From Desulfococcus multivorans (GTDB lineage Bacteria > Desulfobacterota > Desulfobacteria > Desulfobacterales > Desulfococcaceae): a stretch of 64,000 nt of DNA. Location: positions 2,329,001 to 2,393,000 of the forward strand of contig NZ_CP015381.1 of NCBI RefSeq assembly GCF_001854245.1, given 5' to 3'. The stretch's first letter is position 1, and the number at the start of each line of letters is the position of its first letter. Below, one piece after another: positions 1 through 64,000 of the stretch. The notes beneath the pieces were generated by a model. The model had not been told where the DNA came from, did no database searches, and saw only the letters and a list, made by a program, of their open reading frames with translations. A program made the position numbers and the translations under genes.

Positions 1-96
1 CTCCCGGGGACGATAAATTTTCTTATCGTATTGATTTTGAAATCTATTGTATGTGATTGGATATTTATTGAGGTCGATATTCATTGAGCGCAAACC

Positions 97-114
97 TGGC
101 ATCGCTATTGCTTG
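97..114 (+). promoter_or_regulatory. Sigma54-type (-24/-12) promoter
   Basis: TGGCAT, five bases, then TTGCTTG. The invariant GG (98-99) and GC (110-111) are exactly ten bases apart, as in RpoN promoters. Transcription would start near 123, leaving an untranslated leader of about 115 bases before the FeS protein gene at 238. RpoN promoters need an enhancer-binding activator; no activator gene or clear enhancer site is visible here, and it may lie left of the window. Confidence 0.6.
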
Positions 115-237
115 TGAAAAAGCGTCAAAAATGGTATAGGTATATTAACATATCCATAGGGAACTGCTTTCCCTCCGGACCCGGAAAATCCCGGAAAGAG
201 AAACCCGGAAGGATGAGCGGAACAAACGGAGACTTAA

Positions 238-747
238 ATGAGCAAATACTATCTGTTTCAAGACACCCACAAATGCATTGGCTGTCATGCCTGCGAAGTG
301 CAGTGCAAAACCCATAAATCCCTGCCCGTCGGACCGAGGCTGTGCCAGGTGCTGACCGTCGGACCCAAACTTATCGGCGACCTCCCCAAGGCTTCCTATA
401 TCTTCATGCCCTGTTTCCATTGTGAAAACCCCTGGTGCGTAGCGGCCTGTCCCACCGGCGCCATGCAGAAACGGGAAAAGGACGGCATCGTGTTTGTGGA
501 CAACAACCTCTGCGTGGGATGCAAAACCTGTATTTCGGCCTGTCCGTGGGGCGCCCCTCAATGGAATCCGGAATTGGGTAAGGTGGTCAAGTGCGACTAC
601 TGTATGGACCGGATCGATCGCGGTCTCAAACCGGCTTGCGTCACCATCTGCACCACCGGATGCCTCCATTTCGGCAAGGCCGAGGAAACGACGCAGATCC
701 GTCGGGAGCGACACGCCCGTCATGTGGCCGCTCTGGACCAGGAATAG
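238..747 (+). CDS. 4Fe-4S electron-transfer protein (HycB/CooF-like)
   Basis: 169-aa ferredoxin-like protein with four cysteine clusters: CIGCHACEVQC near residue 13, CFHCENPWCVAAC near 60, CVGCKTCISAC near 92, and CDYC...C...C near 119. This is the HycB/CooF/DmsB arrangement of a small electron-transfer subunit that passes electrons between a catalytic oxidoreductase and other redox partners. ATG 238 is preceded by GGAG at a 7-base spacing. It is the first gene of a four-gene run ending at 3935, with 13 bases to the next gene. No molybdopterin or tungsten enzyme is visible, so the catalytic partner, if any, is outside the window. An AorA-type role beside an aldehyde oxidoreductase is possible but unproven. 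Confidence 0.85.
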   Translation: MSKYYLFQDTHKCIGCHACEVQCKTHKSLPVGPRLCQVLTVGPKLIGDLPKASYIFMPCFHCENPWCVAACPTGAMQKREKDGIVFVDNNLCVGCKTCISACPWGAPQWNPELGKVVKCDYCMDRIDRGLKPACVTICTTGCLHFGKAEETTQIRRERHARHVAALDQE

Positions 748-760
748 GAGGGGGGACTCA

Positions 761-2941
761 ATGGCGAATCAAAGCTGCACCGTGGCGGCCTGTCCGGTAA
801 ACGACGCCGTCACTCGCCTGAACGAGGCCCTCGGATCGGGCCGGATCGTTCATCCCCGAAGTCGTCGTATCGCGGAGGAGATTCTGGAACTCCTCAACGA
901 CGTGGCCTGGGGGCGAGCGGGAAAGGACCATATCCCGGCCATTCAGGACCTGGCCGCGGAGCTGGTGGATCTTGATCATTCGCCGGCCTCGGTTGAGGTC
1001 GGCCGTTCGATTCAGGAGGATCTATCGCGACACCGGGAGGTGTTCATCAGCCATGTGGAGACCCACAACTGCGCCACGGGCGCCTGCGTCAAGCTGGCGC
1101 CGGCGCCCTGCCAGATGGCTTGCCCCGCGGGCATCGACGTTCCCACCTATGTGACCCTCATCGGTATGGGAAAAGACGCAGAGGCCATCGAGGTCATCCG
1201 ACGGGACAACCCCTTTCCCTGGGTCTGCGGCCTCATCTGTACCCGCCCCTGCGAATACATGTGCGTCAGGGGGCGAATCGACACCCCGATTTCCATCAAA
1301 TTTCTCAAAGCCTTCGCGGCCGAGCGGGCCATGTCCGACGGCAATTACGTCAACCCGTCGAAGGAACCCGATAAAGGCAAAAAGATCTGCGTCGTCGGCG
1401 CCGGACCGGGCGGCATGAGCTGCGCATACTATCTGGCCCTCAAAGGATACGCGGTCACCGTCATCGAGGCCCTCCCGTCGGCCGGCGGGATGATCTTCGT
1501 CGGCATTCCCCGATACCGTCTTCCCCGGGAGGTCATCGACCGGGAAACGGCCATGCTCGAGGAACTCGGGGTCGAATTCCGGTTCAATACGCGATTGGGG
1601 CGGGACGTCACCTTCCCGGACCTCCGGGAAGAGGGATTCGATGCATTTTTCATCGCCGTCGGCGCGCATGCCGCATACAAGCTCAACATCCCGGGCGAAA
1701 CCGACTATCAGGTGACCGACGCCATCGACCTCCTGCGCCGGGTGGCTCTGGGTGACCGCCGCAAACCCGGCAGACGCGTCGTCGTCATCGGCGGCGGCAA
1801 CGTGGCCATCGATGCGGCCCGGACCTGTCTGCGGCTGGGATGTGAAGAGGTGACTATCGCCTATCGCCGGACCCGGAACGAAATGCCCGCCGACATCGAG
1901 GAGGTGGAGCAGGCCGAGGAAGAGGGGGTCATTTTTTCTTTTCTCACGGTGCCGATCGAGGTGGAGGGCAAAAACGACAAGCCCACCGGGCTTCGGTGCC
2001 TCCGGGCCAAGCTGGTGGCCCGGGAAGGCAGCTCGCGCATGTCGCCGGTGCCTGTCGAAGGCAGCGATTTCGTCATGTCGGCGGACGTTGTCATCGGCGC
2101 CATCGGCCAACGCGTGGAGCAGTCGTGTCTGGCGGATCTCACCGATATGCACTGGACCCGCCGCAGCACCATCGACGTCAACATGGTCAGCATGGAGACA
2201 TCGATTCCCGGCGTCTTTGCGGCGGGGGACGCCGTGACCGGTCCCGCCACCGTTATCGAGGCCATCGGCGGCGGAAAACGCGCCGCACTGGCCATCGACC
2301 GCTATCTGTCGGGAATTCCGCAGCCCAAAATGCCGCCGGTTCCGGTCCGCCGCGCTCGGGTGGAGCACCTGGAGGTGCCGGCGACGACGAAGATGATCCT
2401 GAAGCGGCCCGAGATGCCCCTGCTCAACCTGGATCGCCGTCGCACCACCTTTCAGCAGGTGGAACTGGGATACCCCGAAAACGCGGTCCGGGAGGAGGCC
2501 CGTCGTTGCCTGCGGTGCGATATCTGCCGGCGATGCGGCGAGTGCGTCGAGGTCTGCCGGGACAAAATGAAGGTGAACGCCCTCCAGATGGGCTATTTCG
2601 ACTTCGATCACCCCGTGGAGACCGACTTCAGGGTGACCCAGGATCGCTGCATTCTCTGCGGGGCATGCGCCAACAACTGCCCCAACAACGCCATGCAGAT
2701 GAAAGACGTCAACGGCGAGCGGGTATTGTCCCTCTGCGGAACGGTGCTCAACCGGAAAAAGATTCTTCATTGCGAGGAATGCGGTGCCGTTCTGGGCACC
2801 CGGAAATATATCGAATATATCCGCCGTCGCATCGGCCCCGTCGGCAAGGTCCTCGACAAACGACTGCTGTGCGATGTCTGCCTGAGAAAAAACACGGCAA
2901 CCGCCAACGTGGAAATCCTTTCCTCTTCCAAGGAGGTGTAA
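761..2941 (+). CDS. FAD/NAD(P)-dependent oxidoreductase with ferredoxin domains (GltD-like)
   Basis: 726-aa multidomain flavoprotein. The first ~110 residues are helical. A GltD-type FeS domain follows (CQMACPAGIDVPTY, then CGLICTRPCEYMC). Next are two Rossmann folds (GAGPGGMSCAYY for FAD, IGGGNVAIDAART for NAD(P)) and two 4Fe-4S motifs near the C-terminus (CDICRRCGECVEVC, CILCGACANNC). The tail is a CxxC...CxxC module (CEECG ... CDVC). It likely moves electrons between NAD(P)H and the neighbouring FeS proteins in the cytoplasm. The start at 761 follows AGGAGGGGG; the frame stays open upstream but overlaps the preceding gene without a start signal. Glutamate synthase activity is not implied, since no large subunit is adjacent. 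Confidence 0.85.
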   Translation: MANQSCTVAACPVNDAVTRLNEALGSGRIVHPRSRRIAEEILELLNDVAWGRAGKDHIPAIQDLAAELVDLDHSPASVEVGRSIQEDLSRHREVFISHVETHNCATGACVKLAPAPCQMACPAGIDVPTYVTLIGMGKDAEAIEVIRRDNPFPWVCGLICTRPCEYMCVRGRIDTPISIKFLKAFAAERAMSDGNYVNPSKEPDKGKKICVVGAGPGGMSCAYYLALKGYAVTVIEALPSAGGMIFVGIPRYRLPREVIDRETAMLEELGVEFRFNTRLGRDVTFPDLREEGFDAFFIAVGAHAAYKLNIPGETDYQVTDAIDLLRRVALGDRRKPGRRVVVIGGGNVAIDAARTCLRLGCEEVTIAYRRTRNEMPADIEEVEQAEEEGVIFSFLTVPIEVEGKNDKPTGLRCLRAKLVAREGSSRMSPVPVEGSDFVMSADVVIGAIGQRVEQSCLADLTDMHWTRRSTIDVNMVSMETSIPGVFAAGDAVTGPATVIEAIGGGKRAALAIDRYLSGIPQPKMPPVPVRRARVEHLEVPATTKMILKRPEMPLLNLDRRRTTFQQVELGYPENAVREEARRCLRCDICRRCGECVEVCRDKMKVNALQMGYFDFDHPVETDFRVTQDRCILCGACANNCPNNAMQMKDVNGERVLSLCGTVLNRKKILHCEECGAVLGTRKYIEYIRRRIGPVGKVLDKRLLCDVCLRKNTATANVEILSSSKEV

Positions 2942-2942
2942 A

Positions 2943-3155
2943 ATGACGTTTCGCAAGGGTCAACACATCGAAGTTTTTCAGCGTTCCGAAGACGAGAGTT
3001 GGGAGGATTACATGGACGAGTATATCGGGTGTCACGGTATTATCGTGGATCCGGACACTTCGGTGAACGATCCGGACGCCCTTATCGAGGTCAGCCTGGA
3101 GGGAAAAGGGACTCATCGCCTGCCTCAGGATTGTCTTCGTGCCCTCAACCATTAA
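2943..3155 (+). CDS. Small hypothetical protein
   Basis: 70-aa soluble acidic protein that I do not recognise. The start lies one base after the stop of the flavoprotein gene, and AAGGAGGTG just upstream is a strong ribosome-binding site. It has no Cys pairs, signal peptide or membrane segment; the sequence suggests a compact beta-rich fold (GQHIEVFQ, GCHGIIVDPD, LIEVSLEG). Tight packing between two redox genes suggests a role with that complex, such as assembly or a small subunit. This is inference from position only. Confidence 0.7.
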   Translation: MTFRKGQHIEVFQRSEDESWEDYMDEYIGCHGIIVDPDTSVNDPDALIEVSLEGKGTHRLPQDCLRALNH

Positions 3156-3167
3156 TTGGAGCACATC

Positions 3168-3935
3168 ATGATCAATTTTGTAATCAACGACCGGCGTATT
3201 TCGGTGGAAAAGCAAACATCCGTGCTTGAGGCTGCGAGGGCTAACGGTGTGGATATCCCCGCGCTGTGCTTTCACCCTGCCCTTAGACCCTCGGGATCCT
3301 GCAAACTCTGCGTGGTCGAGATCATCGGCCACCCCGACATGGCGAATATTCCGACCACCATGCTTTCGTGCATTCTCAAGGTCAAGGATGGTATTGTCAT
3401 CACAACTGAAAGCGATCAAGTCCAGGAAGCCCGCATCAAGGCGTTCAGAAACCTTCTCCAGATGGCGCCGCAATCCAAACCAATTCGACAGATGGCTGAA
3501 CGGTACAACGTCCCCCTGGGGCCTGCCCCGGACGGGTGCATCCGTTGTCGTCTGTGTGTCCGGATATGCAAAGATATCGTGGGGGCCGGCGCACTGAAAA
3601 TGGAAAAACGAAACGGAACCCATTATGTCGTCCCTGTCGAAGGACGCTGTATCGGGTGCGGCACCTGTGCCAATATCTGTCCCACAGGGGCCATCAAGGT
3701 TGAGGATCAGGATAATATGCGTATCATCAGCATCCGGGATGAGATTATCGTTCGTCATCCCCTTGCCACCTGCGAAGCCTGCGGTAAGCGTTTTGCCACC
3801 ACCAAATTCCTGGCATACATCGAACAACGGACCGAGCCGCATCCCCATACCAAGGAAGAGCACCGCTATTGTCCGACCTGTGCTAAACTGTTTTCCAATC
3901 AGATCAAAACCTTTTCCAGACCTGCCAAACGATAG
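3168..3935 (+). CDS. 2Fe-2S/4Fe-4S ferredoxin protein (HoxU/NuoG N-terminal-like)
   Basis: 255-aa protein resembling the N-terminal part of NuoG or HoxU. A plant-type 2Fe-2S domain comes first (CFHPALRPSGSCKLC ... C), followed by a linker and two 4Fe-4S motifs (CIRCRLCVRIC, CIGCGTCANIC). The C-terminal module is CEACGKRFATTKFLAYI ... CPTC. It should pass electrons within a soluble NAD(P)H- or substrate-linked redox complex with the genes upstream. The open frame extends to a TTG at 3156, but GGAG at 3158-3161 sits 7 bases before ATG 3168, which is the better start. The tail resembles that of the flavoprotein ending at 2941, a sign that the two act together. Confidence 0.85.
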   Translation: MINFVINDRRISVEKQTSVLEAARANGVDIPALCFHPALRPSGSCKLCVVEIIGHPDMANIPTTMLSCILKVKDGIVITTESDQVQEARIKAFRNLLQMAPQSKPIRQMAERYNVPLGPAPDGCIRCRLCVRICKDIVGAGALKMEKRNGTHYVVPVEGRCIGCGTCANICPTGAIKVEDQDNMRIISIRDEIIVRHPLATCEACGKRFATTKFLAYIEQRTEPHPHTKEEHRYCPTCAKLFSNQIKTFSRPAKR

Positions 3936-4260
3936 CGGATTGTGGGGGGGGGCATTCGAAGGTGTTGGGAAACACAGACTTGAAAATCCGCGAAACGGTC
4001 TTATGATTAAGCGTCAACACATGTGATAATGACGTTTCACTATCGTCTTTCGGGTGTCGGCAAAGGGTGATACATGCTCCCCCGGCGGCCCCCGAGTCGG
4101 TAGGCTGGAGACGATGGCCTCAAGGGGTGCGCTCGTTACGCAAGGCGCACTGTGCGGCGCAGTCCGAATGTGCGAAATTCCCCTTAGACCTTTGGTCTCA
4201 TCTCGCAACGGTCGACAGTCGCGCTGTTTCAACGGATTTAACAAGGAGAGGAGGGAATCC
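3936..4260. other. Intergenic region before peroxiredoxin gene
   Basis: No convincing gene. It begins with a G-run (3943-3952) and contains several short GC-rich inverted repeats. The peroxiredoxin frame stays open back to a GTG at 4054, but codon use and the strong ribosome-binding site at 4244-4255 argue that translation starts at 4261. I saw no clear PerR or OxyR site and no recognisable riboswitch. Confidence 0.4.
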
Positions 4261-4863
4261 ATGAGTATATTGGTCGCAAAACCCGCTCCCCACTTTACGG
4301 CGCCGGCGGTCATGCCCGACGGTATCATCCGGGACGATTTCAAGTTGAGCGAATACCGGGGAAAATATGTCGTTCTTTTTTTCTGGCCACTCGATTTTAC
4401 CTTTGTCTGCCCTACGGAAATCATTGCCCACGACCACAGGATAGACGCATTCCATGAGCGCAACGCCGAAGTGATCGGCATATCCATCGACAGCCAGTTC
4501 ACCCACTTCGCGTGGCGAAACACCTCCGTCGACGACGGCGGCATCGGTGCGGTCCAATTCCCCATCGTCGCCGATGTCAAGCATGAGATCACCCGGCAAT
4601 ACGGGGTGGAGCATCCCGAAGCCGGTGTTGCCCTCAGGGCCTCTTTTCTCATCGACCGGGACGGCATCGTTCAACATCAGGTGGTCAATAATCTGCCCCT
4701 GGGGCGAAACGTCGATGAAATGCTGAGAATCCTGGATGCGCTCCAGTTCACCGAGGCGCACGGGGAGGTCTGCCCTGCGGGATGGCGCAAGGGAGATATG
4801 GGAATGACGCCCTCTGCGGAGGGTGTGGCGTCATACCTCTCCACCAAGGCCGATAAGCTGTAA
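4261..4863 (+). CDS. Typical 2-Cys peroxiredoxin (AhpC/Prx family)
   Basis: 200-aa thiol peroxidase that reduces H2O2 and organic hydroperoxides. The peroxidatic cysteine is Cys50 in DFTFVCPTE and the resolving cysteine is Cys171 in HGEVCPAGW, both at the usual places for the dimeric AhpC/Prx1 class. Start ATG 4261 follows AAGGAGAGGAGGG. It stands apart from the redox operon upstream by 325 bases, so it probably has its own promoter. No AhpF or dedicated thioredoxin reductase gene is adjacent; the reductant is unknown. It fits the oxygen-defence needs of an anaerobe, like the two rubrerythrin-like genes elsewhere in the window. Confidence 0.95.
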   Translation: MSILVAKPAPHFTAPAVMPDGIIRDDFKLSEYRGKYVVLFFWPLDFTFVCPTEIIAHDHRIDAFHERNAEVIGISIDSQFTHFAWRNTSVDDGGIGAVQFPIVADVKHEITRQYGVEHPEAGVALRASFLIDRDGIVQHQVVNNLPLGRNVDEMLRILDALQFTEAHGEVCPAGWRKGDMGMTPSAEGVASYLSTKADKL

Positions 4864-4902
4864 TCCTGCCGATTAACCCATCAAGGAAGATATGACGTCA
4901 AC

Positions 4903-6012
4903 ATGAATATCAGACAAGCGTTTCTGGCAATGACAACCTGGATTTTCCTCGCGGCTCCCGGACTCGCGGCAGAGACGCCCCTGAAAATCTCAGAGGTCTC
5001 CCTGTTTCCCACCAACCTCGCGGACATCCGGATTTCACCGCCTCTCGACTTCTGCGGTGAGCCCGTGCCGCTGGACGACCCGGACATCCTGGAAAATCTG
5101 GAGAAGGAATTGCTGCTCACGATCTGGAACCGGCCGCAGTTCATTCTCTACGTCAAGCGTTCGGCCCGCTACATGCCTTTCATCGAAAAGATGCTCCGGG
5201 AAAACCACATGCCCGAGGACCTGAAATATGTCGCCATTGCCGAGAGCGCACTGCTTCCCCACATCGGGTCCTCGGCCGGCGCCGTCGGCTACTGGCAGTT
5301 CATCAAGTGGACGGGGCAAAAATACGGGCTCAGAATCGACAATGACATCGATGAACGCCGGAACATCTTCGCCTCGACCCGGGCGGCCATTCGCTATTTC
5401 AAAAAATTGTATGGGGACTTTGGTTCATGGACGCTTGCCGCAGCATCCTATAACATGGGCGAGGCGGGGCTCAATCGACGAATCGCGGAACAAAACACGC
5501 GCAACTACTACCATCTCTATCTTCCCCTGGAGACCCAACGTTACATATTCAGAATTCTCGCCATCAAGCTGGTGCTCTCAGACCTGTCCAAATACGGTTT
5601 CGATCTTTCTCCGTCGGATCTCTACCCACCGGTGGCGTTTGATCGAGTTCGTCTCGACATCACCAGCGACGTCCCTGTTCGGACCATTGCCGACGCCGCC
5701 GGCACCTATTTCAAGAAGATCAAGGATCTCAATCCGGAAATCCGCGGCAACCGCCTGGTTCAGGGAAACCATGTCATACTGGTCCCCAAGGGTGCTTCGA
5801 AGGGTTTTGCCCAACGCTTCAACACCCTTCTCGCCCAACAGAAAGCGGCCCGGGCGGCCATGAAAAAAGAGATTTACGTCGTGAAAGCGGGCGACACCCT
5901 CACCCTGATCGCCGAAAGCCTGAACATTCCTTTAAGGGATCTGCTCGAGTGGAACCAGCTGCGATACAACAGCACCATTCATCCGGGCCAGCGCCTCCTC
6001 GTCATGCGTTGA
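4903..6012 (+). CDS. mltD: Membrane-bound lytic murein transglycosylase D-like protein with LysM
   Basis: 369-aa exported enzyme that cleaves the MurNAc-GlcNAc bond of peptidoglycan to give 1,6-anhydro products. Residues 1-23 form a signal peptide (hydrophobic MTTWIFLAAPGLA). The SLT goose-lysozyme fold spans about 75-215, with catalytic Glu114 in AIAESALLPH and the family motifs GAVGYWQF and AAASYNMGEAG. A LysM-like segment lies near 255-285 and a clear LysM (YVVKAGDTLTLIAESLNIP) at 325-369. The signal peptide has no lipobox cysteine at the cleavage site, so it may be periplasmic rather than a lipoprotein. Monocistronic by appearance. Confidence 0.9.
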   Translation: MNIRQAFLAMTTWIFLAAPGLAAETPLKISEVSLFPTNLADIRISPPLDFCGEPVPLDDPDILENLEKELLLTIWNRPQFILYVKRSARYMPFIEKMLRENHMPEDLKYVAIAESALLPHIGSSAGAVGYWQFIKWTGQKYGLRIDNDIDERRNIFASTRAAIRYFKKLYGDFGSWTLAAASYNMGEAGLNRRIAEQNTRNYYHLYLPLETQRYIFRILAIKLVLSDLSKYGFDLSPSDLYPPVAFDRVRLDITSDVPVRTIADAAGTYFKKIKDLNPEIRGNRLVQGNHVILVPKGASKGFAQRFNTLLAQQKAARAAMKKEIYVVKAGDTLTLIAESLNIPLRDLLEWNQLRYNSTIHPGQRLLVMR

Positions 6013-6042
6013 TCCCTCGGGAAAAAGGGACCAGACCCCCAA

Positions 6043-7803
6043 TCAGACGTAGCCCTCTTTGATACCATCAAATTTAAGCTGCTTAGGGGGGCGCCCCACC
6101 GAATAAGCGCCCCCCTCCGCAGTCAATTCCCGGATTCGGTACATGGATCGGATCTTGCGCTTGAAATTGGCCGCATCCAGCCGCCGGCCCAGAACAATCT
6201 CATAAACCTTCCGCAGATCCGGCCAGGTGAACCGGTCCGAAACCAGTTCGAAAGCGATGGGCGTGTAAGAGATTTTCCCACGAATTCGTTCCGTCAGGTC
6301 GAGGAGAATGCGCTCCTGATCCTTTGCCGGAACCCTGTTACGGTCTCCAGGAATCGTTCGGTAGTCCCTGAGAGGCATCCACGCAGACTCCGCCGAATTG
6401 CCGGAGCGCTCACGACCGGCGATGCGCTCATAGGGTACCAGCGCGAAATAGGCCACGTTGACCCGGCATTCCTGCCTGGATTCGACGACACCGCCGTAGG
6501 TTTTCAGCTGCTCGATGTAAATGTCCGCAAGACCGGTTTCCGCCGCCAGTTTCCGAACGGCGATCTCAGAGAGATCTTCCCGAAAAGGCAGTTCCAGGGG
6601 ACCGCCGGGAAGCATCCATTCGCCGGCGGGAGGTTCATCTTTTCCGCGGATCATCAGCACCGACAGTTGATCGTCTTTCAACGTGCAAACGGCGATATGG
6701 ATAAAAACCGAAGATCGATCGCACAAGGCCGCCGGGGTTGTGGTCGAGGATTGCCGCCGAGGCTGAAAATGGCGGTCGGGCAGGGCGGAAACGGTTTCGC
6801 CTTCGCCTTTCCTCCGATAAAGTCGATGATGCCGGATATAGGATTCAACCGCGGCGGGCACCAACCCTCGAATCGAAACGCCTGCGGCGGCTCTGGCCCG
6901 GACCTCGGTTGCGCTGATATCGGGGATTGCGACGTCCGTAAGGATCACATGGGGGGGCCGCGACAACAGCCCGTGATATCGCTCCAGGTCGTAACCCGCC
7001 CGGGGCAGAATGATAAACGGCACCCGCGCGGCCAATGCATCGGCATGCTGCCATTTCGTGTCGAAATCAAACACGCAGTCGGCCCCGATCACCATGTGAA
7101 AGACATAATAATCCCGATAGTCCGGGTCGTCGAGCAATCGGGAGAAGGTCTCATAGGTCACCCCGGAAAGCCGGTGGTCGATCTCATAACCGAAATACCG
7201 GATTCCCGGCGTCTCCACCAGCCGGATCATTCGGATGCGATGCGAAGAATACCCCCGATGCTTCTCGAAGGGGTGGTGATAGGCCGGCATCATCCACACC
7301 TGATGAACATCCGGCAGAACCTTCAGGATCGCTTCAGCCATCATGATGTGAGCGTTCGTCACCGGGTTGAAAGACCCTCCGATAATTGCGATCTTCCGTT
7401 TTTTACGGGGCCGGCGGTTCTTGTAGTACTTGGCGTAGGGGGTTCGAAAATGGCGGCCGTAGACTGCTGAATCATCCAGGTGTAGATCGATGCCGTTTCG
7501 CCGGCAGTGTTCCGCTTTGGCACGCTCCCACAGGTCTTCATCCACGTAGGGATTCCCTCGAATCGTTTCTATGGTCGCGCCCGATTCCCTGGCGTGGGAG
7601 ATAATGGAGAATAGATGCGTCCAGGAGAGTCCCAGAACGGTCTTCAGATAGTGTTCCAGTTCGGGTGTTCTTTCGACGCCGGTGAGAAGATGCACCTCGT
7701 GGCCGTTCTCGACCAGAAGACGCGTCAACCCGGAAAAAAAAGCCACATCCGCATCGGCGACGCCGTGAACGTCGATTCCGAATTTGAGAATCCGTTCTGT
7801 CAT
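6043..7803 (-). CDS. HAD-like / NMN adenylyltransferase / NrtR-type Nudix regulator fusion
   Basis: 586-aa three-part protein. Residues 1-135 look HAD-like: FGIDVHGVAD at the nucleophile site, where the usual second Asp is His; LLTG as motif II; HLDDS as motif IV. Residues 136-345 form a nucleotidyltransferase with GGSFNPVTNAH and ISATEVRAR, the ATP-binding signatures of NaMN/NMN adenylyltransferases; the FNPxTNxH form resembles the eukaryotic NMNAT motif. Residues ~375-586 match NrtR: a Nudix fold with a degenerate box (RKLAAETGL) and a C-terminal winged helix ending in VGRPPKQLKF. ATG 7803 follows GAGGGACG; the longer open frame overlaps pncA. It is the last gene of a pncB-pncA operon, so it probably makes NaAD and senses NAD-related metabolites to control the same genes. 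Confidence 0.85.
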   Translation of the reverse strand: MTERILKFGIDVHGVADADVAFFSGLTRLLVENGHEVHLLTGVERTPELEHYLKTVLGLSWTHLFSIISHARESGATIETIRGNPYVDEDLWERAKAEHCRRNGIDLHLDDSAVYGRHFRTPYAKYYKNRRPRKKRKIAIIGGSFNPVTNAHIMMAEAILKVLPDVHQVWMMPAYHHPFEKHRGYSSHRIRMIRLVETPGIRYFGYEIDHRLSGVTYETFSRLLDDPDYRDYYVFHMVIGADCVFDFDTKWQHADALAARVPFIILPRAGYDLERYHGLLSRPPHVILTDVAIPDISATEVRARAAAGVSIRGLVPAAVESYIRHHRLYRRKGEGETVSALPDRHFQPRRQSSTTTPAALCDRSSVFIHIAVCTLKDDQLSVLMIRGKDEPPAGEWMLPGGPLELPFREDLSEIAVRKLAAETGLADIYIEQLKTYGGVVESRQECRVNVAYFALVPYERIAGRERSGNSAESAWMPLRDYRTIPGDRNRVPAKDQERILLDLTERIRGKISYTPIAFELVSDRFTWPDLRKVYEIVLGRRLDAANFKRKIRSMYRIRELTAEGGAYSVGRPPKQLKFDGIKEGYV

Positions 7804-7843
7804 GATACGTCCCTCGGGACGGCGCATACTCGCCCGGGACACC

Positions 7844-8620
7844 TCATGCGGCCCGTTCCGTTTCCGAAAGAACAACCCCCGCAGCGCGCATCCGTTCAAA
7901 GAAGGCCGCCGCCCTTTCCTCGAATCCGGCGACGGGCGACATGGCGTCGGTCAACAGGACAATCTTTCGCGGAATCTCCGGGTCGTTGCTGAAACGAACG
8001 ACGTCCGCCACCGTATCCGCCACACAGTGAGAGGCGGCTTCTCCGGCCACCCAGATTCGGTCGGCCTCGTCAAGTCTCTGCAGCAGACTCTGGTTGATCT
8101 GGGTGAAAGGATCGTCGGGAACCGCTACCGAAGGCCGGATAGCGGAAAAATTTTCCGTGAAGCGGTTGGCGCCTTTCATTACGAAATCGAGATCGTGAAA
8201 CCGTTCCCGCCAGTCGTTCAGCACGTCGAGCAGCGGCGCGAAAACCTGATGCCCCCACGTGCCGATCAGACAGTGGTAGGGCCAGATCACGTGTTCGCCG
8301 ATGGTTTCCATGTAGGTCCGGGTCCATTCGCGGTGGCTCGGATCCGCCGCTCGGTAGCGTCCGGCATCGACATCCCGGATGGAGATTCGGGTAAACGGCT
8401 CGGGAGGCTTGCCGTCGGCGTCGATCCACCAGATGGGATGGGCGATGTGAATTTTGTTGTGGGAATCGAGCGTGACGACAATCTGGCGAATATCCCCGGC
8501 GCGACGGCGGATAAAGCCGGCAAGGCGCTGCATGTCCGCATCCGCACCCCCGACATAGAGTTCGCCTTCGGGATCGCAAAAGGCGTTTTGAGGGTCGATA
8601 ATCATCAACAGTGTTTTCAT
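7844..8620 (-). CDS. pncA: Nicotinamidase (isochorismatase family)
   Basis: 258-aa enzyme that deamidates nicotinamide to nicotinate. The catalytic triad is visible as Asp in IDPQNAF near residue 9, Lys in VMKGANRF and Cys in GEAASHC. Metal ligands are in VTLDSHNKIH. The nicotinamidase-specific region (SHREW, TWGHQV) is present. It is longer than E. coli PncA through inserts around 75-100. ATG 8620 overlaps the stop of pncB by four bases (ATGA), which means translational coupling. It feeds nicotinate to PncB upstream, while the fusion gene downstream adenylates the product. Confidence 0.9.
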   Translation of the reverse strand: MKTLLMIIDPQNAFCDPEGELYVGGADADMQRLAGFIRRRAGDIRQIVVTLDSHNKIHIAHPIWWIDADGKPPEPFTRISIRDVDAGRYRAADPSHREWTRTYMETIGEHVIWPYHCLIGTWGHQVFAPLLDVLNDWRERFHDLDFVMKGANRFTENFSAIRPSVAVPDDPFTQINQSLLQRLDEADRIWVAGEAASHCVADTVADVVRFSNDPEIPRKIVLLTDAMSPVAGFEERAAAFFERMRAAGVVLSETERAA

Positions 8621-9804
8621 GGTAGACCTCCTGCCGCTACTTTTCGTTTAAACACGCTCTTGAGATAGGATAGATACTCGGCATCCTTGCACATCTGCTT
8701 GCCCGGGGTGTCGGATATCTTGGCGACGGGAGCGCCCTGGCATCGGATCATTTTGATGACGATCTGAACAGGCTTCTCGGTAATATCGTTGGTGAGGTTG
8801 GTGCCGATGCCGAAGGCGGTCTGAATCCGTCCGTTGAAATACCGGGCGAGCTCGATGGCTTTGTCGAAGGAAAGGCCGTCGCTGAAAATGGCCCGCTTGA
8901 TCTGCGGAGACACCTTCAGTCTCCGGTAATGAGCAATGAGACGGTCGCCCCAGTGGAAGGGGTCCCCGCTGTCATGCCGGCAGCCGTCGAATAGCTTCGC
9001 AAAATACATGTCGAAATCGCTCAGAAACGCTTCGAACCCCACGGTATCGGACAGGGCGATGCCCAGGTCGCCGCGATATTCCTGGGCCCAATGTTCAAGG
9101 GCGAATTTCTGGCTGTCCACGAGTCGGGGCCCCAAAGCCTGGGCCGCCATAATCCATTCGTGGGCCATGGTGCCGATGGGCGTGAGGTCGAATTTTCTGG
9201 CGAAATAGACGTTGCTCGTCCCGATGAAATTGCGGGGCAACGCCTTCTTGAGGACCGCGATGATATGCTCCTGCCACGCTCTGGAGAAACGTCGTCGGGT
9301 CCCGAAATCGGAAAAACTGAACCCCAGATTCTCCGCGTTGGCGGCCTTGACGAGTGCGATCTTGTCGAAGAGCTTCCCGCGGCCCGTATCGAAATTCGGG
9401 TGGGGTACGATATTGCTGAAGTAGACCTCGTTCACAATGGCCAGAACCGGAACCTCGAAAAGAATCGTATGCAACCAGGGCCCCTTGATCCCGAGTTTGA
9501 ATTTGCCGTCCTCGCTTTTGACATGAATGTAGTCCCGCTGGAGATGAAACAGACGAAGAAACTGGATGAAATCCTTTTTCAGGAATCTCAGATCACCGAG
9601 ATAATTCAGCTCTTCCGGAGTGAACCTGAGGGTGCAGAGGTGATCGATTTCGGCGGCGACGGTATCGACGACGGGCGACAAATCAATGCTGTCGTCCCGA
9701 CAGTTGAACTCGTATTCGACTTCGGCCCACGGAAACTGGTGCAGCACACCCTGCATCATGGTAAGCTTATACAAATCGGTATCCAAAAGCGAGTTGATGA
9801 TCAC
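8617..9804 (-). CDS. pncB: Nicotinate phosphoribosyltransferase
   Basis: 395-aa enzyme of the Preiss-Handler pathway that converts nicotinate and PRPP to nicotinate mononucleotide. The family opening (SLLDTDLYKLTMMQGVLHQFP), the phosphoacceptor-His region (IGTMAHEWIMA) and the active-site strand (FSDGLSFDKA) are clear, as is the phosphate-binding end (GIGTNLTND). GTG 9804 fits homologues and follows AAAGGACAG; the frame also has an ATG at 9867 giving 21 extra residues with no family support. It is the first gene of a three-gene NAD salvage operon. The promoter should lie in 9810-9960, an AT-rich stretch. Confidence 0.92.
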   Translation of the reverse strand: MIINSLLDTDLYKLTMMQGVLHQFPWAEVEYEFNCRDDSIDLSPVVDTVAAEIDHLCTLRFTPEELNYLGDLRFLKKDFIQFLRLFHLQRDYIHVKSEDGKFKLGIKGPWLHTILFEVPVLAIVNEVYFSNIVPHPNFDTGRGKLFDKIALVKAANAENLGFSFSDFGTRRRFSRAWQEHIIAVLKKALPRNFIGTSNVYFARKFDLTPIGTMAHEWIMAAQALGPRLVDSQKFALEHWAQEYRGDLGIALSDTVGFEAFLSDFDMYFAKLFDGCRHDSGDPFHWGDRLIAHYRRLKVSPQIKRAIFSDGLSFDKAIELARYFNGRIQTAFGIGTNLTNDITEKPVQIVIKMIRCQGAPVAKISDTPGKQMCKDAEYLSYLKSVFKRKVAAGGLP

Positions 9805-10105
9805 AGCCTGTCCTTTTCTGGAGGTATGACACTCATTTTTTTGATATTCATCCCTTATCCAGTTCATTACTCTTATTAAATTTTTAAGAAGTCAAACTGT
9901 TTTTGGTAAAAATAACCTCAATACCCGATCAAATCCCTTTGACATGCGCGGGGGTTGTGCGTAGAAAATGATAAAAGGGAAGGTTGAAGACTAACGACTG
10001 GAGGCTGGAGGCTGAAGACTGAAGGGGTGATCAACGCTCCGTTCCTCACACACGCACCCCTTCAGCCTTCAGCCTATAGCCTTCAGCCCAAAGAAAGGAA
10101 AAGCC
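9805..10105. other. Divergent intergenic region pncB / enoyl-CoA hydratase
   Basis: The first ~150 bases are AT-rich and must carry the pncB promoter; TTGACT in minus-strand sense (about 9893-9888) is a -35 candidate. An NrtR operator would be expected here if the fusion protein self-regulates, but I cannot identify a convincing palindrome by eye. The right half is occupied by a palindromic repeat (10001-10089). AAAGAAAGGAAAA serves the gene at 10106. Confidence 0.4.
10001..10089. repeat. Palindromic intergenic repeat, copy A
   Basis: About 90 bases with arms built of GGCTGAAG / CTTCAGCC units around a loop containing CCGTTC. The left arm ends CTGAAGGGGTG and the right arm starts CACCCCTTCAG. 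It sits just before the enoyl-CoA hydratase gene; a same-orientation copy follows that gene. Four further copies or partial copies are seen at 10898, 15561, 24206 and 28478. Confidence 0.75.
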
Positions 10106-10870
10106 ATGAATCTCGAATGCATTGGATACGAAAAACGCAAGGGCGTCGGCATCATCACCCTGAACCGCCCCCAGGTTCTCAATGCCATGAATCGTCGTCT
10201 GTGGCTCGATTTTCAGACGGTACTGGCGGAGGCCGGTGCGGATCCCGATATTCGCGCCGTCGTGATTACCGGGGAGGGCAGGGCTTTTTCATCGGGGGCC
10301 GACCTTAAAGACAGTCGAAACCGCAGCCAAACGGACTATCGCGCCTATCTCGAGGAACTCCAACAGGCTTCCCGACGCCTCATCCGGTTCGATAAACCCG
10401 TCATCGCCGCCATCAACGGGTATGCCATCGGCTCGGGCTTCGAACTGGCCCTGGCCTGCGATATCCGCATTGCCGCTGAAAACGCCCGCATCGGGCTGCC
10501 GGAAGCCAAGGTCGCCTCTTCGGTGACCGGCGGCGCGCTCCGCCTTCTCCAGGATCTCGTCGGACCGGGAAAGGCCAGGGAGCTGCTCTTTACGGGTGAC
10601 TTCATCGAGGGATCGGAAGCAGCGCGTATCGGGCTCGTCAACCTCGCCGTTCCCCTGGAGCAACTCATGGGAACGGCGCTCTCCATGGCCGAAAAGATCG
10701 CACAAAACGCCCCGCTTTCCATCAAAATGATCAAAAAGGGGCTTCACATGGCTCAAGGAGAGACAAGCATGGAGGCGCTGATGGATTTTGAAATCGAGGC
10801 CTGCCTGGCCTGCGTGTCCGCCGAGGAACGAAGGGTATCTCTCGATACCTTTGAGACCCGGAAAAAATAA
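10106..10870 (+). CDS. Enoyl-CoA hydratase/isomerase (crotonase family)
   Basis: 254-aa crotonase-fold enzyme, probably hydrating enoyl-CoA in beta-oxidation or a related pathway. The oxyanion-hole segments are FSSGADLKD near residue 70 and GYAIGSGFELALACD near 110. The catalytic region holds IGLPEAKV with a single Glu, and ITLNRPQVLNAMN is the usual N-terminal signature. Substrate is not predictable from sequence. It is a lone gene between two copies of a palindromic repeat, 146 bases before the acyl-CoA synthetase gene, with which it may share fatty or aromatic acyl-CoA metabolism. Confidence 0.9.
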   Translation: MNLECIGYEKRKGVGIITLNRPQVLNAMNRRLWLDFQTVLAEAGADPDIRAVVITGEGRAFSSGADLKDSRNRSQTDYRAYLEELQQASRRLIRFDKPVIAAINGYAIGSGFELALACDIRIAAENARIGLPEAKVASSVTGGALRLLQDLVGPGKARELLFTGDFIEGSEAARIGLVNLAVPLEQLMGTALSMAEKIAQNAPLSIKMIKKGLHMAQGETSMEALMDFEIEACLACVSAEERRVSLDTFETRKK

Positions 10871-10897
10871 GGACGCATCTCTCGGCTTTCGTGATGG

Positions 10898-10977
10898 AGG
10901 CTGAAGGCTGAAGAGGCATAAATACCCCGTTCGGCACAGATGCACCCCTTCAGCCTATAGCCTTCAGCCTTCAGCCT
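10898..10977. repeat. Palindromic intergenic repeat, copy B
   Basis: Same family and orientation as the copy at 10001: AGGCTGAAGGCTGAAG arm, loop with CCCCGTTCGGCACAG, then CACCCCTTCAGCC and repeated TTCAGCC units. The two copies bracket the enoyl-CoA hydratase gene. As RNA it would form a strong stem 3' of that gene and could protect the message or act as a weak terminator. Confidence 0.75.
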
Positions 10978-11016
10978 ATGTAATGAAGACAATGCCCCCC
11001 GGCAGGGGGAGAGGGG

Positions 11017-13188
11017 ATGGTCATGACGCTTGACAAAATCATGAACGCCGAGACCGTCGCGGTGATCGGTGCATCCAGAAACGAGACCAAACGCGGATAT
11101 CAGGCTATCCGTACGCTTCTGGACGAGAAATACGAGGGAACTATTTTTCCGGTCAACCCAAAGGAACAGCGGATTATGGGCTTGAAATGCTATAAAAGCC
11201 TTCACGACATCGATGGCCCAGTTGATCTGGCGCTGATCACGACACCGGCCCGAAGCATCCCCGCCGTTCTCGAAGAGTGCGGTGAAAAAGGGGTTTCAGG
11301 CGCCGTTGTCATCGCCGGAGGCTTCGGAGAAACCGGTCTTCAGGGAAAGGTCCTGGAAAACGAGATTCTGGCGGTTGCCAACAGACACAACGTCCGACTG
11401 ATCGGCCCCAACACCTCCGGCCTGATGAATCTGAAAAGGAACATGAATCTGGTGGGCCTCAGGGACGTCCCCCGGGGCAACATCGCACTGCTCTCCCAAA
11501 GCGGAAACATGGCCCTCACCATCATTACCGAAGCGAAGCTTCGCAGCCTCAAGGGGTTTTCCTATTACATAGGGGTGGGCAACGAAGCGGATGTCAAGTT
11601 CCATGAATATCTCGCTTTTTTTCAAGAGGATCCCGACACCCAGGCCATCCTGATGTATGTGGAAGGCATGAAGGACGGCCGAAAATTTCTACAGCAGGCC
11701 TATAAGACCAGCCGGACCAAGCCCATCATTCTGCTCAAAAGCGGCCGGTCCTCCACCGGCCGACGCTCCGCCGGATCGCATACCGGGGCTCTGGCCGGCA
11801 TTTCGGAGGTGGCACGGACGGCGTTTCAACGCGCGGGAATCATCGTCATTGAAAACTCCGATGAGCTCTTTCCCTGCGCCGAAACCCTCTCTAGCCTCCC
11901 GCCGGTCCGCGGCAACAGGATCGCCATCCTGGCCGACGGGGGCGGGCATGCCGTCATCGCCGCCGACCTCCTCACCGATTTCGGCGTCAGGATTCCGGAG
12001 CTCTCTGAAAAAACCCAGAATCTGTTGAAACGGATCCTGCCGCCGGGGGCTTCGCTGAAAAACCCTGTTGACGTCGCCGGCGGCACCGATGCGGATCCGA
12101 CAATATTCGCCCAATGTGCGAATATCATTCTTAAAGACCCTGCCGTGGGTGGTCTTCTGATTGTCGGCCTGTTCGGCGGATACGGCATTCGATTCGCCGA
12201 ATCCCTCGCACTGAAAGAGGAGGACGCGGCGCATCAGATGGGAAAGATGGTCACAAAGCGCAACAAGCCCATTGTCCTGCACAGTCTCTACAATTCCGAA
12301 AAACCCCACTCGCTTCATCTGCTGCGGTATTACGGCATCACCGTCTATGATTCACTGGATGTCGCCTGTAAGTGCATCTCGGTCCTGGCCAGGCGCGGCA
12401 GCTATCTCAAGAGCTATCACGCCAAGACCAATTTCGTTCTCAATTGGGGGCAGAAAGCCCGTTCGGAAGGACGCCGGATCATCAGCAACGCCCGCGCGGA
12501 AGGTCGCAGCGTCCTTCTCGAGCATGAAGCCAAGCATATGCTTCACCTCCACGGCGCGCCGGCGTTCCGTGATCGGTTGGCGACGACGGGTGCGGCGGCG
12601 ATCGATTTTGCCCGGGAAGTGCGCGGACCCGTGGCGCTCAAGCTTGTTTCCCCGGATATTCTTCATAAAAGCGACGCCGGCGGGGTCAAACTCGGCCTCA
12701 AGACCGACGATGAGGTGGGGACCGCTTTCGCAGAAATCATTCAAAACGCCAGGAATTTCAATCCGGATGCGGACGTTCGGGGCGTGCTCGTATCACCCAT
12801 GGCCCGAAGCGGGGTGGAGACCATCATCGGCACCAAAACCGACGACCAGTTCGGTCCCGTCATCATGTACGGACTCGGCGGGATTCTCGTGGAAATCCTG
12901 AAGGACGTTTCGTTTCGCGTGCTGCCCATTTCGCCCAACTCGGCGAAGAAAATGATCGAAGAGACCAAGTCGGCACCCATTCTGGACGGCGTCAGGGGCA
13001 GGGGGCCCTATGACAAGGCCGCACTCAGGTCCGTACTGCTGATGTGCTCGGAAATCATCGAATCCTATCCCGACATCCTGGAGATGGATTTGAATCCGGT
13101 GATCGTTCATGAGCGCGGTGTCAGCATCGTGGATGCCCGAATCATCCTCAAACCGGCGGGTGAAACATCGTACCCGGAACCGTCTTAG
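11017..13188 (+). CDS. ADP-forming acyl-CoA/acetyl-CoA synthetase (fused alpha-beta)
   Basis: 723-aa single-chain NDP-forming acyl-CoA synthetase, which links acyl-CoA cleavage to ATP formation or the reverse. The N-terminal CoA-binding Rossmann domain (AVIGASRNETKRGYQAI) and two succinyl-CoA ligase-like domains come first, with the phospho-His in AGSHTGALAG near residue 255. From about 495 an ATP-grasp domain follows (ALKLVSPDILHKSDAGGVKLGL, IGTKTDDQFGPVIMYGLGG, MDLNPVIV). ATG 11017 and ATG 11023 are both possible after GGGGGAG. It is the usual energy-conserving acyl-CoA enzyme of anaerobes; the acyl substrate is unknown. Confidence 0.92.
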   Translation: MVMTLDKIMNAETVAVIGASRNETKRGYQAIRTLLDEKYEGTIFPVNPKEQRIMGLKCYKSLHDIDGPVDLALITTPARSIPAVLEECGEKGVSGAVVIAGGFGETGLQGKVLENEILAVANRHNVRLIGPNTSGLMNLKRNMNLVGLRDVPRGNIALLSQSGNMALTIITEAKLRSLKGFSYYIGVGNEADVKFHEYLAFFQEDPDTQAILMYVEGMKDGRKFLQQAYKTSRTKPIILLKSGRSSTGRRSAGSHTGALAGISEVARTAFQRAGIIVIENSDELFPCAETLSSLPPVRGNRIAILADGGGHAVIAADLLTDFGVRIPELSEKTQNLLKRILPPGASLKNPVDVAGGTDADPTIFAQCANIILKDPAVGGLLIVGLFGGYGIRFAESLALKEEDAAHQMGKMVTKRNKPIVLHSLYNSEKPHSLHLLRYYGITVYDSLDVACKCISVLARRGSYLKSYHAKTNFVLNWGQKARSEGRRIISNARAEGRSVLLEHEAKHMLHLHGAPAFRDRLATTGAAAIDFAREVRGPVALKLVSPDILHKSDAGGVKLGLKTDDEVGTAFAEIIQNARNFNPDADVRGVLVSPMARSGVETIIGTKTDDQFGPVIMYGLGGILVEILKDVSFRVLPISPNSAKKMIEETKSAPILDGVRGRGPYDKAALRSVLLMCSEIIESYPDILEMDLNPVIVHERGVSIVDARIILKPAGETSYPEPS

Positions 13189-13207
13189 CCATGGAGGAGC
13201 GTACCTT

Positions 13208-14473
13208 ATGATCGCCGAAATTCTGGCCACCGGAGAGGAGCTTCGCACCGGGGCACTGGTCGACACCAACTCCGCTTATCTCGCCCGCGAGCTGGAAGCC
13301 TTGGGCATAGACGTTTCCCGGCATCAGTGCGTTGGAGACGATTCCGCGACCATCGCCACCGTCCTCGAGGAGATCGGAGATCGTGCGGATCTGGCGTTGG
13401 TCACCGGCGGCCTCGGTCCCACCGAGGACGACCGGACGTGTGAAGCCGCCGCAAGGGCCGCCGGCGTGCCCCTGGAAATGAAGAACGACGTTCTGGACGG
13501 CATTCGACGGTATTTTGCGGAACGCCGGATACCGATGCCGCCGTCCAATGAGAAACAGGCTCTCATACCCATGGGCGCGGATCTTCTGGCAAACCCCGTG
13601 GGCACCGCGCCGGGGTTTGCCGTGATGATCGGCCGGTGCCGATGCTGTTTCATGCCCGGCGTGCCCTTCGAGATGAAGCGGATGTTCAGGGATCGGGTCC
13701 GGCCGATCATCGATGCAATGACAGACTCCTCCCTCGGGGTCCGCCTGAATCGAACCCTTTCGGTCTTCGGTCTCACCGAATCGGCAACCGATGAGCGCCT
13801 TAAAGGCCTGGAGCAGGCTTTTCCCGGCATCCGATTGGGGCTGCGGGCAGTATTTCCCGAGATCCAGATCAAGCTTTACGGGGACGGCAGCGATGCGGAA
13901 ACGCTGGCGGGAAAAATGCAGGAAGCGACGGCATGGGCCGCGGCGCGGCTGGGGGATCGGGTTTTTTCCGTGACGGAGGAATCGATGGCCGCCGCCCTGG
14001 GACGTCTGCTTCGACAGGAACAGGCGAGCCTGGCGCTGGCGGAAAGCTGTACGGGAGGTCTTATCGCCAACAGCGTCACGGATGTCCCGGGCAGCTCGGA
14101 TTATTTCCTTTTTTCAGCCGTGACCTACAGCAATGATGCAAAAATGAACATCCTGGGCGTATCGCCGGATACGCTGAGCCGTTTCGGCGCCGTCAGCACT
14201 GAAACAGCCAAAGAGATGGCGGCAGGCGTTCGTCGGATTACCGGCGCCACATACGGTCTTTCGGTCTCCGGCATCGCAGGCCCTTCCGGCGGGACTCCGG
14301 AAAAGCCTGTCGGCACCGTCTGCATCGGGCTGGCCGGACCCTTCGGAGCAACAGCCAGACGCCTGACACTCAGTTTCGCCACACGCGAAATGAACAAAGC
14401 CATGTTCGCCATGAAGGCGATGGATATGCTGCGGCGGAGCCTCATGGCGAAAAAAGCGGACGAACGCCTCTGA
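13208..14473 (+). CDS. cinA: CinA-family protein, NMN amidohydrolase
   Basis: 421-aa CinA. Residues 1-165 are a MoaB/MogA-like domain (ATGEELRTGALVDTNSAYLA, VTGGLGPTEDDRT), the ADP-ribose pyrophosphatase module in studied relatives. A linker follows, then the C-terminal nicotinamide-nucleotide amidase domain from about 258 (LAESCTGGLIANSVTDVPGSS, TYSNDAKMNILGV, GIAGPSGGTPEKPVGTV). The latter recycles NMN to NaMN, which the NMNAT fusion at 6043-7803 can use. ATG 13208 follows GGAGCGTACCTT, 19 bases after the synthetase gene. Older literature ties CinA to competence; the NAD role is better supported biochemically. Confidence 0.92.
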   Translation: MIAEILATGEELRTGALVDTNSAYLARELEALGIDVSRHQCVGDDSATIATVLEEIGDRADLALVTGGLGPTEDDRTCEAAARAAGVPLEMKNDVLDGIRRYFAERRIPMPPSNEKQALIPMGADLLANPVGTAPGFAVMIGRCRCCFMPGVPFEMKRMFRDRVRPIIDAMTDSSLGVRLNRTLSVFGLTESATDERLKGLEQAFPGIRLGLRAVFPEIQIKLYGDGSDAETLAGKMQEATAWAAARLGDRVFSVTEESMAAALGRLLRQEQASLALAESCTGGLIANSVTDVPGSSDYFLFSAVTYSNDAKMNILGVSPDTLSRFGAVSTETAKEMAAGVRRITGATYGLSVSGIAGPSGGTPEKPVGTVCIGLAGPFGATARRLTLSFATREMNKAMFAMKAMDMLRRSLMAKKADERL

Positions 14474-14535
14474 AGCGATAGGAAATGTCGGCTGCAATGC
14501 ACCGGCAAATCGCTGCAGTCCCGACAAAAGAGACA

Positions 14536-14565
14536 CGCCGGCGCATGAGGCTATCCGCGCCGGCG
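14536..14565. terminator. Terminator-like hairpin between convergent genes
   Basis: Nine-base perfect arms CGCCGGCGC (14536-14544) and GCGCCGGCG (14557-14565) with a 12-base loop, followed on the plus strand only by CTTTGG. It lies between cinA and the convergent GAF gene. The weak T-run makes factor-independent termination uncertain. Confidence 0.5.
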
Positions 14566-14585
14566 CTTTGGATTGCAGCATTGCT

Positions 14586-15212
14586 TCAGGAGGTTTTCCG
14601 AGGCGTGTCGGTTGCGGGAACGCTGACAGGAACCCCCTCGTAGGGTGTTCGTCGTCGACTTCTGGTGGTCTGAGCTTCCCGCATCTGGCGAAGGACCTCG
14701 ATGGCTTCCTTCTGTCCCTGGTAGAGGCGGGACATATCGACGGCCATGCCGGCGATCTGGGCCAGGCCCTGGACGAAGTTGACGTCATCGAGGGTAAATT
14801 CCCAGGGTTCGGCGGTATAGACCCTGAGAGCCCCCAGCATTTTGCCGCCGACGGCGATAGGCACCGAAAGGATCGATTTGATGCCCTCCCTGACCGCAGC
14901 CTCCGGATACTGAAGTCTTGGATCGTCCTCCACATCGTAAATGGCGATCGGTCCGTCCTCCAGGGACTGGGCGATGGATGACATGGCGCTGATCGGCCCT
15001 TTGTTGAGGTATTCGTCGCTCAGCCCGAACGAGGCCGCAATTTCAAGTTCGTGGGTTTTGCGGTTGAAAAGAAACAGCGTGCATCCCTTGACGTTCAGGG
15101 CGGTTTTGATGCCCTCGACGGTCATGAGTACCACTTCCTCGGGATCCCTGGAATGAGAGATGGCTTTGGTAATCTTGACGAAGGACTCGTAATTGATGAC
15201 TTTTCTGTTCAT
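14586..15212 (-). CDS. GAF domain protein
   Basis: 208-aa cytoplasmic protein. A single GAF domain covers about residues 20-165 (VKGCTLFLFNRKTHELEIA, SIAQSLEDGPIAIYDVEDD, GIKSILSVPIAVGGKMLGAL). A short basic, Ser/Arg-rich tail follows (TTRSRRRTPYEG). There is no output domain, so it probably acts as a stand-alone ligand or redox sensor that binds a partner. A strong AAAGGAGGG precedes ATG 15212. The GAF region resembles that of the GAF-ANTAR protein at 18603 in general pattern only. Ligand unknown. Confidence 0.8.
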   Translation of the reverse strand: MNRKVINYESFVKITKAISHSRDPEEVVLMTVEGIKTALNVKGCTLFLFNRKTHELEIAASFGLSDEYLNKGPISAMSSIAQSLEDGPIAIYDVEDDPRLQYPEAAVREGIKSILSVPIAVGGKMLGALRVYTAEPWEFTLDDVNFVQGLAQIAGMAVDMSRLYQGQKEAIEVLRQMREAQTTRSRRRTPYEGVPVSVPATDTPRKTS

Positions 15213-15340
15213 CCGACCCTCCTTTGTCCGGTGATGTTGCCGTTATTGGCGGTGGTCCAGTTCCGCGGTGCGGCTTTTGGGCTTCCGGCAAACGATCTTC
15301 GTTTCCGCCGGAAGCACTGAACACAGCACTTCAGTTTCAC
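15209..15340 (-). CDS. Possible small Cys/Arg-rich protein
   Basis: A 43-codon frame starting GTG 15340 and ending in a TGA that overlaps the ATG of the GAF gene by four bases. GGAGGAAGGAGG lies 5 bases before the GTG, one of the strongest ribosome-binding sites in the window. The product begins with KLKCCVQCFRRKRR and has a basic, low-complexity remainder. Strong initiation plus overlap suggests a translated leader or coupled small protein. I do not recognise it. Confidence 0.4.
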   Translation of the reverse strand: MKLKCCVQCFRRKRRSFAGSPKAAPRNWTTANNGNITGQRRVG

Positions 15341-15733
15341 GGGCACCTCCTTCCTCCAAACCTGACAAATCCTCTGAATCGGCCTCCGGGATCCGAATGA
15401 CGAAGGCCAATCCTTGTTATAAAAGGGCTTATAGCCCTTACGTCGGCAGGGTTGCGGTCGCGATGCAACAGTGAACAGGCCAAAAATCACGTGAGAAGGT
15501 CAAGAACAGTAAATGAACAGGGTCGATGGGATCGTTAGAATGCCGGTTGAGATATAAATCGTGAAAAGGCTGAAAGGATGTGTCTTTGGCGAATGGGCGC
15601 TCAGGCCCCTTCAGCCTTCACCAACCGCGAATCAATTATACATTATGAAATTATTTCACAAAAATCAAGTCGGAAAATTGGGCGCATCTCGTTCGGCAAG
15701 GATTGCAGCGGCGCAGATCGGCTGGATCTGCGT
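15341..15733. other. Intergenic region with partial palindromic repeat
   Basis: No gene supported. It contains a shortened member of the GGCTGAAG repeat family at 15561-15619 (GTGAAAAGGCTGAAAGG ... CCCCTTCAGCCTTCAC). The rest is moderately AT-rich and holds the promoter of the minus-strand small ORF/GAF pair. Frames in this stretch look like chance frames. Confidence 0.45.
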
Positions 15734-16378
15734 CTACCGGGGGTGCCTGGCCCGCCATTGACGGGGAGATACGTATCCGCGCCCCTGAATCCACATACCC
15801 CGTTTGTGTTTCCGGGCGCGCCGCTCTGCCGCGAGGTAAGGCCGCGCATCAAAGCCCTTCGGCAGCCGTCCTTTGTAAACCTCGGCATAGCCGGCCTCGA
15901 CCATGGCGAGACCGATGTTCCGGCCTTCGGCAAACACCTCGGCAAGATGCCGGTTGTAGGCGTCCATGCCATAGCCTTTGACACGAAACGATCGATTCGA
16001 TATCAGCCCTTTCAGATGATGCGCGGCCTTGTTGCCGTAAGGTTGCGACGGCGTTCCACGTTTACGGTTTTTTCGCTCCGGTGCATCGATTCCCACGATG
16101 CGGACGTGGATGGCGAGATTGTCGTCGGCGGCCATGAAACTGTCCCCATCAAAAGCACGTGTCATCCGAAAGCTTCGCGCCGACAGCCTCGCAGGAGATA
16201 CCCTGCCGTTTTCACTGACGATGCTCCGCCCCGTTTCTTCAGGGTGGACGGCGTCGGCAAAGAGATCGCCGCTCTGCAACAAAACGAATGACACCAGCGC
16301 CAGTCGAACAATGGCGGAAAAGTTCCAATGCGTGCGCTCGGAGACGCCGGGTCCGCATCCACTCCGGGTCCGCACCAT
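15734..16378 (-). CDS. Exported thermonuclease-like (SNase) protein
   Basis: 214-aa staphylococcal-nuclease-like protein. ATG 16378 gives a signal peptide with hydrophobic core IVRLALVSFVLLQSGDLFA near residues 24-42. The SNase fold then runs to the end: VRIVGIDAPERKN carries the catalytic Arg and Asp/Glu residues, YGNKAAHHLKGL and DAYNRHLAEVF the remaining core, RGMW the C-terminus. It would cleave DNA or RNA in the periplasm or outside, possibly for nutrient use. It begins 7 bases after the ferritin-like gene, so the two form a transcription unit. The ribosome-binding site is weak. Confidence 0.8.
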   Translation of the reverse strand: MVRTRSGCGPGVSERTHWNFSAIVRLALVSFVLLQSGDLFADAVHPEETGRSIVSENGRVSPARLSARSFRMTRAFDGDSFMAADDNLAIHVRIVGIDAPERKNRKRGTPSQPYGNKAAHHLKGLISNRSFRVKGYGMDAYNRHLAEVFAEGRNIGLAMVEAGYAEVYKGRLPKGFDARPYLAAERRARKHKRGMWIQGRGYVSPRQWRARHPR

Positions 16379-16385
16379 GCCGGCC

Positions 16386-16874
16386 TCAGCAATCACTGAA
16401 GGCGGGATGGGCCGTTTCGCTCCCCAAAAAAACCGTGAGCCGCTCGACATGACGGTTCTCCTCGTTGATGATCGTCTCGAGCATTCGCTTTGCTGCCGGA
16501 TCCTCAATGAAAGGTGTGAGCATTTCATAAAAGAGAATGGTATCCTTTTCGAATTCGATAAACGTGCGAATCATGTCGTTCTGGTCAGCGATATTCGAAA
16601 AATCGACATCCTCGAGAGAAAAACCGCGATCTCCAAGTATTTCGTCAAGCATTTCCCGACTCAGTTCCCGGGAAAACGAATGATTTCCGCTATCCGGATG
16701 CTTTTGTTTGAGACGGGAAAAATATGTCGCATGGTGGGATTCCTCGTCGGCCATCCATGCCAGCAGAGCGGACAGCATCGGATCCGAAACCTTGTCCGCA
16801 GCCTCGCGATAGATCTTCTCGCCGTTTTTTTCGAATTGAACGGCCATGTCCAGTATCTCGTTTATCAGAAACAT
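16386..16874 (-). CDS. Rubrerythrin/ferritin-like diiron protein
   Basis: 162-aa four-helix-bundle protein. Metal ligands appear as two E-containing helices: FEKNGEKIYREAA with DEESHH, and FEKDTILFYEML with NEENRH. It lacks the C-terminal rubredoxin domain of true rubrerythrin. Members of this group reduce peroxides or handle iron in anaerobes. ATG 16874 follows GGAGGAGCG. It is upstream of and probably co-transcribed with the nuclease gene; the pairing has no obvious functional logic. Confidence 0.85.
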   Translation of the reverse strand: MFLINEILDMAVQFEKNGEKIYREAADKVSDPMLSALLAWMADEESHHATYFSRLKQKHPDSGNHSFSRELSREMLDEILGDRGFSLEDVDFSNIADQNDMIRTFIEFEKDTILFYEMLTPFIEDPAAKRMLETIINEENRHVERLTVFLGSETAHPAFSDC

Positions 16875-17198
16875 ACGCTCCTCCGATATCCTTGGTGCCG
16901 AAATTCAAAGCCGGCGATCCCGAGCGCCGCCCAACCGATAAAACCGCGCTGTGCTGTGACCCAATACCACATCAAAGCCTGTGAGGTCCATTTCGAAATC
17001 AGATGATGCCCGGATTACCGATTTGTCGTGAAACCGCCGGCATCAAGATCTCATTTTGACGATTGAGACCGTATAATTGACAGTTTCAATTATTTACGTT
17101 ATTCACTCAACTTTCGACTTTCACAGGCCGATGCCGGCCGGAAATTCGGGAAGCGTTTTGCTCCACTCATTCAACTTCCGCCGCGAGGGTGCAACGGA
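16875..17198. other. Divergent intergenic region with a solo transposon-like end
   Basis: Between the ferritin-like gene (minus) and the KaiC/XRE/cupin gene (plus). It contains an AT-rich stretch at 17055-17105 suitable for promoters and a partial copy of the 237-bp mobile element (17106-17135). No gene supported. Confidence 0.5.
17106..17135 (-). repeat. Solo end of the 237-bp mobile element (relic)
   Basis: CTCAACTTTCGACTTTCA followed by CAGGCCGATGCCGGCC matches the right end of the 237-bp element read on the minus strand; the rest of the element is missing. It lies 63 bases before the KaiC/XRE/cupin gene. A facing relic lies 9 bases after the same gene. Confidence 0.65.
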
Positions 17199-18503
17199 AT
17201 GGATTCGAGTCAAATTCGGATTACCTCGGGGGTGAGCGAGCTCGACCGCTTGCTTGGAGGACTTTTTATCGGCGACAACGTCGTCTGGTACGATGACGCC
17301 GGAAGTTTGGCGGGAACCTTCTGCATCAACTTCATACAGGCCTCCCAGGCTGAAAACAAGTTTGTCATATATGTCAGCTTTGACCGATCCCCTAACAACC
17401 TGCTGGAAAAACTCGGCGACCTCGCTGAAAACCCACGCCTCACCATCGTGGACTGCTTCACCTGCGGCAAAGGCGAAGGCTCCGATATTTTCAATCGGTT
17501 CTATAAAAAAGATCGCCATCGACGACAGTCCTGCAACATCGTAAAGATCAACGAACCTCAGGCTTTCCGACAGGTGATGGCGGCCCTCCAAAATATCCAC
17601 AAGCCGCTTCAGGGAGACGTTCGGTTCGTTTTCGAAAGTCTTACGGGCATGCAGGATCTGTGGGGCGGGGAGGAGGCGGTTCTCAAATTCTATACCCATT
17701 CCTGCCCGCAGTTGTATGAACTGAACACCATCGCCTATTGGATCGCCGAGAAAGGGGCCCACTCGCTCAGGCTCAAGGCCCATATCAATCAGATTGCCCA
17801 GGTGGCCGTGGATCTCTCCATGAAACGGGGCCGTTCTTCCCTGACTCTCCTCAAGGCTGAAAAACGTAACCCCGGCACGGTGAACACGCCCAGATATTAC
17901 TGGACCGACGGCACGCAGATCCGCTTTGAGGACCAGAAGCGGGCCTCAGGTCCCATTGACATCGGGCAGCGACTCAAAGCGCTTCGTACCCGTCAGGGAA
18001 TTTCCCAGACCGAACTCGCCAGATCGGTCGGGGTAACGCCCAGCACCATCTCCCAAATCGAGAGCAATCTGATCTACCCGTCCCTGCCGGCCCTGTTCAA
18101 GATCGCCGACACGCTCTCCATCAAGATCTCGGCGTTTTTTCAGGAAAAGGCCCGTCAGAACGACCCTGTGGTCTTTTCGGTAACAGGCGGCGTCAATATC
18201 CGATTCCCGAACCTGCCCAAAGAAAGCATTCAGGGAAAACTCCTGACCCCCATCGGATCGACTCCGCGCGTCGAGACGTCGGTAATCGAAATCCCGGAAC
18301 ACACGGTCCTTCCTGCTCATTTTTACATGCACAAGGGGGAGGAGTTCGGTTACGTGACGGCAGGGCGACTCCAAATGGAAATCAAACAGGTCGCTTACGA
18401 CCTGTCGGCAGGCGATATCATCTACCTTACCGCCGAGGTACCCAGTCAGTGGAAAAATCCCGGACCGGGGCCGGCTCGTCTCCTCTGGCTGAAAATCAGA
18501 TAG
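17199..18503 (+). CDS. Degenerate KaiC-like / XRE / cupin fusion regulator
   Basis: 434-aa protein. Residues 1-235 have the KaiC/RecA layout (ITSGVSELDRLLGG, VIYVSFDRSPNNLLEKLG, FVFESLTGM). The Walker A loop is replaced by WYDDAGSLAGT and the Walker B Asp by Glu, so ATP binding is doubtful. Residues ~255-310 are an XRE helix-turn-helix (RLKALRTRQGISQTELARSVG, STISQIESN). Residues ~350-434 are a cupin (LPAHFYMHKGEEFGYVTAGRLQ, GDIIYL). The last two parts form the common XRE-cupin transcription factor; the KaiC-like part may be a sensor or dimer platform. It is monocistronic and flanked on both sides by inverted relic ends of the 237-bp element. Target genes unknown. Confidence 0.8.
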   Translation: MDSSQIRITSGVSELDRLLGGLFIGDNVVWYDDAGSLAGTFCINFIQASQAENKFVIYVSFDRSPNNLLEKLGDLAENPRLTIVDCFTCGKGEGSDIFNRFYKKDRHRRQSCNIVKINEPQAFRQVMAALQNIHKPLQGDVRFVFESLTGMQDLWGGEEAVLKFYTHSCPQLYELNTIAYWIAEKGAHSLRLKAHINQIAQVAVDLSMKRGRSSLTLLKAEKRNPGTVNTPRYYWTDGTQIRFEDQKRASGPIDIGQRLKALRTRQGISQTELARSVGVTPSTISQIESNLIYPSLPALFKIADTLSIKISAFFQEKARQNDPVVFSVTGGVNIRFPNLPKESIQGKLLTPIGSTPRVETSVIEIPEHTVLPAHFYMHKGEEFGYVTAGRLQMEIKQVAYDLSAGDIIYLTAEVPSQWKNPGPGPARLLWLKIR

Positions 18504-18512
18504 TCTCCAGGG

Positions 18513-18538
18513 CCGGCCCATGAAAGCCGAAAGTCGAG
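18513..18538 (+). repeat. Solo end of the 237-bp mobile element (relic)
   Basis: CCGGCCCATGAAAGCCGAAAGTCGAG resembles the right terminus of the 237-bp element with two substitutions in the inverted-repeat part. Only this end is present. With the oppositely oriented relic at 17106 it brackets the KaiC/XRE/cupin gene. No target-site duplication could be matched between the two relics. Confidence 0.55.
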
Positions 18539-18602
18539 TCATCACATCAGGTTTTCAGGCCGGGATCTTGCCACCCCCTTTTTTTTCAGATATATTGAAC
18601 GC

Positions 18603-19322
18603 ATGAAATCCGACACACGCCAATCCCACGACGAGTATGTGAAGGCCCTCACCGACATCAGTCGGGCCATTACATCGGATCTGTTTCTGGAGGATCTGCT
18701 CAAGCTCATCGTCATGGTCACCGCCAACGTCACCGGCGTGGCCATCTGCTCCCTGTGGCTCATCGAGGAGATTGACGGCCGTCCGAAAATCCGGCTGAAA
18801 GCGACGCAGGCCATCGCTCCGGAATACGTCAAAGACCGGTCCCTCAATCTGACCGAAGGGGTCGTGGGCTATGTTGCCACCACCAAGCGACCGCTGATCA
18901 TCAAAAACGTTCTGAAAAGCAAACGGTTCAAGGAAAAAGAGATGGCCAGGAAGCTCGGGCTCATCTCCATGCTGAGCGTTCCCCTAGAGGTCAAGGAGGA
19001 GAAAGTGATCGGCGTCCTGAACTGCTTTACATCCGAACCGCACGATTTTTCAGAGACCGAGGTCAACCTCATCACCGCCGTATCGAACCAGGCGGCCCTT
19101 GCCATTCTGAACGCCGAACTGGTGGTCAAGACCAAGGTCATCCAGGAGGAGTTGGAGACCCGAAAGATTATCGACCGCGCCAAGGAGATCATTATGCATC
19201 GTCGCGGCATGAAGGGCGACGAGGCCTATCGATGGATTCAGAAAAAAAGCATGGACAGCCGGAAATCCATGCGGCAGGTGGCCGATGCCATTCTGCTCTC
19301 GGAAGAGTTCTACCACACCTGA
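18603..19322 (+). CDS. GAF-ANTAR antitermination regulator
   Basis: 239-aa protein. A GAF sensor domain covers about residues 25-170 (GVAICSLWLIEEIDGRPKIRL, SLNLTEGVVGYVATTKRPLII, LGLISMLSVPLEVKEEKVIGVL). A helical linker leads to a C-terminal ANTAR domain at about 178-235 (ETRKIIDRAKEIIMHRRGMKGDEAYRWIQKKS...RQVADAIL). ANTAR domains bind RNAs with two hexaloop hairpins and prevent termination. Exactly such a leader follows at 19523-19617, ahead of a glutamate-synthase-like gene, so this protein is very likely its regulator. ATG 18603 lies 64 bases after the element relic and has a poor ribosome-binding site. The GAF ligand is not predictable; nitrogen status is a reasonable guess. Confidence 0.88.
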   Translation: MKSDTRQSHDEYVKALTDISRAITSDLFLEDLLKLIVMVTANVTGVAICSLWLIEEIDGRPKIRLKATQAIAPEYVKDRSLNLTEGVVGYVATTKRPLIIKNVLKSKRFKEKEMARKLGLISMLSVPLEVKEEKVIGVLNCFTSEPHDFSETEVNLITAVSNQAALAILNAELVVKTKVIQEELETRKIIDRAKEIIMHRRGMKGDEAYRWIQKKSMDSRKSMRQVADAILLSEEFYHT

Positions 19323-19464
19323 ACCGCGGCCATCGGGACTTCAATGCTCCGGTGGGAGCGGGGCGCGCCCGCGAAATTTCTCTTCAGTCTTCAGTTTTTT
19401 CCGGCCGGCATCACGAAAATCAAAATTGCGACACCCTGTTTTTTTCCGCCCCAATAATTTTTGC

Positions 19465-19493
19465 TTGACATCCCTTTTCAGTAAAACTAAAAT
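19465..19493 (+). promoter_or_regulatory. Sigma70 promoter for ANTAR leader
   Basis: TTGACA (19465-19470), a 17-base spacer, TAAAAT (19488-19493): a near-consensus promoter. Transcription would begin near 19500, about 23 bases before the first hexaloop hairpin. A strong promoter followed by a conditional terminator fits control by antitermination. Confidence 0.8.
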
Positions 19494-19522
19494 ATTTACT
19501 CAAAATTAAGTGTTCTTTCGTT

Positions 19523-19617
19523 GCCGTACAATGGCGTTCGGCGAACACGGGGGAACCTCAAAGACAGAGATAGACAAAGGCGTCTGATTTTCTTCGATAG
19601 CGAAGACAGACGCCTTT
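19523..19617 (+). promoter_or_regulatory. ANTAR-type two-hexaloop antitermination leader RNA
   Basis: Hairpin P1 (19523-19542): GCCG/CGGC stem, a U-U mismatch, A-U and C-G pairs, closing hexaloop AAUGGC (19530-19535). Hairpin P2 (19572-19585): stem AGAC/GUCU closing hexaloop AAAGGC (19576-19581). Both loops carry A at position 1 and G at position 4, the hallmark of ANTAR targets. The 3' strand of P2 is also the 5' strand of the terminator at 19576-19617, so P2 and the terminator exclude each other. Binding of the GAF-ANTAR protein (gene at 18603) to P1-P2 would allow read-through into the gene at 19693. Confidence 0.85.
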
Positions 19618-19626
19618 TTGTTTTTT
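19576..19626 (+). terminator. Intrinsic terminator overlapping ANTAR hairpin P2
   Basis: AAAGGCGTCTG (19576-19586) pairs with CAGACGCCTTT (19607-19617). TCTTCG/CGAAGA extend the stem around an ATAG loop with an ATTT bulge. TTGTTTTTT follows. It is a strong conditional terminator whose left arm includes hexaloop 2. Confidence 0.88.
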
Positions 19627-19692
19627 AGCGATGGGAAAGCGTTCAGAAACAACGATCTCTCATCTCAACCAGTTAAAAAAAGGAGAAATAAC

Positions 19693-21345
19693 GTGCGCTT
19701 TTCTAAAACCAATGATGTTCTGGGAACGGTCAATCGCGGAAATCCGACGGAATCAGGACTGTGCACCCTGTGCCGGGCGGATTGCGAGGGAAAATGCGAA
19801 ACATGGCTGTCAAGTCTCGTTGGGCGCAAGCTGCTTTATCCGAGAAGCTTCGGTATCGTGACGGCCGGTTCCAACAACACGACCCATGTGGGGGTTTCCT
19901 ATAATTCATTGCGAATTCAAGGCTATGCCTACGGCGCTCACGGGCTGGGGGAAGGCTTGAGCACGGATCCCGACGACTGTATATTCCCGAACGTCAATCT
20001 GACCACCCAATTCGGAAAAGCCGTTAAGACCAAGGTTCGCATGCCGCTCATGACCGGCGCTATGGGGTCGACCTTCGTGGCCCAGAAGTACTGGGACGCA
20101 TTTGCCATCGGCGGCGCGCTGGTGGGCATCCCGGTCGTCATCGGCGAAAACGTCGTCGGGGTCGACCGGAACTCGGAGATCACGCCTGGAGATGTCCGAA
20201 AGGGCAAGATCAAGAGCGCTCCCGAGCTCGAGCGACGGATCGACGGTTATCTCCGATATTTCGACGGATACGGCGCCATCATCGTTCAACTCAACGTGGA
20301 AGACACCCGGAACGGCGTTGCGGAATTCGTGGCCGACAAATACGGCGACAAGTGCATCATCGAGCTCAAATGGGGGCAGGGCGCCAAGAACATCGGCGGC
20401 GAAATCCAGGTCCGGAGCCTCGATTACGCACTTTTCCTGAAAAACAGGGGTTACATCGTGGATCCGGACCCCACCATTCCCGAAGTTCAGGAAGCTTTTG
20501 AGAACGGCTCCATCAAGTCTTTCGCCCGTCACAGCCGGTTGGGCGCCACCAATATGGACACCGTCGATCAGGTCCGAAGGGATTTCATGAGCACCGTTGA
20601 ATACCTCCGGAGCATCGGTTTCAATCGGATCACGCTTAAAACCGGCTCCTACGGGATGGAAGAACTGGCCATGGCCATCAAGTTCGCCACCGACGCAAAG
20701 CTCGATCTGCTCACCATAGACGGTTCCGGCGGCGGCACCGGCATGAGCCCCTGGAACATGATGCAGAGCTGGGGCGTGCCGTCCATCCACCTCCACGCAA
20801 AGGCATATGAGTATGCGAGCATTCTGGCCGCAAAAGGCCAAAGCGTTGTGGACATGTCATTTGCCGGGGGGTTTGCAACGGAGGATCACATCTTCAAGGC
20901 CCTGGCGCTGGGAGCGCCTTTCACCAAGATGGTCTGCATGGGCAGAGCCGTTATGGTGCCGGGCTTCGTGGGAGCCAACATCGAAGGAGCGCTCTTCCCC
21001 GACAGAAGAGGCGCCGTCAACGGCCACTGGTCCGAGCTGCCGAAAACCGTCCAGCGGGTCGGCAACAGCGCCAAGGAAATCTTTGCCGCTTATTTCGACG
21101 TCGAAAAGAAGGTGGGCAAGGATGAAATGAAGCACATTCCCTACGGTGCCATCGCCTTCTGCACCCTGGCGGACAAGCTGGCCGGCGGTCTGCAGCAGCT
21201 CCTGGCCGGCGCCCGCAAATTTTCCATGTCCCAGATCACGCGGAACGAGATCTTCTCGGCCAACCGGGAAACCGCCCTCGAGATCGGGGTTCCCCACGTG
21301 TCCGACATCAACAATGAAAGCGCGAAAAAGATTCTCAATTCCTGA
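19693..21345 (+). CDS. FMN-binding glutamate synthase-family protein
   Basis: 550-aa protein related to the FMN/FeS synthase domain of glutamate synthase, without the glutaminase and GXGXG domains. An N-terminal Cys cluster (GLCTLCRADCEGKC) is followed by a long TIM-barrel: GAMGSTFVAQKYWDAFAIGG, IELKWGQGAKN, TIDGSGGGTGMSPWNM, GGFATEDHIFKALALGA, and CMGRAVMVPGF. Many anaerobes carry such stand-alone proteins; the electron donor and true substrate are often unproven. GTG 19693 is preceded by AAAAAGGAG at 7 bases; the frame upstream lies inside the leader terminator and is not a real start. Expression should depend on the ANTAR leader. Confidence 0.88.
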   Translation: MRFSKTNDVLGTVNRGNPTESGLCTLCRADCEGKCETWLSSLVGRKLLYPRSFGIVTAGSNNTTHVGVSYNSLRIQGYAYGAHGLGEGLSTDPDDCIFPNVNLTTQFGKAVKTKVRMPLMTGAMGSTFVAQKYWDAFAIGGALVGIPVVIGENVVGVDRNSEITPGDVRKGKIKSAPELERRIDGYLRYFDGYGAIIVQLNVEDTRNGVAEFVADKYGDKCIIELKWGQGAKNIGGEIQVRSLDYALFLKNRGYIVDPDPTIPEVQEAFENGSIKSFARHSRLGATNMDTVDQVRRDFMSTVEYLRSIGFNRITLKTGSYGMEELAMAIKFATDAKLDLLTIDGSGGGTGMSPWNMMQSWGVPSIHLHAKAYEYASILAAKGQSVVDMSFAGGFATEDHIFKALALGAPFTKMVCMGRAVMVPGFVGANIEGALFPDRRGAVNGHWSELPKTVQRVGNSAKEIFAAYFDVEKKVGKDEMKHIPYGAIAFCTLADKLAGGLQQLLAGARKFSMSQITRNEIFSANRETALEIGVPHVSDINNESAKKILNS

Positions 21346-21370
21346 ACCAATGCCGGAATAACGGTGTCCC

Positions 21371-21406
21371 GCGGCGCCTTTCGGAACCCCTCCGGAAGGC
21401 GCCGCC
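21371..21406. terminator. Bidirectional terminator-like hairpin
   Basis: GCGGCGCCTT...CCGGA pairs with TCCGGAAGGCGCCGC around a short CCCC-containing loop, between the glutamate-synthase-like gene and the convergent lpd gene. It is a very stable stem but lacks a clear T-run. Confidence 0.5.
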
Positions 21407-21423
21407 AAATCATGGAGAAGGGT

Positions 21424-22836
21424 CTACGAGGTATAGATGGAGCACTTGCGGGCGGACTGAGCGGCCTCCATCAGGGCCTCCGAAAAGGTCGGATGGCCGT
21501 GAACCGTCCGCGCGATGTCTTCCGAACCGGCACCGAATTCCATTGCCAGGACACCCTCGGCGATCATGTCGGCGGCGCGAGGACCCAGGATATGGACCCC
21601 GAGAATGCGGTCCGTCTTTGAGTGACAGATCAGTTTGACAAAGCCGTCGGTTTCACCCATGCATCGGGCCCGCCCGGTCCCCGAAAAGGGGTAGGTGCCC
21701 ACACAATAGGGAATCCGGCGTTCCTTGGCCGTCTCTTCGGTGATGCCGACGGCGGCCGCCTCGGGCCAGGTGTAGATCACGGCGGGAATGGCATCGTAGT
21801 TGACCTCTCCCGGTTTTCCCGCCATGTTTTCCACGGCGGCAATGCCCTCGGCAGAGGCTTTGTGAGCCAGAGCGGGTCCGGGGACGAGATCGCCGATAGC
21901 GTAGACGGTCTCGGCATCGGTCTGATATCGGCTGTTGACCCGGACGTGACCGGTTCGGGAGTCCGTTCCAACGCCCGCCGCCTCCAGGTTGAGGCCTCGT
22001 GTCAGGGGTCTGCGTCCGACGGCCACCAGGACGCGGTCACATTCCAGGGTAGAGGCGCCGTCCTTTCCTTCCACCGCAACCTTTACGGTGCCGTTCGTCA
22101 CCGTCACCCCGGAGACCCTCGTTTCGAGACGGAAATCCAGCCCCTGCTTTCTCAACATCCGTTCCAGTGACCGGATGATTCGGCCGTCCATCGTCGCTGC
22201 AATCTTGGGCAGCATCTCGACAACCGTCACCGCCGACCCCAGCCGCCGCCAGACCGACCCCAATTCCAGACCGACATAGCCCCCGCCCACCACCACCAGG
22301 TGCTCAGGTACCGCGTCAAAGGAGAGCGCCCCCGTCGAATCGACAATACGATCGCCGTCGATGGAAATCCCCGGGACTGAAACGGTTTCGCTGCCCGTTG
22401 CCAGGAGGATATTTTTGGCGCTCAGGATTTTCGGGCTGCCGTCGTCGACGGTCACGGCGACTTCCCGGGGGCTCTCGAGACGGGCTGTACCATGAAAAAC
22501 ATCGATCTTGTGTCTGTCCAGGAGCTTTTCCACCTGATCGGTCAGGTCGGCCACGACCTTTTCCTTTCGAGCCATCATGACGGCCAGGTCGAAAGAGAGA
22601 TTGTCAAACCGGATCCCGTGATTTGAAAAATTTTCCTTTGCCTGAATGAAGTGTTCGCTGGAATCGAGCAGGGCCTTGCTGGGAATACACCCGACATTGA
22701 GACAAACGCCGCCCAGACGCGCCGCCTTCTCGACGCAGGCGACCTTGAAACCCAGTTGAACCGCCCGTACCGCCGCCACATAACCGCCGGGGCCCGAGCC
22801 CACCACCACCAGATCGTATTGTTTTTTCTCCCCCAT
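21424..22836 (-). CDS. lpdA: Dihydrolipoyl dehydrogenase
   Basis: 470-aa E3 flavoenzyme that reoxidises dihydrolipoamide with NAD. The FAD site GSGPGGYVAAVRAVQLG, redox-active disulfide GGVCLNVGCIPSK, NAD site GGGYVGLELGSVW, second FAD segment YAIGDLVPGPALAHKA and the C-terminal HGHPTFSEALMEA (catalytic His-Glu) are all present. It is the last gene of sucA-sucB-lpd; its ATG lies one base from the end of sucB, implying tight coupling. It probably serves the 2-oxoglutarate dehydrogenase complex and may be shared with other lipoyl complexes. Confidence 0.97.
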   Translation of the reverse strand: MGEKKQYDLVVVGSGPGGYVAAVRAVQLGFKVACVEKAARLGGVCLNVGCIPSKALLDSSEHFIQAKENFSNHGIRFDNLSFDLAVMMARKEKVVADLTDQVEKLLDRHKIDVFHGTARLESPREVAVTVDDGSPKILSAKNILLATGSETVSVPGISIDGDRIVDSTGALSFDAVPEHLVVVGGGYVGLELGSVWRRLGSAVTVVEMLPKIAATMDGRIIRSLERMLRKQGLDFRLETRVSGVTVTNGTVKVAVEGKDGASTLECDRVLVAVGRRPLTRGLNLEAAGVGTDSRTGHVRVNSRYQTDAETVYAIGDLVPGPALAHKASAEGIAAVENMAGKPGEVNYDAIPAVIYTWPEAAAVGITEETAKERRIPYCVGTYPFSGTGRARCMGETDGFVKLICHSKTDRILGVHILGPRAADMIAEGVLAMEFGAGSEDIARTVHGHPTFSEALMEAAQSARKCSIYTS

Positions 22837-22837
22837 A

Positions 22838-24142
22838 TCAGACCTCCATCAGCATGCGTTCCGGGTTTTCAATCATCTCCTTGATCCGTTTCAGGAAGGT
22901 GACCGCCTCCCGCCCGTCGACGATCCGGTGGTCATAGCTGAGTGCCGTGTACATCATGGGACGGATGACGATTTCGTCGTCCACCACGACCGGTCGTTTC
23001 TCGATCCGGTGCATCCCCAGAATGGCGCTTTGCGGTGGGTTTAAAATCGGCGTACTCAGGAGTGACCCGAACACGCCGCCGTTGGTGATGGTAAAGGTCC
23101 CCCCCTCGAGGTCGGAGAGTTCCAGTCGGTTTGCCCGGATTTTTTCCACGTAATCGACGATGGCCTGTTCAATGTCGGCAAACCCGAGTCGATCGACGTC
23201 TCGGATGACCGGAACAACGAGGCCCTTGGACGATCCCACGGCGATGCCGATATGATAATAGTGGTGAAATACGATGTCGTCGCCGTCGATAAAGGCGTTG
23301 ATCTGGGGAAACTCGCGAAGGGCCTGAACCGTCGCCTTGAGGAAAAAGGACATGAAGCCCAGGGAGACATCGTATTTTTTCTTGAAGTCCGCCTTGAACA
23401 TGGAGCGCATCTCCATGCATCGACTCATGTCGATATCGTTGAAGGTGGTCAGCGAAGCGGTATTCTGTTTGGCCGCAAGGAGCCGGGCGGCGATTCGCTT
23501 GCGGATGGGGCTCATGGGCTTTCGTTCTATGCCCGGTTCCGCTTCAGGTTTCGCCTCACCGGCCGGCGTGTCGGATGGTTTTTCCGTGGTTGCGGATTTC
23601 GCCTCCAGATGCAGCAGGACGTCTCCTTTGGTCATGCGGCCGCCTGGCCCGGTGGCTTCGATCCCGGAGGGATCGAGGTCATGAAGGGCCACCAGACGCC
23701 GAACCGACGGAGAGAGATCGAGATCGTCCCGGACAGCATCCGGTCCCGGGTCGGCCCCTTGCTTCCGGGTCGCTTTATCGGTCTTCTCAGCCGTCTCGGT
23801 CTTCTCAGCCGTGTCGGTCTTCTCAGCCGTGTCGGTCTTCTCAGCCGTCTCGGTCTTCTCAGCGGTCTCGGTCTTCTCAGCCGTCTCGGACGCCTGGGCG
23901 GATTCGCCTTCCGTGATGATTTCACCCACCACCTTGCCGACAGCCACCGTTTCCCCCTCCCGGACCCGAATTTTGAGAACCCCATCCGCCTCGGCCACGA
24001 CCTCCAGGGTGACCTTGTCCGTTTCGATCACGAAAAGGGGTTCATCCTTTTTCACGGTTTCGCCGTCCGCTTTGTACCACTGGGCCAGAATCGCTTCTTG
24101 AACCGATTCCCCGACGCTGGGGATTTTAATCTCTATTGCCAT
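22838..24142 (-). CDS. sucB: Dihydrolipoyllysine succinyltransferase (2-oxoglutarate dehydrogenase E2)
   Basis: 434-aa E2 core of the 2-oxoglutarate dehydrogenase complex. One lipoyl domain at 1-80 carries the modified Lys in FVIETDKVTLEV. A linker with a six-residue repeat (TAEKTE/D) follows at about 95-135. The peripheral subunit-binding domain is near 145-185 (SPSVRRLVALHDLDPSGI, GPGGRMTKGDVL), and the acyltransferase domain (AVGSSKGLVVPVIRDVDRLG, SYDHRIVDGREAVTFL with catalytic His and Asp) fills the rest. ATG 24142 follows AAGGAGCAGCC; a longer frame starts at 24172. The upstream gap to sucA is 488 bases and holds two kinds of repeat. Confidence 0.95.
   Translation of the reverse strand: MAIEIKIPSVGESVQEAILAQWYKADGETVKKDEPLFVIETDKVTLEVVAEADGVLKIRVREGETVAVGKVVGEIITEGESAQASETAEKTETAEKTETAEKTDTAEKTDTAEKTETAEKTDKATRKQGADPGPDAVRDDLDLSPSVRRLVALHDLDPSGIEATGPGGRMTKGDVLLHLEAKSATTEKPSDTPAGEAKPEAEPGIERKPMSPIRKRIAARLLAAKQNTASLTTFNDIDMSRCMEMRSMFKADFKKKYDVSLGFMSFFLKATVQALREFPQINAFIDGDDIVFHHYYHIGIAVGSSKGLVVPVIRDVDRLGFADIEQAIVDYVEKIRANRLELSDLEGGTFTITNGGVFGSLLSTPILNPPQSAILGMHRIEKRPVVVDDEIVIRPMMYTALSYDHRIVDGREAVTFLKRIKEMIENPERMLMEV
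23781..23888 (-). repeat. 18-bp tandem repeat inside sucB
   Basis: Six units of an 18-base repeat (plus-strand GTCTTCTCAGCCGTCTCG with single-base variants) encode the TAEKTE/TAEKTD linker of the E2 protein. Units differ mainly at the Glu/Asp codon. Copy number is likely to vary between strains, changing linker length without a frameshift. Confidence 0.9.
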
Positions 24143-24205
24143 GGCTGCTCCTTCTTCATCTGTTTGACGCAATTTTCGCCTTTCGTAGTGTTGACCGAAA
24201 AGCGT

Positions 24206-24300
24206 TTGAGGCTGACGGAGTCATTCACGGGCATAACCCGCTTCTGCTGAGGGATAAACGCGCCGTTTGTCGCAAGCCCGCCCCTTCAGTTTTCAGCCTG
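24206..24300. repeat. Palindromic intergenic repeat, copy D (diverged)
   Basis: Diverged member of the GGCTGAAG family: TTGAGGCTGACGG at the left, CGCCGTTTGTCGCAAG as the loop, CCCCTTCAGTTTTCAGCC at the right. It lies just upstream of sucB and next to the mobile element at 24354. Confidence 0.55.
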
Positions 24301-24353
24301 AATCGGGACCATTCTCTGCCGGCGCCGGCGGCTGAACATCGAAAGTTGACTAT

Positions 24354-24590
24354 TCAACTTTCGACTTTCATGATGGTAACCGGAAAGAGGTGCCGGGAGG
24401 ATACGGCCCGGGCCCCTTCAGCGGTGAGTTTTAGTGCCGCTTAAGCGCCGCGGCGGATCAGCGGCCCGGACTGTTTGAGCGCAGCGAGTTTCCGGGCCGC
24501 CCGGAGCAAGCTTTAGCGGCACTTGAACGAAACCGCGTGGGGCGCGGGCCGTATCCTCTCGGCACCGGCCTATGAAAGTCGAAAGTTGAG
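24354..24590 (+). mobile_element. 237-bp MITE-like palindromic element, copy 1
   Basis: Non-coding element with perfect 18-bp terminal inverted repeats: TCAACTTTCGACTTTCAT at 24354-24371 and its complement at 24572-24589. The interior is nested palindromes (GGATACGGCCCG / CGGGCCGTATCC, AGTGCCGCT / AGCGGCACT, GCGGCCCGGA / TCCGGGCCGC). An exact 8-bp duplication TTGACTAT flanks it (24346-24353, 24591-24598). It differs from copy 2 at about five positions by eye. It sits between sucA and sucB, so it would be transcribed as a large hairpin if these genes form one operon. Confidence 0.9.
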
Positions 24591-24630
24591 TTGACTATTT
24601 AAGCCGACGATGTCTTGAAGGACGGCCGGC

Positions 24631-27414
24631 TCATCCCGTTTGAACACCCGACAGTTGGCCCACCGCCTTATCCGGAAGAAGGCTCTGTTCCTGTTTGTAA
24701 ATGTTCGCGAAACCGGTGGCCGGACTGGCCGAAGCCGGCCTCCCGATATAGGTTGGATCCGTGCCGACAATTTCTTTCAGGCGCGGCGCCATAAACGACC
24801 ACCCCTCCATGTTTACAGGCCCCTCCTGAACCCAGCACCACTGATCGGCTTTCCGATATTTCCCGACGATCCGCTCCAGTTTCTCCCGGGGGAAAGGATA
24901 GAACTGCTCGACCCGGACAATGGCGATGTCATATGCCTTGAGGGTTTCCCGACGCTCCAGGAGCTGGTAATAGATTTTTCCGCTGCAGAAGATCACCCGG
25001 CGCGCTTTTTCGACTGCGGCATCGTCGTCGATAACTTCCTGGAACGTTCCCCTGGAAAAATCGTCGATTCTGGAAACCGCTCGGGGATGCCGCAGGAGGC
25101 TCTTGGGCGTCATCAGCACCAAGGGCTTTCGCCAGGAGCTTTTGGCCTGTCGTCTCAGAAGATGAAAATACTGGGCCGGCGTTGTCGGATTGCAGACCTG
25201 AATGTTGTCGTGGGCGCACAGTTGAAGAAAACGCTCCATGCGTGCAGAGGAGTGTTCGGGGCCAAGCCCCTCCCACCCGTGGGGCAGAAGCATCACCAGA
25301 CCGGAGCGGCGCTGCCACTTGGTTTCACCACTCACGATATACAGGTCGACGATCCCCTGGGCGTTGTTGACAAAATCACCGAACTGCGCTTCCCACAAGG
25401 TGAGGCCCGCCGGTCGAATCATGGAGTAACCGTACTCGAACCCCAGCACCCCGGCCTCGGAGAGCGCGCTGTTGAAAACGCTGAAGACCGCTTTTTTCCG
25501 ACAAACGCCCGTGAGGGGGACATGGAACTCGCCGGTTTTGACATCCACGAGGATGCTGTGCCGCTGGCTGAAGGTGCCCCGAGCGCTGTCCTGGCCGCTC
25601 AGCCGGACATGATGCCCCTCCGACAGCAGCGATGCAAAGGCCAGGGATTCGGCATTGGCCCAGTCGATATCGCGGCCGCTTTCGACGCTTTCCAGACGTT
25701 TACCCAAAAGACGTTCGAGCTTCGGGTGGACGGCAAAGCCGGACGGCGGCGTATTGACGGCGGCCGCCAGGGCTTTCAGCGACTTCTGGGAAACCGCGGT
25801 GTCAACCGGTGCGAAGCTGTAATCGCCGTGATAGTCCGACCAGTTTTCATAAAACCGCGGCACCGGGAAAATCCGGGGATTGTCCTGAGCAGCCGAAAAC
25901 CCCTCCTCAAGACAAGTCACAAGTCCGTTCTCGATCTCCGCGAGACCGCTATCGTCAATCTCGCCGTCGTCGACCATTTTCTCCCCATAAATCTTGTATA
26001 GCGGCGGCCGTTCCCGGATCCGTTCGTACATGGCAGGCTGGGTGAAGTAGGGCTCATCCCCTTCATTGTGTCCGAACCTACGGTAACAGACCATGTCGAC
26101 AATAACATCCTTGCCGAATGCCATGCGGTAGTCAAAGGCCAGTTTGATCACATGGATGACGGCCTCGGGATTCTCCCCGTGAACATGGAAGATCGGGACC
26201 ATCAGCATCTTGGCGATGTCGGTCGAATAACGCGTCGAACGCGCGTTCTCCGGCAAAGTGGTGTACCCGATCTGATTGTTGATGATAATGTGGACGGTCC
26301 CTTCGGTTCTGTATCCCTCCAATTGTGAAAGATTGAGGGTCTCGGCAACCACGCCCTGACCGGCAAATGCCGAATCTCCATGAATCAGCAGCGGCAGCAC
26401 CTGGTTCCGGGGTGCGGGTGTCAGGGCATCCTGCCGGGCGTAGGCAATGCCTTCCACCACCGGATCGACCGATTCCAGATGGCTGGGATTGTTCACCAGA
26501 AACGCTCGAACCTTGCGCTGATTGGCCAGCGTGAGGTCGGCGAGAAAACCGTTGTGATACTTGACATCCCCGGCCCCCATCAGGCTTTCGGGGTCGTAGC
26601 TGTTGATGAACTCCCGGAATATCTCCTCATAATGCTTGCCCAGGATGTTGGTCAGCACGTTCAAACGCCCCCGATGGGCCATCCCGAGGATAATCTCGGT
26701 CACCCCCTGTTCCGACGCGTGAAGGAAAAGGGCATCCATCGCGGCAATCAGGGCATCTGCACCCTCGAGGGAGAAACGGGTCTGGCCCGTGTACTTTTTG
26801 TGCAGAAAACTCTCGAAAAACGCCGACTGATAGAGCTTGGTGATGATACGCCGCTTATCCTCCGCTGAAAATACCGGCTGGTTTCGGATCGGCTCCATTC
26901 GGTCCTGAAGCCAACGGCGCTCCTCCGGATCCTGGAGGTGCATGTATTCCACCCCAACGGATCGGCAATACGTTTCCCGAAGTTCCCGGATGATGTCCTT
27001 CAGGGGGGCCGTGAGGGTTTTTGAGAACCGCCGTGTGTAAAACGCCGTATCGAGGTCTTCGGGAGAAAGTCCCACGGCAGAGATGTTGAGCAGGGGATGA
27101 TCCGTCGGGCAGGCCACCAGAGGATCCAGGCAGGCGAGAAGGTGCCCCATATCCCGGTATCGGTATTTGAGCGCCTCCACCCGTGACTGGAGGAGGGTTT
27201 TGTCGATGGTGCAGGCCTCTTCGGGCAGATCCGTATCCGGTCGGGAGAGCCCCTCATCCGCCCGGACGACGGTTTTCAGATCGAGGCCGCCTGCCGTCTC
27301 GAATCCCTTGAAAAAGATCCGCCAATCCCGTTCCACGGCATCAGGATCGTTTTTCCAAAGCTGGTACTGCCGGTCGATGTACGCCATGTTCATCGTTTCG
27401 GAGATGTCAATCAT
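24631..27414 (-). CDS. sucA: 2-oxoglutarate dehydrogenase E1 component
   Basis: 927-aa thiamine-diphosphate enzyme that decarboxylates 2-oxoglutarate and passes the succinyl group to E2. The N-terminal E2-binding segment (MAYIDRQYQLWKNDPDAVERDW) is present. ThDP-domain motifs include EGADALIAAMDALF, GMAHRGRLNVLTNILG, HGDSAFAGQGVVAE and VCYRRFGHNEGDEPYFTQP; the C-terminal part has FEYGYSM, WEAQFGDFVNNAQ and LLPHGWEGLGPEHSS. ATG 27414 is preferred over the in-frame GTG at 27420. The enzyme indicates an oxidative TCA route using NAD, less usual than ferredoxin-linked 2-oxoglutarate oxidoreductase in strict anaerobes. Confidence 0.97.
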   Translation of the reverse strand: MIDISETMNMAYIDRQYQLWKNDPDAVERDWRIFFKGFETAGGLDLKTVVRADEGLSRPDTDLPEEACTIDKTLLQSRVEALKYRYRDMGHLLACLDPLVACPTDHPLLNISAVGLSPEDLDTAFYTRRFSKTLTAPLKDIIRELRETYCRSVGVEYMHLQDPEERRWLQDRMEPIRNQPVFSAEDKRRIITKLYQSAFFESFLHKKYTGQTRFSLEGADALIAAMDALFLHASEQGVTEIILGMAHRGRLNVLTNILGKHYEEIFREFINSYDPESLMGAGDVKYHNGFLADLTLANQRKVRAFLVNNPSHLESVDPVVEGIAYARQDALTPAPRNQVLPLLIHGDSAFAGQGVVAETLNLSQLEGYRTEGTVHIIINNQIGYTTLPENARSTRYSTDIAKMLMVPIFHVHGENPEAVIHVIKLAFDYRMAFGKDVIVDMVCYRRFGHNEGDEPYFTQPAMYERIRERPPLYKIYGEKMVDDGEIDDSGLAEIENGLVTCLEEGFSAAQDNPRIFPVPRFYENWSDYHGDYSFAPVDTAVSQKSLKALAAAVNTPPSGFAVHPKLERLLGKRLESVESGRDIDWANAESLAFASLLSEGHHVRLSGQDSARGTFSQRHSILVDVKTGEFHVPLTGVCRKKAVFSVFNSALSEAGVLGFEYGYSMIRPAGLTLWEAQFGDFVNNAQGIVDLYIVSGETKWQRRSGLVMLLPHGWEGLGPEHSSARMERFLQLCAHDNIQVCNPTTPAQYFHLLRRQAKSSWRKPLVLMTPKSLLRHPRAVSRIDDFSRGTFQEVIDDDAAVEKARRVIFCSGKIYYQLLERRETLKAYDIAIVRVEQFYPFPREKLERIVGKYRKADQWCWVQEGPVNMEGWSFMAPRLKEIVGTDPTYIGRPASASPATGFANIYKQEQSLLPDKAVGQLSGVQTG

Positions 27415-27476
27415 TTCCACCTCTGTTCATTTGTCTTGAAACACATGCTGAAGTGTCGAAACACGGTATAACGGCA

Positions 27477-28235
27477 TTATGCGTCGAAACGTTGTCGAAA
27501 CCAGTCTGCCGCGAGGTCGGCAACCTTTTCACGCAACGCGGCATCGCTGAACATGTGATCCGCACCATGGACGATCTCGAGCGTCGCGCGGGGATTTCGT
27601 TCCTTGGCGGCCTCGGCGTGCCATACCGGAATGATCTCATCCTTATCCCCATGAATGATGAGAAGCGGTGCGCTGAGGGCCGAGACGGCTTCAAGAATGT
27701 CATATCCGGACGCATCCTCGAAAAATGCGTTCGACAGTGCCAATTCACGCCCCCGACTCTGGAATGTCACACGACCGGTCTCCCGGAGCCGCGACAGCTG
27801 ATCGTGGGTAAACATCGCTTCGGGATCCAACCCGCCAAGGCGGCCGGAAAAAGCCGATACACCGACGACGTCCGTCATCCGTAAGGCGGCCAGAACGGCA
27901 ATGGCCGCCCCCATGCTGTGGCCGGCCAGTCCGAAACGCGACAACCCCCTGGCGGCAAGAAACCGACGCGCCGGCGTCATCTCACCGATATGCCGGGTGT
28001 AGGCGGTATTGATAAAATCCCCCTCACTCTGACCGTTTCCGGAAAAATCGAACCGAAGGGCCGCAATTCCCCGATCCGTCAGTTTGCGGGCTGTTTCCCG
28101 GAGCACGGTGGTATGTCGTGAGCAGGTAAAACAGTGGCCGAAGATGACGCACTCCACCGCGGGGGATTCGGGGAGGTGAAGTGTGCCGGCCAATATTTCA
28201 CCCTCGTCGTTCTTGAATTGTATCGTTTCTTCCAT
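27477..28235 (-). CDS. Alpha/beta hydrolase
   Basis: 252-aa single-domain alpha/beta hydrolase of the OsmC-associated/serine-aminopeptidase type. The nucleophile elbow is GHSMGAA near residue 107. Acid and His are in IHGDKDEIIPV and HGADHMF, and the oxyanion region is FGHCFTCSRHT. FDFSGNGQSEGDF is the usual strand-4 loop. Probably a cytoplasmic esterase or thioesterase; substrate unknown. A paralogue-like gene lies at 36919, with similar length and the same layout. It stands alone, 62 bases upstream of sucA on the same strand. Confidence 0.85.
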   Translation of the reverse strand: MEETIQFKNDEGEILAGTLHLPESPAVECVIFGHCFTCSRHTTVLRETARKLTDRGIAALRFDFSGNGQSEGDFINTAYTRHIGEMTPARRFLAARGLSRFGLAGHSMGAAIAVLAALRMTDVVGVSAFSGRLGGLDPEAMFTHDQLSRLRETGRVTFQSRGRELALSNAFFEDASGYDILEAVSALSAPLLIIHGDKDEIIPVWHAEAAKERNPRATLEIVHGADHMFSDAALREKVADLAADWFRQRFDA

Positions 28236-28682
28236 ACGGATCCTTTCCCTGACGATGTCCCTGGTGCCTGCCGCCGGAAAGACGCAGGACCAACAGATGC
28301 ATCACATCGTTCCCGCAGACGGCACGGATGCCGTAATATCAAAACCTGCCGTATGGAGGTGCGGCATCTTTTCGCCATGCCTTTCGGGGTGTGTTGGTGA
28401 GCTTAATATCAGAATCCGAGAAAATCAAGAAAAAGCATTTTCTAGCGTATTGCTCAGATTTCGGTTTTCGTTGAGGAGAGGCTGAAGACTGAAGGTTGAA
28501 GGGGCACAAACACACCGTTCATCGCAGACGTTCCCCTTCAGCCTCGATCCCGAAAGCTGAAGTATTGACGGTATGACAGGGGGTGGGATATGGATGTCGG
28601 CTGTTCGGAGGATGGACGATCCATCTCTCCGAACACCTGTTGTCTGAGAACTTTTTGTCGCTGAGGACTGTCGGATCGGGGT
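28236..28682. other. Intergenic region with palindromic repeat
   Basis: 447 bases between the Mrp-family gene and the hydrolase gene, both on the minus strand. It contains a full copy of the GGCTGAAG palindromic family at 28478-28562. The region 28395-28470 is AT-rich and may hold the hydrolase promoter. No gene is supported; the short frames have no ribosome-binding sites. Confidence 0.45.
28478..28562. repeat. Palindromic intergenic repeat, copy C
   Basis: GAGGCTGAAGACTGAAGG..GAAGGGG arm, loop ACACCGTTCATCGCAGACG, then TCCCCTTCAGCCT and a degraded outer arm (GAAAGCTGAAG). Same orientation and CCGTTC-N-GCAGACG loop type as copies A and B. Confidence 0.7.
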
Positions 28683-29531
28683 TCAGCCGTTCAGCTTCGC
28701 CATCCGTTCGGCAACAGCCTCAAAGGCAAGCGTCACAGGAGATGTCTTGTATATCTCCTGATAGCAGCTCCCTGAATCCCCGCAAGCCACGATCTTGGGC
28801 TCAAAGGGTATTCTGCCGAGGAAATGAATGCCGAAATCACTGGCGGTTTTCTCACCGCCCCCCGTGCCGAACATGTCGATGGCTTCACCGCAATGGGGAC
28901 ATTTGAAACCGCTCATGTTTTCGATGAGACCGAAAATTTCCATCTTGATGGTCTGGCAGAAATTGATGGATTTCCGGACATCCGCCAGCGAAACCTCCTG
29001 GGGCGTCGTGACGATGATCGCCTTGGCGCCTGAAATCGTCTGAGCCACACTCAGGGGTTCGTCTCCCGTTCCCGGAGGCGAGTCGATTATCAGATAATCC
29101 AGTTCCCCCCACTCCACATCCGATATGAACTGACGGATGACCGAATGTTTCATGGGTCCTCTCCAGATGATGGCGTCGTCCTTGCTCGCACTGAGGGATT
29201 CGATGGACACCGCGGAAAGGTTGTCGGAGTAGGCCAGGGGCGTCAGCTTCCTGTTGGCGTTGACGCCCAGCATCTCCTTCTGTATGCCGAGCATTCTGGG
29301 CACGTCCGGGCCGTGAATGTCCACGTCCATAATCCCGACCTTGAAGCCCTTTTTGGCCAGTGCCATCGCAAGGTTGACCGAAACGCTCGTCTTCCCGACG
29401 CCTCCCTTGCCGCTCATGACCATGAAGATCTGTTTTATTTTTCGGAGGGAATCTTCCAGGGCTGCGTCCTGCTCGGACTGTTTCTGTTTCTGCTGGGACG
29501 ATTTGCAATCGCCGCCGGTGATCATTTCCAT
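28683..29531 (-). CDS. Mrp/NBP35-family P-loop ATPase, FeS cluster carrier
   Basis: 282-aa ATPase of the Mrp/ApbC/NBP35 family, which binds and transfers FeS clusters. The deviant Walker A motif MSGKGGVGKTSVSVNLA lies near residue 39. DVDIHGPDVPRMLG, YLIIDSPPGTGDEPLS and the CPHCGE metal-binding pair near residue 220 follow. The Gln/Lys-rich N-terminus (SSQQKQKQSEQD) replaces the usual N-terminal Cys cluster; one Cys is present in GGDCKSS. ATG 29531 follows GAGGAG. It is 244 bases downstream of a DUF134 gene on the same strand, a pairing common in anaerobes. Confidence 0.92.
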   Translation of the reverse strand: MEMITGGDCKSSQQKQKQSEQDAALEDSLRKIKQIFMVMSGKGGVGKTSVSVNLAMALAKKGFKVGIMDVDIHGPDVPRMLGIQKEMLGVNANRKLTPLAYSDNLSAVSIESLSASKDDAIIWRGPMKHSVIRQFISDVEWGELDYLIIDSPPGTGDEPLSVAQTISGAKAIIVTTPQEVSLADVRKSINFCQTIKMEIFGLIENMSGFKCPHCGEAIDMFGTGGGEKTASDFGIHFLGRIPFEPKIVACGDSGSCYQEIYKTSPVTLAFEAVAERMAKLNG

Positions 29532-29775
29532 AATTCAATCTCCTCGAACGTTAAAACAACCATAACAAACGCACCGGCACCTTTCGGTGCCAAACGTCAA
29601 AAGACGGACGCCTCTGCATCAACCGCCTGCAAAGGATCTTTCCGTCTCCCATCTTTGAGGGGGCAGACCGGTCGCCGGTATACCCACGTGTTCAACTGTC
29701 TTTCCCTGAAAGACAATAACGCCTTCTCAGGGGATTTTCAAGCACCGCCCCACCCGACCCGGGTCCTGCATACCT

Positions 29776-30189
29776 TTATTCGGAGACACGATGGAAATAC
29801 CGACTGTTGCAAGCCGGACAGCTTTCGGGTTTTCCCGTGCCGAGGGGTTCATCCCATTTGTAGTTGCACTTGTCACAGACGAAAATCCGGTTGTCTTCCA
29901 CAATCGTGTAGTTCCCACCGTCAACGTTGATGGCTTTTCCATTGATCAGCGCGTCGGCGATCACCTTTCTGGCCCGCTGGATGATCCTCCCGAAAGTGGC
30001 CCGGGAAACCCCCATCCGCTGACCGGCTTCCTCGTAGGAAAGCCCCAGCAGATCTGAAAGGCGAATCGACTCCCGTTCGTCTACGGTCAGGGAGACCTCC
30101 TCGAGGTCGACCATTGGTATACCCCGCGGCTTGAAATAGCTGATTTCGGGATTAAACGCCACCAGTCGATTTTTTTTGGGTCTGACCAT
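29776..30189 (-). CDS. DUF134 family DNA-binding protein with C-terminal zinc ribbon
   Basis: 137-aa protein. Residues 1-95 match the DUF134 family: RPKKNRLVAFNPEISYFKPRGIP, then a sigma-like helix-turn-helix (LTVDERESIRLSDLLGLSYEEAGQRMGVSRATFGRIIQRARKVIADAL). The tail is a rubredoxin-like zinc ribbon (CDKCNYKW ... CPACNSRYF). Such proteins often accompany Mrp/NBP35 ATPases and NifX-like proteins, and regulation of FeS metabolism is suspected. ATG 30189 follows AAGGAGCGG; the longer frame runs through the promoter region. Confidence 0.88.
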   Translation of the reverse strand: MVRPKKNRLVAFNPEISYFKPRGIPMVDLEEVSLTVDERESIRLSDLLGLSYEEAGQRMGVSRATFGRIIQRARKVIADALINGKAINVDGGNYTIVEDNRIFVCDKCNYKWDEPLGTGKPESCPACNSRYFHRVSE

Positions 30190-30481
30190 ATATCCGCTCC
30201 TTGGTTTGACAGAATTAAACCGATTCGGGCCATCGCACGAGTCGGTATGACTTCTGAAACATGTGTTAGAATAATATCTCAAAATATAGTCTGATTTTTG
30301 AATTGTAAAGCGCTTTCCAAGAAAATTTTCCATTTTTGGCGGCGGCGGTTTCCGGATCCCCAATGGTGTCTATGCGTCCCATTTCCAAGACCCCCGGCCC
30401 TTCCGTCCAAAAAATAGTCTTGCGATTTCTCACAGAAGTCGTTAGATTAACCCGGATATTGTTCTGAAGCCTGTTTTAACC

Positions 30482-31450
30482 ATGACTTTCCAAAAGCGTG
30501 ACGATATGCCCGAAGCCACGGATTTGACAGCCGATTTAAAACCCGATCTGACGACCCGCATCGGGGGTGTCCTGCTCAAGAACCCGGTCATGACCGCTTC
30601 GGGCACCTTTGGGTATGGTCGTGAATATTCTCCCTTCATCGATCTCAACCGTCTGGGAGCCATTGTTGTCAAGGGGCTTTCCCTCTCTCCCGCCAAAGGC
30701 AATCCGCCCCAGCGCATCGCCGAAACCCCTTGCGGGATGCTGAACGCCATCGGCCTTGAAAATGTCGGCCTCGACGCCTTCGTTGAAAAAAAGCTGCCTT
30801 TCCTGAGATCGATCGCAACACCGACATGGATCAACATTTACGGCAAAACCGTCGAGGAATATGCCGAATTGGCCCGGAGAATTGATGACATTGAAGGGAT
30901 TGCCGGTATAGAACTCAACATTTCCTGCCCCAACGTCAAGACCGGCGGCATCGCCTTCGGCGTCGACCCGCAGATGGCTAACGAGGTGGTTGAGGCCGTC
31001 CGGAAACGAACCTCACGACCGCTCATGGTCAAACTCTCTCCCAACGTCACCGACATCACTCAGATCGCCCGAAGCGCCATCGATGGGGGCGCAGACGCTC
31101 TCTCACTCATCAACACCATCACCGGCATGGCCGTCGACATCCACCGTCGGCGCTCCAAGATCGCCAACATCACCGGCGGACTGTCCGGACCCGCCATCAA
31201 ACCGGTGGCGCTCAGAATGGTGTGGCAGGTCGCCCAGATGAGCGAGGTGCCGGTGGTGGGGATCGGCGGCATCGCCAAAGCCGAGGATGCCTTGGAATTT
31301 ATCATCGCCGGCGCCGCTGCCGTTCAGATCGGCACCGCCAATTTCATCGACCCCACCGTATCGGTCCAGATCGTCGACGGCATCGAACGCTACATGATCA
31401 CCCACGGCATTTCCCGATTGACAGAGCTGATCGGAAGCCTTGAAACATAG
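30482..31450 (+). CDS. pyrD: Dihydroorotate dehydrogenase, class 1B catalytic subunit
   Basis: 322-aa FMN enzyme oxidising dihydroorotate to orotate. Seen are KNPVMTASGTFGYGREY, ELNISCPNVKTGGIAFG with the catalytic Cys expected in class 1B, KLSPNVTDI, GLSGPAIKPVALRMV and GIGGIAKAEDALEFIIAGAAAVQIGTA. The N-terminus has about 20 residues more than short class 1B forms, so initiation at an internal codon is possible. Class 1B needs PyrK, which is not adjacent here and must lie elsewhere. Confidence 0.93.
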   Translation: MTFQKRDDMPEATDLTADLKPDLTTRIGGVLLKNPVMTASGTFGYGREYSPFIDLNRLGAIVVKGLSLSPAKGNPPQRIAETPCGMLNAIGLENVGLDAFVEKKLPFLRSIATPTWINIYGKTVEEYAELARRIDDIEGIAGIELNISCPNVKTGGIAFGVDPQMANEVVEAVRKRTSRPLMVKLSPNVTDITQIARSAIDGGADALSLINTITGMAVDIHRRRSKIANITGGLSGPAIKPVALRMVWQVAQMSEVPVVGIGGIAKAEDALEFIIAGAAAVQIGTANFIDPTVSVQIVDGIERYMITHGISRLTELIGSLET

Positions 31451-31479
31451 TTCATCATCCACCTGGAAAGGAGACAGGA

Positions 31480-31947
31480 ATGCATTTTGAAAGCATAAAC
31501 GAGATTATCGATTTTGCGATCCAGAAGGAACAGGAAGCCGTCGACTTTTACCTTACAGCCAGCCGGGAAGAATCCATGTCAGGCTCGAAGGAAATGCTGA
31601 TCGAGTTTTCGGAAGAAGAAAAAAAGCACAAACGCATGCTCGAAGAGCTCAAGGTCAAAGGCTATGCCGAAGGCGTCGAAGACTATCAGTTCAAATGGAT
31701 CAAGGACATCAAGCGCAGCGACTACATGGACGACATGGTTTACAAGCCGGGAATGGGATATCGGGACATTCTGATTGTCGCCATCAAGCGGGAGGAAAAC
31801 GCTCTGAAGCTCTACAACAAATTGCTGGCCGAGGCCAAGTCCGAAAACGCCAAAGCCATTTTCAAGATCCTCTGCCAGGAAGAAGCCAGGCACAAGCTGG
31901 GTCTTGAAACCCTGTACGACGATCATATGGCTGAAATGGGCGATTGA
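31480..31947 (+). CDS. Rubrerythrin-like ferritin-fold protein
   Basis: 155-aa diiron-type four-helix protein. Ligand helices are KEQEAVDFYLTA, FSEEEKKHKRML, KREENALKLYNKL and QEEARHKLGLE. No rubredoxin domain. AAAGGAGACAGG before ATG 31480 is strong. It follows pyrD by 29 bases and is probably co-transcribed; a terminator follows at 31988. Peroxide reduction or iron handling is likely. It is a second member of this class in the window (compare 16386-16874), with a different sequence. Confidence 0.88.
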   Translation: MHFESINEIIDFAIQKEQEAVDFYLTASREESMSGSKEMLIEFSEEEKKHKRMLEELKVKGYAEGVEDYQFKWIKDIKRSDYMDDMVYKPGMGYRDILIVAIKREENALKLYNKLLAEAKSENAKAIFKILCQEEARHKLGLETLYDDHMAEMGD

Positions 31948-31987
31948 TCCCGGCAGTATGATCCCGATCATGTCGTTCGGTTTTACG

Positions 31988-32020
31988 ATCCCCCATACCG
32001 TAAAAGGCAGGGGGATTTTT
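31988..32020 (+). terminator. Intrinsic terminator
   Basis: ATCCCCC (31988-31994) pairs with GGGGGAT (32010-32016); a TTTT run follows. It ends the pyrD/rubrerythrin-like unit. Confidence 0.75.
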
Positions 32021-32111
32021 CGTTGAATCCGAAGCGGGGCCGGCGAGCACGGAGATGATCGACCCGCCGCCGCACACATGGTCGGCGATCGAATTGAAAG
32101 GATAAGTCATT

Positions 32112-32678
32112 GTGTTGAAACGCTGTATAATGATCGCATTGGCCGTACTGACGGTGGTGTTACCCTCGTGTTCCGCCGAAACCGTCGGCGGCGTCGCCGT
32201 CCCGGATACGCTGACGGCGGGCAATGTGCCGCTCGTTCTGAACGGAGTGGGTTTGAGACAAAGGTTTTTCATGAAAATATACGCCGGAGCGCTGTATCTC
32301 GAAAAAAAAAGTTCTGATGCCCGAAAGATTATCGCGGCGGAAGCACCCATGGCCATCCGCATGCACTTCATTCATGACGGGGTGCCCAGCCGGAAACTGA
32401 TCGAGGCCTGGAACGAGGGATTCGAAAACAGCACCAGGGGAGATACGGCGGCGCTTGCGTCACAGATCGAAAAATTCAATGCATGCTTCACTGAAGCGGC
32501 GCGTGCGGGGGATGTCTATGACATCATTTATTCCCCGGGGCAGGGGATCCGCGTCTATAAGAAAAATCAGCTCCGCGGGGCGATTCAGGGGACCGCGTTC
32601 AAAAAGGCCCTGTTCGGTATCTGGTTGGGGGAAAAGCCCGCGGATCAGAACCTCAAGGAGGATATGCTGGGCAAATAG
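32112..32678 (+). CDS. Exported chalcone isomerase-like protein
   Basis: 188-aa protein with a lipoprotein-type or Sec signal (ALAVLTVVLPSCSAE; LPSC is a possible lipobox). The body matches bacterial chalcone-isomerase-fold proteins: VPDTLTAGNVPLVLNGVGLRQRFFMKIYAGALYL, MRMHF-like strand, AWNEGFENST, GIWLGEKPAD. These bacterial members are not known to act on flavonoids; the role is unknown. GTG 32112 follows AAAGGATAAG. Single gene between two terminator-free gaps. Confidence 0.8.
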   Translation: MLKRCIMIALAVLTVVLPSCSAETVGGVAVPDTLTAGNVPLVLNGVGLRQRFFMKIYAGALYLEKKSSDARKIIAAEAPMAIRMHFIHDGVPSRKLIEAWNEGFENSTRGDTAALASQIEKFNACFTEAARAGDVYDIIYSPGQGIRVYKKNQLRGAIQGTAFKKALFGIWLGEKPADQNLKEDMLGK

Positions 32679-32781
32679 ACCATAGGGAGTTGAGGCTTAC
32701 CGTCGCAGGCCGATGCGGCCCGGGCGTGCGACCCCGCTGTCACAAAAACCGACATTCCATAACAGACAGGACTGAGAATCA

Positions 32782-34311
32782 TTGGGAACCGATATCACCA
32801 GCCACAAGCTCCAAATCCGGAATCTTCGTCTAACGGATTACGACAATATCCGCGACATCATGAAAGCGGCTTATGCCGGCATGGGCGGGGCATGGCAGGC
32901 GCACGAATATAAGACGATCCTCTCTCTTTTCCCCGAGGGGCAGATCTGCATCGAGGACAAGGGCAGGGTGGTGGCGGCTGCGCTCACGCTGATCATCGAC
33001 TACGCCGGTCTCGAGGACGACCATTCTTACGAGGATATCGTGTCCGACGGCAGCTTCAAAGGGCATGACCCGAAGGGGGATTATCTTTACGGCATAGACC
33101 TTTTCGTCCATAACGATTATCGCGGCATGCGTCTGGGTCGACGACTCTATGACGCGAGAAAGGAGCTCTGCGAAAAGCTCAACCTGAAGGGAATTATCAT
33201 TGGGGGCCGTATACCGGGCTATGCCAAATACCACCGGGAGATGAGTCCGGTCACCTACATCGAGAAGGTGCGAAGCCGTGAGATCGTCGATCCGGTGCTG
33301 ACCTTTCAGCTCGCCAACGAGTTCCACCCGAAACGGGTGATCCGCAACTATATTCCCGAAGACAATTCCTCCCGCAGCCACGCGGTGTTTCTCGAGTGGA
33401 ACAACATCTTTTACGAGAGCCGGAAAAAGATCGTGTGGGGACGGAAATCCAACGTCCGGATCGGTGTCGTTCAATGGAAAATGCGGGCGTTCAAATCCTT
33501 CGAAGAACTCCTGCAGCAGGTGGAATTCTTCATCGATACGGTGTCCGGTTACAACGCCGACCTGATCCTGTTCCCGGAGCTCTTCAACGCACCGCTTCTG
33601 GGGCATTACAGCCAGGACGATCCGCCGACGGCCATGCGCGCTCTGGCCGAACATACCGAGCGGCTGCGGGACGAGATTCTCCAGATGGCGGTCGCATACA
33701 ACATCAACATTGTCGCGGGAAGCCTCCCCGAATACGTCGGTGAAACACTCCACAACGTCTCGTTTCTCTGCCGGCGCGACGGGACATGGGATGCCCAATA
33801 CAAGCTCCACATTACCCCCGATGAAGCCGAATATTGGGGACTCAAAGGCGGCGACGCCCTGAAGGTTTTCGACACCGACATCGGCAAAATCGGCATCCTG
33901 ATCTGCTATGACGCTGAATTCCCCGAATTGTCCAGGCTGCTGGCCGACAGGGGCATGCAGATTCTTCTCGTTCCGTTCTGGACCGACACCAAAAACGGTT
34001 ACCTCAGGATCCGTCGCTGCGCCCAGGCCCGGGCCATCGAAAACGAATGCTATGTCGCCATTTCGGGAAGCGTGGGAAATCTGCCCAAGATCGAAAACAT
34101 GGATATTCAGTATTCCCAATCCGCCATTTTCACACCGTCGGATTTCGCGTTTCCCCACGATGCCGTCGCCGCGGAGGCCACCCCCAACACCGAGATGACC
34201 CTTGTGACCGATCTGGATCTGGATCTGCTGAAAGAGCTGCGGAAACACGGCAGCGTCAGAAATCTGGACAGCCGAAGGAAGGAACTCTATTCCGTGAGGT
34301 GGCTGAAATAA
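32782..34311 (+). CDS. GNAT acetyltransferase / carbon-nitrogen hydrolase fusion
   Basis: 509-aa bifunctional protein. Residues 1-210 are a GNAT domain (LRLTDYDNIRDIMKAAYAGM, LYGIDLFVHNDYRGMRLGRRLYD). Residues 225-509 are a nitrilase-superfamily amidase with the catalytic triad visible as Glu in LFPELFNAP, Lys in QYKLHITPDE and Cys in LICYDAEFPE. This fusion type is found in several bacterial phyla and its substrate is unsettled; coupled deacylation and acetylation of an amine is a fair guess. The start is a TTG at 32782 with a weak ribosome-binding site; no better codon exists before the GNAT domain. Confidence 0.85.
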   Translation: MGTDITSHKLQIRNLRLTDYDNIRDIMKAAYAGMGGAWQAHEYKTILSLFPEGQICIEDKGRVVAAALTLIIDYAGLEDDHSYEDIVSDGSFKGHDPKGDYLYGIDLFVHNDYRGMRLGRRLYDARKELCEKLNLKGIIIGGRIPGYAKYHREMSPVTYIEKVRSREIVDPVLTFQLANEFHPKRVIRNYIPEDNSSRSHAVFLEWNNIFYESRKKIVWGRKSNVRIGVVQWKMRAFKSFEELLQQVEFFIDTVSGYNADLILFPELFNAPLLGHYSQDDPPTAMRALAEHTERLRDEILQMAVAYNINIVAGSLPEYVGETLHNVSFLCRRDGTWDAQYKLHITPDEAEYWGLKGGDALKVFDTDIGKIGILICYDAEFPELSRLLADRGMQILLVPFWTDTKNGYLRIRRCAQARAIENECYVAISGSVGNLPKIENMDIQYSQSAIFTPSDFAFPHDAVAAEATPNTEMTLVTDLDLDLLKELRKHGSVRNLDSRRKELYSVRWLK

Positions 34312-34412
34312 CATCGGCAGCCGGGCACCAGGGGATTTTCCACCTTTTGGGGCAGATACGCCTGAAGATAAGAAGGGCGTGACATTATGGGTTCGCGTCC
34401 TATTTTTATTTT

Positions 34413-34477
34413 TCAACTTTCAACTTTCGACTTTCATGATGGTAACCGGCACCGGCCTATGAAAGTCGAAAGTTGAG
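34413..34477 (+). mobile_element. Internally deleted copy of the 237-bp element
   Basis: 65 bases retaining both termini: TCAACTTTCGACTTTCAT (34420-34437) preceded by a duplicated CAACTTT, then GATGGTAACCGG joined directly to CACCGGCCTATGAAAG and the right repeat ending at 34477. The interior is lost. Flanks share an imperfect TTATTT duplication (34406-34411, 34478-34483). It lies between the GNAT-nitrilase gene and fdhD. Confidence 0.8.
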
Positions 34478-34579
34478 TTATTTCTTGAGGGCAATATCAG
34501 CATAAATCCCGCCGGCGCTGAAACGCCGGCGGCATTCCGATCCTCGATATCCACAGGGTCGGCAAGAGGAGATAGAGAT

Positions 34580-35395
34580 TTGGAAAGCACATCATCACAC
34601 AACATCGTTCGCTGCAAATCCGGAAATACCCTGATCGCCGAAACGCAAATGCTCATCAGCGAGGAGCCCCTGTCCATCCGGGTCGAGAACACCCCATACG
34701 CCGTGGTGATGCGCACACCGGGGGATGAACGCTTTCTGGCGGCAGGGTTCTGTCTTGCCGAGGGATTGGTGGATCGGGTCGAGGATTTTGCCGCTATCGG
34801 ATACTGCGAGCAGATGGACCCCAACGTTATCGCCGTGACCCTCACCCCCCAGCGGCGGGAAAAGGTCTCCGACCTCCTGGCGCGACGCGGTTATATCAGC
34901 CAGACCAGTTGCGGCATCTGTGGGAAGGAGTTGGTGAAGGATCTCATTCAGAACATGGTTCCCAGCACCGATACGACCCGGATCGATCTGGCGGCGCTTC
35001 TTGAACGGATCAACGACGATCGGATGCAGGACTACCAGGATCTCTATCGAAAAACCAACAGCGCCCACGGCGCGGTGCTCTTCAGTCGGGACTTGGCGGT
35101 CATGGGCCTGGGCGAGGACGTGGGACGCCACAACGCCCTGGACAAAGCCATCGGTCAGGCCCTCCTGGAAAACCGATTGCCGCAGACGGTCGCGGCCGTA
35201 CTTTCTTCCCGGGTCAGCTATGAACTCGTCCAGAAATGTGCCCGGGCCGGCATCGGCACCATCGTCAGCATGTCGCGGCCCACGGCCCTTGCCGTCGACC
35301 TCGGCGGCAGGATGAACATGACGCTCGCCTGCATCAGCAAGGAGGGGGATCTTCTGATCTTCAGCGGTCGGGAACGGCTGGTCGAATCCGGCTGA
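34580..35395 (+). CDS. fdhD: Formate dehydrogenase accessory sulfurtransferase
   Basis: 271-aa FdhD, which moves sulfur from a cysteine desulfurase to the Mo/W-bis-MGD cofactor of formate dehydrogenase. The sulfur-carrying CxxC lies in QTSCGICGKEL. GDERFLAAGFCLAEGLV, SAHGAVLFS, LGEDVGRHNALDKAIGQAL and SRPTALAVDLG are family motifs. TTG 34580 follows AGAGGAGA. No formate dehydrogenase gene lies in the window, but the enzyme is implied elsewhere in the genome. Confidence 0.95.
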   Translation: MESTSSHNIVRCKSGNTLIAETQMLISEEPLSIRVENTPYAVVMRTPGDERFLAAGFCLAEGLVDRVEDFAAIGYCEQMDPNVIAVTLTPQRREKVSDLLARRGYISQTSCGICGKELVKDLIQNMVPSTDTTRIDLAALLERINDDRMQDYQDLYRKTNSAHGAVLFSRDLAVMGLGEDVGRHNALDKAIGQALLENRLPQTVAAVLSSRVSYELVQKCARAGIGTIVSMSRPTALAVDLGGRMNMTLACISKEGDLLIFSGRERLVESG

Positions 35396-35426
35396 CGTGC
35401 CGCCTCACGACCGAAGCCATGCCCGG

Positions 35427-36815
35427 CTATTTCCGGATGAGCCGGGCAACGGATTCGATATGAAAGGTGTGGGGAAACATGTCCACCGGCTGAACCTCCG
35501 CGATGTCGTAATGTTCGCTCATAACGGTCAGGTCCCGGGCCAGGGTCGCGGGGTTGCAGGAGACGTAAACGACCTTCCGGGGAGCAAGCTCGATCACCTG
35601 TCGAACCACGTCCTTGTGCATTCCGACGCGGGGTGGATCGATGACCATCACCTCGGGGGAAACGGCAATACCCGACAGCATGTCCCGGATATCCCCGGCC
35701 ATAAACCGGCAGTTCCGGATCCCGTTGATGCGGCAATTCCGCCGGGCATCGGCAACCGCGCTCTCGACGATTTCGATTCCCGTGACCGACCGGGCGGCAT
35801 CCGACAGGGTGATGCCGATGGTTCCGGTGCCGCAATAGAGGTCCAGGACCGTTTCGTCACCGGAGAGCCCGGCGTAATCCTTGACGACCGCATAGAGGCT
35901 TTCTGCGCCGCGGGTGTTGGTTTGAAAAAAGGAATTGGCGGAAATCTCAAATTCGAAGGCGCCGATGCGATCCCGGATGGCAGTGCCGCCCAGAAGGGGG
36001 GCTTCGGACTCGCCCACCGCGATTCCGGCCCGGCGGGCCGTGATGTTGTTGACAATGGATACGATCGCGGGATAGTCGGCCATGAGGCGCTCTGCAAGGG
36101 GATAGACCACGTCGCGTCGCTCCTCGGCGGTAATGATGTTGACCATCCACTGATCCCGGGCTGCGGAGTGCCTGAGCATCAGGAATCGCCAGAAGCCCTC
36201 GTGGGATTTCAACCCGTAGACCGGCATTTCCGACGCCCTGATGAAGGTGCGCACCGCATCGAGAATGTCGTTGCCCAGGCGGGGCTGAATCAGGCATTCG
36301 CTGATATCCAGCACCTTGTGAAAGGTTCCCGGCACATGCAGGCCGACGGCAAAACCCGTATCGATGTCCGTTTGCCCCAGCTCGTCGGGAAGCAGCCAAC
36401 GCCGGTCGGCGCAGGAAAATTCCATCTTGTTCCGATATTCGTACATCACGGGGGAGGGAAGAGTGGGATGGACGGGAACGTCTTTGATGAGGCCGATGTG
36501 TTCAATGGCCTCCGACACGTGCCGGCGCTTGTATTCAAGCTGCATCTCATAATCTATGAACTGCCATCTGCAACCGCCGCAGAACCCGCTGTAGCGACAG
36601 GGCGCCTTGCGACGATGGGGTGAGGGCGAGAGGATTTCGATGAGGCGCGCCTCTGCGTAACGTTTCTTTTTTCGGAAGATCCGGGCCCTGACCCGATCCA
36701 GCGGAACCGTCCCATCCACGAACACCGCGAATCCATCCACCTTGGCCAACCCCATCCCCCCAAAGGCGATGTCCGTGATCTCCAGTTCAAGCTCCTGCCG
36801 ATTTTTGACGTCCAT
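35427..36815 (-). CDS. rlmD: 23S rRNA (uracil-5-)-methyltransferase RlmD/RumA type
   Basis: 462-aa SAM-dependent RNA m5U methyltransferase. An N-terminal TRAM domain comes first (DIAFGGMGLAKVDGFAVFVDGTVPLDRVRARI). FeS ligands are in CRYSGFCGGCRW. The methyltransferase domain holds NSFFQTNTRGAE, VLDLYCGTGTIGITLS, MVIDPPRVGMH and the catalytic Cys in VYVSCNPATLARD. The FeS site favours RlmD-like enzymes over TrmA, but the exact base cannot be told from sequence alone. It is convergent with fdhD at 35395. Confidence 0.92.
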   Translation of the reverse strand: MDVKNRQELELEITDIAFGGMGLAKVDGFAVFVDGTVPLDRVRARIFRKKKRYAEARLIEILSPSPHRRKAPCRYSGFCGGCRWQFIDYEMQLEYKRRHVSEAIEHIGLIKDVPVHPTLPSPVMYEYRNKMEFSCADRRWLLPDELGQTDIDTGFAVGLHVPGTFHKVLDISECLIQPRLGNDILDAVRTFIRASEMPVYGLKSHEGFWRFLMLRHSAARDQWMVNIITAEERRDVVYPLAERLMADYPAIVSIVNNITARRAGIAVGESEAPLLGGTAIRDRIGAFEFEISANSFFQTNTRGAESLYAVVKDYAGLSGDETVLDLYCGTGTIGITLSDAARSVTGIEIVESAVADARRNCRINGIRNCRFMAGDIRDMLSGIAVSPEVMVIDPPRVGMHKDVVRQVIELAPRKVVYVSCNPATLARDLTVMSEHYDIAEVQPVDMFPHTFHIESVARLIRK

Positions 36816-36918
36816 CTCCGTCCTCCGAAATTTTGAATCTTGTCCGCTATAGCGAAATACAGTATAAAGCAGGGGTTTTTATCCTACCCATTATGGAAAA
36901 TCAAGGAGGGTTTTGTTA

Positions 36919-37659
36919 ATGTCGGAAACGGAATCAATCATCAGCACGACTCAGGATATTTCCTTTAACAGCGGGGATTTTCAGCTCAAGGGAACCCTCC
37001 ACCTGCCGCCAAACAGCGCATTGCCGCCGGTCGTCATCGGATCCCACGGCCTTTTCAGCACGGGTGATTCTCCAAAACAGATCGCCCTGGCCGAAAAATG
37101 CCTCGAGTTCGGCATCGCTTACTTCCGTTTTGACCACAGGGGATGCGGCGGGAGCGATGGCGTCTTTGGAGAGGTCACCGCTTTTGAAAACCGTCGCAGG
37201 GATTTGTTGAGCGCCATATCCGCCGTTCGGGCAACGGAGAAGACGGGGGATGTCACGGGACTCTTCGGCAGCAGCCTGGGCGGCGCCGTTGTGCTTTCCG
37301 TTGCACTCGAAGCCGATGTTGCCGCCGTGGTCACTTACGCCGCTCCTTTGGACGGAAATCGGATCGTTCAGCACCTGAAGAACGGGAAGGGGGCGCCCCA
37401 CAACCATCCGAAGATCGATCCCGAAGCGCTCCGTTTCGATATTTCCGACAGGATCGACGGCATCCACCACATCCTCATCGTGCACGGCGATTCAGACAGG
37501 ATCATCTCCTCCTCCGAGGCACACCGGATCTATCAGAAAGCAAGGATGCCCAAGCGGCTGATCATGCTGAGAAACGGAGACCACCCCATGAGCCTGCCCG
37601 AAAATCAGGAAAAATTCGTTCGGGAAGCGGCGTTGTGGTTCAAGTCCGCAATGAAATAG
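36919..37659 (+). CDS. Alpha/beta hydrolase
   Basis: 246-aa alpha/beta hydrolase. Nucleophile motif GSSLGGAV near residue 118, FRFDHRGCGGSDGVF on strand 4, acid in VHGDSDRIISS and His in NGDHPMSL. GLFSTGDSP is the oxyanion region. ATG 36919 follows AAGGAGGG at 8 bases; the TTG at 36913 is less likely. It resembles the hydrolase at 27477-28235 in size and layout. Substrate unknown; no operon partner. Confidence 0.85.
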   Translation: MSETESIISTTQDISFNSGDFQLKGTLHLPPNSALPPVVIGSHGLFSTGDSPKQIALAEKCLEFGIAYFRFDHRGCGGSDGVFGEVTAFENRRRDLLSAISAVRATEKTGDVTGLFGSSLGGAVVLSVALEADVAAVVTYAAPLDGNRIVQHLKNGKGAPHNHPKIDPEALRFDISDRIDGIHHILIVHGDSDRIISSSEAHRIYQKARMPKRLIMLRNGDHPMSLPENQEKFVREAALWFKSAMK

Positions 37660-37685
37660 GTCGAGCATCCGGGAAAACGATCGAA

Positions 37686-37708
37686 GCAGGGAAGACCGGC
37701 TTCCCTGC
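37686..37708. terminator. Hairpin between convergent genes
   Basis: Perfect nine-base arms GCAGGGAAG / CTTCCCTGC around ACCGG, between the hydrolase (plus) and OmpA-like lipoprotein (minus) genes. No T-run follows, so function is uncertain. Confidence 0.5.
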
Positions 37709-37719
37709 CTGAATGACGG

Positions 37720-38382
37720 CTAACCGGCGGCCGGCTCGTTCGGCTTGATTCTGATCTCCACCCTTCGGTTCATCTGACGCCCCTCGGGAGTGGCGTTCGT
37801 GGCCACGGGCATCGTCTCGCCATACCCCATGGCGGTGACGCGATCGGCCGAAACCCCGCGCTGGAGCAGGAGATTCCTCACCGCTTCCGCGCGTCGCTCG
37901 GAAAGCCTCTGATTATATTCCGCGGCGCCCGTGCTGTCCGTATGCCCCTGGACAAAAATCTGGGTTTCGGGGTACTGGACCATCACCTGAGCGATGCGGT
38001 CTATTTCATTGTAAAGGCCGGGTCTTACGACGGTTGAATCGGTGTCGAAGGTCACGTCGCCCTTCAGGGTGACGGCCAGAAGATTCCCTTCCCGGGAGAC
38101 CTGGGCCGCATGGGACTGCGACAGCGCCTGGTTCAGATCGGCTTCCTGTCGGTCCATATACTTGCCGGCGCCAAGACCGGTAAGGCCGCCGACAGCGGCG
38201 CCTACCGCCGCCCCGATCAGGGTGCCCTTGGTGTCCTTACCGATCAGTTGTCCGGCCAGCGCGCCGGCCGCGGCCCCCCCTGTCGTCCCGTAAAGGGCGC
38301 CCTTTCCGGTTTTTGTCTGGGGCCCGGCACAGCCTGTCATTACCAAGGCTGCGGCAATCACCACTGTCAGTATCCGTTTCAT
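37720..38382 (-). CDS. OmpA-family lipoprotein with glycine-zipper domain
   Basis: 220-aa outer-membrane lipoprotein. The signal MKRILTVVIAAALVMTGC ends in a lipobox Cys at residue 18. A glycine-zipper region spans 28-75 (GALYGTTGGAAAGALAGQLIG, AAVGAAVGGLTGLGAGKYM). The C-terminal OmpA-like domain (VTFDTDSTVVRPGLYNEIDRIA, QGHTDSTGAAEYNQRLSERRAEAV, PEGRQMNRRVEI) should bind peptidoglycan. It links the outer membrane to the wall; Pal and YiaD proteins are relatives. Confidence 0.92.
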   Translation of the reverse strand: MKRILTVVIAAALVMTGCAGPQTKTGKGALYGTTGGAAAGALAGQLIGKDTKGTLIGAAVGAAVGGLTGLGAGKYMDRQEADLNQALSQSHAAQVSREGNLLAVTLKGDVTFDTDSTVVRPGLYNEIDRIAQVMVQYPETQIFVQGHTDSTGAAEYNQRLSERRAEAVRNLLLQRGVSADRVTAMGYGETMPVATNATPEGRQMNRRVEIRIKPNEPAAG

Positions 38383-38707
38383 TCTCCATTACCCCTTTCA
38401 TTTTTTTTCTGATCAATATTGTCGGGTTCTCCTGCTTTGCGTGATCCCATCGATCCGCCCTCTGCCGCCGGGATAAACCCGTTACGCGTCATATCCTATA
38501 GGTCATCATGATCGTCGTGTCAACGTCGCTGTCTGAAATCGGAAAGACTGCCCCCGACCCCGGCAACGCCGTCCGTGAAACACCTCGGAATCCACTTGCG
38601 CCGCCGGCTTTCAATCCGTATATTGTGAACCATGATGCCCGCTTGTCAAGCTGTCGGCCGCTCTTTTTCGAGGCGCAGCCCTTGACGGAAACCTTGTCGG
38701 AAAGGAA
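38383..38707. other. Intergenic region
   Basis: Divergent gap between the OmpA-like lipoprotein and the small gene at 38708. A T-run and AT-rich patch at 38396-38425 probably carry the lipoprotein promoter. Frames in this stretch lack ribosome-binding sites and look like chance. I see nothing else. Confidence 0.4.
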
Positions 38708-38938
38708 TTGACTCCATTGGAAAAACATGACGTTACGACATTCGCGCCTTACCCTTTTCGCATCGGACAGAAGATTCACATCCAGGAAGGTCCCAGGAGA
38801 GGGGACTGGGAGGTCGTCGGCGTGACCGACCATAAACTGACCCTGAGATGTCCTATAAGCCGCCGTGAATTCACCTGGAGCCGTTTCTGCTACTTCGTGG
38901 AAGAGCACAAAGGGGTGGAATGGCCGCAAAAGGACTGA
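38708..38938 (+). CDS. Small hypothetical protein
   Basis: 76-aa soluble protein that I do not recognise. The central part (FRIGQKIHIQEGPRRGDWEV, VGVTDHKLTLRCPISRREF) suggests a small beta-barrel or KOW-like fold. TTG 38708 follows GGAAAGGAA; a second in-frame TTG lies at 38717. It overlaps the start of the YidD-domain gene by 19 bases, so the two are translated together. Confidence 0.65.
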   Translation: MTPLEKHDVTTFAPYPFRIGQKIHIQEGPRRGDWEVVGVTDHKLTLRCPISRREFTWSRFCYFVEEHKGVEWPQKD

Positions 38939-39369
38939 TCCGAAAAATTGCGGGCGCTCAGTTCGACATGAAGCGGCTCGTCCCGATGCTTCTGTTCGCC
39001 GTCCTGGCGACGGGTTGCGGCGCAACAGGGACCGGAAGTGCCGGCGGCGGGTATTCAGCCTCGCCCTTCAGCGGGATGCTTGCCTTTTATCGGGGCCCCC
39101 TGGACCATCTCTCCGCCGTTCGCAGAGGAACCTGTCCCATGACGCCCTCCTGTTCCGAGTACGCGCGTGAAGCGGTGGCGCGACATGGGGAGCTGAGGGG
39201 GTGGATCATGGCCTGCGATCGACTCATGCGCTGCGGCCGGGATGAGATCCACAGGGCCCCCAAGGTGAAAGTCAACGGGGAGTGGCGATACTACGACCCG
39301 GTGGATCGGAATGATTTCCGGCGGGCCTCTGCCGCTTCAAGGCCGGAAGCCGTCGAAACCGGTCGATGA
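38920..39369 (+). CDS. Predicted lipoprotein with YidD-like domain
   Basis: 149-aa protein. A hydrophobic signal ends in a lipobox (VPMLLFAVLATGC). Residues 55-110 match YidD: MLAFYRGPLDHLSAVRRGTCPMTPSCSEYAREAVARHGELRGWIMACDRLMRCGRDE, with the paired Cys and the SCSEYA core. YidD is normally a short cytoplasmic helper of YidC with no signal peptide, so an exported lipidated version is odd. ATG 38920 has GGGGTGG before it; ATG 38968 would give a cleaner signal peptide. The role is unknown. Confidence 0.75.
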   Translation: MAAKGLIRKIAGAQFDMKRLVPMLLFAVLATGCGATGTGSAGGGYSASPFSGMLAFYRGPLDHLSAVRRGTCPMTPSCSEYAREAVARHGELRGWIMACDRLMRCGRDEIHRAPKVKVNGEWRYYDPVDRNDFRRASAASRPEAVETGR

Positions 39370-39396
39370 CCGTGGACCGCGCACAATACCGTCGTG

Positions 39397-40221
39397 TCAG
39401 GACGCGGACCGCCGATGTCGGGCGATCCATCGCCCGCCGATGATCGACAGGAAAAATCCCGCACCGTTGACAAGAATGATGGTTGCGCCTGAAGTCAGAT
39501 CGTATCGGAAGGATATCCAGAGGCCCGCCACCGTGAAGACACAGCTGATGAGACACGATATCAGCATCATACCTGCCAGGGAATCTGAAAATTTTTCGGC
39601 GATATAGGGGGGAATGGTCAGCATGGCGATGACGAGGATGAGACCGACCACCTGGATGACCATCACCACACATACCGAAATCATGCCCAGAAGCAGAAAA
39701 TAGAGTCCCGCCACCGGAACGCCCCGCAGCCTGGCAAACTCGCCGTCATAAGACATCGCCAACAGGGCATTGTAGAAAAAAGCGACAAGTCCGGCCACCA
39801 TGACCGTCATGAGGCCCATGATCCATAGATCCGACGTGGGAACTGTAAGAATGCTCCCGAAAAGATAGCTCATGAGATCGACGTTGTAGCCGGGGGTAAG
39901 ATCGAGCAGAATCACCCCGATCGCCATACCTACCGCCCAGATCACCCCGATAACGGTATCGGATCGATGTCGGCTGCGAACCGTCATGGCCGCCATGAAC
40001 ATGGCGACCCCAAGCGAAAATCCGAAGGTTCCTAACATGTAAGGCAATCCCAGAAAAAACGCGAGCCCGATGCCGCCGTAGGCCGCATGGGCAATCCCGC
40101 CGGCCAGGAAGACGATGCGGTTGACGACCACGAGGGTGCCGATCATCCCGCAAGTGACGCCGGCCAGCAACCCGGCCAGGAGGGCGTTTCTCAGGAACTC
40201 GAATTGCAGCGCTTCCCACAT
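39397..40221 (-). CDS. Metal ABC transporter permease (ZnuB/MntB family)
   Basis: 274-aa integral membrane permease with about eight hydrophobic segments, family ABC-3 (ALLAGLLAGVTCGMIGTLVVVNRIVFLAGGIAHAAYGGIG at the start, DGEFARLRGVPVAGLYFLLL centrally). It forms the membrane channel for Zn, Mn or Fe with the ATPase upstream. ATG 40221 follows GGGAGCAAACC and overlaps the ATPase gene by 31 bases. No solute-binding protein gene is present in the cluster. Confidence 0.9.
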   Translation of the reverse strand: MWEALQFEFLRNALLAGLLAGVTCGMIGTLVVVNRIVFLAGGIAHAAYGGIGLAFFLGLPYMLGTFGFSLGVAMFMAAMTVRSRHRSDTVIGVIWAVGMAIGVILLDLTPGYNVDLMSYLFGSILTVPTSDLWIMGLMTVMVAGLVAFFYNALLAMSYDGEFARLRGVPVAGLYFLLLGMISVCVVMVIQVVGLILVIAMLTIPPYIAEKFSDSLAGMMLISCLISCVFTVAGLWISFRYDLTSGATIILVNGAGFFLSIIGGRWIARHRRSAS

Positions 40222-40982
40222 GGTTTGCTCCCGTGCGTTCGCAGCACTCGGTGGGGGATGCCGTGAGCGATCAATTCCACCGGACACTGATACATTCGAA
40301 TCATATCTTCCGTTATCTCGTTGCCGCCGTGATAGTGAAGCCTGCGGTTGACACAGGCCACGGATTTGACGTAGCTGGAAATCACCATCAGGTCATGGTT
40401 CACGATGATGATCGTCACCGTTTCGTTAAGCACTTTGAGAAGGTCGAACAGGTTTTCCTGATGGACGGCGTCGACACTCGCGGTGGGCTCGTCCAGAAAC
40501 AGGATATCGGGCTCCGCGACCAGGGCGCGGGCGATGAAAACCCGCTGGCGTTGTCCTCCGGAGAGTTCTCCGATGCGACGGCGTCTGAATTCCCACATGT
40601 TCACCGCTTCGAGGGCCTTCTGAGCCGCAGCCCGGTCCGTCGAGCTGTACCCGCCCCAACGCCTTGCGGGATCAAGGCGCCCCATGAGCACCACATCCAG
40701 AACGGAAATCGGAAAATGCCTGTTGATGCCGATCTCCTGGGGCATGTACCCCAGACGATGTGCTATCCGGCGGGGAGGCTCACCCAGGATTCTGATGTCG
40801 CCGCTGTTCGGGGTCAGAAGACCGATCATCAATTTGAGAAGTGTCGTTTTTCCCCCGCCGTTGGGGCCGATAAGCGCCGTGAAGTCTCCGGCCTCCAGGG
40901 TCAGATCGACGTCCTGAAGCACGGATTGACCATTGTAGGAAAAGGATACCTTCCTGATGTCGACTGCCGGAGATGCCTTCAT
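40191..40982 (-). CDS. Metal ABC transporter ATP-binding protein (ZnuC/MntA-like)
   Basis: 263-aa ABC ATPase. Walker A GPNGGGKTT, Q-loop MPQEIGIN, signature LSGGQRQRV, Walker B ILFLDEPTASVD and switch His in VNHDLMVI are intact. The C-terminus carries a His/Cys-rich tail (IAHGIPHRVLRTHGSKPCGKRCNSSS) partly created by the overlap with the permease gene. It energises the permease at 39397-40221. Metal specificity cannot be decided; zinc or manganese are usual for the family. Confidence 0.92.
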   Translation of the reverse strand: MKASPAVDIRKVSFSYNGQSVLQDVDLTLEAGDFTALIGPNGGGKTTLLKLMIGLLTPNSGDIRILGEPPRRIAHRLGYMPQEIGINRHFPISVLDVVLMGRLDPARRWGGYSSTDRAAAQKALEAVNMWEFRRRRIGELSGGQRQRVFIARALVAEPDILFLDEPTASVDAVHQENLFDLLKVLNETVTIIIVNHDLMVISSYVKSVACVNRRLHYHGGNEITEDMIRMYQCPVELIAHGIPHRVLRTHGSKPCGKRCNSSS

Positions 40983-41166
40983 GTACGTCGTCTCTCTTTC
41001 CGTATTCCCGGCAGCCGTCTTGGCTTCCGGTCGTTGCCGGTACCGGCCGTGCCGTTCAATAAACGCCGCCCATCATGCAACTGAATGGCGGGGATGTCAA
41101 TACGCCAATCCCGATATAACCGCCGTGGGTTGGGTTTTAATTCAAATTCTCATGAACAACGATACT

Positions 41167-41979
41167 TCAAACGACGGAGATTTTCGAGCATGGAAGACGA
41201 CAGCCCTGGTTGTCGGGAATCACGTCAAGGGCGTCGTGAATGTGACGGCAATAGAGGTCGACGATCCCCCGGTTGAACCCCAGCCCCTGGTTTTCCAGAG
41301 AAACGGCTATGCCCGCATTTTCAAAAGCGAACCGCCAGGAATGGTTGTCACCCGACATATCCTCTTCGAAATGGAGGCCTGCCACCAGCATCAGGGGTAC
41401 GAGTTTCACCTTCCGGTAACCGTCCCTGGACACCTCCTCGATCACCGACGCCATGGTTGGATAACCCTGTTCCACAAGGCCCACGTAAACCCCGGACGAC
41501 TTCGTCTTTCTGAAAATGTAATCCAATGCGACATAGCTGCTCCAACTCGGATGATCCGTGCCGTGGCCGATCATGACCATCGCCTCGTCCGCCGCCTCGG
41601 GCAGATGGGGCATCAAGGCGGCGACAACGGATTTGTAATCCTCGGGCCGGTGCAACAACGGCAGCCCCATGGCGGTCCGTATCCCGCAGTCGCCCACCTC
41701 CTCGATCAATCGATAAAACTCGTGACCGCAAGTGAAATGAAGGGACTGAACCACGGCCCACGGGTAGCCCTCTTTTTTGAGCTTCCGCAGCACTTCGTGG
41801 GGATGCTGCATGTTGGTGTTGTAGTTCCGATTGGAAAAATCCCTGACCTGACGGGAAGAGAACGCCCAGAAGATCGGATGGCCGATAAATCGCTCCCGAC
41901 AGATGTCATTGATGAAGGAATAGGTTTTCATGGCGCGGGTGGTCGTGCCGAATGCGGCCAGGACAATAGGCGTTTTCAT
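41167..41979 (-). CDS. cbiK: Sirohydrochlorin cobaltochelatase
   Basis: 270-aa CbiK-type chelatase, which inserts cobalt (or iron) into sirohydrochlorin for cobalamin or sirohaem/haem synthesis. PIVLAAFGTTT at the start, the metal-binding His in MIGHGTDHPSW and VPLMLVAGLHFEEDM are seen. There is no clear signal peptide, so it is the cytoplasmic form. It lies 184 bases upstream of the metal ABC genes on the same strand; co-location suggests that the transporter may serve the same metal economy. Confidence 0.93.
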   Translation of the reverse strand: MKTPIVLAAFGTTTRAMKTYSFINDICRERFIGHPIFWAFSSRQVRDFSNRNYNTNMQHPHEVLRKLKKEGYPWAVVQSLHFTCGHEFYRLIEEVGDCGIRTAMGLPLLHRPEDYKSVVAALMPHLPEAADEAMVMIGHGTDHPSWSSYVALDYIFRKTKSSGVYVGLVEQGYPTMASVIEEVSRDGYRKVKLVPLMLVAGLHFEEDMSGDNHSWRFAFENAGIAVSLENQGLGFNRGIVDLYCRHIHDALDVIPDNQGCRLPCSKISVV

Positions 41980-42064
41980 ACACTTGTCTCTCTTTCAGGG
42001 AATCACACGTCGATGCGGACCTCTGGGGGGCTGGGTCAGTCCATTGGCGGACAAATGGGGTGGT

Positions 42065-42706
42065 TCAAGCCGGTTTAAGATATTTCTCATGTTCTTGTTC
42101 AAAGACAACAGGTAGACGTTGATGCATCTCCGCAAGGAGCGGTAACATGATTTCTCGTATCTGAGGGTGGGCGGCCCTGGAGCATCTCAGGTTGATCACG
42201 TGCTTCCATTCCCGCAGATTGGCCGTCATGACCACCTCGGTCTTCAGGCTGTTGGGCAGCACGCTTCGGGCCTCCTGGGGACTTGCTCCCTCCCGGACAA
42301 GCTTGAGATACATCTTTTCGGCATAGGCCATGGCCGAGCGCCAGTCCTGGTAGGCCTGGGAGTCCTCCGCCCAGAAAAAGGGTCTGATCACGGTAATTTC
42401 ATTTCCGAATCTGTCGTTGGCGTAGTTGGCATACCGTGTCGATTCCTGGCTGTAGGCGGCAAGACGGTGACGGACCAGCTCATGGCTGACACCGCGGTCA
42501 CAGGTAAATTTCACGGTGACGTTCATGTGCTCGATCACGCTGTGATGCCCGGAACGGACGATGCGCCGGATAAAATCGGCCCCCGATGTCGGTGTCATTT
42601 TATCCTCGCTCTTATAGCAGGTTCGCCCGGCCAGTTCGATGATCTTCAGGACCGTATCGCCGTCGGGCATATACAGGATCTCGTGGTAGGGGGATATGAT
42701 TATCAT
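42065..42706 (-). CDS. thyX: Flavin-dependent thymidylate synthase
   Basis: 213-aa ThyX, which makes dTMP from dUMP using methylene-THF and FADH2. The ThyX motif RHRLAAYSQESTRY is intact, and the nucleotide-binding Arg region ANLREWKHVINLR is present. ATG 42706 follows GGAGGAG; the longer frame to 42754 runs into the mobile element. The 237-bp element ends 44 bases upstream of the start, so it either displaced or now supplies the promoter. Confidence 0.95.
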   Translation of the reverse strand: MIIISPYHEILYMPDGDTVLKIIELAGRTCYKSEDKMTPTSGADFIRRIVRSGHHSVIEHMNVTVKFTCDRGVSHELVRHRLAAYSQESTRYANYANDRFGNEITVIRPFFWAEDSQAYQDWRSAMAYAEKMYLKLVREGASPQEARSVLPNSLKTEVVMTANLREWKHVINLRCSRAAHPQIREIMLPLLAEMHQRLPVVFEQEHEKYLKPA

Positions 42707-42750
42707 CCGGAGGCTCCTCCGCCTGGGAAAACATGCATTAAAATTTTTAT

Positions 42751-42987
42751 TCAACTTTCGACTTTCATGATGGTAACCGGAAAGAGGTGCCGGGAGGATA
42801 CGGCCCGGGCCCCTTCAGCGGTGAGTTTTAGTGCCGCTTAAGCGCCGCGGAGGATCAGCGGCCCGGACTGTTTGAGCGCAGCGAGTTTCCGGGCAGCCCG
42901 GAGCAAGCTTTAGCGGCACTTGAACGAAACCGCGTCGGGCGCGGGCCGTATCCTCCCGGCACCGGCCGATGAAAGTCGAAAGTTGAG
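42751..42987 (+). mobile_element. 237-bp MITE-like palindromic element, copy 2
   Basis: Same length and orientation as copy 1, with perfect 18-bp terminal repeats (42751-42768, 42969-42986). An exact 8-bp duplication ATTTTTAT flanks it (42743-42750, 42988-42995). It lies between trpF and thyX. Frames inside it encode nothing meaningful, although the same pseudo-peptide appears in each copy. The remainder of the 423-base gap, 42996-43129, holds no visible gene. Confidence 0.92.
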
Positions 42988-43129
42988 ATTTTTATTAAAG
43001 CATAATTCGACGGGAAAATCAAAACAGACATTTTGAAAGGCACTTAAAACCGCCTTTTGACCAACGCGTCAAAACAGGCCGGGTAACATCCGGAAATCCG
43101 CCGGGAAGGGCACGGGGCCCGAAACCGCA

Positions 43130-43801
43130 TCAAAAAATTTTCAGCAGACGTCTCTCCATTCGGCATCCACGGATCGCCGCCATCAGCGCCGCCAACTTCC
43201 GAAGGTCCTTGTTGCCGGGGGAAGCCTCCACCCCGGAGCTGACATCGACGGCATCCGGCTGAGCCAGGCCGACCGCCCTGACAATGTTTTCCGGCGTCAG
43301 GCCGCCCGCCAGAATGAGCGGATAACGATCGGAGAGAGACCTGGCCCGGGCCCAATCCCACGTTTCGGCATTGCCGCCGGGAAGTTTTCCGGCGCCGCAT
43401 TCCACCAGGAATCCCGAAGGTGCATACGTATCGAGATCGGAGAGTCCAGGCGATCGGGCGGCGAACAAGGCCTTGATGACCAGAAGACCCTGTCGGCGAA
43501 GTCGGCGTATCAACTCCGGAGGCTCCTGTCCGTGCAATTGGACGACATCGAGCCCGCACGCCTCGACGACGCCCATGATTTGGGAAAAGGACTCGTCGAC
43601 AAAGACACCGACGCGTCGGACGTTGGCAGGCAACACCCGACAGAGCGTCCTGGCCGCCTCCCGGGTCATATGCCGTGGACTTTTCGGGAAAAATACGCAA
43701 CCGACGGCATCCACGCCCAGTTTCGCAACGGCAAGGGCCTGGGCCGGATCCGTCAGGCCGCATACCTTGACCTGAGGTATCCTGGAAACAGAGTCGGTCA
43801 T
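43130..43801 (-). CDS. trpF: Phosphoribosylanthranilate isomerase
   Basis: 223-aa TIM-barrel enzyme of tryptophan synthesis that isomerises PRA to CdRP. VKVCGLTDPAQAL holds the catalytic Cys; VGVFVDE, VVQLHGQE, LILAGGLTPEN and VDVSSGVE are family strands. It is the last gene of trpEGDCF, four bases after trpC. trpB and trpA do not follow; instead the 237-bp element and thyX lie downstream. Confidence 0.95.
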   Translation of the reverse strand: MTDSVSRIPQVKVCGLTDPAQALAVAKLGVDAVGCVFFPKSPRHMTREAARTLCRVLPANVRRVGVFVDESFSQIMGVVEACGLDVVQLHGQEPPELIRRLRRQGLLVIKALFAARSPGLSDLDTYAPSGFLVECGAGKLPGGNAETWDWARARSLSDRYPLILAGGLTPENIVRAVGLAQPDAVDVSSGVEASPGNKDLRKLAALMAAIRGCRMERRLLKIF

Positions 43802-43805
43802 GACA

Positions 43806-44597
43806 TCAGTATCCTTTCAGGGATCGAATAAACCGGGCAGGGTCCGCTGAGCGAACGATGCTTTCGCCGATGAGGAAGTTGAAGATACCGGCGGCTGTAA
43901 GGCGTTCGATATCCTTCCGATTCCGTATGCCGCTCTCCGCAACGGCCACCCTTGGCGGCCCAAGCATACCCCCCATGGCGGAGGCTCGCCCGACATCGGT
44001 GTCGAAGGTTTCAAGGTTCCGATTGTTGATGCCGATCAGCCGGGCGTCGGCCTCGACCGCGGTTTCAAGCTCCGATGTCGAATGGATCTCCACCAGGACG
44101 TCCATGCCGCTGTCCTTTGCCAAAGCCATATACTCCCGAAGCTGTTCGGGGCTCAGGATACGGACGATGAGCAGTATGGCGTCGGCACCCATAACCGCCG
44201 ACTCGAAAATCTGGTAGGCATCGATGATGAAGTCCTTCCGCAACACCGGCAGACGGACGGCGGAACGCGCCTGGGCCAGATCCGCCGGACTCCCGTGGAA
44301 AAAGGACGCGTCGGTGAGGACGGACAGGGCATCGGCCCCTCCGTCCTCGTATTGACGTGCGTAGAGGGAAGGATCCAGCCGGGAACGGATGACGCCTTTG
44401 GAGGGAGAGGCCCGTTTGATCTCGGCAATGATATTGACACCCGAAGGTCCTGCCGAGGCCAGGACGTCGTAAAAGGGACGCCGTTTGCGCGGGGCTGCGG
44501 CGAGACGGCGGAGTTCCGTTTCGGGGAGACGCTCTCTCGCCCGGGAGACCTCGAGGCGTTTCTGTTCCACGATCCGGCTCAGAATGTCGGTCGTCAT
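43806..44597 (-). CDS. trpC: Indole-3-glycerol phosphate synthase
   Basis: 263-aa TIM-barrel enzyme that closes the indole ring of CdRP. IIAEIKRASPSKG carries the catalytic Glu and Lys, LRKDFIIDAYQI the second Lys, and VLVEIHS, IGINNRNLETF and VAESGI the remaining phosphate and active-site loops. Its ATG overlaps the trpD stop by one base (TAATG). A stand-alone gene, not fused to trpF. Confidence 0.96.
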   Translation of the reverse strand: MTTDILSRIVEQKRLEVSRARERLPETELRRLAAAPRKRRPFYDVLASAGPSGVNIIAEIKRASPSKGVIRSRLDPSLYARQYEDGGADALSVLTDASFFHGSPADLAQARSAVRLPVLRKDFIIDAYQIFESAVMGADAILLIVRILSPEQLREYMALAKDSGMDVLVEIHSTSELETAVEADARLIGINNRNLETFDTDVGRASAMGGMLGPPRVAVAESGIRNRKDIERLTAAGIFNFLIGESIVRSADPARFIRSLKGY

Positions 44598-45613
44598 TAT
44601 CCATTCTCCCGGGTATATTGAACAAGGGCATCCAACTTTCCAGCGGCCGCTCCGCTGTCGATGGCGGCTTCGGCCATGGCGATCCCGGATTTGAGATCCC
44701 CGGCTTTCCGGGCCACCGTGAGCGCTGCACCGGCGTTCAACACGACCACGTCCCTTTTCGCCCCCCGCTCCCCCGCGAGGACCCGTCGGAGGATCCCGGC
44801 GTTCTCTTCGGGGCCTCCGCCCAGCAACTCCTTTGGATCGGCGGTTCGACCAAAGAACTGCTCCGGTGTGATATCATAGGTCCGGATGAGACCCTCCCGG
44901 AGCTCGGAAATCCGCGTGGGGGCACACACGGAGATCTCGTCGAGCCCGTCGTGGCCGTGAACCACCATGGCCTGTTTCGTGCCCAGGAGCTTGAGGGCGC
45001 CCGCAAACATCTCCGTCAGCTCGGGGGCGTATACGCCGATGAGCTGGCAGTTGGCCCCTGCCGGGTTCGTGAGCGGCCCCAGCATGTTGAAGATGCTGCG
45101 GATGCCGACCTCTTTTCGGGCGGGGGCGGCGTATCGCATGGCGCTGTGATAAAGAGGCGCGAACAGGAACCCGATGCCGATCTCCCGGACCGCCTCCTCG
45201 ACGATTTCAGGATCGGTATCCAGTTTGACGCCAAGGGATTCCAACACATCGGCGCTGCCGCACTTGCTGGTAACGGCGCGGTTCCCGTGCTTGGCTACGG
45301 TCACCCCGCATCCCGCCACCACGAAGGCCGAGGTTGTCGAGATGTTGAAGGTGTTCATGCCGTCTCCGCCGGTGCCGACCGGGTCTACCACCATGCCGCC
45401 CGATGTCTGGATCCGCACGGCTTTCCGCCGCATGGCGCCTGCAGCGCCGGCGACCTCCTCGAAGGTTTCGCCTTTGGTGGCCAATGCCGCCATGAACGCG
45501 CCGATCTGAGCGTCGGTGGCATTCCCCGACAAAATCTCGGTAATCATGAACGACATTTCCGACTCGTTCAGGTTTTCACGCTTGACAATTCTGTTCAGAT
45601 ACGTTCGAAACAT
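44597..45613 (-). CDS. trpD: Anthranilate phosphoribosyltransferase
   Basis: 338-aa enzyme that joins anthranilate and PRPP. DPVGTGGDGMNTFNIST, KHGNRAVTSKCGSADVLESLG and the GPLTNPAG loop are diagnostic. ATG 45613 follows GGGAGGGAG; the frame is open 13 codons further upstream without support. Separate from trpG, with a 77-base gap. Confidence 0.96.
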   Translation of the reverse strand: MFRTYLNRIVKRENLNESEMSFMITEILSGNATDAQIGAFMAALATKGETFEEVAGAAGAMRRKAVRIQTSGGMVVDPVGTGGDGMNTFNISTTSAFVVAGCGVTVAKHGNRAVTSKCGSADVLESLGVKLDTDPEIVEEAVREIGIGFLFAPLYHSAMRYAAPARKEVGIRSIFNMLGPLTNPAGANCQLIGVYAPELTEMFAGALKLLGTKQAMVVHGHDGLDEISVCAPTRISELREGLIRTYDITPEQFFGRTADPKELLGGGPEENAGILRRVLAGERGAKRDVVVLNAGAALTVARKAGDLKSGIAMAEAAIDSGAAAGKLDALVQYTRENG

Positions 45614-45690
45614 GGTCTCCCTCCCGCTGATGATTGATAGTGACGATTTCACTGAAAGTCTGATACCTTCGCATCGCTGATCACTCGCCG

Positions 45691-46278
45691 CTAAGACCTG
45701 CCGGCGCCGTCGACCGAAAACCGCAGAAAATTTCTGAGCAGCCGCTTGCCCACGGGGGTCATGATCGATTCAGGGTGGAACTGAATACCTTCGGTCGGAT
45801 GCTCCCGATGCCGGATCCCCATAATTTCGCCGTCCTCGGACTCGCAGGTGACGACGAGACAGTCGGGCAGGGTTTTTCGACAGACGGCGAGGGAATGGTA
45901 ACGCATGGCCTGGAACGGCTGGTTGATGCCGTGGTAAAGCATTCTGCCGTCGGCCGTGATGGTCGATGTCTTGCCGTGCATCAGCCGCTTTGCCGGAACG
46001 ATATTGCCGCCCATGGCCTCGGCGATGGACTGGTGCCCGAGGCAAACCCCGAGGATGGGAATCTTCCCCGACAGCGCACGGATGACGTCCATGGAAACCC
46101 CCGCTGTACCGGGGCGGCCCGGTCCGGGTGAAATCACGATCCCGGCGGGATTGAGCCGTTGAATTTCCGCCAATGTCACCTGGTCGTTCCGAAAAACCCG
46201 CACCGGCATTCCCAACCCTTCCAGGTACTGGACCAGATTATAGGTAAACGAGTCGTAATTATCGATCATAATCAGCAT
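45691..46278 (-). CDS. trpG: Anthranilate synthase, glutamine amidotransferase subunit
   Basis: 195-aa class I glutaminase that supplies ammonia to TrpE. The catalytic Cys is in ILGVCLGHQ near residue 79, and His/Glu are in IQFHPESI. DNYDSFTYNLVQYL is the usual N-terminus. It may double as PabA for folate synthesis, since no second copy is visible here. Confidence 0.96.
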   Translation of the reverse strand: MLIMIDNYDSFTYNLVQYLEGLGMPVRVFRNDQVTLAEIQRLNPAGIVISPGPGRPGTAGVSMDVIRALSGKIPILGVCLGHQSIAEAMGGNIVPAKRLMHGKTSTITADGRMLYHGINQPFQAMRYHSLAVCRKTLPDCLVVTCESEDGEIMGIRHREHPTEGIQFHPESIMTPVGKRLLRNFLRFSVDGAGRS

Positions 46279-46305
46279 TGAACATCCCTCCGCATCGCTG
46301 TTGTC

Positions 46306-47790
46306 CTATGCACCGACGCCGTGCATCAACTGCAGGGCCCGTTGAATCGCCCCGGCCTTGTTTACGGTTTCAATCCGCTCTTTTTCCGGATCCGAGTCCG
46401 CCACGATCCCGGCCCCCGCTCTTACCGTCAATCGACCGTTCTGAACGCACGCCGTCCGGATCGTGATGGCCATGTCCATGTTCCCGTTGAACGAGACATA
46501 GCCGACGGCGCCGCCGTAGGGGCCCCGGGGCTCCCGTTCCAGTTCGGCGATAATTTCCATGGCGCGAACCTTGGGAGCGCCGGATAAGGTGCCGGCCGGA
46601 AATGTCACCCGAAGAAGATCCCACGCATCGAATTCGGGCTTGATGTCGCAGCAGATGTTGGAGACGAGATGCATGACGTGAGAATAGCGTTCCACCACCA
46701 TCAGGTCCGTCACCTGGACCGATCCGACCTCGGCGACACGGCCCAGGTCGTTTCGGCCCAGATCCACAAGCATGAGATGCTCGGCCCGCTCTTTCTCATC
46801 CTGAAGCAGTTCATCTGCCAGTGCGCGGTCCTCCTGTTCGTTTTCGCCCCTGGGGCGCGTTCCGGCGATGGGTCTCAGGGACGCCACGCCGTTTTCGAGG
46901 CGGACCATGGTTTCAGGGGAGGAACCCACCAGCGCCGTATCGTCGAGATGGAGAAAATAGAGGTAGGGCGATGGGTTGATGAATCGCTGGGCACGGTAGA
47001 GGGTCCACAGGTCCGGGGGGTCGGTACAGGTGAACGGCTGGGAGATGACGGCCTGAATGATATCGCCGTCCCGGATATAGGCTTTGGTCTTTCTCACCAT
47101 TTCCCTGTAGACGTCATCATCGAGTCTGGGCAGGAGATTGAAATCGGCGCCGTCGGCGACCCTCACCTCCGTCGATATACAGGATGCGGTCTCGGACAGG
47201 AGATCCTCCAGATCGGTCAGGGCACGGCGGTAGATCGCTTCCGAAGCGTCGGCATCCTCGATGAAGACGATCACGACGGCCATAAGGGTGTGTCGGATAT
47301 TGTCGAAAATAATGAGTTTATCCGGAATGATAAAATGAGCGATGGGCTGATCGTCCGGAAGACGGTTGGGGATGTTTTCGAAAAACGACACCATCTCATA
47401 CCCCAGATAGCCCACCATACCGCCCCAGAACCTGGGAAGCTCCGGAATCGGCGCGGGCCGATAGTGTTGCATCAATGCCCTTAGAACGACCATCGGCTCT
47501 CCGCCGTGAGCGATGGTTTCGGTTCGCCCTCCGGTTTCGACCGTTATGCTATCGGCGTAGACCCGGATTTCGGCCCGTGCGGAGGCGCTGAGAAAGCTGT
47601 AGCGACCCCATCGTTCTCCGCCCTCAACGCTTTCAAACAAAAAGGCGGGACCCTTTCCGGAGTAGATTTTTCTCAATAGAGAAACGGGCGTTTCCGTGTC
47701 GGCCAGAACCTCCGCACAAACGGGAATCACATTGTGTCGTTCCGCCAGCTGAAGGAAACTTGATTTTTGAGGAAATCGACTGATGAGCAT
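46306..47790 (-). CDS. trpE: Anthranilate synthase component I
   Basis: 494-aa chorismate-using enzyme. The N-terminal part carries the Trp-inhibition element (AFLFESVEGGERWGRYSFLS). The chorismate-binding domain has FNLLPRLDD, IAGTRPRGENEQED, VDLGRNDLGRVAEVGSV, FPAGTLSGAPKVRAMEII and RAGAGIVADSDPEKE. Preceded by AAGGACG. First structural gene behind the trpL attenuator. Confidence 0.96.
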   Translation of the reverse strand: MLISRFPQKSSFLQLAERHNVIPVCAEVLADTETPVSLLRKIYSGKGPAFLFESVEGGERWGRYSFLSASARAEIRVYADSITVETGGRTETIAHGGEPMVVLRALMQHYRPAPIPELPRFWGGMVGYLGYEMVSFFENIPNRLPDDQPIAHFIIPDKLIIFDNIRHTLMAVVIVFIEDADASEAIYRRALTDLEDLLSETASCISTEVRVADGADFNLLPRLDDDVYREMVRKTKAYIRDGDIIQAVISQPFTCTDPPDLWTLYRAQRFINPSPYLYFLHLDDTALVGSSPETMVRLENGVASLRPIAGTRPRGENEQEDRALADELLQDEKERAEHLMLVDLGRNDLGRVAEVGSVQVTDLMVVERYSHVMHLVSNICCDIKPEFDAWDLLRVTFPAGTLSGAPKVRAMEIIAELEREPRGPYGGAVGYVSFNGNMDMAITIRTACVQNGRLTVRAGAGIVADSDPEKERIETVNKAGAIQRALQLMHGVGA

Positions 47791-47811
47791 GAAATGCGTC
47801 CTTTTTGAGGT

Positions 47812-47847
47812 AAAAAAAAGGGCCGTGGCTGTTTGTTCCCACGACCC
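47812..47847 (-). terminator. trp attenuator terminator
   Basis: On the minus strand, GGGTCGTGG (47847-47839) pairs with CCACGGCCC (47828-47820), and eight T residues follow (47819-47812). It ends 21 bases before the trpE start. Its 5' arm can alternatively pair with the 3' arm of the hairpin at 47858-47889, the usual antiterminator arrangement. Confidence 0.88.
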
Positions 47848-47857
47848 TCAAATCAAA

Positions 47858-47889
47858 AGACCGTGGGCGTTTGGTGATGCCCACGGTCT
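47858..47889 (-). promoter_or_regulatory. trp leader hairpin preceding the attenuator
   Basis: AGACCGTGGGC (47889-47879) pairs with GCCCACGGTCT (47868-47858) on the minus strand. The 3' arm CCCACGGTC can also pair with GGTCGTGGG of the terminator, with two G-U pairs. The two states are mutually exclusive, as attenuation requires. Confidence 0.75.
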
Positions 47890-47915
47890 GGTTGTTTTCT
47901 GATGCCTCGTCAAAC

Positions 47916-47984
47916 TTATAGCGGTACCCAGGGCACACCGAATTGCATGTGCCGCCACCACCAGTTTGCGTTTTTCATCGTCAT
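47916..47984 (-). CDS. trpL: trp leader peptide
   Basis: A 22-residue peptide, MTMKNANWWWRHMQFGVPWV plus Pro-Leu, with three consecutive Trp codons and a fourth near the end. An in-frame ATG at 47996 would add four residues but lies almost at the predicted transcription start. There is no strong ribosome-binding site. Ribosome stalling at the Trp codons should decide between the downstream hairpins. Confidence 0.85.
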   Translation of the reverse strand: MTMKNANWWWRHMQFGVPWVPL

Positions 47985-48005
47985 ATTCTTATTCATAGTA
48001 AACAG

Positions 48006-48035
48006 ATAATAATCCATTTTCCCAGCAGATGTCAA
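48006..48035 (-). promoter_or_regulatory. trp operon promoter
   Basis: On the minus strand TTGACA (48035-48030), an 18-base spacer and TATTAT (48011-48006). Transcription would start near 48000, just before the leader peptide. No TrpR operator is evident. Confidence 0.75.
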
Positions 48036-48073
48036 GCGTTTTGAGCAATCTTTTCAAGAGGCCCCGTTGACGG

Positions 48074-48781
48074 CTAATGAATTCGACTGAAAAAGCCGGT
48101 CTTCTTTTCTTTCTCGGCAAAACGCTCCTCGTATCCCAGCTGGACGAAAGTGCCGCGGATCGTGTTCTGCCATTCCATCGGCTCCTTGATCTTCATGATG
48201 TTCTCGAGTTGGCCGATTTCCTTGAGGCGCATATAGATATCGTACCACGCGCACGGGATATCCTTGCTGACCTCGCAGCTGGTGATGTTGGTCCCGCCGC
48301 AGGGGCCGTTGAAAAGCCCCTTGGCGCACCGCGTTACGGGACATATGCCCCCGGTGTAGCCGAGTACGCAGTTACCGCAGGCACGGCAACGTTCTTCGAA
48401 AATGCCGACCTCTTTATCCACCCCGATGAACATGGTGTTGATGGCGGGATAAACCGGTGTCTGAGGGAACCGTTCCGCCAGGTATTGGCAACCGGCGCCG
48501 CAAGCCATGGACATCATGGCGTCATATCGGGGAACGATCCGATCCAGTTCTGCCAGAAGATCCTGGTTGCACTGACGTTCGACGGTGTAGCCGTCGATCT
48601 GGATGTCGATACCGTCCTGCTTGAAAGAGGCGTTCAGCTGATCATTCAGGATAGCGACCTCCTTGAGGCCTCCGGCGTAGCAGACCGACACGCAGCCGCC
48701 GCAGCCGACATTCAAAACCTTTTTGTGGTTTTTGATCATACCCTTAATTTCATCAAAAGGTTTTCTTTTGCCCTTTACCAT
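48074..48781 (-). CDS. metV: Methylenetetrahydrofolate reductase C-terminal-domain protein (MetV-like)
   Basis: 235-aa cysteine-rich protein. Motifs include NVGCGGCVSVCYAGG, MACGAGC, CRACGNCVLGYTGGICPVTRCAKGLFNGPCGG and DIPCAWYDIY, all typical of the zinc/FeS-binding MetV partner of MetF in the Wood-Ljungdahl pathway. It would help pass electrons to methylene-THF reduction. ATG 48781 follows CGGAGG. MetF itself is not in the window. The gene lies 30 bases after a tetrahaem cytochrome gene, and is the last of a four-gene minus-strand run from 50377. Confidence 0.85.
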   Translation of the reverse strand: MVKGKRKPFDEIKGMIKNHKKVLNVGCGGCVSVCYAGGLKEVAILNDQLNASFKQDGIDIQIDGYTVERQCNQDLLAELDRIVPRYDAMMSMACGAGCQYLAERFPQTPVYPAINTMFIGVDKEVGIFEERCRACGNCVLGYTGGICPVTRCAKGLFNGPCGGTNITSCEVSKDIPCAWYDIYMRLKEIGQLENIMKIKEPMEWQNTIRGTFVQLGYEERFAEKEKKTGFFSRIH

Positions 48782-48811
48782 TATTTGCCTCCGCTATATA
48801 GAGTTGAGTGA

Positions 48812-49225
48812 CTATCGTTGAATGATCAGTGCATCGAGATCACCCGACACGGTTTTCGGGTGGCAGGTTCCGCAGGTCCGAGGCCCGCTGACGTTGCCCT
48901 CTTTTTCGAGGGCCCGGTGGCACTGGATGCACTGTCGATGAAAGGCTTCCCGCCCATCGATGGCATTCGCGTCGGTGTGACAGGTTCGACATCGCATGGC
49001 CTCGCCGCCGTCCAACTCATCTTCCTCCAGGACATTGACGCCGTCGACGAATCTGTGATGACAGCGGTTGCAACCATCCACGACCTCCATATGCCTGTCA
49101 TGGGGGAAATATGCGGCGGCGCGTGCATCCGAAGGCGCTTCAGGTGTCTTGACGACGCTGCCGATCCCCAGAAAAGATAGAACAACAAACCAAAGTACAA
49201 GTGCGCTGAGCAACATTCTGTCCAT
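48812..49225 (-). CDS. Tetrahaem cytochrome c (class III-like), exported
   Basis: 137-aa protein with an N-terminal hydrophobic anchor or signal (LLSALVLWFVVLSFLGIGSVV). Four haem c motifs are CNRCHH, CRTCH, CIQCH and CGTCH. An early His in YFPHDRHMEV and the His pairs fit the cytochrome c3 ligand pattern. The mature protein is acidic, as in TmcA (type II c3). It should receive electrons in the periplasm and pass them to the membrane cytochrome b encoded upstream. Confidence 0.9.
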   Translation of the reverse strand: MDRMLLSALVLWFVVLSFLGIGSVVKTPEAPSDARAAAYFPHDRHMEVVDGCNRCHHRFVDGVNVLEEDELDGGEAMRCRTCHTDANAIDGREAFHRQCIQCHRALEKEGNVSGPRTCGTCHPKTVSGDLDALIIQR

Positions 49226-49261
49226 AATAATTATTCCTTATCGTCTTCCTTCACATGGGGA

Positions 49262-49645
49262 TTAAGCTACCTTGGGTTGATCATATTCTCTGTAGACGCC
49301 CTGGGATCGACAGATGCTTCTGGCCCATGAAATCATGCTCGGAATACTGATGCCGATCGGGCAGTAGCATCGCGTGCACAGAACACACTTGTTCCAGACC
49401 AGATCCTTCATCTCTTCCAGTTCGGCACGAGTGACGTTCCCCTTTTTCCGGTACATCTTCCCCAAGGAATGAATCGCCTTGTAGGAAGGCATATAGCTGG
49501 GATCCTTGTCGTTATTGACGTAAAGAAAACAGCTTTCAGCGCACATGCCGCAGCTGGCGCATACCGATACCAGAATCTCCATGTTCTTCTTCTGCTTCAG
49601 CATTTCCCGGATGACATCTTGATTTACCGGTTTTACTGGATCCAT
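49262..49645 (-). CDS. HdrC/DsrK-like 4Fe-4S protein
   Basis: 127-aa FeS protein with two cluster motifs: VCASCGMCAESC near residue 32 and CVLCTRCYCPIG near 90. The second has an unusual CxxCxxCxC spacing, seen in HdrD/TmcB/DsrK-related proteins. No CCG domains are present, so it is smaller than TmcB or DsrK. It likely sits on the cytoplasmic face and exchanges electrons with the cytochrome b encoded 21 bases upstream. Confidence 0.82.
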   Translation of the reverse strand: MDPVKPVNQDVIREMLKQKKNMEILVSVCASCGMCAESCFLYVNNDKDPSYMPSYKAIHSLGKMYRKKGNVTRAELEEMKDLVWNKCVLCTRCYCPIGISIPSMISWARSICRSQGVYREYDQPKVA

Positions 49646-49666
49646 AATTTTCCTCCGTCCTGTATT

Positions 49667-50377
49667 TTATGTGGTTTCCACCCATTTTCGGGTACCGTTT
49701 CCCAATGTCAGCTCGTTTCTGATCAGAAACCGGGCAAAGAAGAAGAACGGCATGTGGATCAATTTGGTGAAGGGGATGGCGATCAGCATCAATTCTCCGG
49801 CAATGATATGAGCCAAGAGAAGGACATCGTAGTTGAAGGTTTGATGATAAGCCAGGTAACCGGAGAGGAACGGTGCGACCGTCACCAGCCAGGCAATCCA
49901 GTCCCGATAGGTGGTGACCGACCTCACCTTGGCGACCAGAATCCTGCGCAGAAAAAAGATGCCTGCCAGAACAAGGAAAAGCAGGGTCAGATTGTCAACG
50001 GTGGACTCGGACAGGGTGGGGAAGTTGATGCCGAAATAGTCGTCCAGAAGAATATTGTGGCCGACAGTGACAATGGGCAAAACGATGAGCAATGTGTGGA
50101 AAACGATGGTCACGGCAGAAAAGACAGGGGATTTTCCCAGCATCGTTCGCTTGAGACGAAGGCGCCATTTCAAGAGCATGTCCATTGCCGAATCAATGCG
50201 AAGAAATTCATCCTTTTCACGTTTTTCAACAGCTTCCGCGATCGTTTTCGGCAGGGCCGACGGGTCGATCGGAACCTCCCGGCTCAGGGAGAAAAACTGG
50301 CGAACACGGTACACGACTCCTCCCAGAAACACGACGAGCGTTACCGCCAACATGGGCCCTATCAGAAAATCATACAT
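49667..50377 (-). CDS. NarI-like membrane cytochrome b
   Basis: 236-aa membrane protein with five predicted helices: LIGPMLAVTLVVFLGGVVY, VTIVFHTLLIVLPIVTVGH, LTLLFLVLAGIFFL, IAWLVTVAPFLSGYLAY, VLLLAHIIAGELMLIAIPFTKLIH. Histidines in helices 2 and 5 can ligate two b haems as in NarI/DsrM/TmcC. A long cytosolic loop separates helices 1 and 2. It is the first gene of the four-gene unit and probably links menaquinone with the periplasmic cytochrome c and the FeS protein. Confidence 0.85.
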   Translation of the reverse strand: MYDFLIGPMLAVTLVVFLGGVVYRVRQFFSLSREVPIDPSALPKTIAEAVEKREKDEFLRIDSAMDMLLKWRLRLKRTMLGKSPVFSAVTIVFHTLLIVLPIVTVGHNILLDDYFGINFPTLSESTVDNLTLLFLVLAGIFFLRRILVAKVRSVTTYRDWIAWLVTVAPFLSGYLAYHQTFNYDVLLLAHIIAGELMLIAIPFTKLIHMPFFFFARFLIRNELTLGNGTRKWVETT

Positions 50378-51020
50378 AATTTCCTCCAGACAAAAGCAAC
50401 ATCGTTAAAGAATTTCCTTCATCCCCACAGGGATGATCCGCCGCTGTGAAGTATATCCCAAATCATTAACACCATTCGATCCGGCCGAACGTCGGATGCG
50501 ATTCAACCTGTTTCATCCAGGGCGAATCCAGTCGCCGGGCTTCGGACAAAAGCCTCGACAAAAGCCTCGATAGACCCGCGCATCGTAAGATGTGACGGTT
50601 ATCATATAATGTTTTGATCTGCAATATGTTTTAAAAGGATTTTATCGGATATGAAGGAGATGGGTCCGCACTTTATTTTCGCGATATCGTGTTTATTTTA
50701 GAGTTTAACTTTCGTGATCACCGGATGTTGAATCAAAAACTGCATGACTCAACTTTCGACTTTCATAGGCCGGTGCCGGGAGGATACGGCCCGCGCCCCA
50801 CGCGGTTTCGTTCAAGTGCCGCTAAAGCTTGCTCCGGGCGGCCCGGAAACTCGCTGCGCTCAAACAGTCCGGGCCGCTGACCCTCCGCGGCGCTTAAGCG
50901 GCACTAAAACTCACCGCTGAAGGGGCGCGGACCATATCCTCCCGGCACCTCTTTCCGGTTACCATCATGAAAGTCGAAAGTGAATGCATGACATGAACAG
51001 CAGACACCAGGAGGGATACG
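50378..51020. other. Intergenic region with mobile element copy 3
   Basis: 643 bases. 50378-50739 shows no gene; 50585-50735 is AT-rich and may hold the divergent promoters. The 237-bp element occupies 50748-50983. GGAGGGATACG precedes the gene at 51021. Confidence 0.5.
50748..50983 (-). mobile_element. 237-bp MITE-like palindromic element, copy 3 (inverted)
   Basis: Full element in the opposite orientation to copies 1 and 2, with one T missing from one terminal repeat (GAAAGTGA for GAAAGTTGA). Flanks share TGCATGA (50741-50747, 50985-50991). Internal sequence matches the other copies apart from scattered single-base changes. Confidence 0.9.
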
Positions 51021-51374
51021 ATGATGTTTCAACCTGTAAATCATGAGCTCAACCGCTTCGATTTTCCAACAGACGTCGAAGCGGTGGTCGAATTGTTGCT
51101 GCAGGATCTTTCCTTACGGGACAAGGTGATCATGGCCCACCTGTCGGAGTCCGAATTGGGTCCTGTTTACGTCGGCATGGCCGAGACGATCCGGAAGGAA
51201 TTTCAGCTGAACGGCGGGGGAAACCCGGCATTGCTGTCGTCCTGCAGGCGGTATATGAGGGAGATGAACTATCCACTCATGGATCCGGCCATGGTCATTG
51301 TCCGGGAAATATGGAAAAAAGTCAGACGGACCCACCGTCTTCGGGTGATTGAGCGACACCACGCCCGCAAATGA
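51021..51374 (+). CDS. Hypothetical protein
   Basis: 117-aa soluble, mainly helical protein (VEAVVELLLQDLSLRDKVIMAHLSESELGPVYVGMAETIRKEFQL, PAMVIVREIWKKVRRTHRLRVI). It recalls a small uncharacterised family in sulfate reducers with the pattern LSLxxKxxxAxLxExEL...WKxxRxTHxLRVI; I cannot name the family with certainty. AGGAGGGATACG gives a good start at 51021. It stands alone downstream of the mobile element. Confidence 0.7.
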   Translation: MMFQPVNHELNRFDFPTDVEAVVELLLQDLSLRDKVIMAHLSESELGPVYVGMAETIRKEFQLNGGGNPALLSSCRRYMREMNYPLMDPAMVIVREIWKKVRRTHRLRVIERHHARK

Positions 51375-51487
51375 CCCATTTTATCGCCCGTTCAACGAGG
51401 CTTCGGTGTGCCGAAGTCCGATCATTACGTCACCTTCGACGGACGGTCATACCATCCTGCGCTCCCTGTGATTGCCCAAAAAAAACC

Positions 51488-51515
51488 TTGATTTTTTTGA
51501 ACCCGATACTATATT
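51488..51515 (+). promoter_or_regulatory. Sigma70-type promoter for DctQ-like gene
   Basis: TTGATT (51488-51493), 16-base spacer, TATATT (51510-51515), about 80 bases before the membrane protein gene. Confidence 0.55.
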
Positions 51516-51594
51516 GTTCGCCGATTTGATCGGCTGTTGCCATTTCGTGTGACAGTAATAAAGATTGGTCCGATCACCGATAGGAGTTATGGAA

Positions 51595-52122
51595 ATGCCT
51601 TTTGAGATTGTTAAGCAAAAAGGTTCCCGCTGGATCGATGCCTGTGCGTCAGCCGGAAACTGCGTGACCATGCTGTTCATGGTCATGATCATCACCCTGA
51701 TTTCCGTAGAAATATTTATACGAACCGTATTCAAATTCTCGACATTCATCAGCGAAAAACCACTGATCTATTTTTTGATCGCCGTTGTCATGGCGGGTGC
51801 TGCCCAACTGCTCAAAAACGACGGTCGATCCCGACGTAAGGCCCGGTTCTCACACGGGGTTGTCAAGGTTCAAAGAACCTTTAGTCTGACCATCATTCTG
51901 GCCGCATTCGTGCTCTGTTCCTTCGCATTCTACCAGTCTCTCATCATGCTTCGCCACACATACAGCATGAACCCTGGCGTGAATCACATTTCCGGTGCGT
52001 CACTCTTCATTCCCCAGGCAGTGATCCCCGTGGGCTTCCTGCTTTTCGACCTTCAACTGATTGGAATTTTTTTCAGTAAAGTCGCCCTGCCGAAACGGAT
52101 TCGATACCGGCAGAAACAATGA
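51595..52122 (+). CDS. TRAP transporter small permease (DctQ-like), orphan
   Basis: 175-aa four-helix membrane protein with the DctQ pattern: WIDACASAGNCVTMLFMVMIITLISVEIFIRTVF, FISEKPLIYFLIAVVMAGAAQLLKNDG, FSLTIILAAFVLCSFAFYQSLIM, FIPQAVIPVGFLLFDLQLIGIFF. ATG 51595 has AGGAG at 8 bases; ATG 51589 is too close to it. TRAP transporters also need DctM and DctP, and neither is adjacent. It is either an orphan subunit working with distant genes or a remnant of a lost operon. Confidence 0.7.
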   Translation: MPFEIVKQKGSRWIDACASAGNCVTMLFMVMIITLISVEIFIRTVFKFSTFISEKPLIYFLIAVVMAGAAQLLKNDGRSRRKARFSHGVVKVQRTFSLTIILAAFVLCSFAFYQSLIMLRHTYSMNPGVNHISGASLFIPQAVIPVGFLLFDLQLIGIFFSKVALPKRIRYRQKQ

Positions 52123-52400
52123 GGACGTCGCCGTCTTTCTGATCCGACACGGGAAAGGGCGCTCTCCGGCAGACATCAGCGGGGGGCGCACGCTCCCGGA
52201 GAACAGCACCTTCCAGCCGTCTCGGTCTTGCTATTTTCCCCACATTATGCCATGGGAAGGACGCATTGGGAACATGTTGTCAAACGGTTAGGCCGTCGAT
52301 GCGGGAACCCTTTGAAAAGGAGCGGCCGTTATCAAGGTACGTGACGCGACCACGGCCCGGAACCCCCTGATCGTCATGTGATAGGAGGAAAAACGTTACA
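52123..52400. other. Leader region upstream of leuS
   Basis: 278 bases with several GC-rich inverted repeats. A T-box would be plausible in front of a leucyl-tRNA synthetase gene, but the expected GGTGGTACCGCG and AGAGA elements are not clear. TAGGAGGAAAAACG at 52381-52394 is the leuS ribosome-binding region. Confidence 0.35.
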
Positions 52401-54992
52401 ATGGATGAGCGATACACCCCCAGGACCATCGAAGCCAAATGGCAGAAATATTGGGAGACGTCAGGGGTCTTCAAGGTCAGCGAGACGCCCGGCAAGCCGA
52501 AGTATTACCTTTTGGAAATGTTTCCCTACCCTTCGGGAAAAATCCACATGGGTCATGTTCGCAACTACACCATCGGTGACGTTGTGGGGCGATACAAGCG
52601 GATGCGCGGGTTTAACGTGCTGCATCCCATGGGGTGGGACGCCTTCGGCATGCCCGCGGAAAACGCCGCGATTTCCAACGACACTCACCCGGCCGCGTGG
52701 ACCTACGACAATATCGACGCCATGCGAAAGCAGCTGAAACAGCTCGGTTTTTCCTATGACTGGGATCGTGAAATCGCAACATGTCGGCCGGAATACTACC
52801 GATGGGAACAGTGGCTCTTCATCAAAATGTATGAAAAAGGGATGGCCTACCGGAAGGAATCCTTCGTCAACTGGTGCGAACCCTGCCAGACCGTTCTCGC
52901 CAACGAACAGGTCGAGGCCGGTATGTGCTGGCGCTGCGGCAAACCCGTTCGACAGAAAAAGCTCTGGCAGTGGTTTTTCAGGATCACCGACTACGCCGAA
53001 GATCTACTGGTGCATTGCGATGCATTGCCCGGGTGGCCCGACAAGGTGACCACCATGCAGAAAAACTGGATCGGAAAAAGCGTTGGGGCGGAAATCCGGT
53101 TTCCCATCGAAGACTCAGCCGAATCCGTTTCGGTCTTCACGACGCGTCAGGATACCGTTTTCGGAGCGACCTTCATGTGCCTCGCCCCCGAACACCCCCT
53201 GGTTGTGGAGCTGTCACGGGGAAAGCCTGAAGCGGACGCGATCGATGCCTTTGTCGATAAGACGGCGCTTCAGGATCGTTCGGCCAGGGCAGTGGAATCC
53301 TATGAGAAGGAGGGTGTTTTCACGGGAGCCTACTGCATCAACCCCTTGACCGGCCGGAAAATGCCCATCTACGCCGCCAATTTCGCATTGATGGAATACG
53401 GCACCGGCGCCGTCATGTCTGTCCCGGCCCATGATCAACGGGATTTTGAGTTTGCCCGGAAATACGGTCTCGACATCATCGTCGTCGTGAGCCCGGAGGA
53501 CCGGGAACTGGATCCCGCTACAATGACCGAAGCCTATGCCGGGGAAGGGGAGATGGTCAATTCGGGCATTTTCAACGGCATGTCCAATCGTCAGGCACTG
53601 GATGAAGTGGCGGCCTACCTGGAACGTGAGGGCCTCGGAAAAAAAACCGTCAGCTTCCGGCTCAGGGATTGGGGAATATCCCGGCAACGCTATTGGGGAA
53701 CGCCCATACCCATGATTCATTGCCCCACCTGCGGCATTCTGCCGGTACCCGAAGCGGATCTGCCCATCATTCTCCCCGAGGACGCATCCCTGCTCGACGG
53801 CGGAAGGTCGCCTTTGCCGACGCTGCCTGAATTCGCCCGGGTCGTCTGCCCCGCCTGCGGCAATACCTCAGCCCGACGCGAGACCGATACCATGGATACC
53901 TTTGTGGAATCCTCCTGGTATTTCGATCGTTACTGCAGTCCGCGTTATGAAGAGGGGATGTTCGACAGAAAAGCCGTCGACTACTGGATGCCGGTGGATC
54001 AATATATCGGCGGCGTAGAACACGCTATTCTTCACCTTCTCTACTCCCGATATTTCACGCGGGTTCTCAATGATCTCGGACTGATCGATTGCAGGGAACC
54101 CTTTACCCGGCTGCTGACCCAGGGGATGGTCTGCAAGGAGAGCACCTCCTGTCCGGAGCACGGGTATCTGTTTCCCGATCAGGTCACCTGGGAAGCCGAC
54201 GGCCCGAGATGCAAACTGTGCAACGGATCGGTCACCGTCGGTCGCGTGGAGAAGATGTCCAAATCCAAGAAAAACGTCATCGATCCGGGAACGCTCATGG
54301 ACCAATACGGCGCCGACACGACCCGTCTTTTCTGTCTGTTTGCCGCCCCACCCGAACGGGATCTGGAGTGGAACGACCAGGGCGTCGAAGGGGGACTTCG
54401 CTTTCTGAACCGGGTTTGGCGCCTGGTGCTCGATTGGAACCCCCTTATCGACGGCATCCCCCCCTATGAGGGCACACCGGAAGACCTCGACGAAGAACTC
54501 CGCGACATCTATCGGAAAATTCATGAAACGATCAGGAAGGTGACCAACGACATCGAAGACCGCTTTCACTTCAACACCGCCATCAGCGCCGTGATGGAAC
54601 TGGTGAATGCCATGTACGCCGTCGAAAGGGAGGGGGCCTCTCCCCGGAAAGCGGCGGTGATGCGATTGGGGATCGAATCCGCAGTCCTGCTCCTCTCACC
54701 GATGGTACCCCATTTCGCGGAGGAAATATGGGAGAGTCTCGGTCATCAACCCTCGGTTCTGCAGGCACCGTGGCCGTCCTACCGGAAAAACGCTCTCGTC
54801 AGGAACGAGATACTCATCGTTATTCAGGTCAACGGAAAACTGAGGGGCAAGTTCAGTGTCGACCCCGAAGCCGACGACGATGCGATCAAGTCCATGGCCC
54901 TTGCCGATGAACGGGTCCGGAGGTTCATCGAAGGACGCCCGGTTCGAAAAGTCATTCTGGTCCGGAACAAACTGGTCAATATCGTCGTGTAA
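52401..54992 (+). CDS. leuS: Leucyl-tRNA synthetase
   Basis: 863-aa class I synthetase. The HIGH-type motif is in [19 protein letters not shown] and [12 protein letters not shown] is the second signature. The CP1 editing domain covers about 225-415 and contains the Thr-rich [16 protein letters not shown] and the conserved [16 protein letters not shown]. Zinc-type Cys pairs (CEPC...CWRC; CPTC...CPAC) are present. A C-terminal anticodon/vertical domain ends the protein. First gene of a leuS-lptE unit. Confidence 0.97.
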
Positions 54993-55089
54993 CCTTGACG
55001 GGTTGCGGAACCGGTCAGGGCTGTTCACGTTTTGAAAACGTTGTCCGGAAGCGGACTGTCGGGATAATTAGCCCCTTGGAAGGAGACCC

Positions 55090-55620
55090 ATGTTCAACCG
55101 TCGTTCGGGACATCGCCGGTCATTGCCGATCTGGATGCTCGCCGCCGTTGTTCTGTCGATGACCGCCTGCGGTTATCGCTTCTCCGCCGGCGAAAAGCTG
55201 GGAGAAAACATCTCGACGGTTTCGGTCAAGATGCTTGAAAACCGGACCGCTGAAACGGGGGTTGAACACATCTTCACCAACGATCTGATCTTCGAATTCA
55301 CAAAAAACGGGAACACCGTGGTGGAGAGCGACGATGCGGACGCCGTCCTGAGCGGAACCATTGTCGCCATGCCTGTGGCGACCGTCGCCTATCGCGGTCA
55401 AATCACGTCCGTCGAGCGGCGCATTACCGCCGTTGTCAGTCTGAGTCTTTCAGATCGGAACGGAGAGATCATCTGGTCGGCAAACGGAATATCCGAAAGT
55501 GAAACCTACGGGATTCTGACGGAAAAAATCGCCACCGACTACAACAAACGCGAGGCCATCAGGGCGCTGTCGCAACGGCTTGCCGAGGCGGTCTACAGCC
55601 GTATAACAGACAAATTCTGA
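55090..55620 (+). CDS. lptE: LPS assembly lipoprotein LptE
   Basis: 176-aa outer-membrane lipoprotein that plugs the LptD barrel for LPS export. The signal ends with a lipobox at VVLSMTAC; the next residues GYRFS are the usual LptE start after the lipidated Cys. VSVKMLENRTAETGVEHIFTNDL, AVLSGTIV and YNKREAIRALSQRLAEAVYSRI follow the family pattern. AAGGAGACCC precedes ATG 55090. leuS-lptE adjacency is common in proteobacteria. Confidence 0.88.
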   Translation: MFNRRSGHRRSLPIWMLAAVVLSMTACGYRFSAGEKLGENISTVSVKMLENRTAETGVEHIFTNDLIFEFTKNGNTVVESDDADAVLSGTIVAMPVATVAYRGQITSVERRITAVVSLSLSDRNGEIIWSANGISESETYGILTEKIATDYNKREAIRALSQRLAEAVYSRITDKF

Positions 55621-55667
55621 CGTCACCCACCGGTCTCGTGAATAGGGGAGGAGAGGGCAGCTTCAAA

Positions 55668-55724
55668 AAAAAAGCACGAAAGACGGCCTTTCCCTCGGGT
55701 ATCGCCGGTCGTTTCGTGCCTTTT
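55668..55724. terminator. Bidirectional terminator between lptE and rpsT
   Basis: GCACGAAA-GAC-GGC at 55674 pairs with GCC-GGTC-GTTTCGTGC ending at 55719. Eight A residues lie on the left, which form the T-run for rpsT, and CTTTT lies on the right for lptE. Confidence 0.85.
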
Positions 55725-55782
55725 GAGAACGGATGTCTGCGCCGGTTCAAAACCGGCGGGAAACCCGACCCCCAATGCCGCG

Positions 55783-56049
55783 TCAAAGAGAAACGGTATT
55801 AACCAGTTTGGCCAGACGGGATATCTTTCGTGCGGCAGTATTCCGGTGAATAACACCCTTTTTGGCGGCCTTGGCGATCACCGATTTGGCTTGATTCAGA
55901 TGCTCGACTGCCGCATCCTTGCTGTTTTCATTTGCCGCGCTCCGAACCTGTTTCACGGCATTCTTCATTCGCGTTCTGACGATACGGTTCCGTTCCCGCC
56001 GCAGCACGTTCTGGCGTGCCCGCTTCAAAGCTGATTTGTGGTTTGCCAA
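55783..56049 (-). CDS. rpsT: 30S ribosomal protein S20
   Basis: 88-aa basic ribosomal protein (ANHKSALKRARQNVLRRERNR start, HRNTAARKISRLAKLVN end). The start is TTG 56049, with AAAGGAG at 8 bases; the ATG at 56067 lies inside the Shine-Dalgarno region and does not fit homologues. TTG starts for S20 are also known in E. coli, where they help autoregulation. Confidence 0.95.
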   Translation of the reverse strand: MANHKSALKRARQNVLRRERNRIVRTRMKNAVKQVRSAANENSKDAAVEHLNQAKSVIAKAAKKGVIHRNTAARKISRLAKLVNTVSL

Positions 56050-56275
56050 GATTGAGACTCCTTTCATTGGTAAATTATTTACGATAAACTCTTCTAACTA
56101 CACAGGTTCTTGGGATTCTGTCAAGATAAAAGTGCATCCGGCCTGATTTGCCTGAATCTTTATTCTCCGTTTTCCGGACAGAACGCCGATCATCGTCGAA
56201 AGGACGGACGAGCTCGTGTTGTCCGGTTATTTTTCCCTTGCCACATTTTAAGTTATGGGGTTATTTATAACCATT

Positions 56276-56337
56276 TCAACTTTCGACTTTCATGATGGAG
56301 ACCGGATAGATACGGCCTATGACAGTCGAAAGTTGAG
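56276..56337 (+). mobile_element. Internally deleted copy of the 237-bp element
   Basis: 62 bases keeping both termini: TCAACTTTCGACTTTCAT at 56276-56293 and ATGACAGTCGAAAGTTGA (one change) at 56319-56336. The centre is reduced to GATGGAGACCGGATAGATACGGCCT-like sequence. An exact 8-bp duplication TAACCATT flanks it (56268-56275, 56338-56345). It lies in the 364-base gap between rpsT and the FtsB-like gene; the rest of this gap shows no gene. Confidence 0.88.
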
Positions 56338-56413
56338 TAACCATTTATCCAACGACGCTGCCGGAGCAGCGCAGCAACGGGCTCGCAGTCCCCACAGCAA
56401 GGAGACGACTGAA

Positions 56414-56719
56414 TTGTTCAAGAGAACGCTGACAATCTACCTCCCGATCCTGATCGTTTCCGCCATGTTTTTGATGATCATTTTTGGGGGCAAAGGACTG
56501 ATGGACCTCAAGACCATGCGGCTGAACAAGGAGCGCATCATCCAGAGAAACGAAGCGCTGGTCGAGAAGAATCTGTCCCTTCACCAAACCGTCGTCCGGC
56601 TCAAAGACGACCCCGTATTCATCGAACACGTCGCCCGGGAGGATCTGGGACTGATCAAGTCGGACGAAATCATCATGAAACTGGAACGACAAGCGGTTAA
56701 AGGAACACCACATGACTGA
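56414..56719 (+). CDS. Septum formation initiator family protein (FtsB/DivIC-like)
   Basis: 101-aa bitopic membrane protein: short cytosolic start, one helix ([19 protein letters not shown]), then a coiled coil ([35 protein letters not shown]) and the FtsB end motif [22 protein letters not shown]. It should join the FtsQLB cell-division complex. TTG 56414 follows AAGGAG at 9 bases; the longer frame runs into the mobile element. It overlaps ugd by 8 bases. Confidence 0.85.
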
Positions 56720-58121
56720 AAAAACGCGTCAAATGAAAATTCTCTGCATCGGAGCGGGGTATGTCGGAGGGCCGACAATGGCGGTGATCGCATCCCAGTG
56801 TCCGGACATCAAGGTCACGGTCGTCGATATCAATCCGGAACGGATCGCTCGTTGGAATTCGGAGCGCCTTCCCATTTACGAACCGGGTCTGGACGAGGTC
56901 GTTCGGTCGGCGAGGGGAAGAAACCTTTTTTTCAGCACGGATATCGAAGCCGGAATCCGGGAATCCGATATGATTTTCGTCAGCGTGAACACCCCGACAA
57001 AAATGTTTGGAACAGGCGCCGGAATGGCCGCGGATCTGCAATACTGGGAAAAAACCGCACGTCAGATCAGGGAGTGTTCCAACACACCGAAAATCATCGT
57101 CGAAAAAAGCACCCTCCCCGTGAAGACCGCTCAGGCCATGAAGCGAATTTTCGATGCCGGAAATCACAAGACGCGTTTTACGGTCCTCTCCAATCCGGAG
57201 TTCCTTGCCGAAGGCACCGCCGTCAATGATCTGAAGCATCCGGATCGGGTATTGATCGGGTCCGACACCTCTCCCGCGGGGATCCGCGCCAGGGAAAGCC
57301 TGGTAGATATCTATGCCAGATGGGTCGATCGGGATCGCATCCTTACCACCAATATCTGGAGCAGCGAACTCTCCAAGTTGGTCGCCAACGCCTTTCTCGC
57401 CCAGAGAATTTCATCCGTCAACGCCATTTCGGCGCTATGCGAGAAAACCGATGCCGATATTGCCGAGGTGACGCGGGCAGTCGGTATGGACAGCCGTCTG
57501 GGAAGCAAGTTCCTCAACGCCAGTGTCGGCTTCGGCGGCTCATGCTTCAAGAAAGACATCCTCAATCTGGTGTATCTTTGCCGATATTACGGTTTGAACG
57601 AGGTGGCGGATTACTGGGAGGGCGTCATACGCATCAACGAATACCAGAAGGAACGTTTTGTTGTCAATATGCTGGGAAACATGTTCCACACCCTTAGCGG
57701 AAAGCGCATCTGTCTTCTGGGTTTTGCCTTCAAGGCTCACACCGGCGATACCCGGGAGAGCCCCGGCATCTATATCGCAAAGCGGCTCATGGAGGAGCGG
57801 GCAAAGCTCGTCGTCACGGATCCGGAGGCACTGGAAAATGCGCGTTTCGAGCTTCAAGGCGTCGAGGGGGATGTCTGCTATACCGAGGATCCCTATGCGG
57901 CGACTGACGGTTGCGATGCCGTCGCGCTGATGACCGAGTGGCCTCAATACGCCGCTTTGGACTTCGACAGAATCTTTCGATCCATGGCGCAACCCGCCTT
58001 CATCTTCGATGGCAGGAACATCCTGGATCACGCGAAACTCTACACCATCGGGTTTAACGTGTTCCCTATCGGGAAACCGGCCCTGACCCATTTCCACGAC
58101 GAACCGTCGATAGGCGGATAA
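56712..58121 (+). CDS. ugd: UDP-glucose 6-dehydrogenase
   Basis: 469-aa enzyme oxidising UDP-glucose to UDP-glucuronate with [17 protein letters not shown] is the NAD site, [23 protein letters not shown] the linker motif and [12 protein letters not shown] the catalytic Cys. The length and IGADT-style motifs resemble the longer eukaryote-like UGDs rather than the ~390-aa bacterial type. It overlaps the FtsB-like gene. Probably supplies surface polysaccharide synthesis. Confidence 0.95.
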
Positions 58122-58182
58122 ACCGTCTTCCGGAGCAAGCCGACGGAACCGACATGGCGGGGCGGCGCCGGATTTTCCGTCC

Positions 58183-58329
58183 TCAAGCCATGTCCATCCG
58201 CTCCTCCAGTTTCCGGATCTCCTCTGAAATCCGTTGTTTTTCCTCGTCCGTCAACCCTTCCTCGACAAGCCGGCGGCGAAGGGCCAGGAGCGTCATCTCC
58301 TCGCGGTATTCCGAACAGGTGTATTTCAT
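58183..58329 (-). CDS. Small conserved-type protein
   Basis: 48-aa helical protein ([20 protein letters not shown], then acidic [26 protein letters not shown]-type helix). ATG 58329 follows GAGGAAGGATTTC, a good ribosome-binding site; the frame is open to 58398. Short proteins with this MKYTCxxYRxEMxLLxLRRxL pattern recur in deltaproteobacteria from memory, and no function is known. Confidence 0.7.
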
Positions 58330-58644
58330 GAAATCCTTCCTCTTTCGATCGATAAGACGCCGGCACCGTCGAAGATGCCTGAGCAACGCGGCATACACAG
58401 GCCTTTTTCCGGAACGGCCTCAAAATCGACGGGTTGCGACAACATCTTCCGCACGACCCCGAACCGGGTGATCCGCGCCGCCGGGTCTCGCCTCATGTCG
58501 GCGTCATGCCTATACCCAATTCTTCCGGTATCCGTCAAGGGCTTCACCGCCGCCTTTGATCGTTGTCATCACTTCCGAAGCATGCTAAAAACGAACAATC
58601 AACCGAAGAGGGAAGGCTGCGCCTCGCGCGTCAACAGGAGCGAG

Positions 58645-59160
58645 ATGAAAGGATGGACCGTTATGAGCCGTCAATATCGAAATCCGCTGGTTACCGTCGA
58701 CATCATCATCGAGATGCCCGCATCCCCGAAGGGAGATGCAGTCAAAGGGCAGGAGCCCGGGATTCTCCTCATCGAAAGGCGAAATCCGCCCCGTGGATGG
58801 GCCCTGCCCGGTGGGTTTGTCGATTACGGAGAGTCCCTTGAAACCGCGGCGGTGCGCGAGGCCATGGAAGAGACATCTCTTGAAGTCACGCTCCTGGAGC
58901 AGTTCCATACCTATTCGGCCCCCGATCGGGACCCCAGGCATCACACCGTGACAACGGTCTACATCGGCCGCGCTTCCGGCATTCCCAAAGCTATGGATGA
59001 TGCAAGAAATCTGCAAGTGTTCAGAAAGCACGAACTTCCCGCCGATATCGTCTTCGACCATGCCCGCATCATCCGGGATTATTACGATTACAGGGCGTTC
59101 GGGAAAAAACCGGATTCCCGGGTTCCTGCGGCGGAATCAGTGGAACCATCATGTTCTTAA
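58645..59160 (+). CDS. Nudix hydrolase
   Basis: 171-aa Nudix protein. The box is [26 protein letters not shown], matching GX5EX7REUXEEXGU except that the glycine near the end is Ser. [29 protein letters not shown] and [11 protein letters not shown] fit the ADP-ribose/NADH pyrophosphatase-like group. Starts at 58645 (after ACAGGAG) and 58663 are both possible. It may act on ADP-ribose or a nucleotide sugar, since ugd lies upstream. Confidence 0.88.
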
Positions 59161-59220
59161 TGTAATTTCGGCGACGGTTTGGCATGCCGGCGCCGGCTGG
59201 ATTTCATGGGAAAGATCGCC

Positions 59221-59982
59221 ATGAAACGACATCGGACAAAAAACGATTGTTCAGAGGGTACGTTCCGACCGTTTGAAAATCTGCGGGATCTCCTCGACGG
59301 ACGATCGCAGAACATTCGGTCCCTGGATTCACACCGCAGCGGCCCCGACAAGACCGACGGCTGTTCGAAAGGGGAAAATCCTCAAACAGAGCAGGAACTG
59401 TTCGCGGATGCCATGGCGGACGTCACACCCATCACCGGGACGCGGCGTCATGCCGCGAAACACCGGCATACCGGTAACAGATACCCAAAAACCTCCTGTG
59501 AACAGAAGACCCTTGAGATTCTGAAGCAGCTGGTGGATTTCGGGCACGGCTTCGAGGTTTCCCATACGCCGGAATATATGGAAGGAAGAGGGTACCGCGT
59601 GAGCCGCGAGGTAACGCGAAGGCTTTACAACGGCGATTTTGCCGTCCAGGACCATATCGACCTTCACGGCTTCAATGTCGCCGCGGCCAGGGATGCGTTC
59701 ATGACGTTCATGGAAAAGGCCGTCACTGACGGCAAACGAGCGGTGCTCATCGTGCACGGCAGAGGGCTTTCATCACCGGTTGGACCGGTCCTCAAGCGCA
59801 AGGTTTACGGATGGCTGACCCGCGGCCCCATTCGAAAATGGGTCCTGGCATTCACCAGTGCACGGTCCTGTGACGGCGGCGCGGGCGCCACCTATGTTCT
59901 GCTTCGCCTCAGGCCGGTTACGAAGCGATTCAGAAAAAACAGGGACCTTCAGCTCAAGCGTACCGGGAGCCTGTGCCGATAA
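59221..59982 (+). CDS. Smr domain protein
   Basis: 253-aa protein with a disordered, charged N-terminal half. A C-terminal Smr domain spans about residues 140-225 (DHIDLHGFNVAAARDAFMTFMEK, VLIVHGRGLSSPVGPVLKRKV, GGAGATYVLLR). DLHG and HGRG are the conserved motifs of this MutS2-type nuclease/RNA-binding fold. Without a MutS part, it resembles SmrA/SmrB-like proteins, some of which cleave mRNA at collided ribosomes. ATG 59221 or 59206 may start it. Confidence 0.85.
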   Translation: MKRHRTKNDCSEGTFRPFENLRDLLDGRSQNIRSLDSHRSGPDKTDGCSKGENPQTEQELFADAMADVTPITGTRRHAAKHRHTGNRYPKTSCEQKTLEILKQLVDFGHGFEVSHTPEYMEGRGYRVSREVTRRLYNGDFAVQDHIDLHGFNVAAARDAFMTFMEKAVTDGKRAVLIVHGRGLSSPVGPVLKRKVYGWLTRGPIRKWVLAFTSARSCDGGAGATYVLLRLRPVTKRFRKNRDLQLKRTGSLCR

Positions 59983-60046
59983 GGAACGAACGGGCTTACC
60001 GGGTGCATGGAAAGATCCTAACCGCCCGACGGGAGAAGATTGCCGT

Positions 60047-60679
60047 ATGCTCATCACGTTTACGGGGGCGATGGCTTCAGCGGCGCTGCTGGGTTTGAGC
60101 GCGGGGCTTTCGCCGGGACCGCTGCTCACGCTGGTCATCACCGAAACGCTCAGGAAGGATTCACGGGAGGGCATCAAGGTGGCCCTTTCTCCGCTGCTCA
60201 CCGACGTCCCGATCATCGTCGTCACGGTGCTGGTGCTCTCCCGGTTGACGGATCACATGCGGTTGATCGGCGTCATTTCCCTCCTGGGCGGCTTTTTCAC
60301 GGCCTATCTCGGCTATGAAAGCCTCATGTTCAAGGGAGCGGATCCGGCAGTTCAGGCCGCCGTTCCGTCACGATCGCTTCGGCGGGGGGTCGTCGCGAAC
60401 CTCCTGAACCCCAGCCCTTACCTCTTCTGGCTCTCCATCGGCGCACCTCTGATCCTGGACACATGGCGGGTCGCTCCGGCCGCGGCCGTCGCATTTCTCC
60501 TCGTTTTTTATGGACTCCTGGTGGGCGCCAAGATTTTCATCGCCGTGGCCGTTGGGAAATCCCGACATTTCCTGAACAGCGGACATTATGTTCTGGCGAT
60601 CCGCTGTCTGGGCCTTGCACTGCTGATTTTCGCCGGATATTTTTTCAGGAACGCCTGGGCTCAGTTGGCGGGTGCGTGA
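60047..60679 (+). CDS. LysE family translocator
   Basis: 210-aa membrane exporter with six helices. The family start GLSAGLSPGPLLTLVITETLRKDSREGIKVALSPLLTDVPI and the NLLNPSPYLFWL motif are clear. Exports amino acids or related small molecules; substrate unknown. ATG 60047 lies after GGGAGAAGA at a somewhat long spacing. The open frame upstream overlaps the Smr gene and is not used. Confidence 0.9.
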   Translation: MLITFTGAMASAALLGLSAGLSPGPLLTLVITETLRKDSREGIKVALSPLLTDVPIIVVTVLVLSRLTDHMRLIGVISLLGGFFTAYLGYESLMFKGADPAVQAAVPSRSLRRGVVANLLNPSPYLFWLSIGAPLILDTWRVAPAAAVAFLLVFYGLLVGAKIFIAVAVGKSRHFLNSGHYVLAIRCLGLALLIFAGYFFRNAWAQLAGA

Positions 60680-60731
60680 ACCCATCCTGTCTTACGCGTC
60701 AACCTTCGGCTCCCGGACACCGACAGTCGCG

Positions 60732-62681
60732 TTAAACGCCTTGTGCCGGAGAGGTTATCCTGAGCTGCTCACCGATCTTCCAGAACCCTGAAAAGGTCTG
60801 CTCGTGGACCGACGTCTTGATAAAGCTGCTCAATTCATCGACGGTTACGGCGCGGCTTTGATGTTCCGCGTCGTTTATCGTCACCTCGCCGTCCTTCACC
60901 GCATAGTTGAGCAGCGCAAGGGTGTACCACCGGGCCGCCTGCATCTGATCCAGAAGAAGGACATTCCCGCCAAGACGATGAAAATGCAGGAACATCTCAT
61001 TGGTGGATGCCCATTGGGGGGGAGGGGGGATCTCGCAGCGCCGATCCCGGATGTAAAAGGCCCGATTTGAGGGATCGTTTTCCAGAAAATCGATGCCCCG
61101 CTTCAGGCCGGCCCGAACGGATGGGCTGTTATGCTCTACATCGATGATGAAAACGGCCTCAAAAAGCGCGCCGTCATCGGGTTGGACGGCGGCCCTCAGA
61201 TCGATGAACTTGTCCTGCGGGGAATGCAGGGAAACGATTCTGAATCCGCTCGATTCGGGTCGCTCGCTCAAATAAAGCTCGAGAGCCCGGCGCAGTCGGC
61301 TCCGATCCGGAGGATATCGGTCGAAATCGGCAACAATGGCACGGAAAGAGGCGTCGAAGGCCTTTTGTAATTGCTCCAGAGGCGTAACAACGCCCTGTGG
61401 GTCCTTTTCAGGATAAAGAATGGCGCGAAGACGCTGGTTGGCGATCATGATGACCTGTCTGGGACTGTGGAGGCGGCTTTTGAAAATCCGGACCAACTCG
61501 GCCCGGTCAAAAGGAAACAGATCACCGGACGCGCTTTCACCGAGAACGGTGTCGAGACGGCTGCCGATGATCTCAAGGGCCTGGTCGGCATTGCACCCCT
61601 TGAGATTGAATTCATTGGTCTCCAGGCGGGTGATGATCTGCTGGTTGAGTTGCTTTCTGAATTTCTCCTCCCACTGGGCGCCTCGAACGAAAACAATCGG
61701 AAGTATGGCCTTAGCGGAATCCACCAGATACTCGATCATTTTTCCCAGGGAACGTACCTTGGCCTCGGTGTCGTAGTTTTCAAGCCGATCAAAGCAGACC
61801 ACCAGGGGACGCCCGTATCGGGTCAGCAGCATGCCGAGGTACCCCAGCATGTTCTGGGCCCGTTGCTCCATCATGGCCGGTGTCTCCTGAACGGGTATCG
61901 GAACGCCGAGCAGGGCCGCATCCGAGGGGTCGATGGAAATGCCCTTGAGCCACTCGATGGCCGCGCTCCTTTTTTCACGAATGGGAAATTGAAAGAGCAC
62001 CTTTAAAAAAGTCTTTGGAATATCCGGAAACCGCTCGCGGGCGTAATCGACGGGATCCGCATGTCGGGGGCCTCTGCCGCGAACCGCTTCATCGTCATCC
62101 GCCGCCAGATAAGCAACGGCGGTCTTCACCAGGCGGCGGAGGTCCGCCAGGAGGGGTCGAGGCGTTTTCCGTCTCTGGGCGACCTGCTTCAGCCCTTCCT
62201 TGAAATCCATCAACAAGCGCTCCTTCGGCGTCGGTTCACGCCTCGCCGCCGGCGGCGGCGCTCCGACATCATCCAGGATCTTTTCGACGATCAGATCCAT
62301 CTGGGTCGCCCTGCCGCTGCCGGCAAGAGGATAGCATAGGTTGATGATGACCTCCCTGAGCAGATAGCGATAGGTCTGATCGGCATCCTCGATGGGCTGC
62401 ATATAGGCGTATGAAAAGAGATGCTGTTCGGACCTGCCGTAATCGAGGATGCGGCTGACGAGGTGGGTCTTGCCGCTTCCCGTTTCGCCGAAAACCATTC
62501 CGGCACAGGGAAGATCGGGGGTTCGGATTTTCTGCTCGATGAGATTGACGAGGCCCATGAAAGCCGTCTCGTTGATTGAGGTGACGTCGGGATAGCGAGT
62601 TTTCATCGGGTCTCCGACACTCGAAGATACAAAAGGATTTTCCGTCCTCAGCATGTCGAGAATTTCCGGGTTATTTTTCAT
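60732..62681 (-). CDS. P-loop ATPase, AAA/STAND-like, unknown role
   Basis: 649-aa protein. Walker A is GETGSGKTH near residue 66 and Walker B is LVVCFDRLENYD near 295. A sensor-like segment (ILPIVFVRGAQWEEKFRKQ, TRLETNEFNLKGCN) and an ORC/STAND-like lid (SRLHSPRQVIMIANQRLR) follow. The C-terminal ~190 residues resemble a small restriction-nuclease-like or sensor fold without an obvious catalytic motif (FRIVSLHSPQDKFIDLRAAVQPDDGALFEAVFIIDVEH). It overlaps the upstream winged-helix gene by 11 bases. I do not recognise the pair as a named system; defence, DNA maintenance or transport of DNA are open. Confidence 0.75.
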   Translation of the reverse strand: MKNNPEILDMLRTENPFVSSSVGDPMKTRYPDVTSINETAFMGLVNLIEQKIRTPDLPCAGMVFGETGSGKTHLVSRILDYGRSEQHLFSYAYMQPIEDADQTYRYLLREVIINLCYPLAGSGRATQMDLIVEKILDDVGAPPPAARREPTPKERLLMDFKEGLKQVAQRRKTPRPLLADLRRLVKTAVAYLAADDDEAVRGRGPRHADPVDYARERFPDIPKTFLKVLFQFPIREKRSAAIEWLKGISIDPSDAALLGVPIPVQETPAMMEQRAQNMLGYLGMLLTRYGRPLVVCFDRLENYDTEAKVRSLGKMIEYLVDSAKAILPIVFVRGAQWEEKFRKQLNQQIITRLETNEFNLKGCNADQALEIIGSRLDTVLGESASGDLFPFDRAELVRIFKSRLHSPRQVIMIANQRLRAILYPEKDPQGVVTPLEQLQKAFDASFRAIVADFDRYPPDRSRLRRALELYLSERPESSGFRIVSLHSPQDKFIDLRAAVQPDDGALFEAVFIIDVEHNSPSVRAGLKRGIDFLENDPSNRAFYIRDRRCEIPPPPQWASTNEMFLHFHRLGGNVLLLDQMQAARWYTLALLNYAVKDGEVTINDAEHQSRAVTVDELSSFIKTSVHEQTFSGFWKIGEQLRITSPAQGV

Positions 62682-63444
62682 GGTCTTCTCCCCACCAGCT
62701 CAAGGTTATGTAAAGGGTGCCGCCCTCATCTACATAGGATTGCCGGATCTCGTTTTCCGACAACGTCGACGGATCTCCGCCGTGCAATTCGATCACATAG
62801 GCCGCCATGAGCTCTTTCAGCAGTCCATCAAATGTTTCATCCGTCCAGTTCAACGCCGCTCGAATGCGATGGATCCTTACAAATCCGCGTCCTTTTCCAA
62901 TGCGGTCGTAGGCCTCCTTGAACAGGGTTTTGTGATCTCCGGCGTAAACCTTCCGAGGCATCGATGCCGGCTTCACGGGGCGAAGAATCGGCCGCCAGGC
63001 ATCGTTGAAGGTACAGTGGACACGACCTGAGGCCGTCAGACGGTTGAGGGTTGCGATGTAGTCCCTTTTCAACAGCGGTAATCGATTCCCCAGCGCTTTG
63101 ACCGACAGCCCCGGCTCCCGCCCTAATTTTTCAAGAATAAGCGCCTCATCCGACAACCAGATGCCGATGTATACGGCCTTCGGTCCTCTGTAAATCCGCA
63201 GACCACCGCCAAGGCGGTCCCCCCCCTCCCCGGCACATGCGCCGATTGCCCTTTTCAGGGTTCCCAGCACCTGGGCGCTTCCGGATCGTTTCCGGTTGAG
63301 TCCCAATCGTCGAAGTTCCCCGGAGGGAAGGCGGTTTCGGATCTGGTTGACGGTGAGATAGGGTTTTCCCGCTTTGGACAAAATATCGACAATCATCTGT
63401 TCCGTGCCGCATCGTCCACGGTCGGCATAATCATTTTCGCTCAT
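62671..63444 (-). CDS. Winged-helix protein paired with the P-loop ATPase
   Basis: 257-aa protein that appears to contain two or three winged-helix segments: MIVDILSKAGKPYLTVNQIRNRLP, LGREPGLSVKALGNRLPLLKRDYIATLNRLTASGRVH and RIHRIRAALNWTDETFDGLLKELMAAYVIELHGG. It ends in a strand (GGTLYITLSWW). No catalytic motif. It overlaps the ATPase gene by 11 bases, so the two are made together; DNA binding that directs the ATPase is the simplest model. The ribosome-binding site is weak. First gene after tRNA-Arg. Confidence 0.7.
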   Translation of the reverse strand: MSENDYADRGRCGTEQMIVDILSKAGKPYLTVNQIRNRLPSGELRRLGLNRKRSGSAQVLGTLKRAIGACAGEGGDRLGGGLRIYRGPKAVYIGIWLSDEALILEKLGREPGLSVKALGNRLPLLKRDYIATLNRLTASGRVHCTFNDAWRPILRPVKPASMPRKVYAGDHKTLFKEAYDRIGKGRGFVRIHRIRAALNWTDETFDGLLKELMAAYVIELHGGDPSTLSENEIRQSYVDEGGTLYITLSWWGEDHEK

Positions 63445-63681
63445 GGTGGATGTCCTGGTTTCCGCAAGAGATTTTCCGCGACATCGATGGCCGATCTATG
63501 ATCATCACATCGATATCGTGCAGCTGTTTTACGTCCCATCTAACAATTTTAAAAAAACCTGTAAAGACCAACTGTTCATGAGGATAAGACCGTTATAAAA
63601 CAATATTTGCACAGAAAGAGCAAACATGTTAAAAGTTAAAGAATGAATTTGGTGCCTCAAAATTTTGTTGACGCGCAAAAG

Positions 63682-63712
63682 AAAAAGGGAGCGGGCATTC
63701 AATGCCGCTCCC
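63682..63712 (-). terminator. Terminator of tRNA-Arg
   Basis: On the minus strand GGGAGCGGCATT pairs with AATGCCCGCTCCC, followed by TTTTTC (63686-63681). It begins 10 bases after the tRNA 3' end. Confidence 0.85.
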
Positions 63713-63721
63713 CTAAATGTC

Positions 63722-63798
<77 letters not shown>

Positions 63799-63931
63799 TG
63801 AAAAAATGAATCTGGCCTATAACATATGTAACCGATGATGTCCACAAAAAACCGCACCAGCGTGGTTTAAGGTTAACATTCTTTAATTCCTTGAAAAATT
63901 CTTCTTAACTGATATAAAATATATTTAATTC

Positions 63932-63982
63932 GATATCATCGATATCATCGATATCATCAATTTCAAGATCATCAATTTCAAG
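63932..63982. repeat. Short tandem repeats at window edge
   Basis: Three exact 9-base units GATATCATC (63932-63958), followed by two overlapping ATCAATTTCAAG units to 63982. The surroundings (63860-64000) are markedly AT-rich compared with the rest of the window. The unit may continue beyond the edge. Confidence 0.7.
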
Positions 63983-64000
63983 AATGGTGCATATTCAAAA

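Follow-up and report, generated by a model that had tools for sequence, protein, structure and literature searches.

The locus consists of two forward-strand genes separated by a gap of 370 nt, and a promoter, two hairpins (P1 and P2) and a terminator all lie inside this gap (Table 1). Together they form an RNA leader that is able to fold as a terminator or as two small hairpins. Here, the window is the whole stretch of DNA that was analysed (64,000 nucleotides). The sequence-only reading had placed at this site a near-consensus promoter, two hexaloops of the A1/G4 type, a terminator that shares the second hexaloop, a GAF-ANTAR gene as the immediate upstream neighbour and a stand-alone glutamate-synthase-like gene under control. 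We found each of these where it had been put: TTGACA at 19465–19470 and TAAAAT at 19488–19493 with a 17-nt spacer, loops AAUGGC at 19530–19535 and AAAGGC at 19576–19581, a terminator that takes up loop 2 and the 3' strand of P2, an upstream product matching ANTAR PF03861 (E 2e-20) and a downstream product matching PF01645 (E 4.5e-15). A promoter scan of 19300–19800 found this promoter-like site as the sole one, with a mean of 0.4 sites in shuffled sequence.

Table 1. Features of the leader locus in window coordinates (domains in residues of the protein).
Feature	Position	Strand	Basis
GAF-ANTAR one-component regulator gene, 239 aa	18603..19322	+	Pfam GAF_2, ANTAR
GAF-ANTAR protein domains	GAF residues 29-168; ANTAR residues 181-231		
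Sigma-70-type promoter TTGACA-17-TAAAAT	19465..19493	+	11/12 consensus matches
Promoter-spacer element TCAGTAAAACTAA	19478..19490	+	resembles TTAGTNNNNCTAA in other promoters of the enzyme gene family
P1 hairpin	19510..19548	+	sequence; upper-stem covariation; R2 match 19519-19587
P2 hairpin UAGAC-(AAAGGC)-GUCUG, antiterminator half	19571..19586	+	sequence
Intrinsic terminator	19576..19626	+	fold -23.7 kcal/mol; P2 overlap in relatives' leaders
Shine-Dalgarno-like AAGGAGA	19680..19686	+	sequence
Stand-alone glutamate-synthase-domain-like protein, 550 aa, presumed controlled gene	19693..21345	+	PF01645

The downstream gene starts with a GTG codon. The PF01645 match of its 550-aa product is partial (residues 296–422); beyond it, Pfam gave nothing up to E 0.001 and NCBIfam nothing at all. 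The product is glutamate-synthase-domain-like and a putative enzyme. A structure model (pLDDT 68) recovered generic FMN and other barrels and, given its low confidence, was not used for function. Homologues at 77–95% identity are present in 19 of 57 other genomes.

In P1, an upper stem (GCCGUAC/GUUCGGC, with one U-U mismatch) surrounds the first hexaloop, and a lower stem that we read by eye (GUGUUC/GAACAC) is followed by a 7-nt bulge before the upper stem. The terminator arms are AAAGGCGUCUG and CAGACGCCUUU, and a U-rich tract follows; the 5' arm is made of loop 2 and the P2 3' strand, and the 3' arm reaches 19617. Because loop 2 and the P2 3' strand are used by both structures, P2 and the terminator are mutually exclusive. 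Tandem hairpins of at least 3 bp each, as expected of an ANTAR target RNA, are present in the window. The two cores are 35 nt apart here and 13–51 nt apart across leaders; EutV fails with a P1–P2 linker that is 20 nt longer (PMC8934654), and the extended P1 of the predicted fold reduces the distance.

When we folded the 122-nt leader, its energy was far below that of shuffled sequence (z –6.2), and the terminator alone (–23.7 kcal/mol, z –5.6) was reached by 0 of 200 shuffles. Folded singly, neither P1 (z –1.1) nor P2 (z –0.4) is exceptional in energy; the evidence for the hairpins is therefore comparative. By itself, the P1 region folds preferentially with a triloop; the hexaloop form appears in the whole-leader fold. 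The lowest-energy structure of the complete leader contains the terminator and a P1 lengthened by the lower stem, as expected for a default "off" state. A simple terminator scan (one uninterrupted stem, loop of 3–8) found no site in the leader because the terminator stem is interrupted.

To compare leaders, we built two covariance models with rough E-values, R1 from 21 leaders located 5' of enzyme-gene homologues, including the window's own, and R2 from 23 leaders that are all from other genomes, with the window genome left out of training. A covariance-model search had been proposed as a check on the leader; Rfam offered no usable family for it, but the purpose-built R2 model matches the leader at 19519–19587 (34.2 bits, E 4.7e-6), and the next best match in the window has E 7.2. 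Across the 4.46 Mb genome, the leader is the single R2 match up to E 10. The window leader, with its U-U mismatch in P1, is a somewhat divergent member of the family. A second R1 match in the same genome (C1:1724725, E 0.41) was set aside as chance, as it lies antisense inside a frame that we read as PurF-like and is absent from the R2 matches.

We then measured covariation, the check that had been set beforehand, in two alignments. Alignment A3 holds 21 sequences from 29 upstream regions, after leaving out three short ones (L007, L019, L030), one with several units (L010) and four with no clear dual hairpin (L011, L022, L024, L027). Because its rows were partly chosen by eye on the displayed hairpins and P1 and P2 were placed by pattern, its closing pairs and loops are partly selected. 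Alignment A4 holds 23 sequences from other genomes; of 78 upstream regions that were 120 nt or longer, we dropped two duplicates (L136, L143), 47 without the P2 pattern and six without the P1 pattern. Among the 47 are two loci with an adjacent GAF-ANTAR gene, L139 (R1 E 0.006) and L187 (R1 E 0.57). As P1 and P2 in A4 were picked by loop and closing-pair patterns, selection dictates the letters of its loops, the pairs that close P1 and the core of P2, and the outer pairs alone serve as a test.

P1 covaries in both sets. In A3, six of eight P1 pairs change on both sides and 91.1% of P1 cells are paired (87.9% for the whole structure); the covariation score for the whole structure is 0.405 as compared to 0.190 in shuffled alignments (0 of 500 reach it) and 0.088–0.178 when the structure is slid along the alignment. 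In A4, five of seven P1 pairs change on both sides, and the score is 0.382 as compared to 0.157 (0 of 500). With P1 selected solely on the loop and the two pairs closing it, 82 of 92 cells are paired at the four adjoining outer positions, a number that none of 2000 shuffles reached (mean 58, highest value 70). One of the five measures, the count of pairs changed on both sides, is unexceptional, being reached by 69 of 500 shuffles of A3 and 56 of 500 of A4. The AC/GU closing pairs of P1 are constant in these sets. P2 gives no covariation in its GAC/GUC core, which is unchanged in all A3 and A4 rows (partly by selection), so the covariation check is silent on P2; its outer pairs are weak, with 12 and 6 of 21 unpaired in A3 and 10 of 23 in A4. 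Such invariance is expected if one strand serves both P2 and the terminator, and P2 is backed by sequence, not by covariation.

Both A1 and G4 are present in 25 of 27 P1 loops and 26 of 27 P2 loops, counted in R1-found leaders 5' of the enzyme gene in the second genome set. A terminator that overlaps P2, defined as at least nine pairs starting from loop 2 and then a T run, is found in all 44 selected leaders (21/21 in A3, 23/23 in A4; shuffled means 3.1 and 2.6).

If the leader were a metabolite-binding riboswitch that works independently of protein, a terminator with alternative hairpins would be its usual layout. However, Rfam found only tRNA in the window at gathering score, and no regulatory family; in a permissive search of 19300–19800 the best match was P11 (RF00625) at E 0.05 and 19.1 bits against the 70 required. 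The leader alignments contain no conserved core outside the hairpins, and leaders co-occur with ANTAR genes (below). We therefore consider a riboswitch extremely improbable.

To ask how leaders and ANTAR genes are distributed, we scored 58 genomes (our own and relatives) for an R1 match at E ≤5.3e-4 and for PF03861. Leader and ANTAR gene are both present in 31 genomes and both missing in 23; one has a leader only (G035, 65% complete) and three have an ANTAR gene only (G022, G045, G056). In total, 32 genomes have the leader and 34 the ANTAR domain (Fisher p 6.5e-12). Besides G035, the first R1 match in an ANTAR-less genome has E 0.0325 (G028). Without the 21 training genomes, the 37 that are left divide in the same order (both, leader only, ANTAR only, neither) into 11/0/3/23 (p 4e-7). 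A second set of 50 genomes, hand-picked from 77, gives 26/1/12/11 (p 5e-4), where L137 was scored leader-less on 105 nt of upstream sequence. Twelve of the 23 leader-less genomes in that set carry some ANTAR gene, and some of these 12 proteins are of another type, such as a receiver-ANTAR protein in Pelotomaculum. These p-values overstate independence, as the genomes are related, and the thresholds for calling a leader present (E ≤5.3e-4 for the 58 genomes, ≤0.006 for loci) were set after viewing the lists.

At the level of loci, 17 of 80 have a GAF-ANTAR gene of at least 59% identity beside the enzyme gene, and all 17 have an R1 match at E ≤0.006; two of the 17 adjacent genes point the opposite way (L126, L139). 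An Endomicrobia locus (L187) has a similar layout with a 37% identical GAF-ANTAR protein and a weak R1 match. Thirty R1 matches at E ≤0.006 were found in the 80 loci: 28 are just 5' of the enzyme gene (L136, among these, duplicates a record used in training), one is upstream of glnA (L131) and one overlaps a gene start (L161). In our own genome, there is one ANTAR protein and one leader, found only at the 550-aa gene.

The hairpin lies in the gap downstream of the GAF-ANTAR gene, as would a plain terminator of that gene in a leader with no regulatory role. However, a promoter-like site separates the gene from the hairpin, and P1 covariation would serve no purpose in a plain terminator. The leader also stays 5' of the enzyme gene in five genomes whose one ANTAR gene lies elsewhere: G002, where it is some 5 kb distant, and G004, G007, G025 and G040, which have it on a different contig. 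Leaders also precede glutamate dehydrogenase, glnA and other operons. A plain terminator thus has almost no credence with us. The same genomes bear on two proposals of the sequence-only reading. Conservation of the three-part locus holds for the leader and the enzyme gene, but the ANTAR gene is distant in several relatives; a two-gene circuit describes the present genome, but adjacency is not obligatory and relatives have further targets.

By far the best reading of the parts, their conservation, the P1 covariation, the exclusive pairing of P2 and terminator and the co-occurrence with ANTAR genes, all of which are observed, is an antitermination leader of the EutV/NasR type under a GAF-ANTAR protein, and we hold it with high confidence. 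The hexaloops, P1 covariation, P2–terminator overlap and ANTAR co-occurrence all fit the ANTAR antitermination leader that had been proposed from the letters. We infer binding of the protein to the RNA, the direction of antitermination and the signal at this leader, as well as regulation by a GAF ligand. Transcription would start near 19500 and stop by default at the terminator. When the GAF domain of the upstream-encoded protein senses its ligand, an ANTAR dimer would bind the nascent P1 and P2 hexaloop hairpins. P2 would be held closed, which would keep loop 2 and the P2 3' strand from the terminator, and with the terminator blocked, RNA polymerase would continue into the glutamate-synthase-like gene.

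An ANTAR protein could instead promote termination, or act on translation or RNA stability, and translation is the presumed point of action of some ANTAR RNAs, according to passages in PMC3369931 and PMC8164766. We regard this as very unlikely here, as the bases common to P2 and the terminator in 44 of 44 leaders are the layout of antitermination, and some 55 nt separate the end of the hairpins from the AAGGAG at 19680.

The antitermination reading places the leader in a known type of RNA switch; what is new is a GAF-type regulator with a well-supported set of putative targets. The mechanism, the dual-hairpin motif and a link to glutamate synthase (in Desulfotomaculum reducens) are described in the relevant passages of Ramesh et al. 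2012 (PMC3369931). As described there, the antiterminators EutV/eutP, NasR/nasF and AmiR/amiE have, like this locus, two short A1/G4 hexaloop hairpins, an overlap of P2 and terminator, an ANTAR gene in the genome and nitrogen-related targets. In contrast to the EutV, NasR and AmiR systems, we find here a one-component GAF-ANTAR regulator, a genome related to Desulfobacterales, constant AC/GU closing pairs in P1, more variable spacing and a single leader. NasR (NIT-ANTAR, nitrate) is likewise a one-component sensor with an ANTAR domain that acts by attenuation 5' of a nitrogen-assimilation operon, but its sensor is NIT rather than GAF (PMC7496416, in the part on NasR). Ramesh et al. stated in 2012, in the passage concerned, that no PAS- or GAF-containing ANTAR protein had been characterised (PMC3369931); a 2020 account names NasR and PAL as the two characterised one-component ANTAR proteins and, in its pertinent text, treats GAF-ANTAR solely as a class (PMC7496416); and a 2026 paper mentions the Streptomyces ANTAR-GAF protein sco7423 as one of unknown function (PMC12838073, passage on sco7423). 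A literature search that covered few subscription journals turned up neither a GAF-ANTAR protein whose RNA target or ligand has been demonstrated, nor more recent studies of a locus like this one, nor work joining the ANTAR domain with "Desulfobact".

To relate the regulator to EutV, we compared its domains and RNA-contact residues. Its ANTAR match scores 72.8 bits against a gathering threshold of 27.3, and its GAF_2 match has E 1.4e-19. In an AlphaFold2 model (pLDDT 83.6) the C-terminal helical fold expected of an ANTAR domain is present, with helices at 151–201, 205–219 and 223–237. Among the RNA-contact residues of EutV given in the contact section of PMC8934654, R142, K143, K149, Y164, M172 and R175 are matched by R187, K188, K194, Y209, M217 and R220 of the regulator, where the EutV numbering carries an inferred offset of 2 between chain and paper. 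EutV K147 is conservatively changed to R192, E160 is replaced by G205, and R168, N173 and R177 by Q213, D218 and S222. None of 29 A2 proteins has glutamate at the E160 position, and most have glycine (25 of 29), although an alanine mutant of EutV E160 bound 60-fold worse (PMC8934654, binding results). Since G4 is kept despite this replacement, judging from the sequences, G4 recognition may differ in detail. A second GAF-domain protein without an ANTAR match is encoded at 14586–15212 on the reverse strand (GAF_2 E 3.9e-14), at a distance of some 3.4 kb from the regulator gene.

The GAF domain is nearest NifA and PtsP by profile. NifA is its best NCBIfam match (1.6e-13, 50 bits), a score far below the whole-protein cut-off of that model. 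By sequence the nearest structure is the PtsP GAF 3ci6, and by fold 4mcw and 3ci6. According to a review, in the passage on NifA, the A. vinelandii NifA GAF domain binds 2-oxoglutarate, and the output of NifA is a sigma-54 activator on DNA (PMC9866876) in contrast to the RNA-binding ANTAR domain here. Carrying 2-oxoglutarate over from the NifA GAF to the regulator GAF would be an argument by analogy.

We also looked at the genes behind the leaders of relatives. Targets were assigned by Pfam on L100, L103, L107, L108 and L131, and the rest by like reading-frame starts. The leader is 5' of glutamate dehydrogenase in G016, G027 and G029, of glutamine synthetase in L131, and of a classical gltB followed by a gltD-like gene in G007. 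In G031, G037 and G046 it precedes an operon of an amidotransferase-like protein, a ferredoxin-type synthase and a GXGXG/oxidoreductase protein, and in G020, G021, G041 and G050 an operon of FlpD, a MetV-like protein, MetF and two PF01645 proteins. The names "amidotransferase-like" and gltD are our own judgement of the sequences; Pfam matched none of the amidotransferase-like proteins at 1e-5. One R1 match (G046:C13, E 5.3e-4) precedes an enoyl-CoA-hydratase-like frame and is probably false, and two others (G011:C391 and G037:C324), with little or no downstream sequence read, were assigned to no gene. The ferredoxin-type synthase operon of our own genome (C1:3974318) has no R1 or R2 match. In Omnitrophota, a GAF-ANTAR gene adjoins glutamine synthetase, and an ammonium transporter lies beyond (L215).

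Because the relatives' targets are glutamine synthetase, glutamate synthase and glutamate dehydrogenase and the GAF domain is nearest NifA and PtsP, the signal may be a nitrogen-status metabolite. By analogy we would tentatively put 2-oxoglutarate first, somewhat short of an even chance, and then glutamine or glutamate. That glutamate dehydrogenase, glutamate synthase and glutamine synthetase come under one type of switch would point to glutamate demand or 2-oxoglutarate rather than to ammonium scarcity alone. The switch could also be real and its GAF signal something other than nitrogen status, such as redox, a cyclic nucleotide or a protein partner, as GAF domains bind many ligands and many of the Foldseek matches are cyclic-nucleotide GAFs; with the assignable extra targets, G046:C13 aside, all carrying glutamate synthase, glutamate dehydrogenase or glutamine synthetase genes, and with NifA and PtsP as the best profile matches, we view this as a substantial minority possibility. 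If the ligand is a nitrogen metabolite, the switch would add an RNA-level nitrogen sensor in sulfate-reducing bacteria. The evidence strongly supports the leader as a predicted protein-operated on/off switch for ammonium assimilation in a sulfate-reducing bacterium. More speculatively, and with rather less than even confidence, the GAF-ANTAR protein could be a one-component nitrogen-metabolite sensor that acts by antitermination over glutamine synthetase, glutamate synthase and glutamate dehydrogenase across Desulfobacterales and, in diverged form, Omnitrophota, that is, a general nitrogen control rather than a single-operon switch. The locus is a clean test case, with one ANTAR gene adjoining one leader, and relatives supply natural variants.

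Several further arrangements were seen among the relatives. In L103, L104, L105 and L112, leader operons join FlpD, a MetV-like protein and methylenetetrahydrofolate reductase with glutamate-synthase-domain proteins (by Pfam in L103 only), which suggests an unexpected link of one-carbon metabolism and ammonium assimilation. In Pelotomaculum (L210), glutamine synthetase and a glutamate-synthase-like frame flank a receiver-ANTAR gene, and differing ANTAR architectures thus seem to occupy similar nitrogen contexts. In some leaders the hexaloops appear to be in tandem or tripled: an additional A1/G4 hexaloop hairpin (4 bp or more) lies in the linkers of L018 and L004 (2 of 44 leaders), L010 (G046) has several A1/G4 hairpins 5' of one gene, and two P1-like hairpins can be seen by eye in L107 near 1600–1700 (G007) and in L102 at 1535–1622 (G016).

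The promoters of the enzyme gene family contain a further element. Of 55 upstream regions, 19 carry the partly palindromic motif AG(T/C)N3-4RCTAA between –35 and –10, at an almost constant distance behind TTGAC (0.15 regions on average and at most 2 after shuffling). It is also present in G003, a genome without an ANTAR match, and a stricter form occurs once in our own genome. The element is possibly an operator for a second regulator or an extended –10. The gene that adjoins the regulator gene on its other side (17199–18503) encodes a protein with HTH_3 (1.7e-14) and Cupin_2 (1.5e-12) matches and a KaiC-like N-terminus, and its product is a candidate reader of the promoter-spacer element. Similar frames are found near the enzyme gene in L104 and L131.
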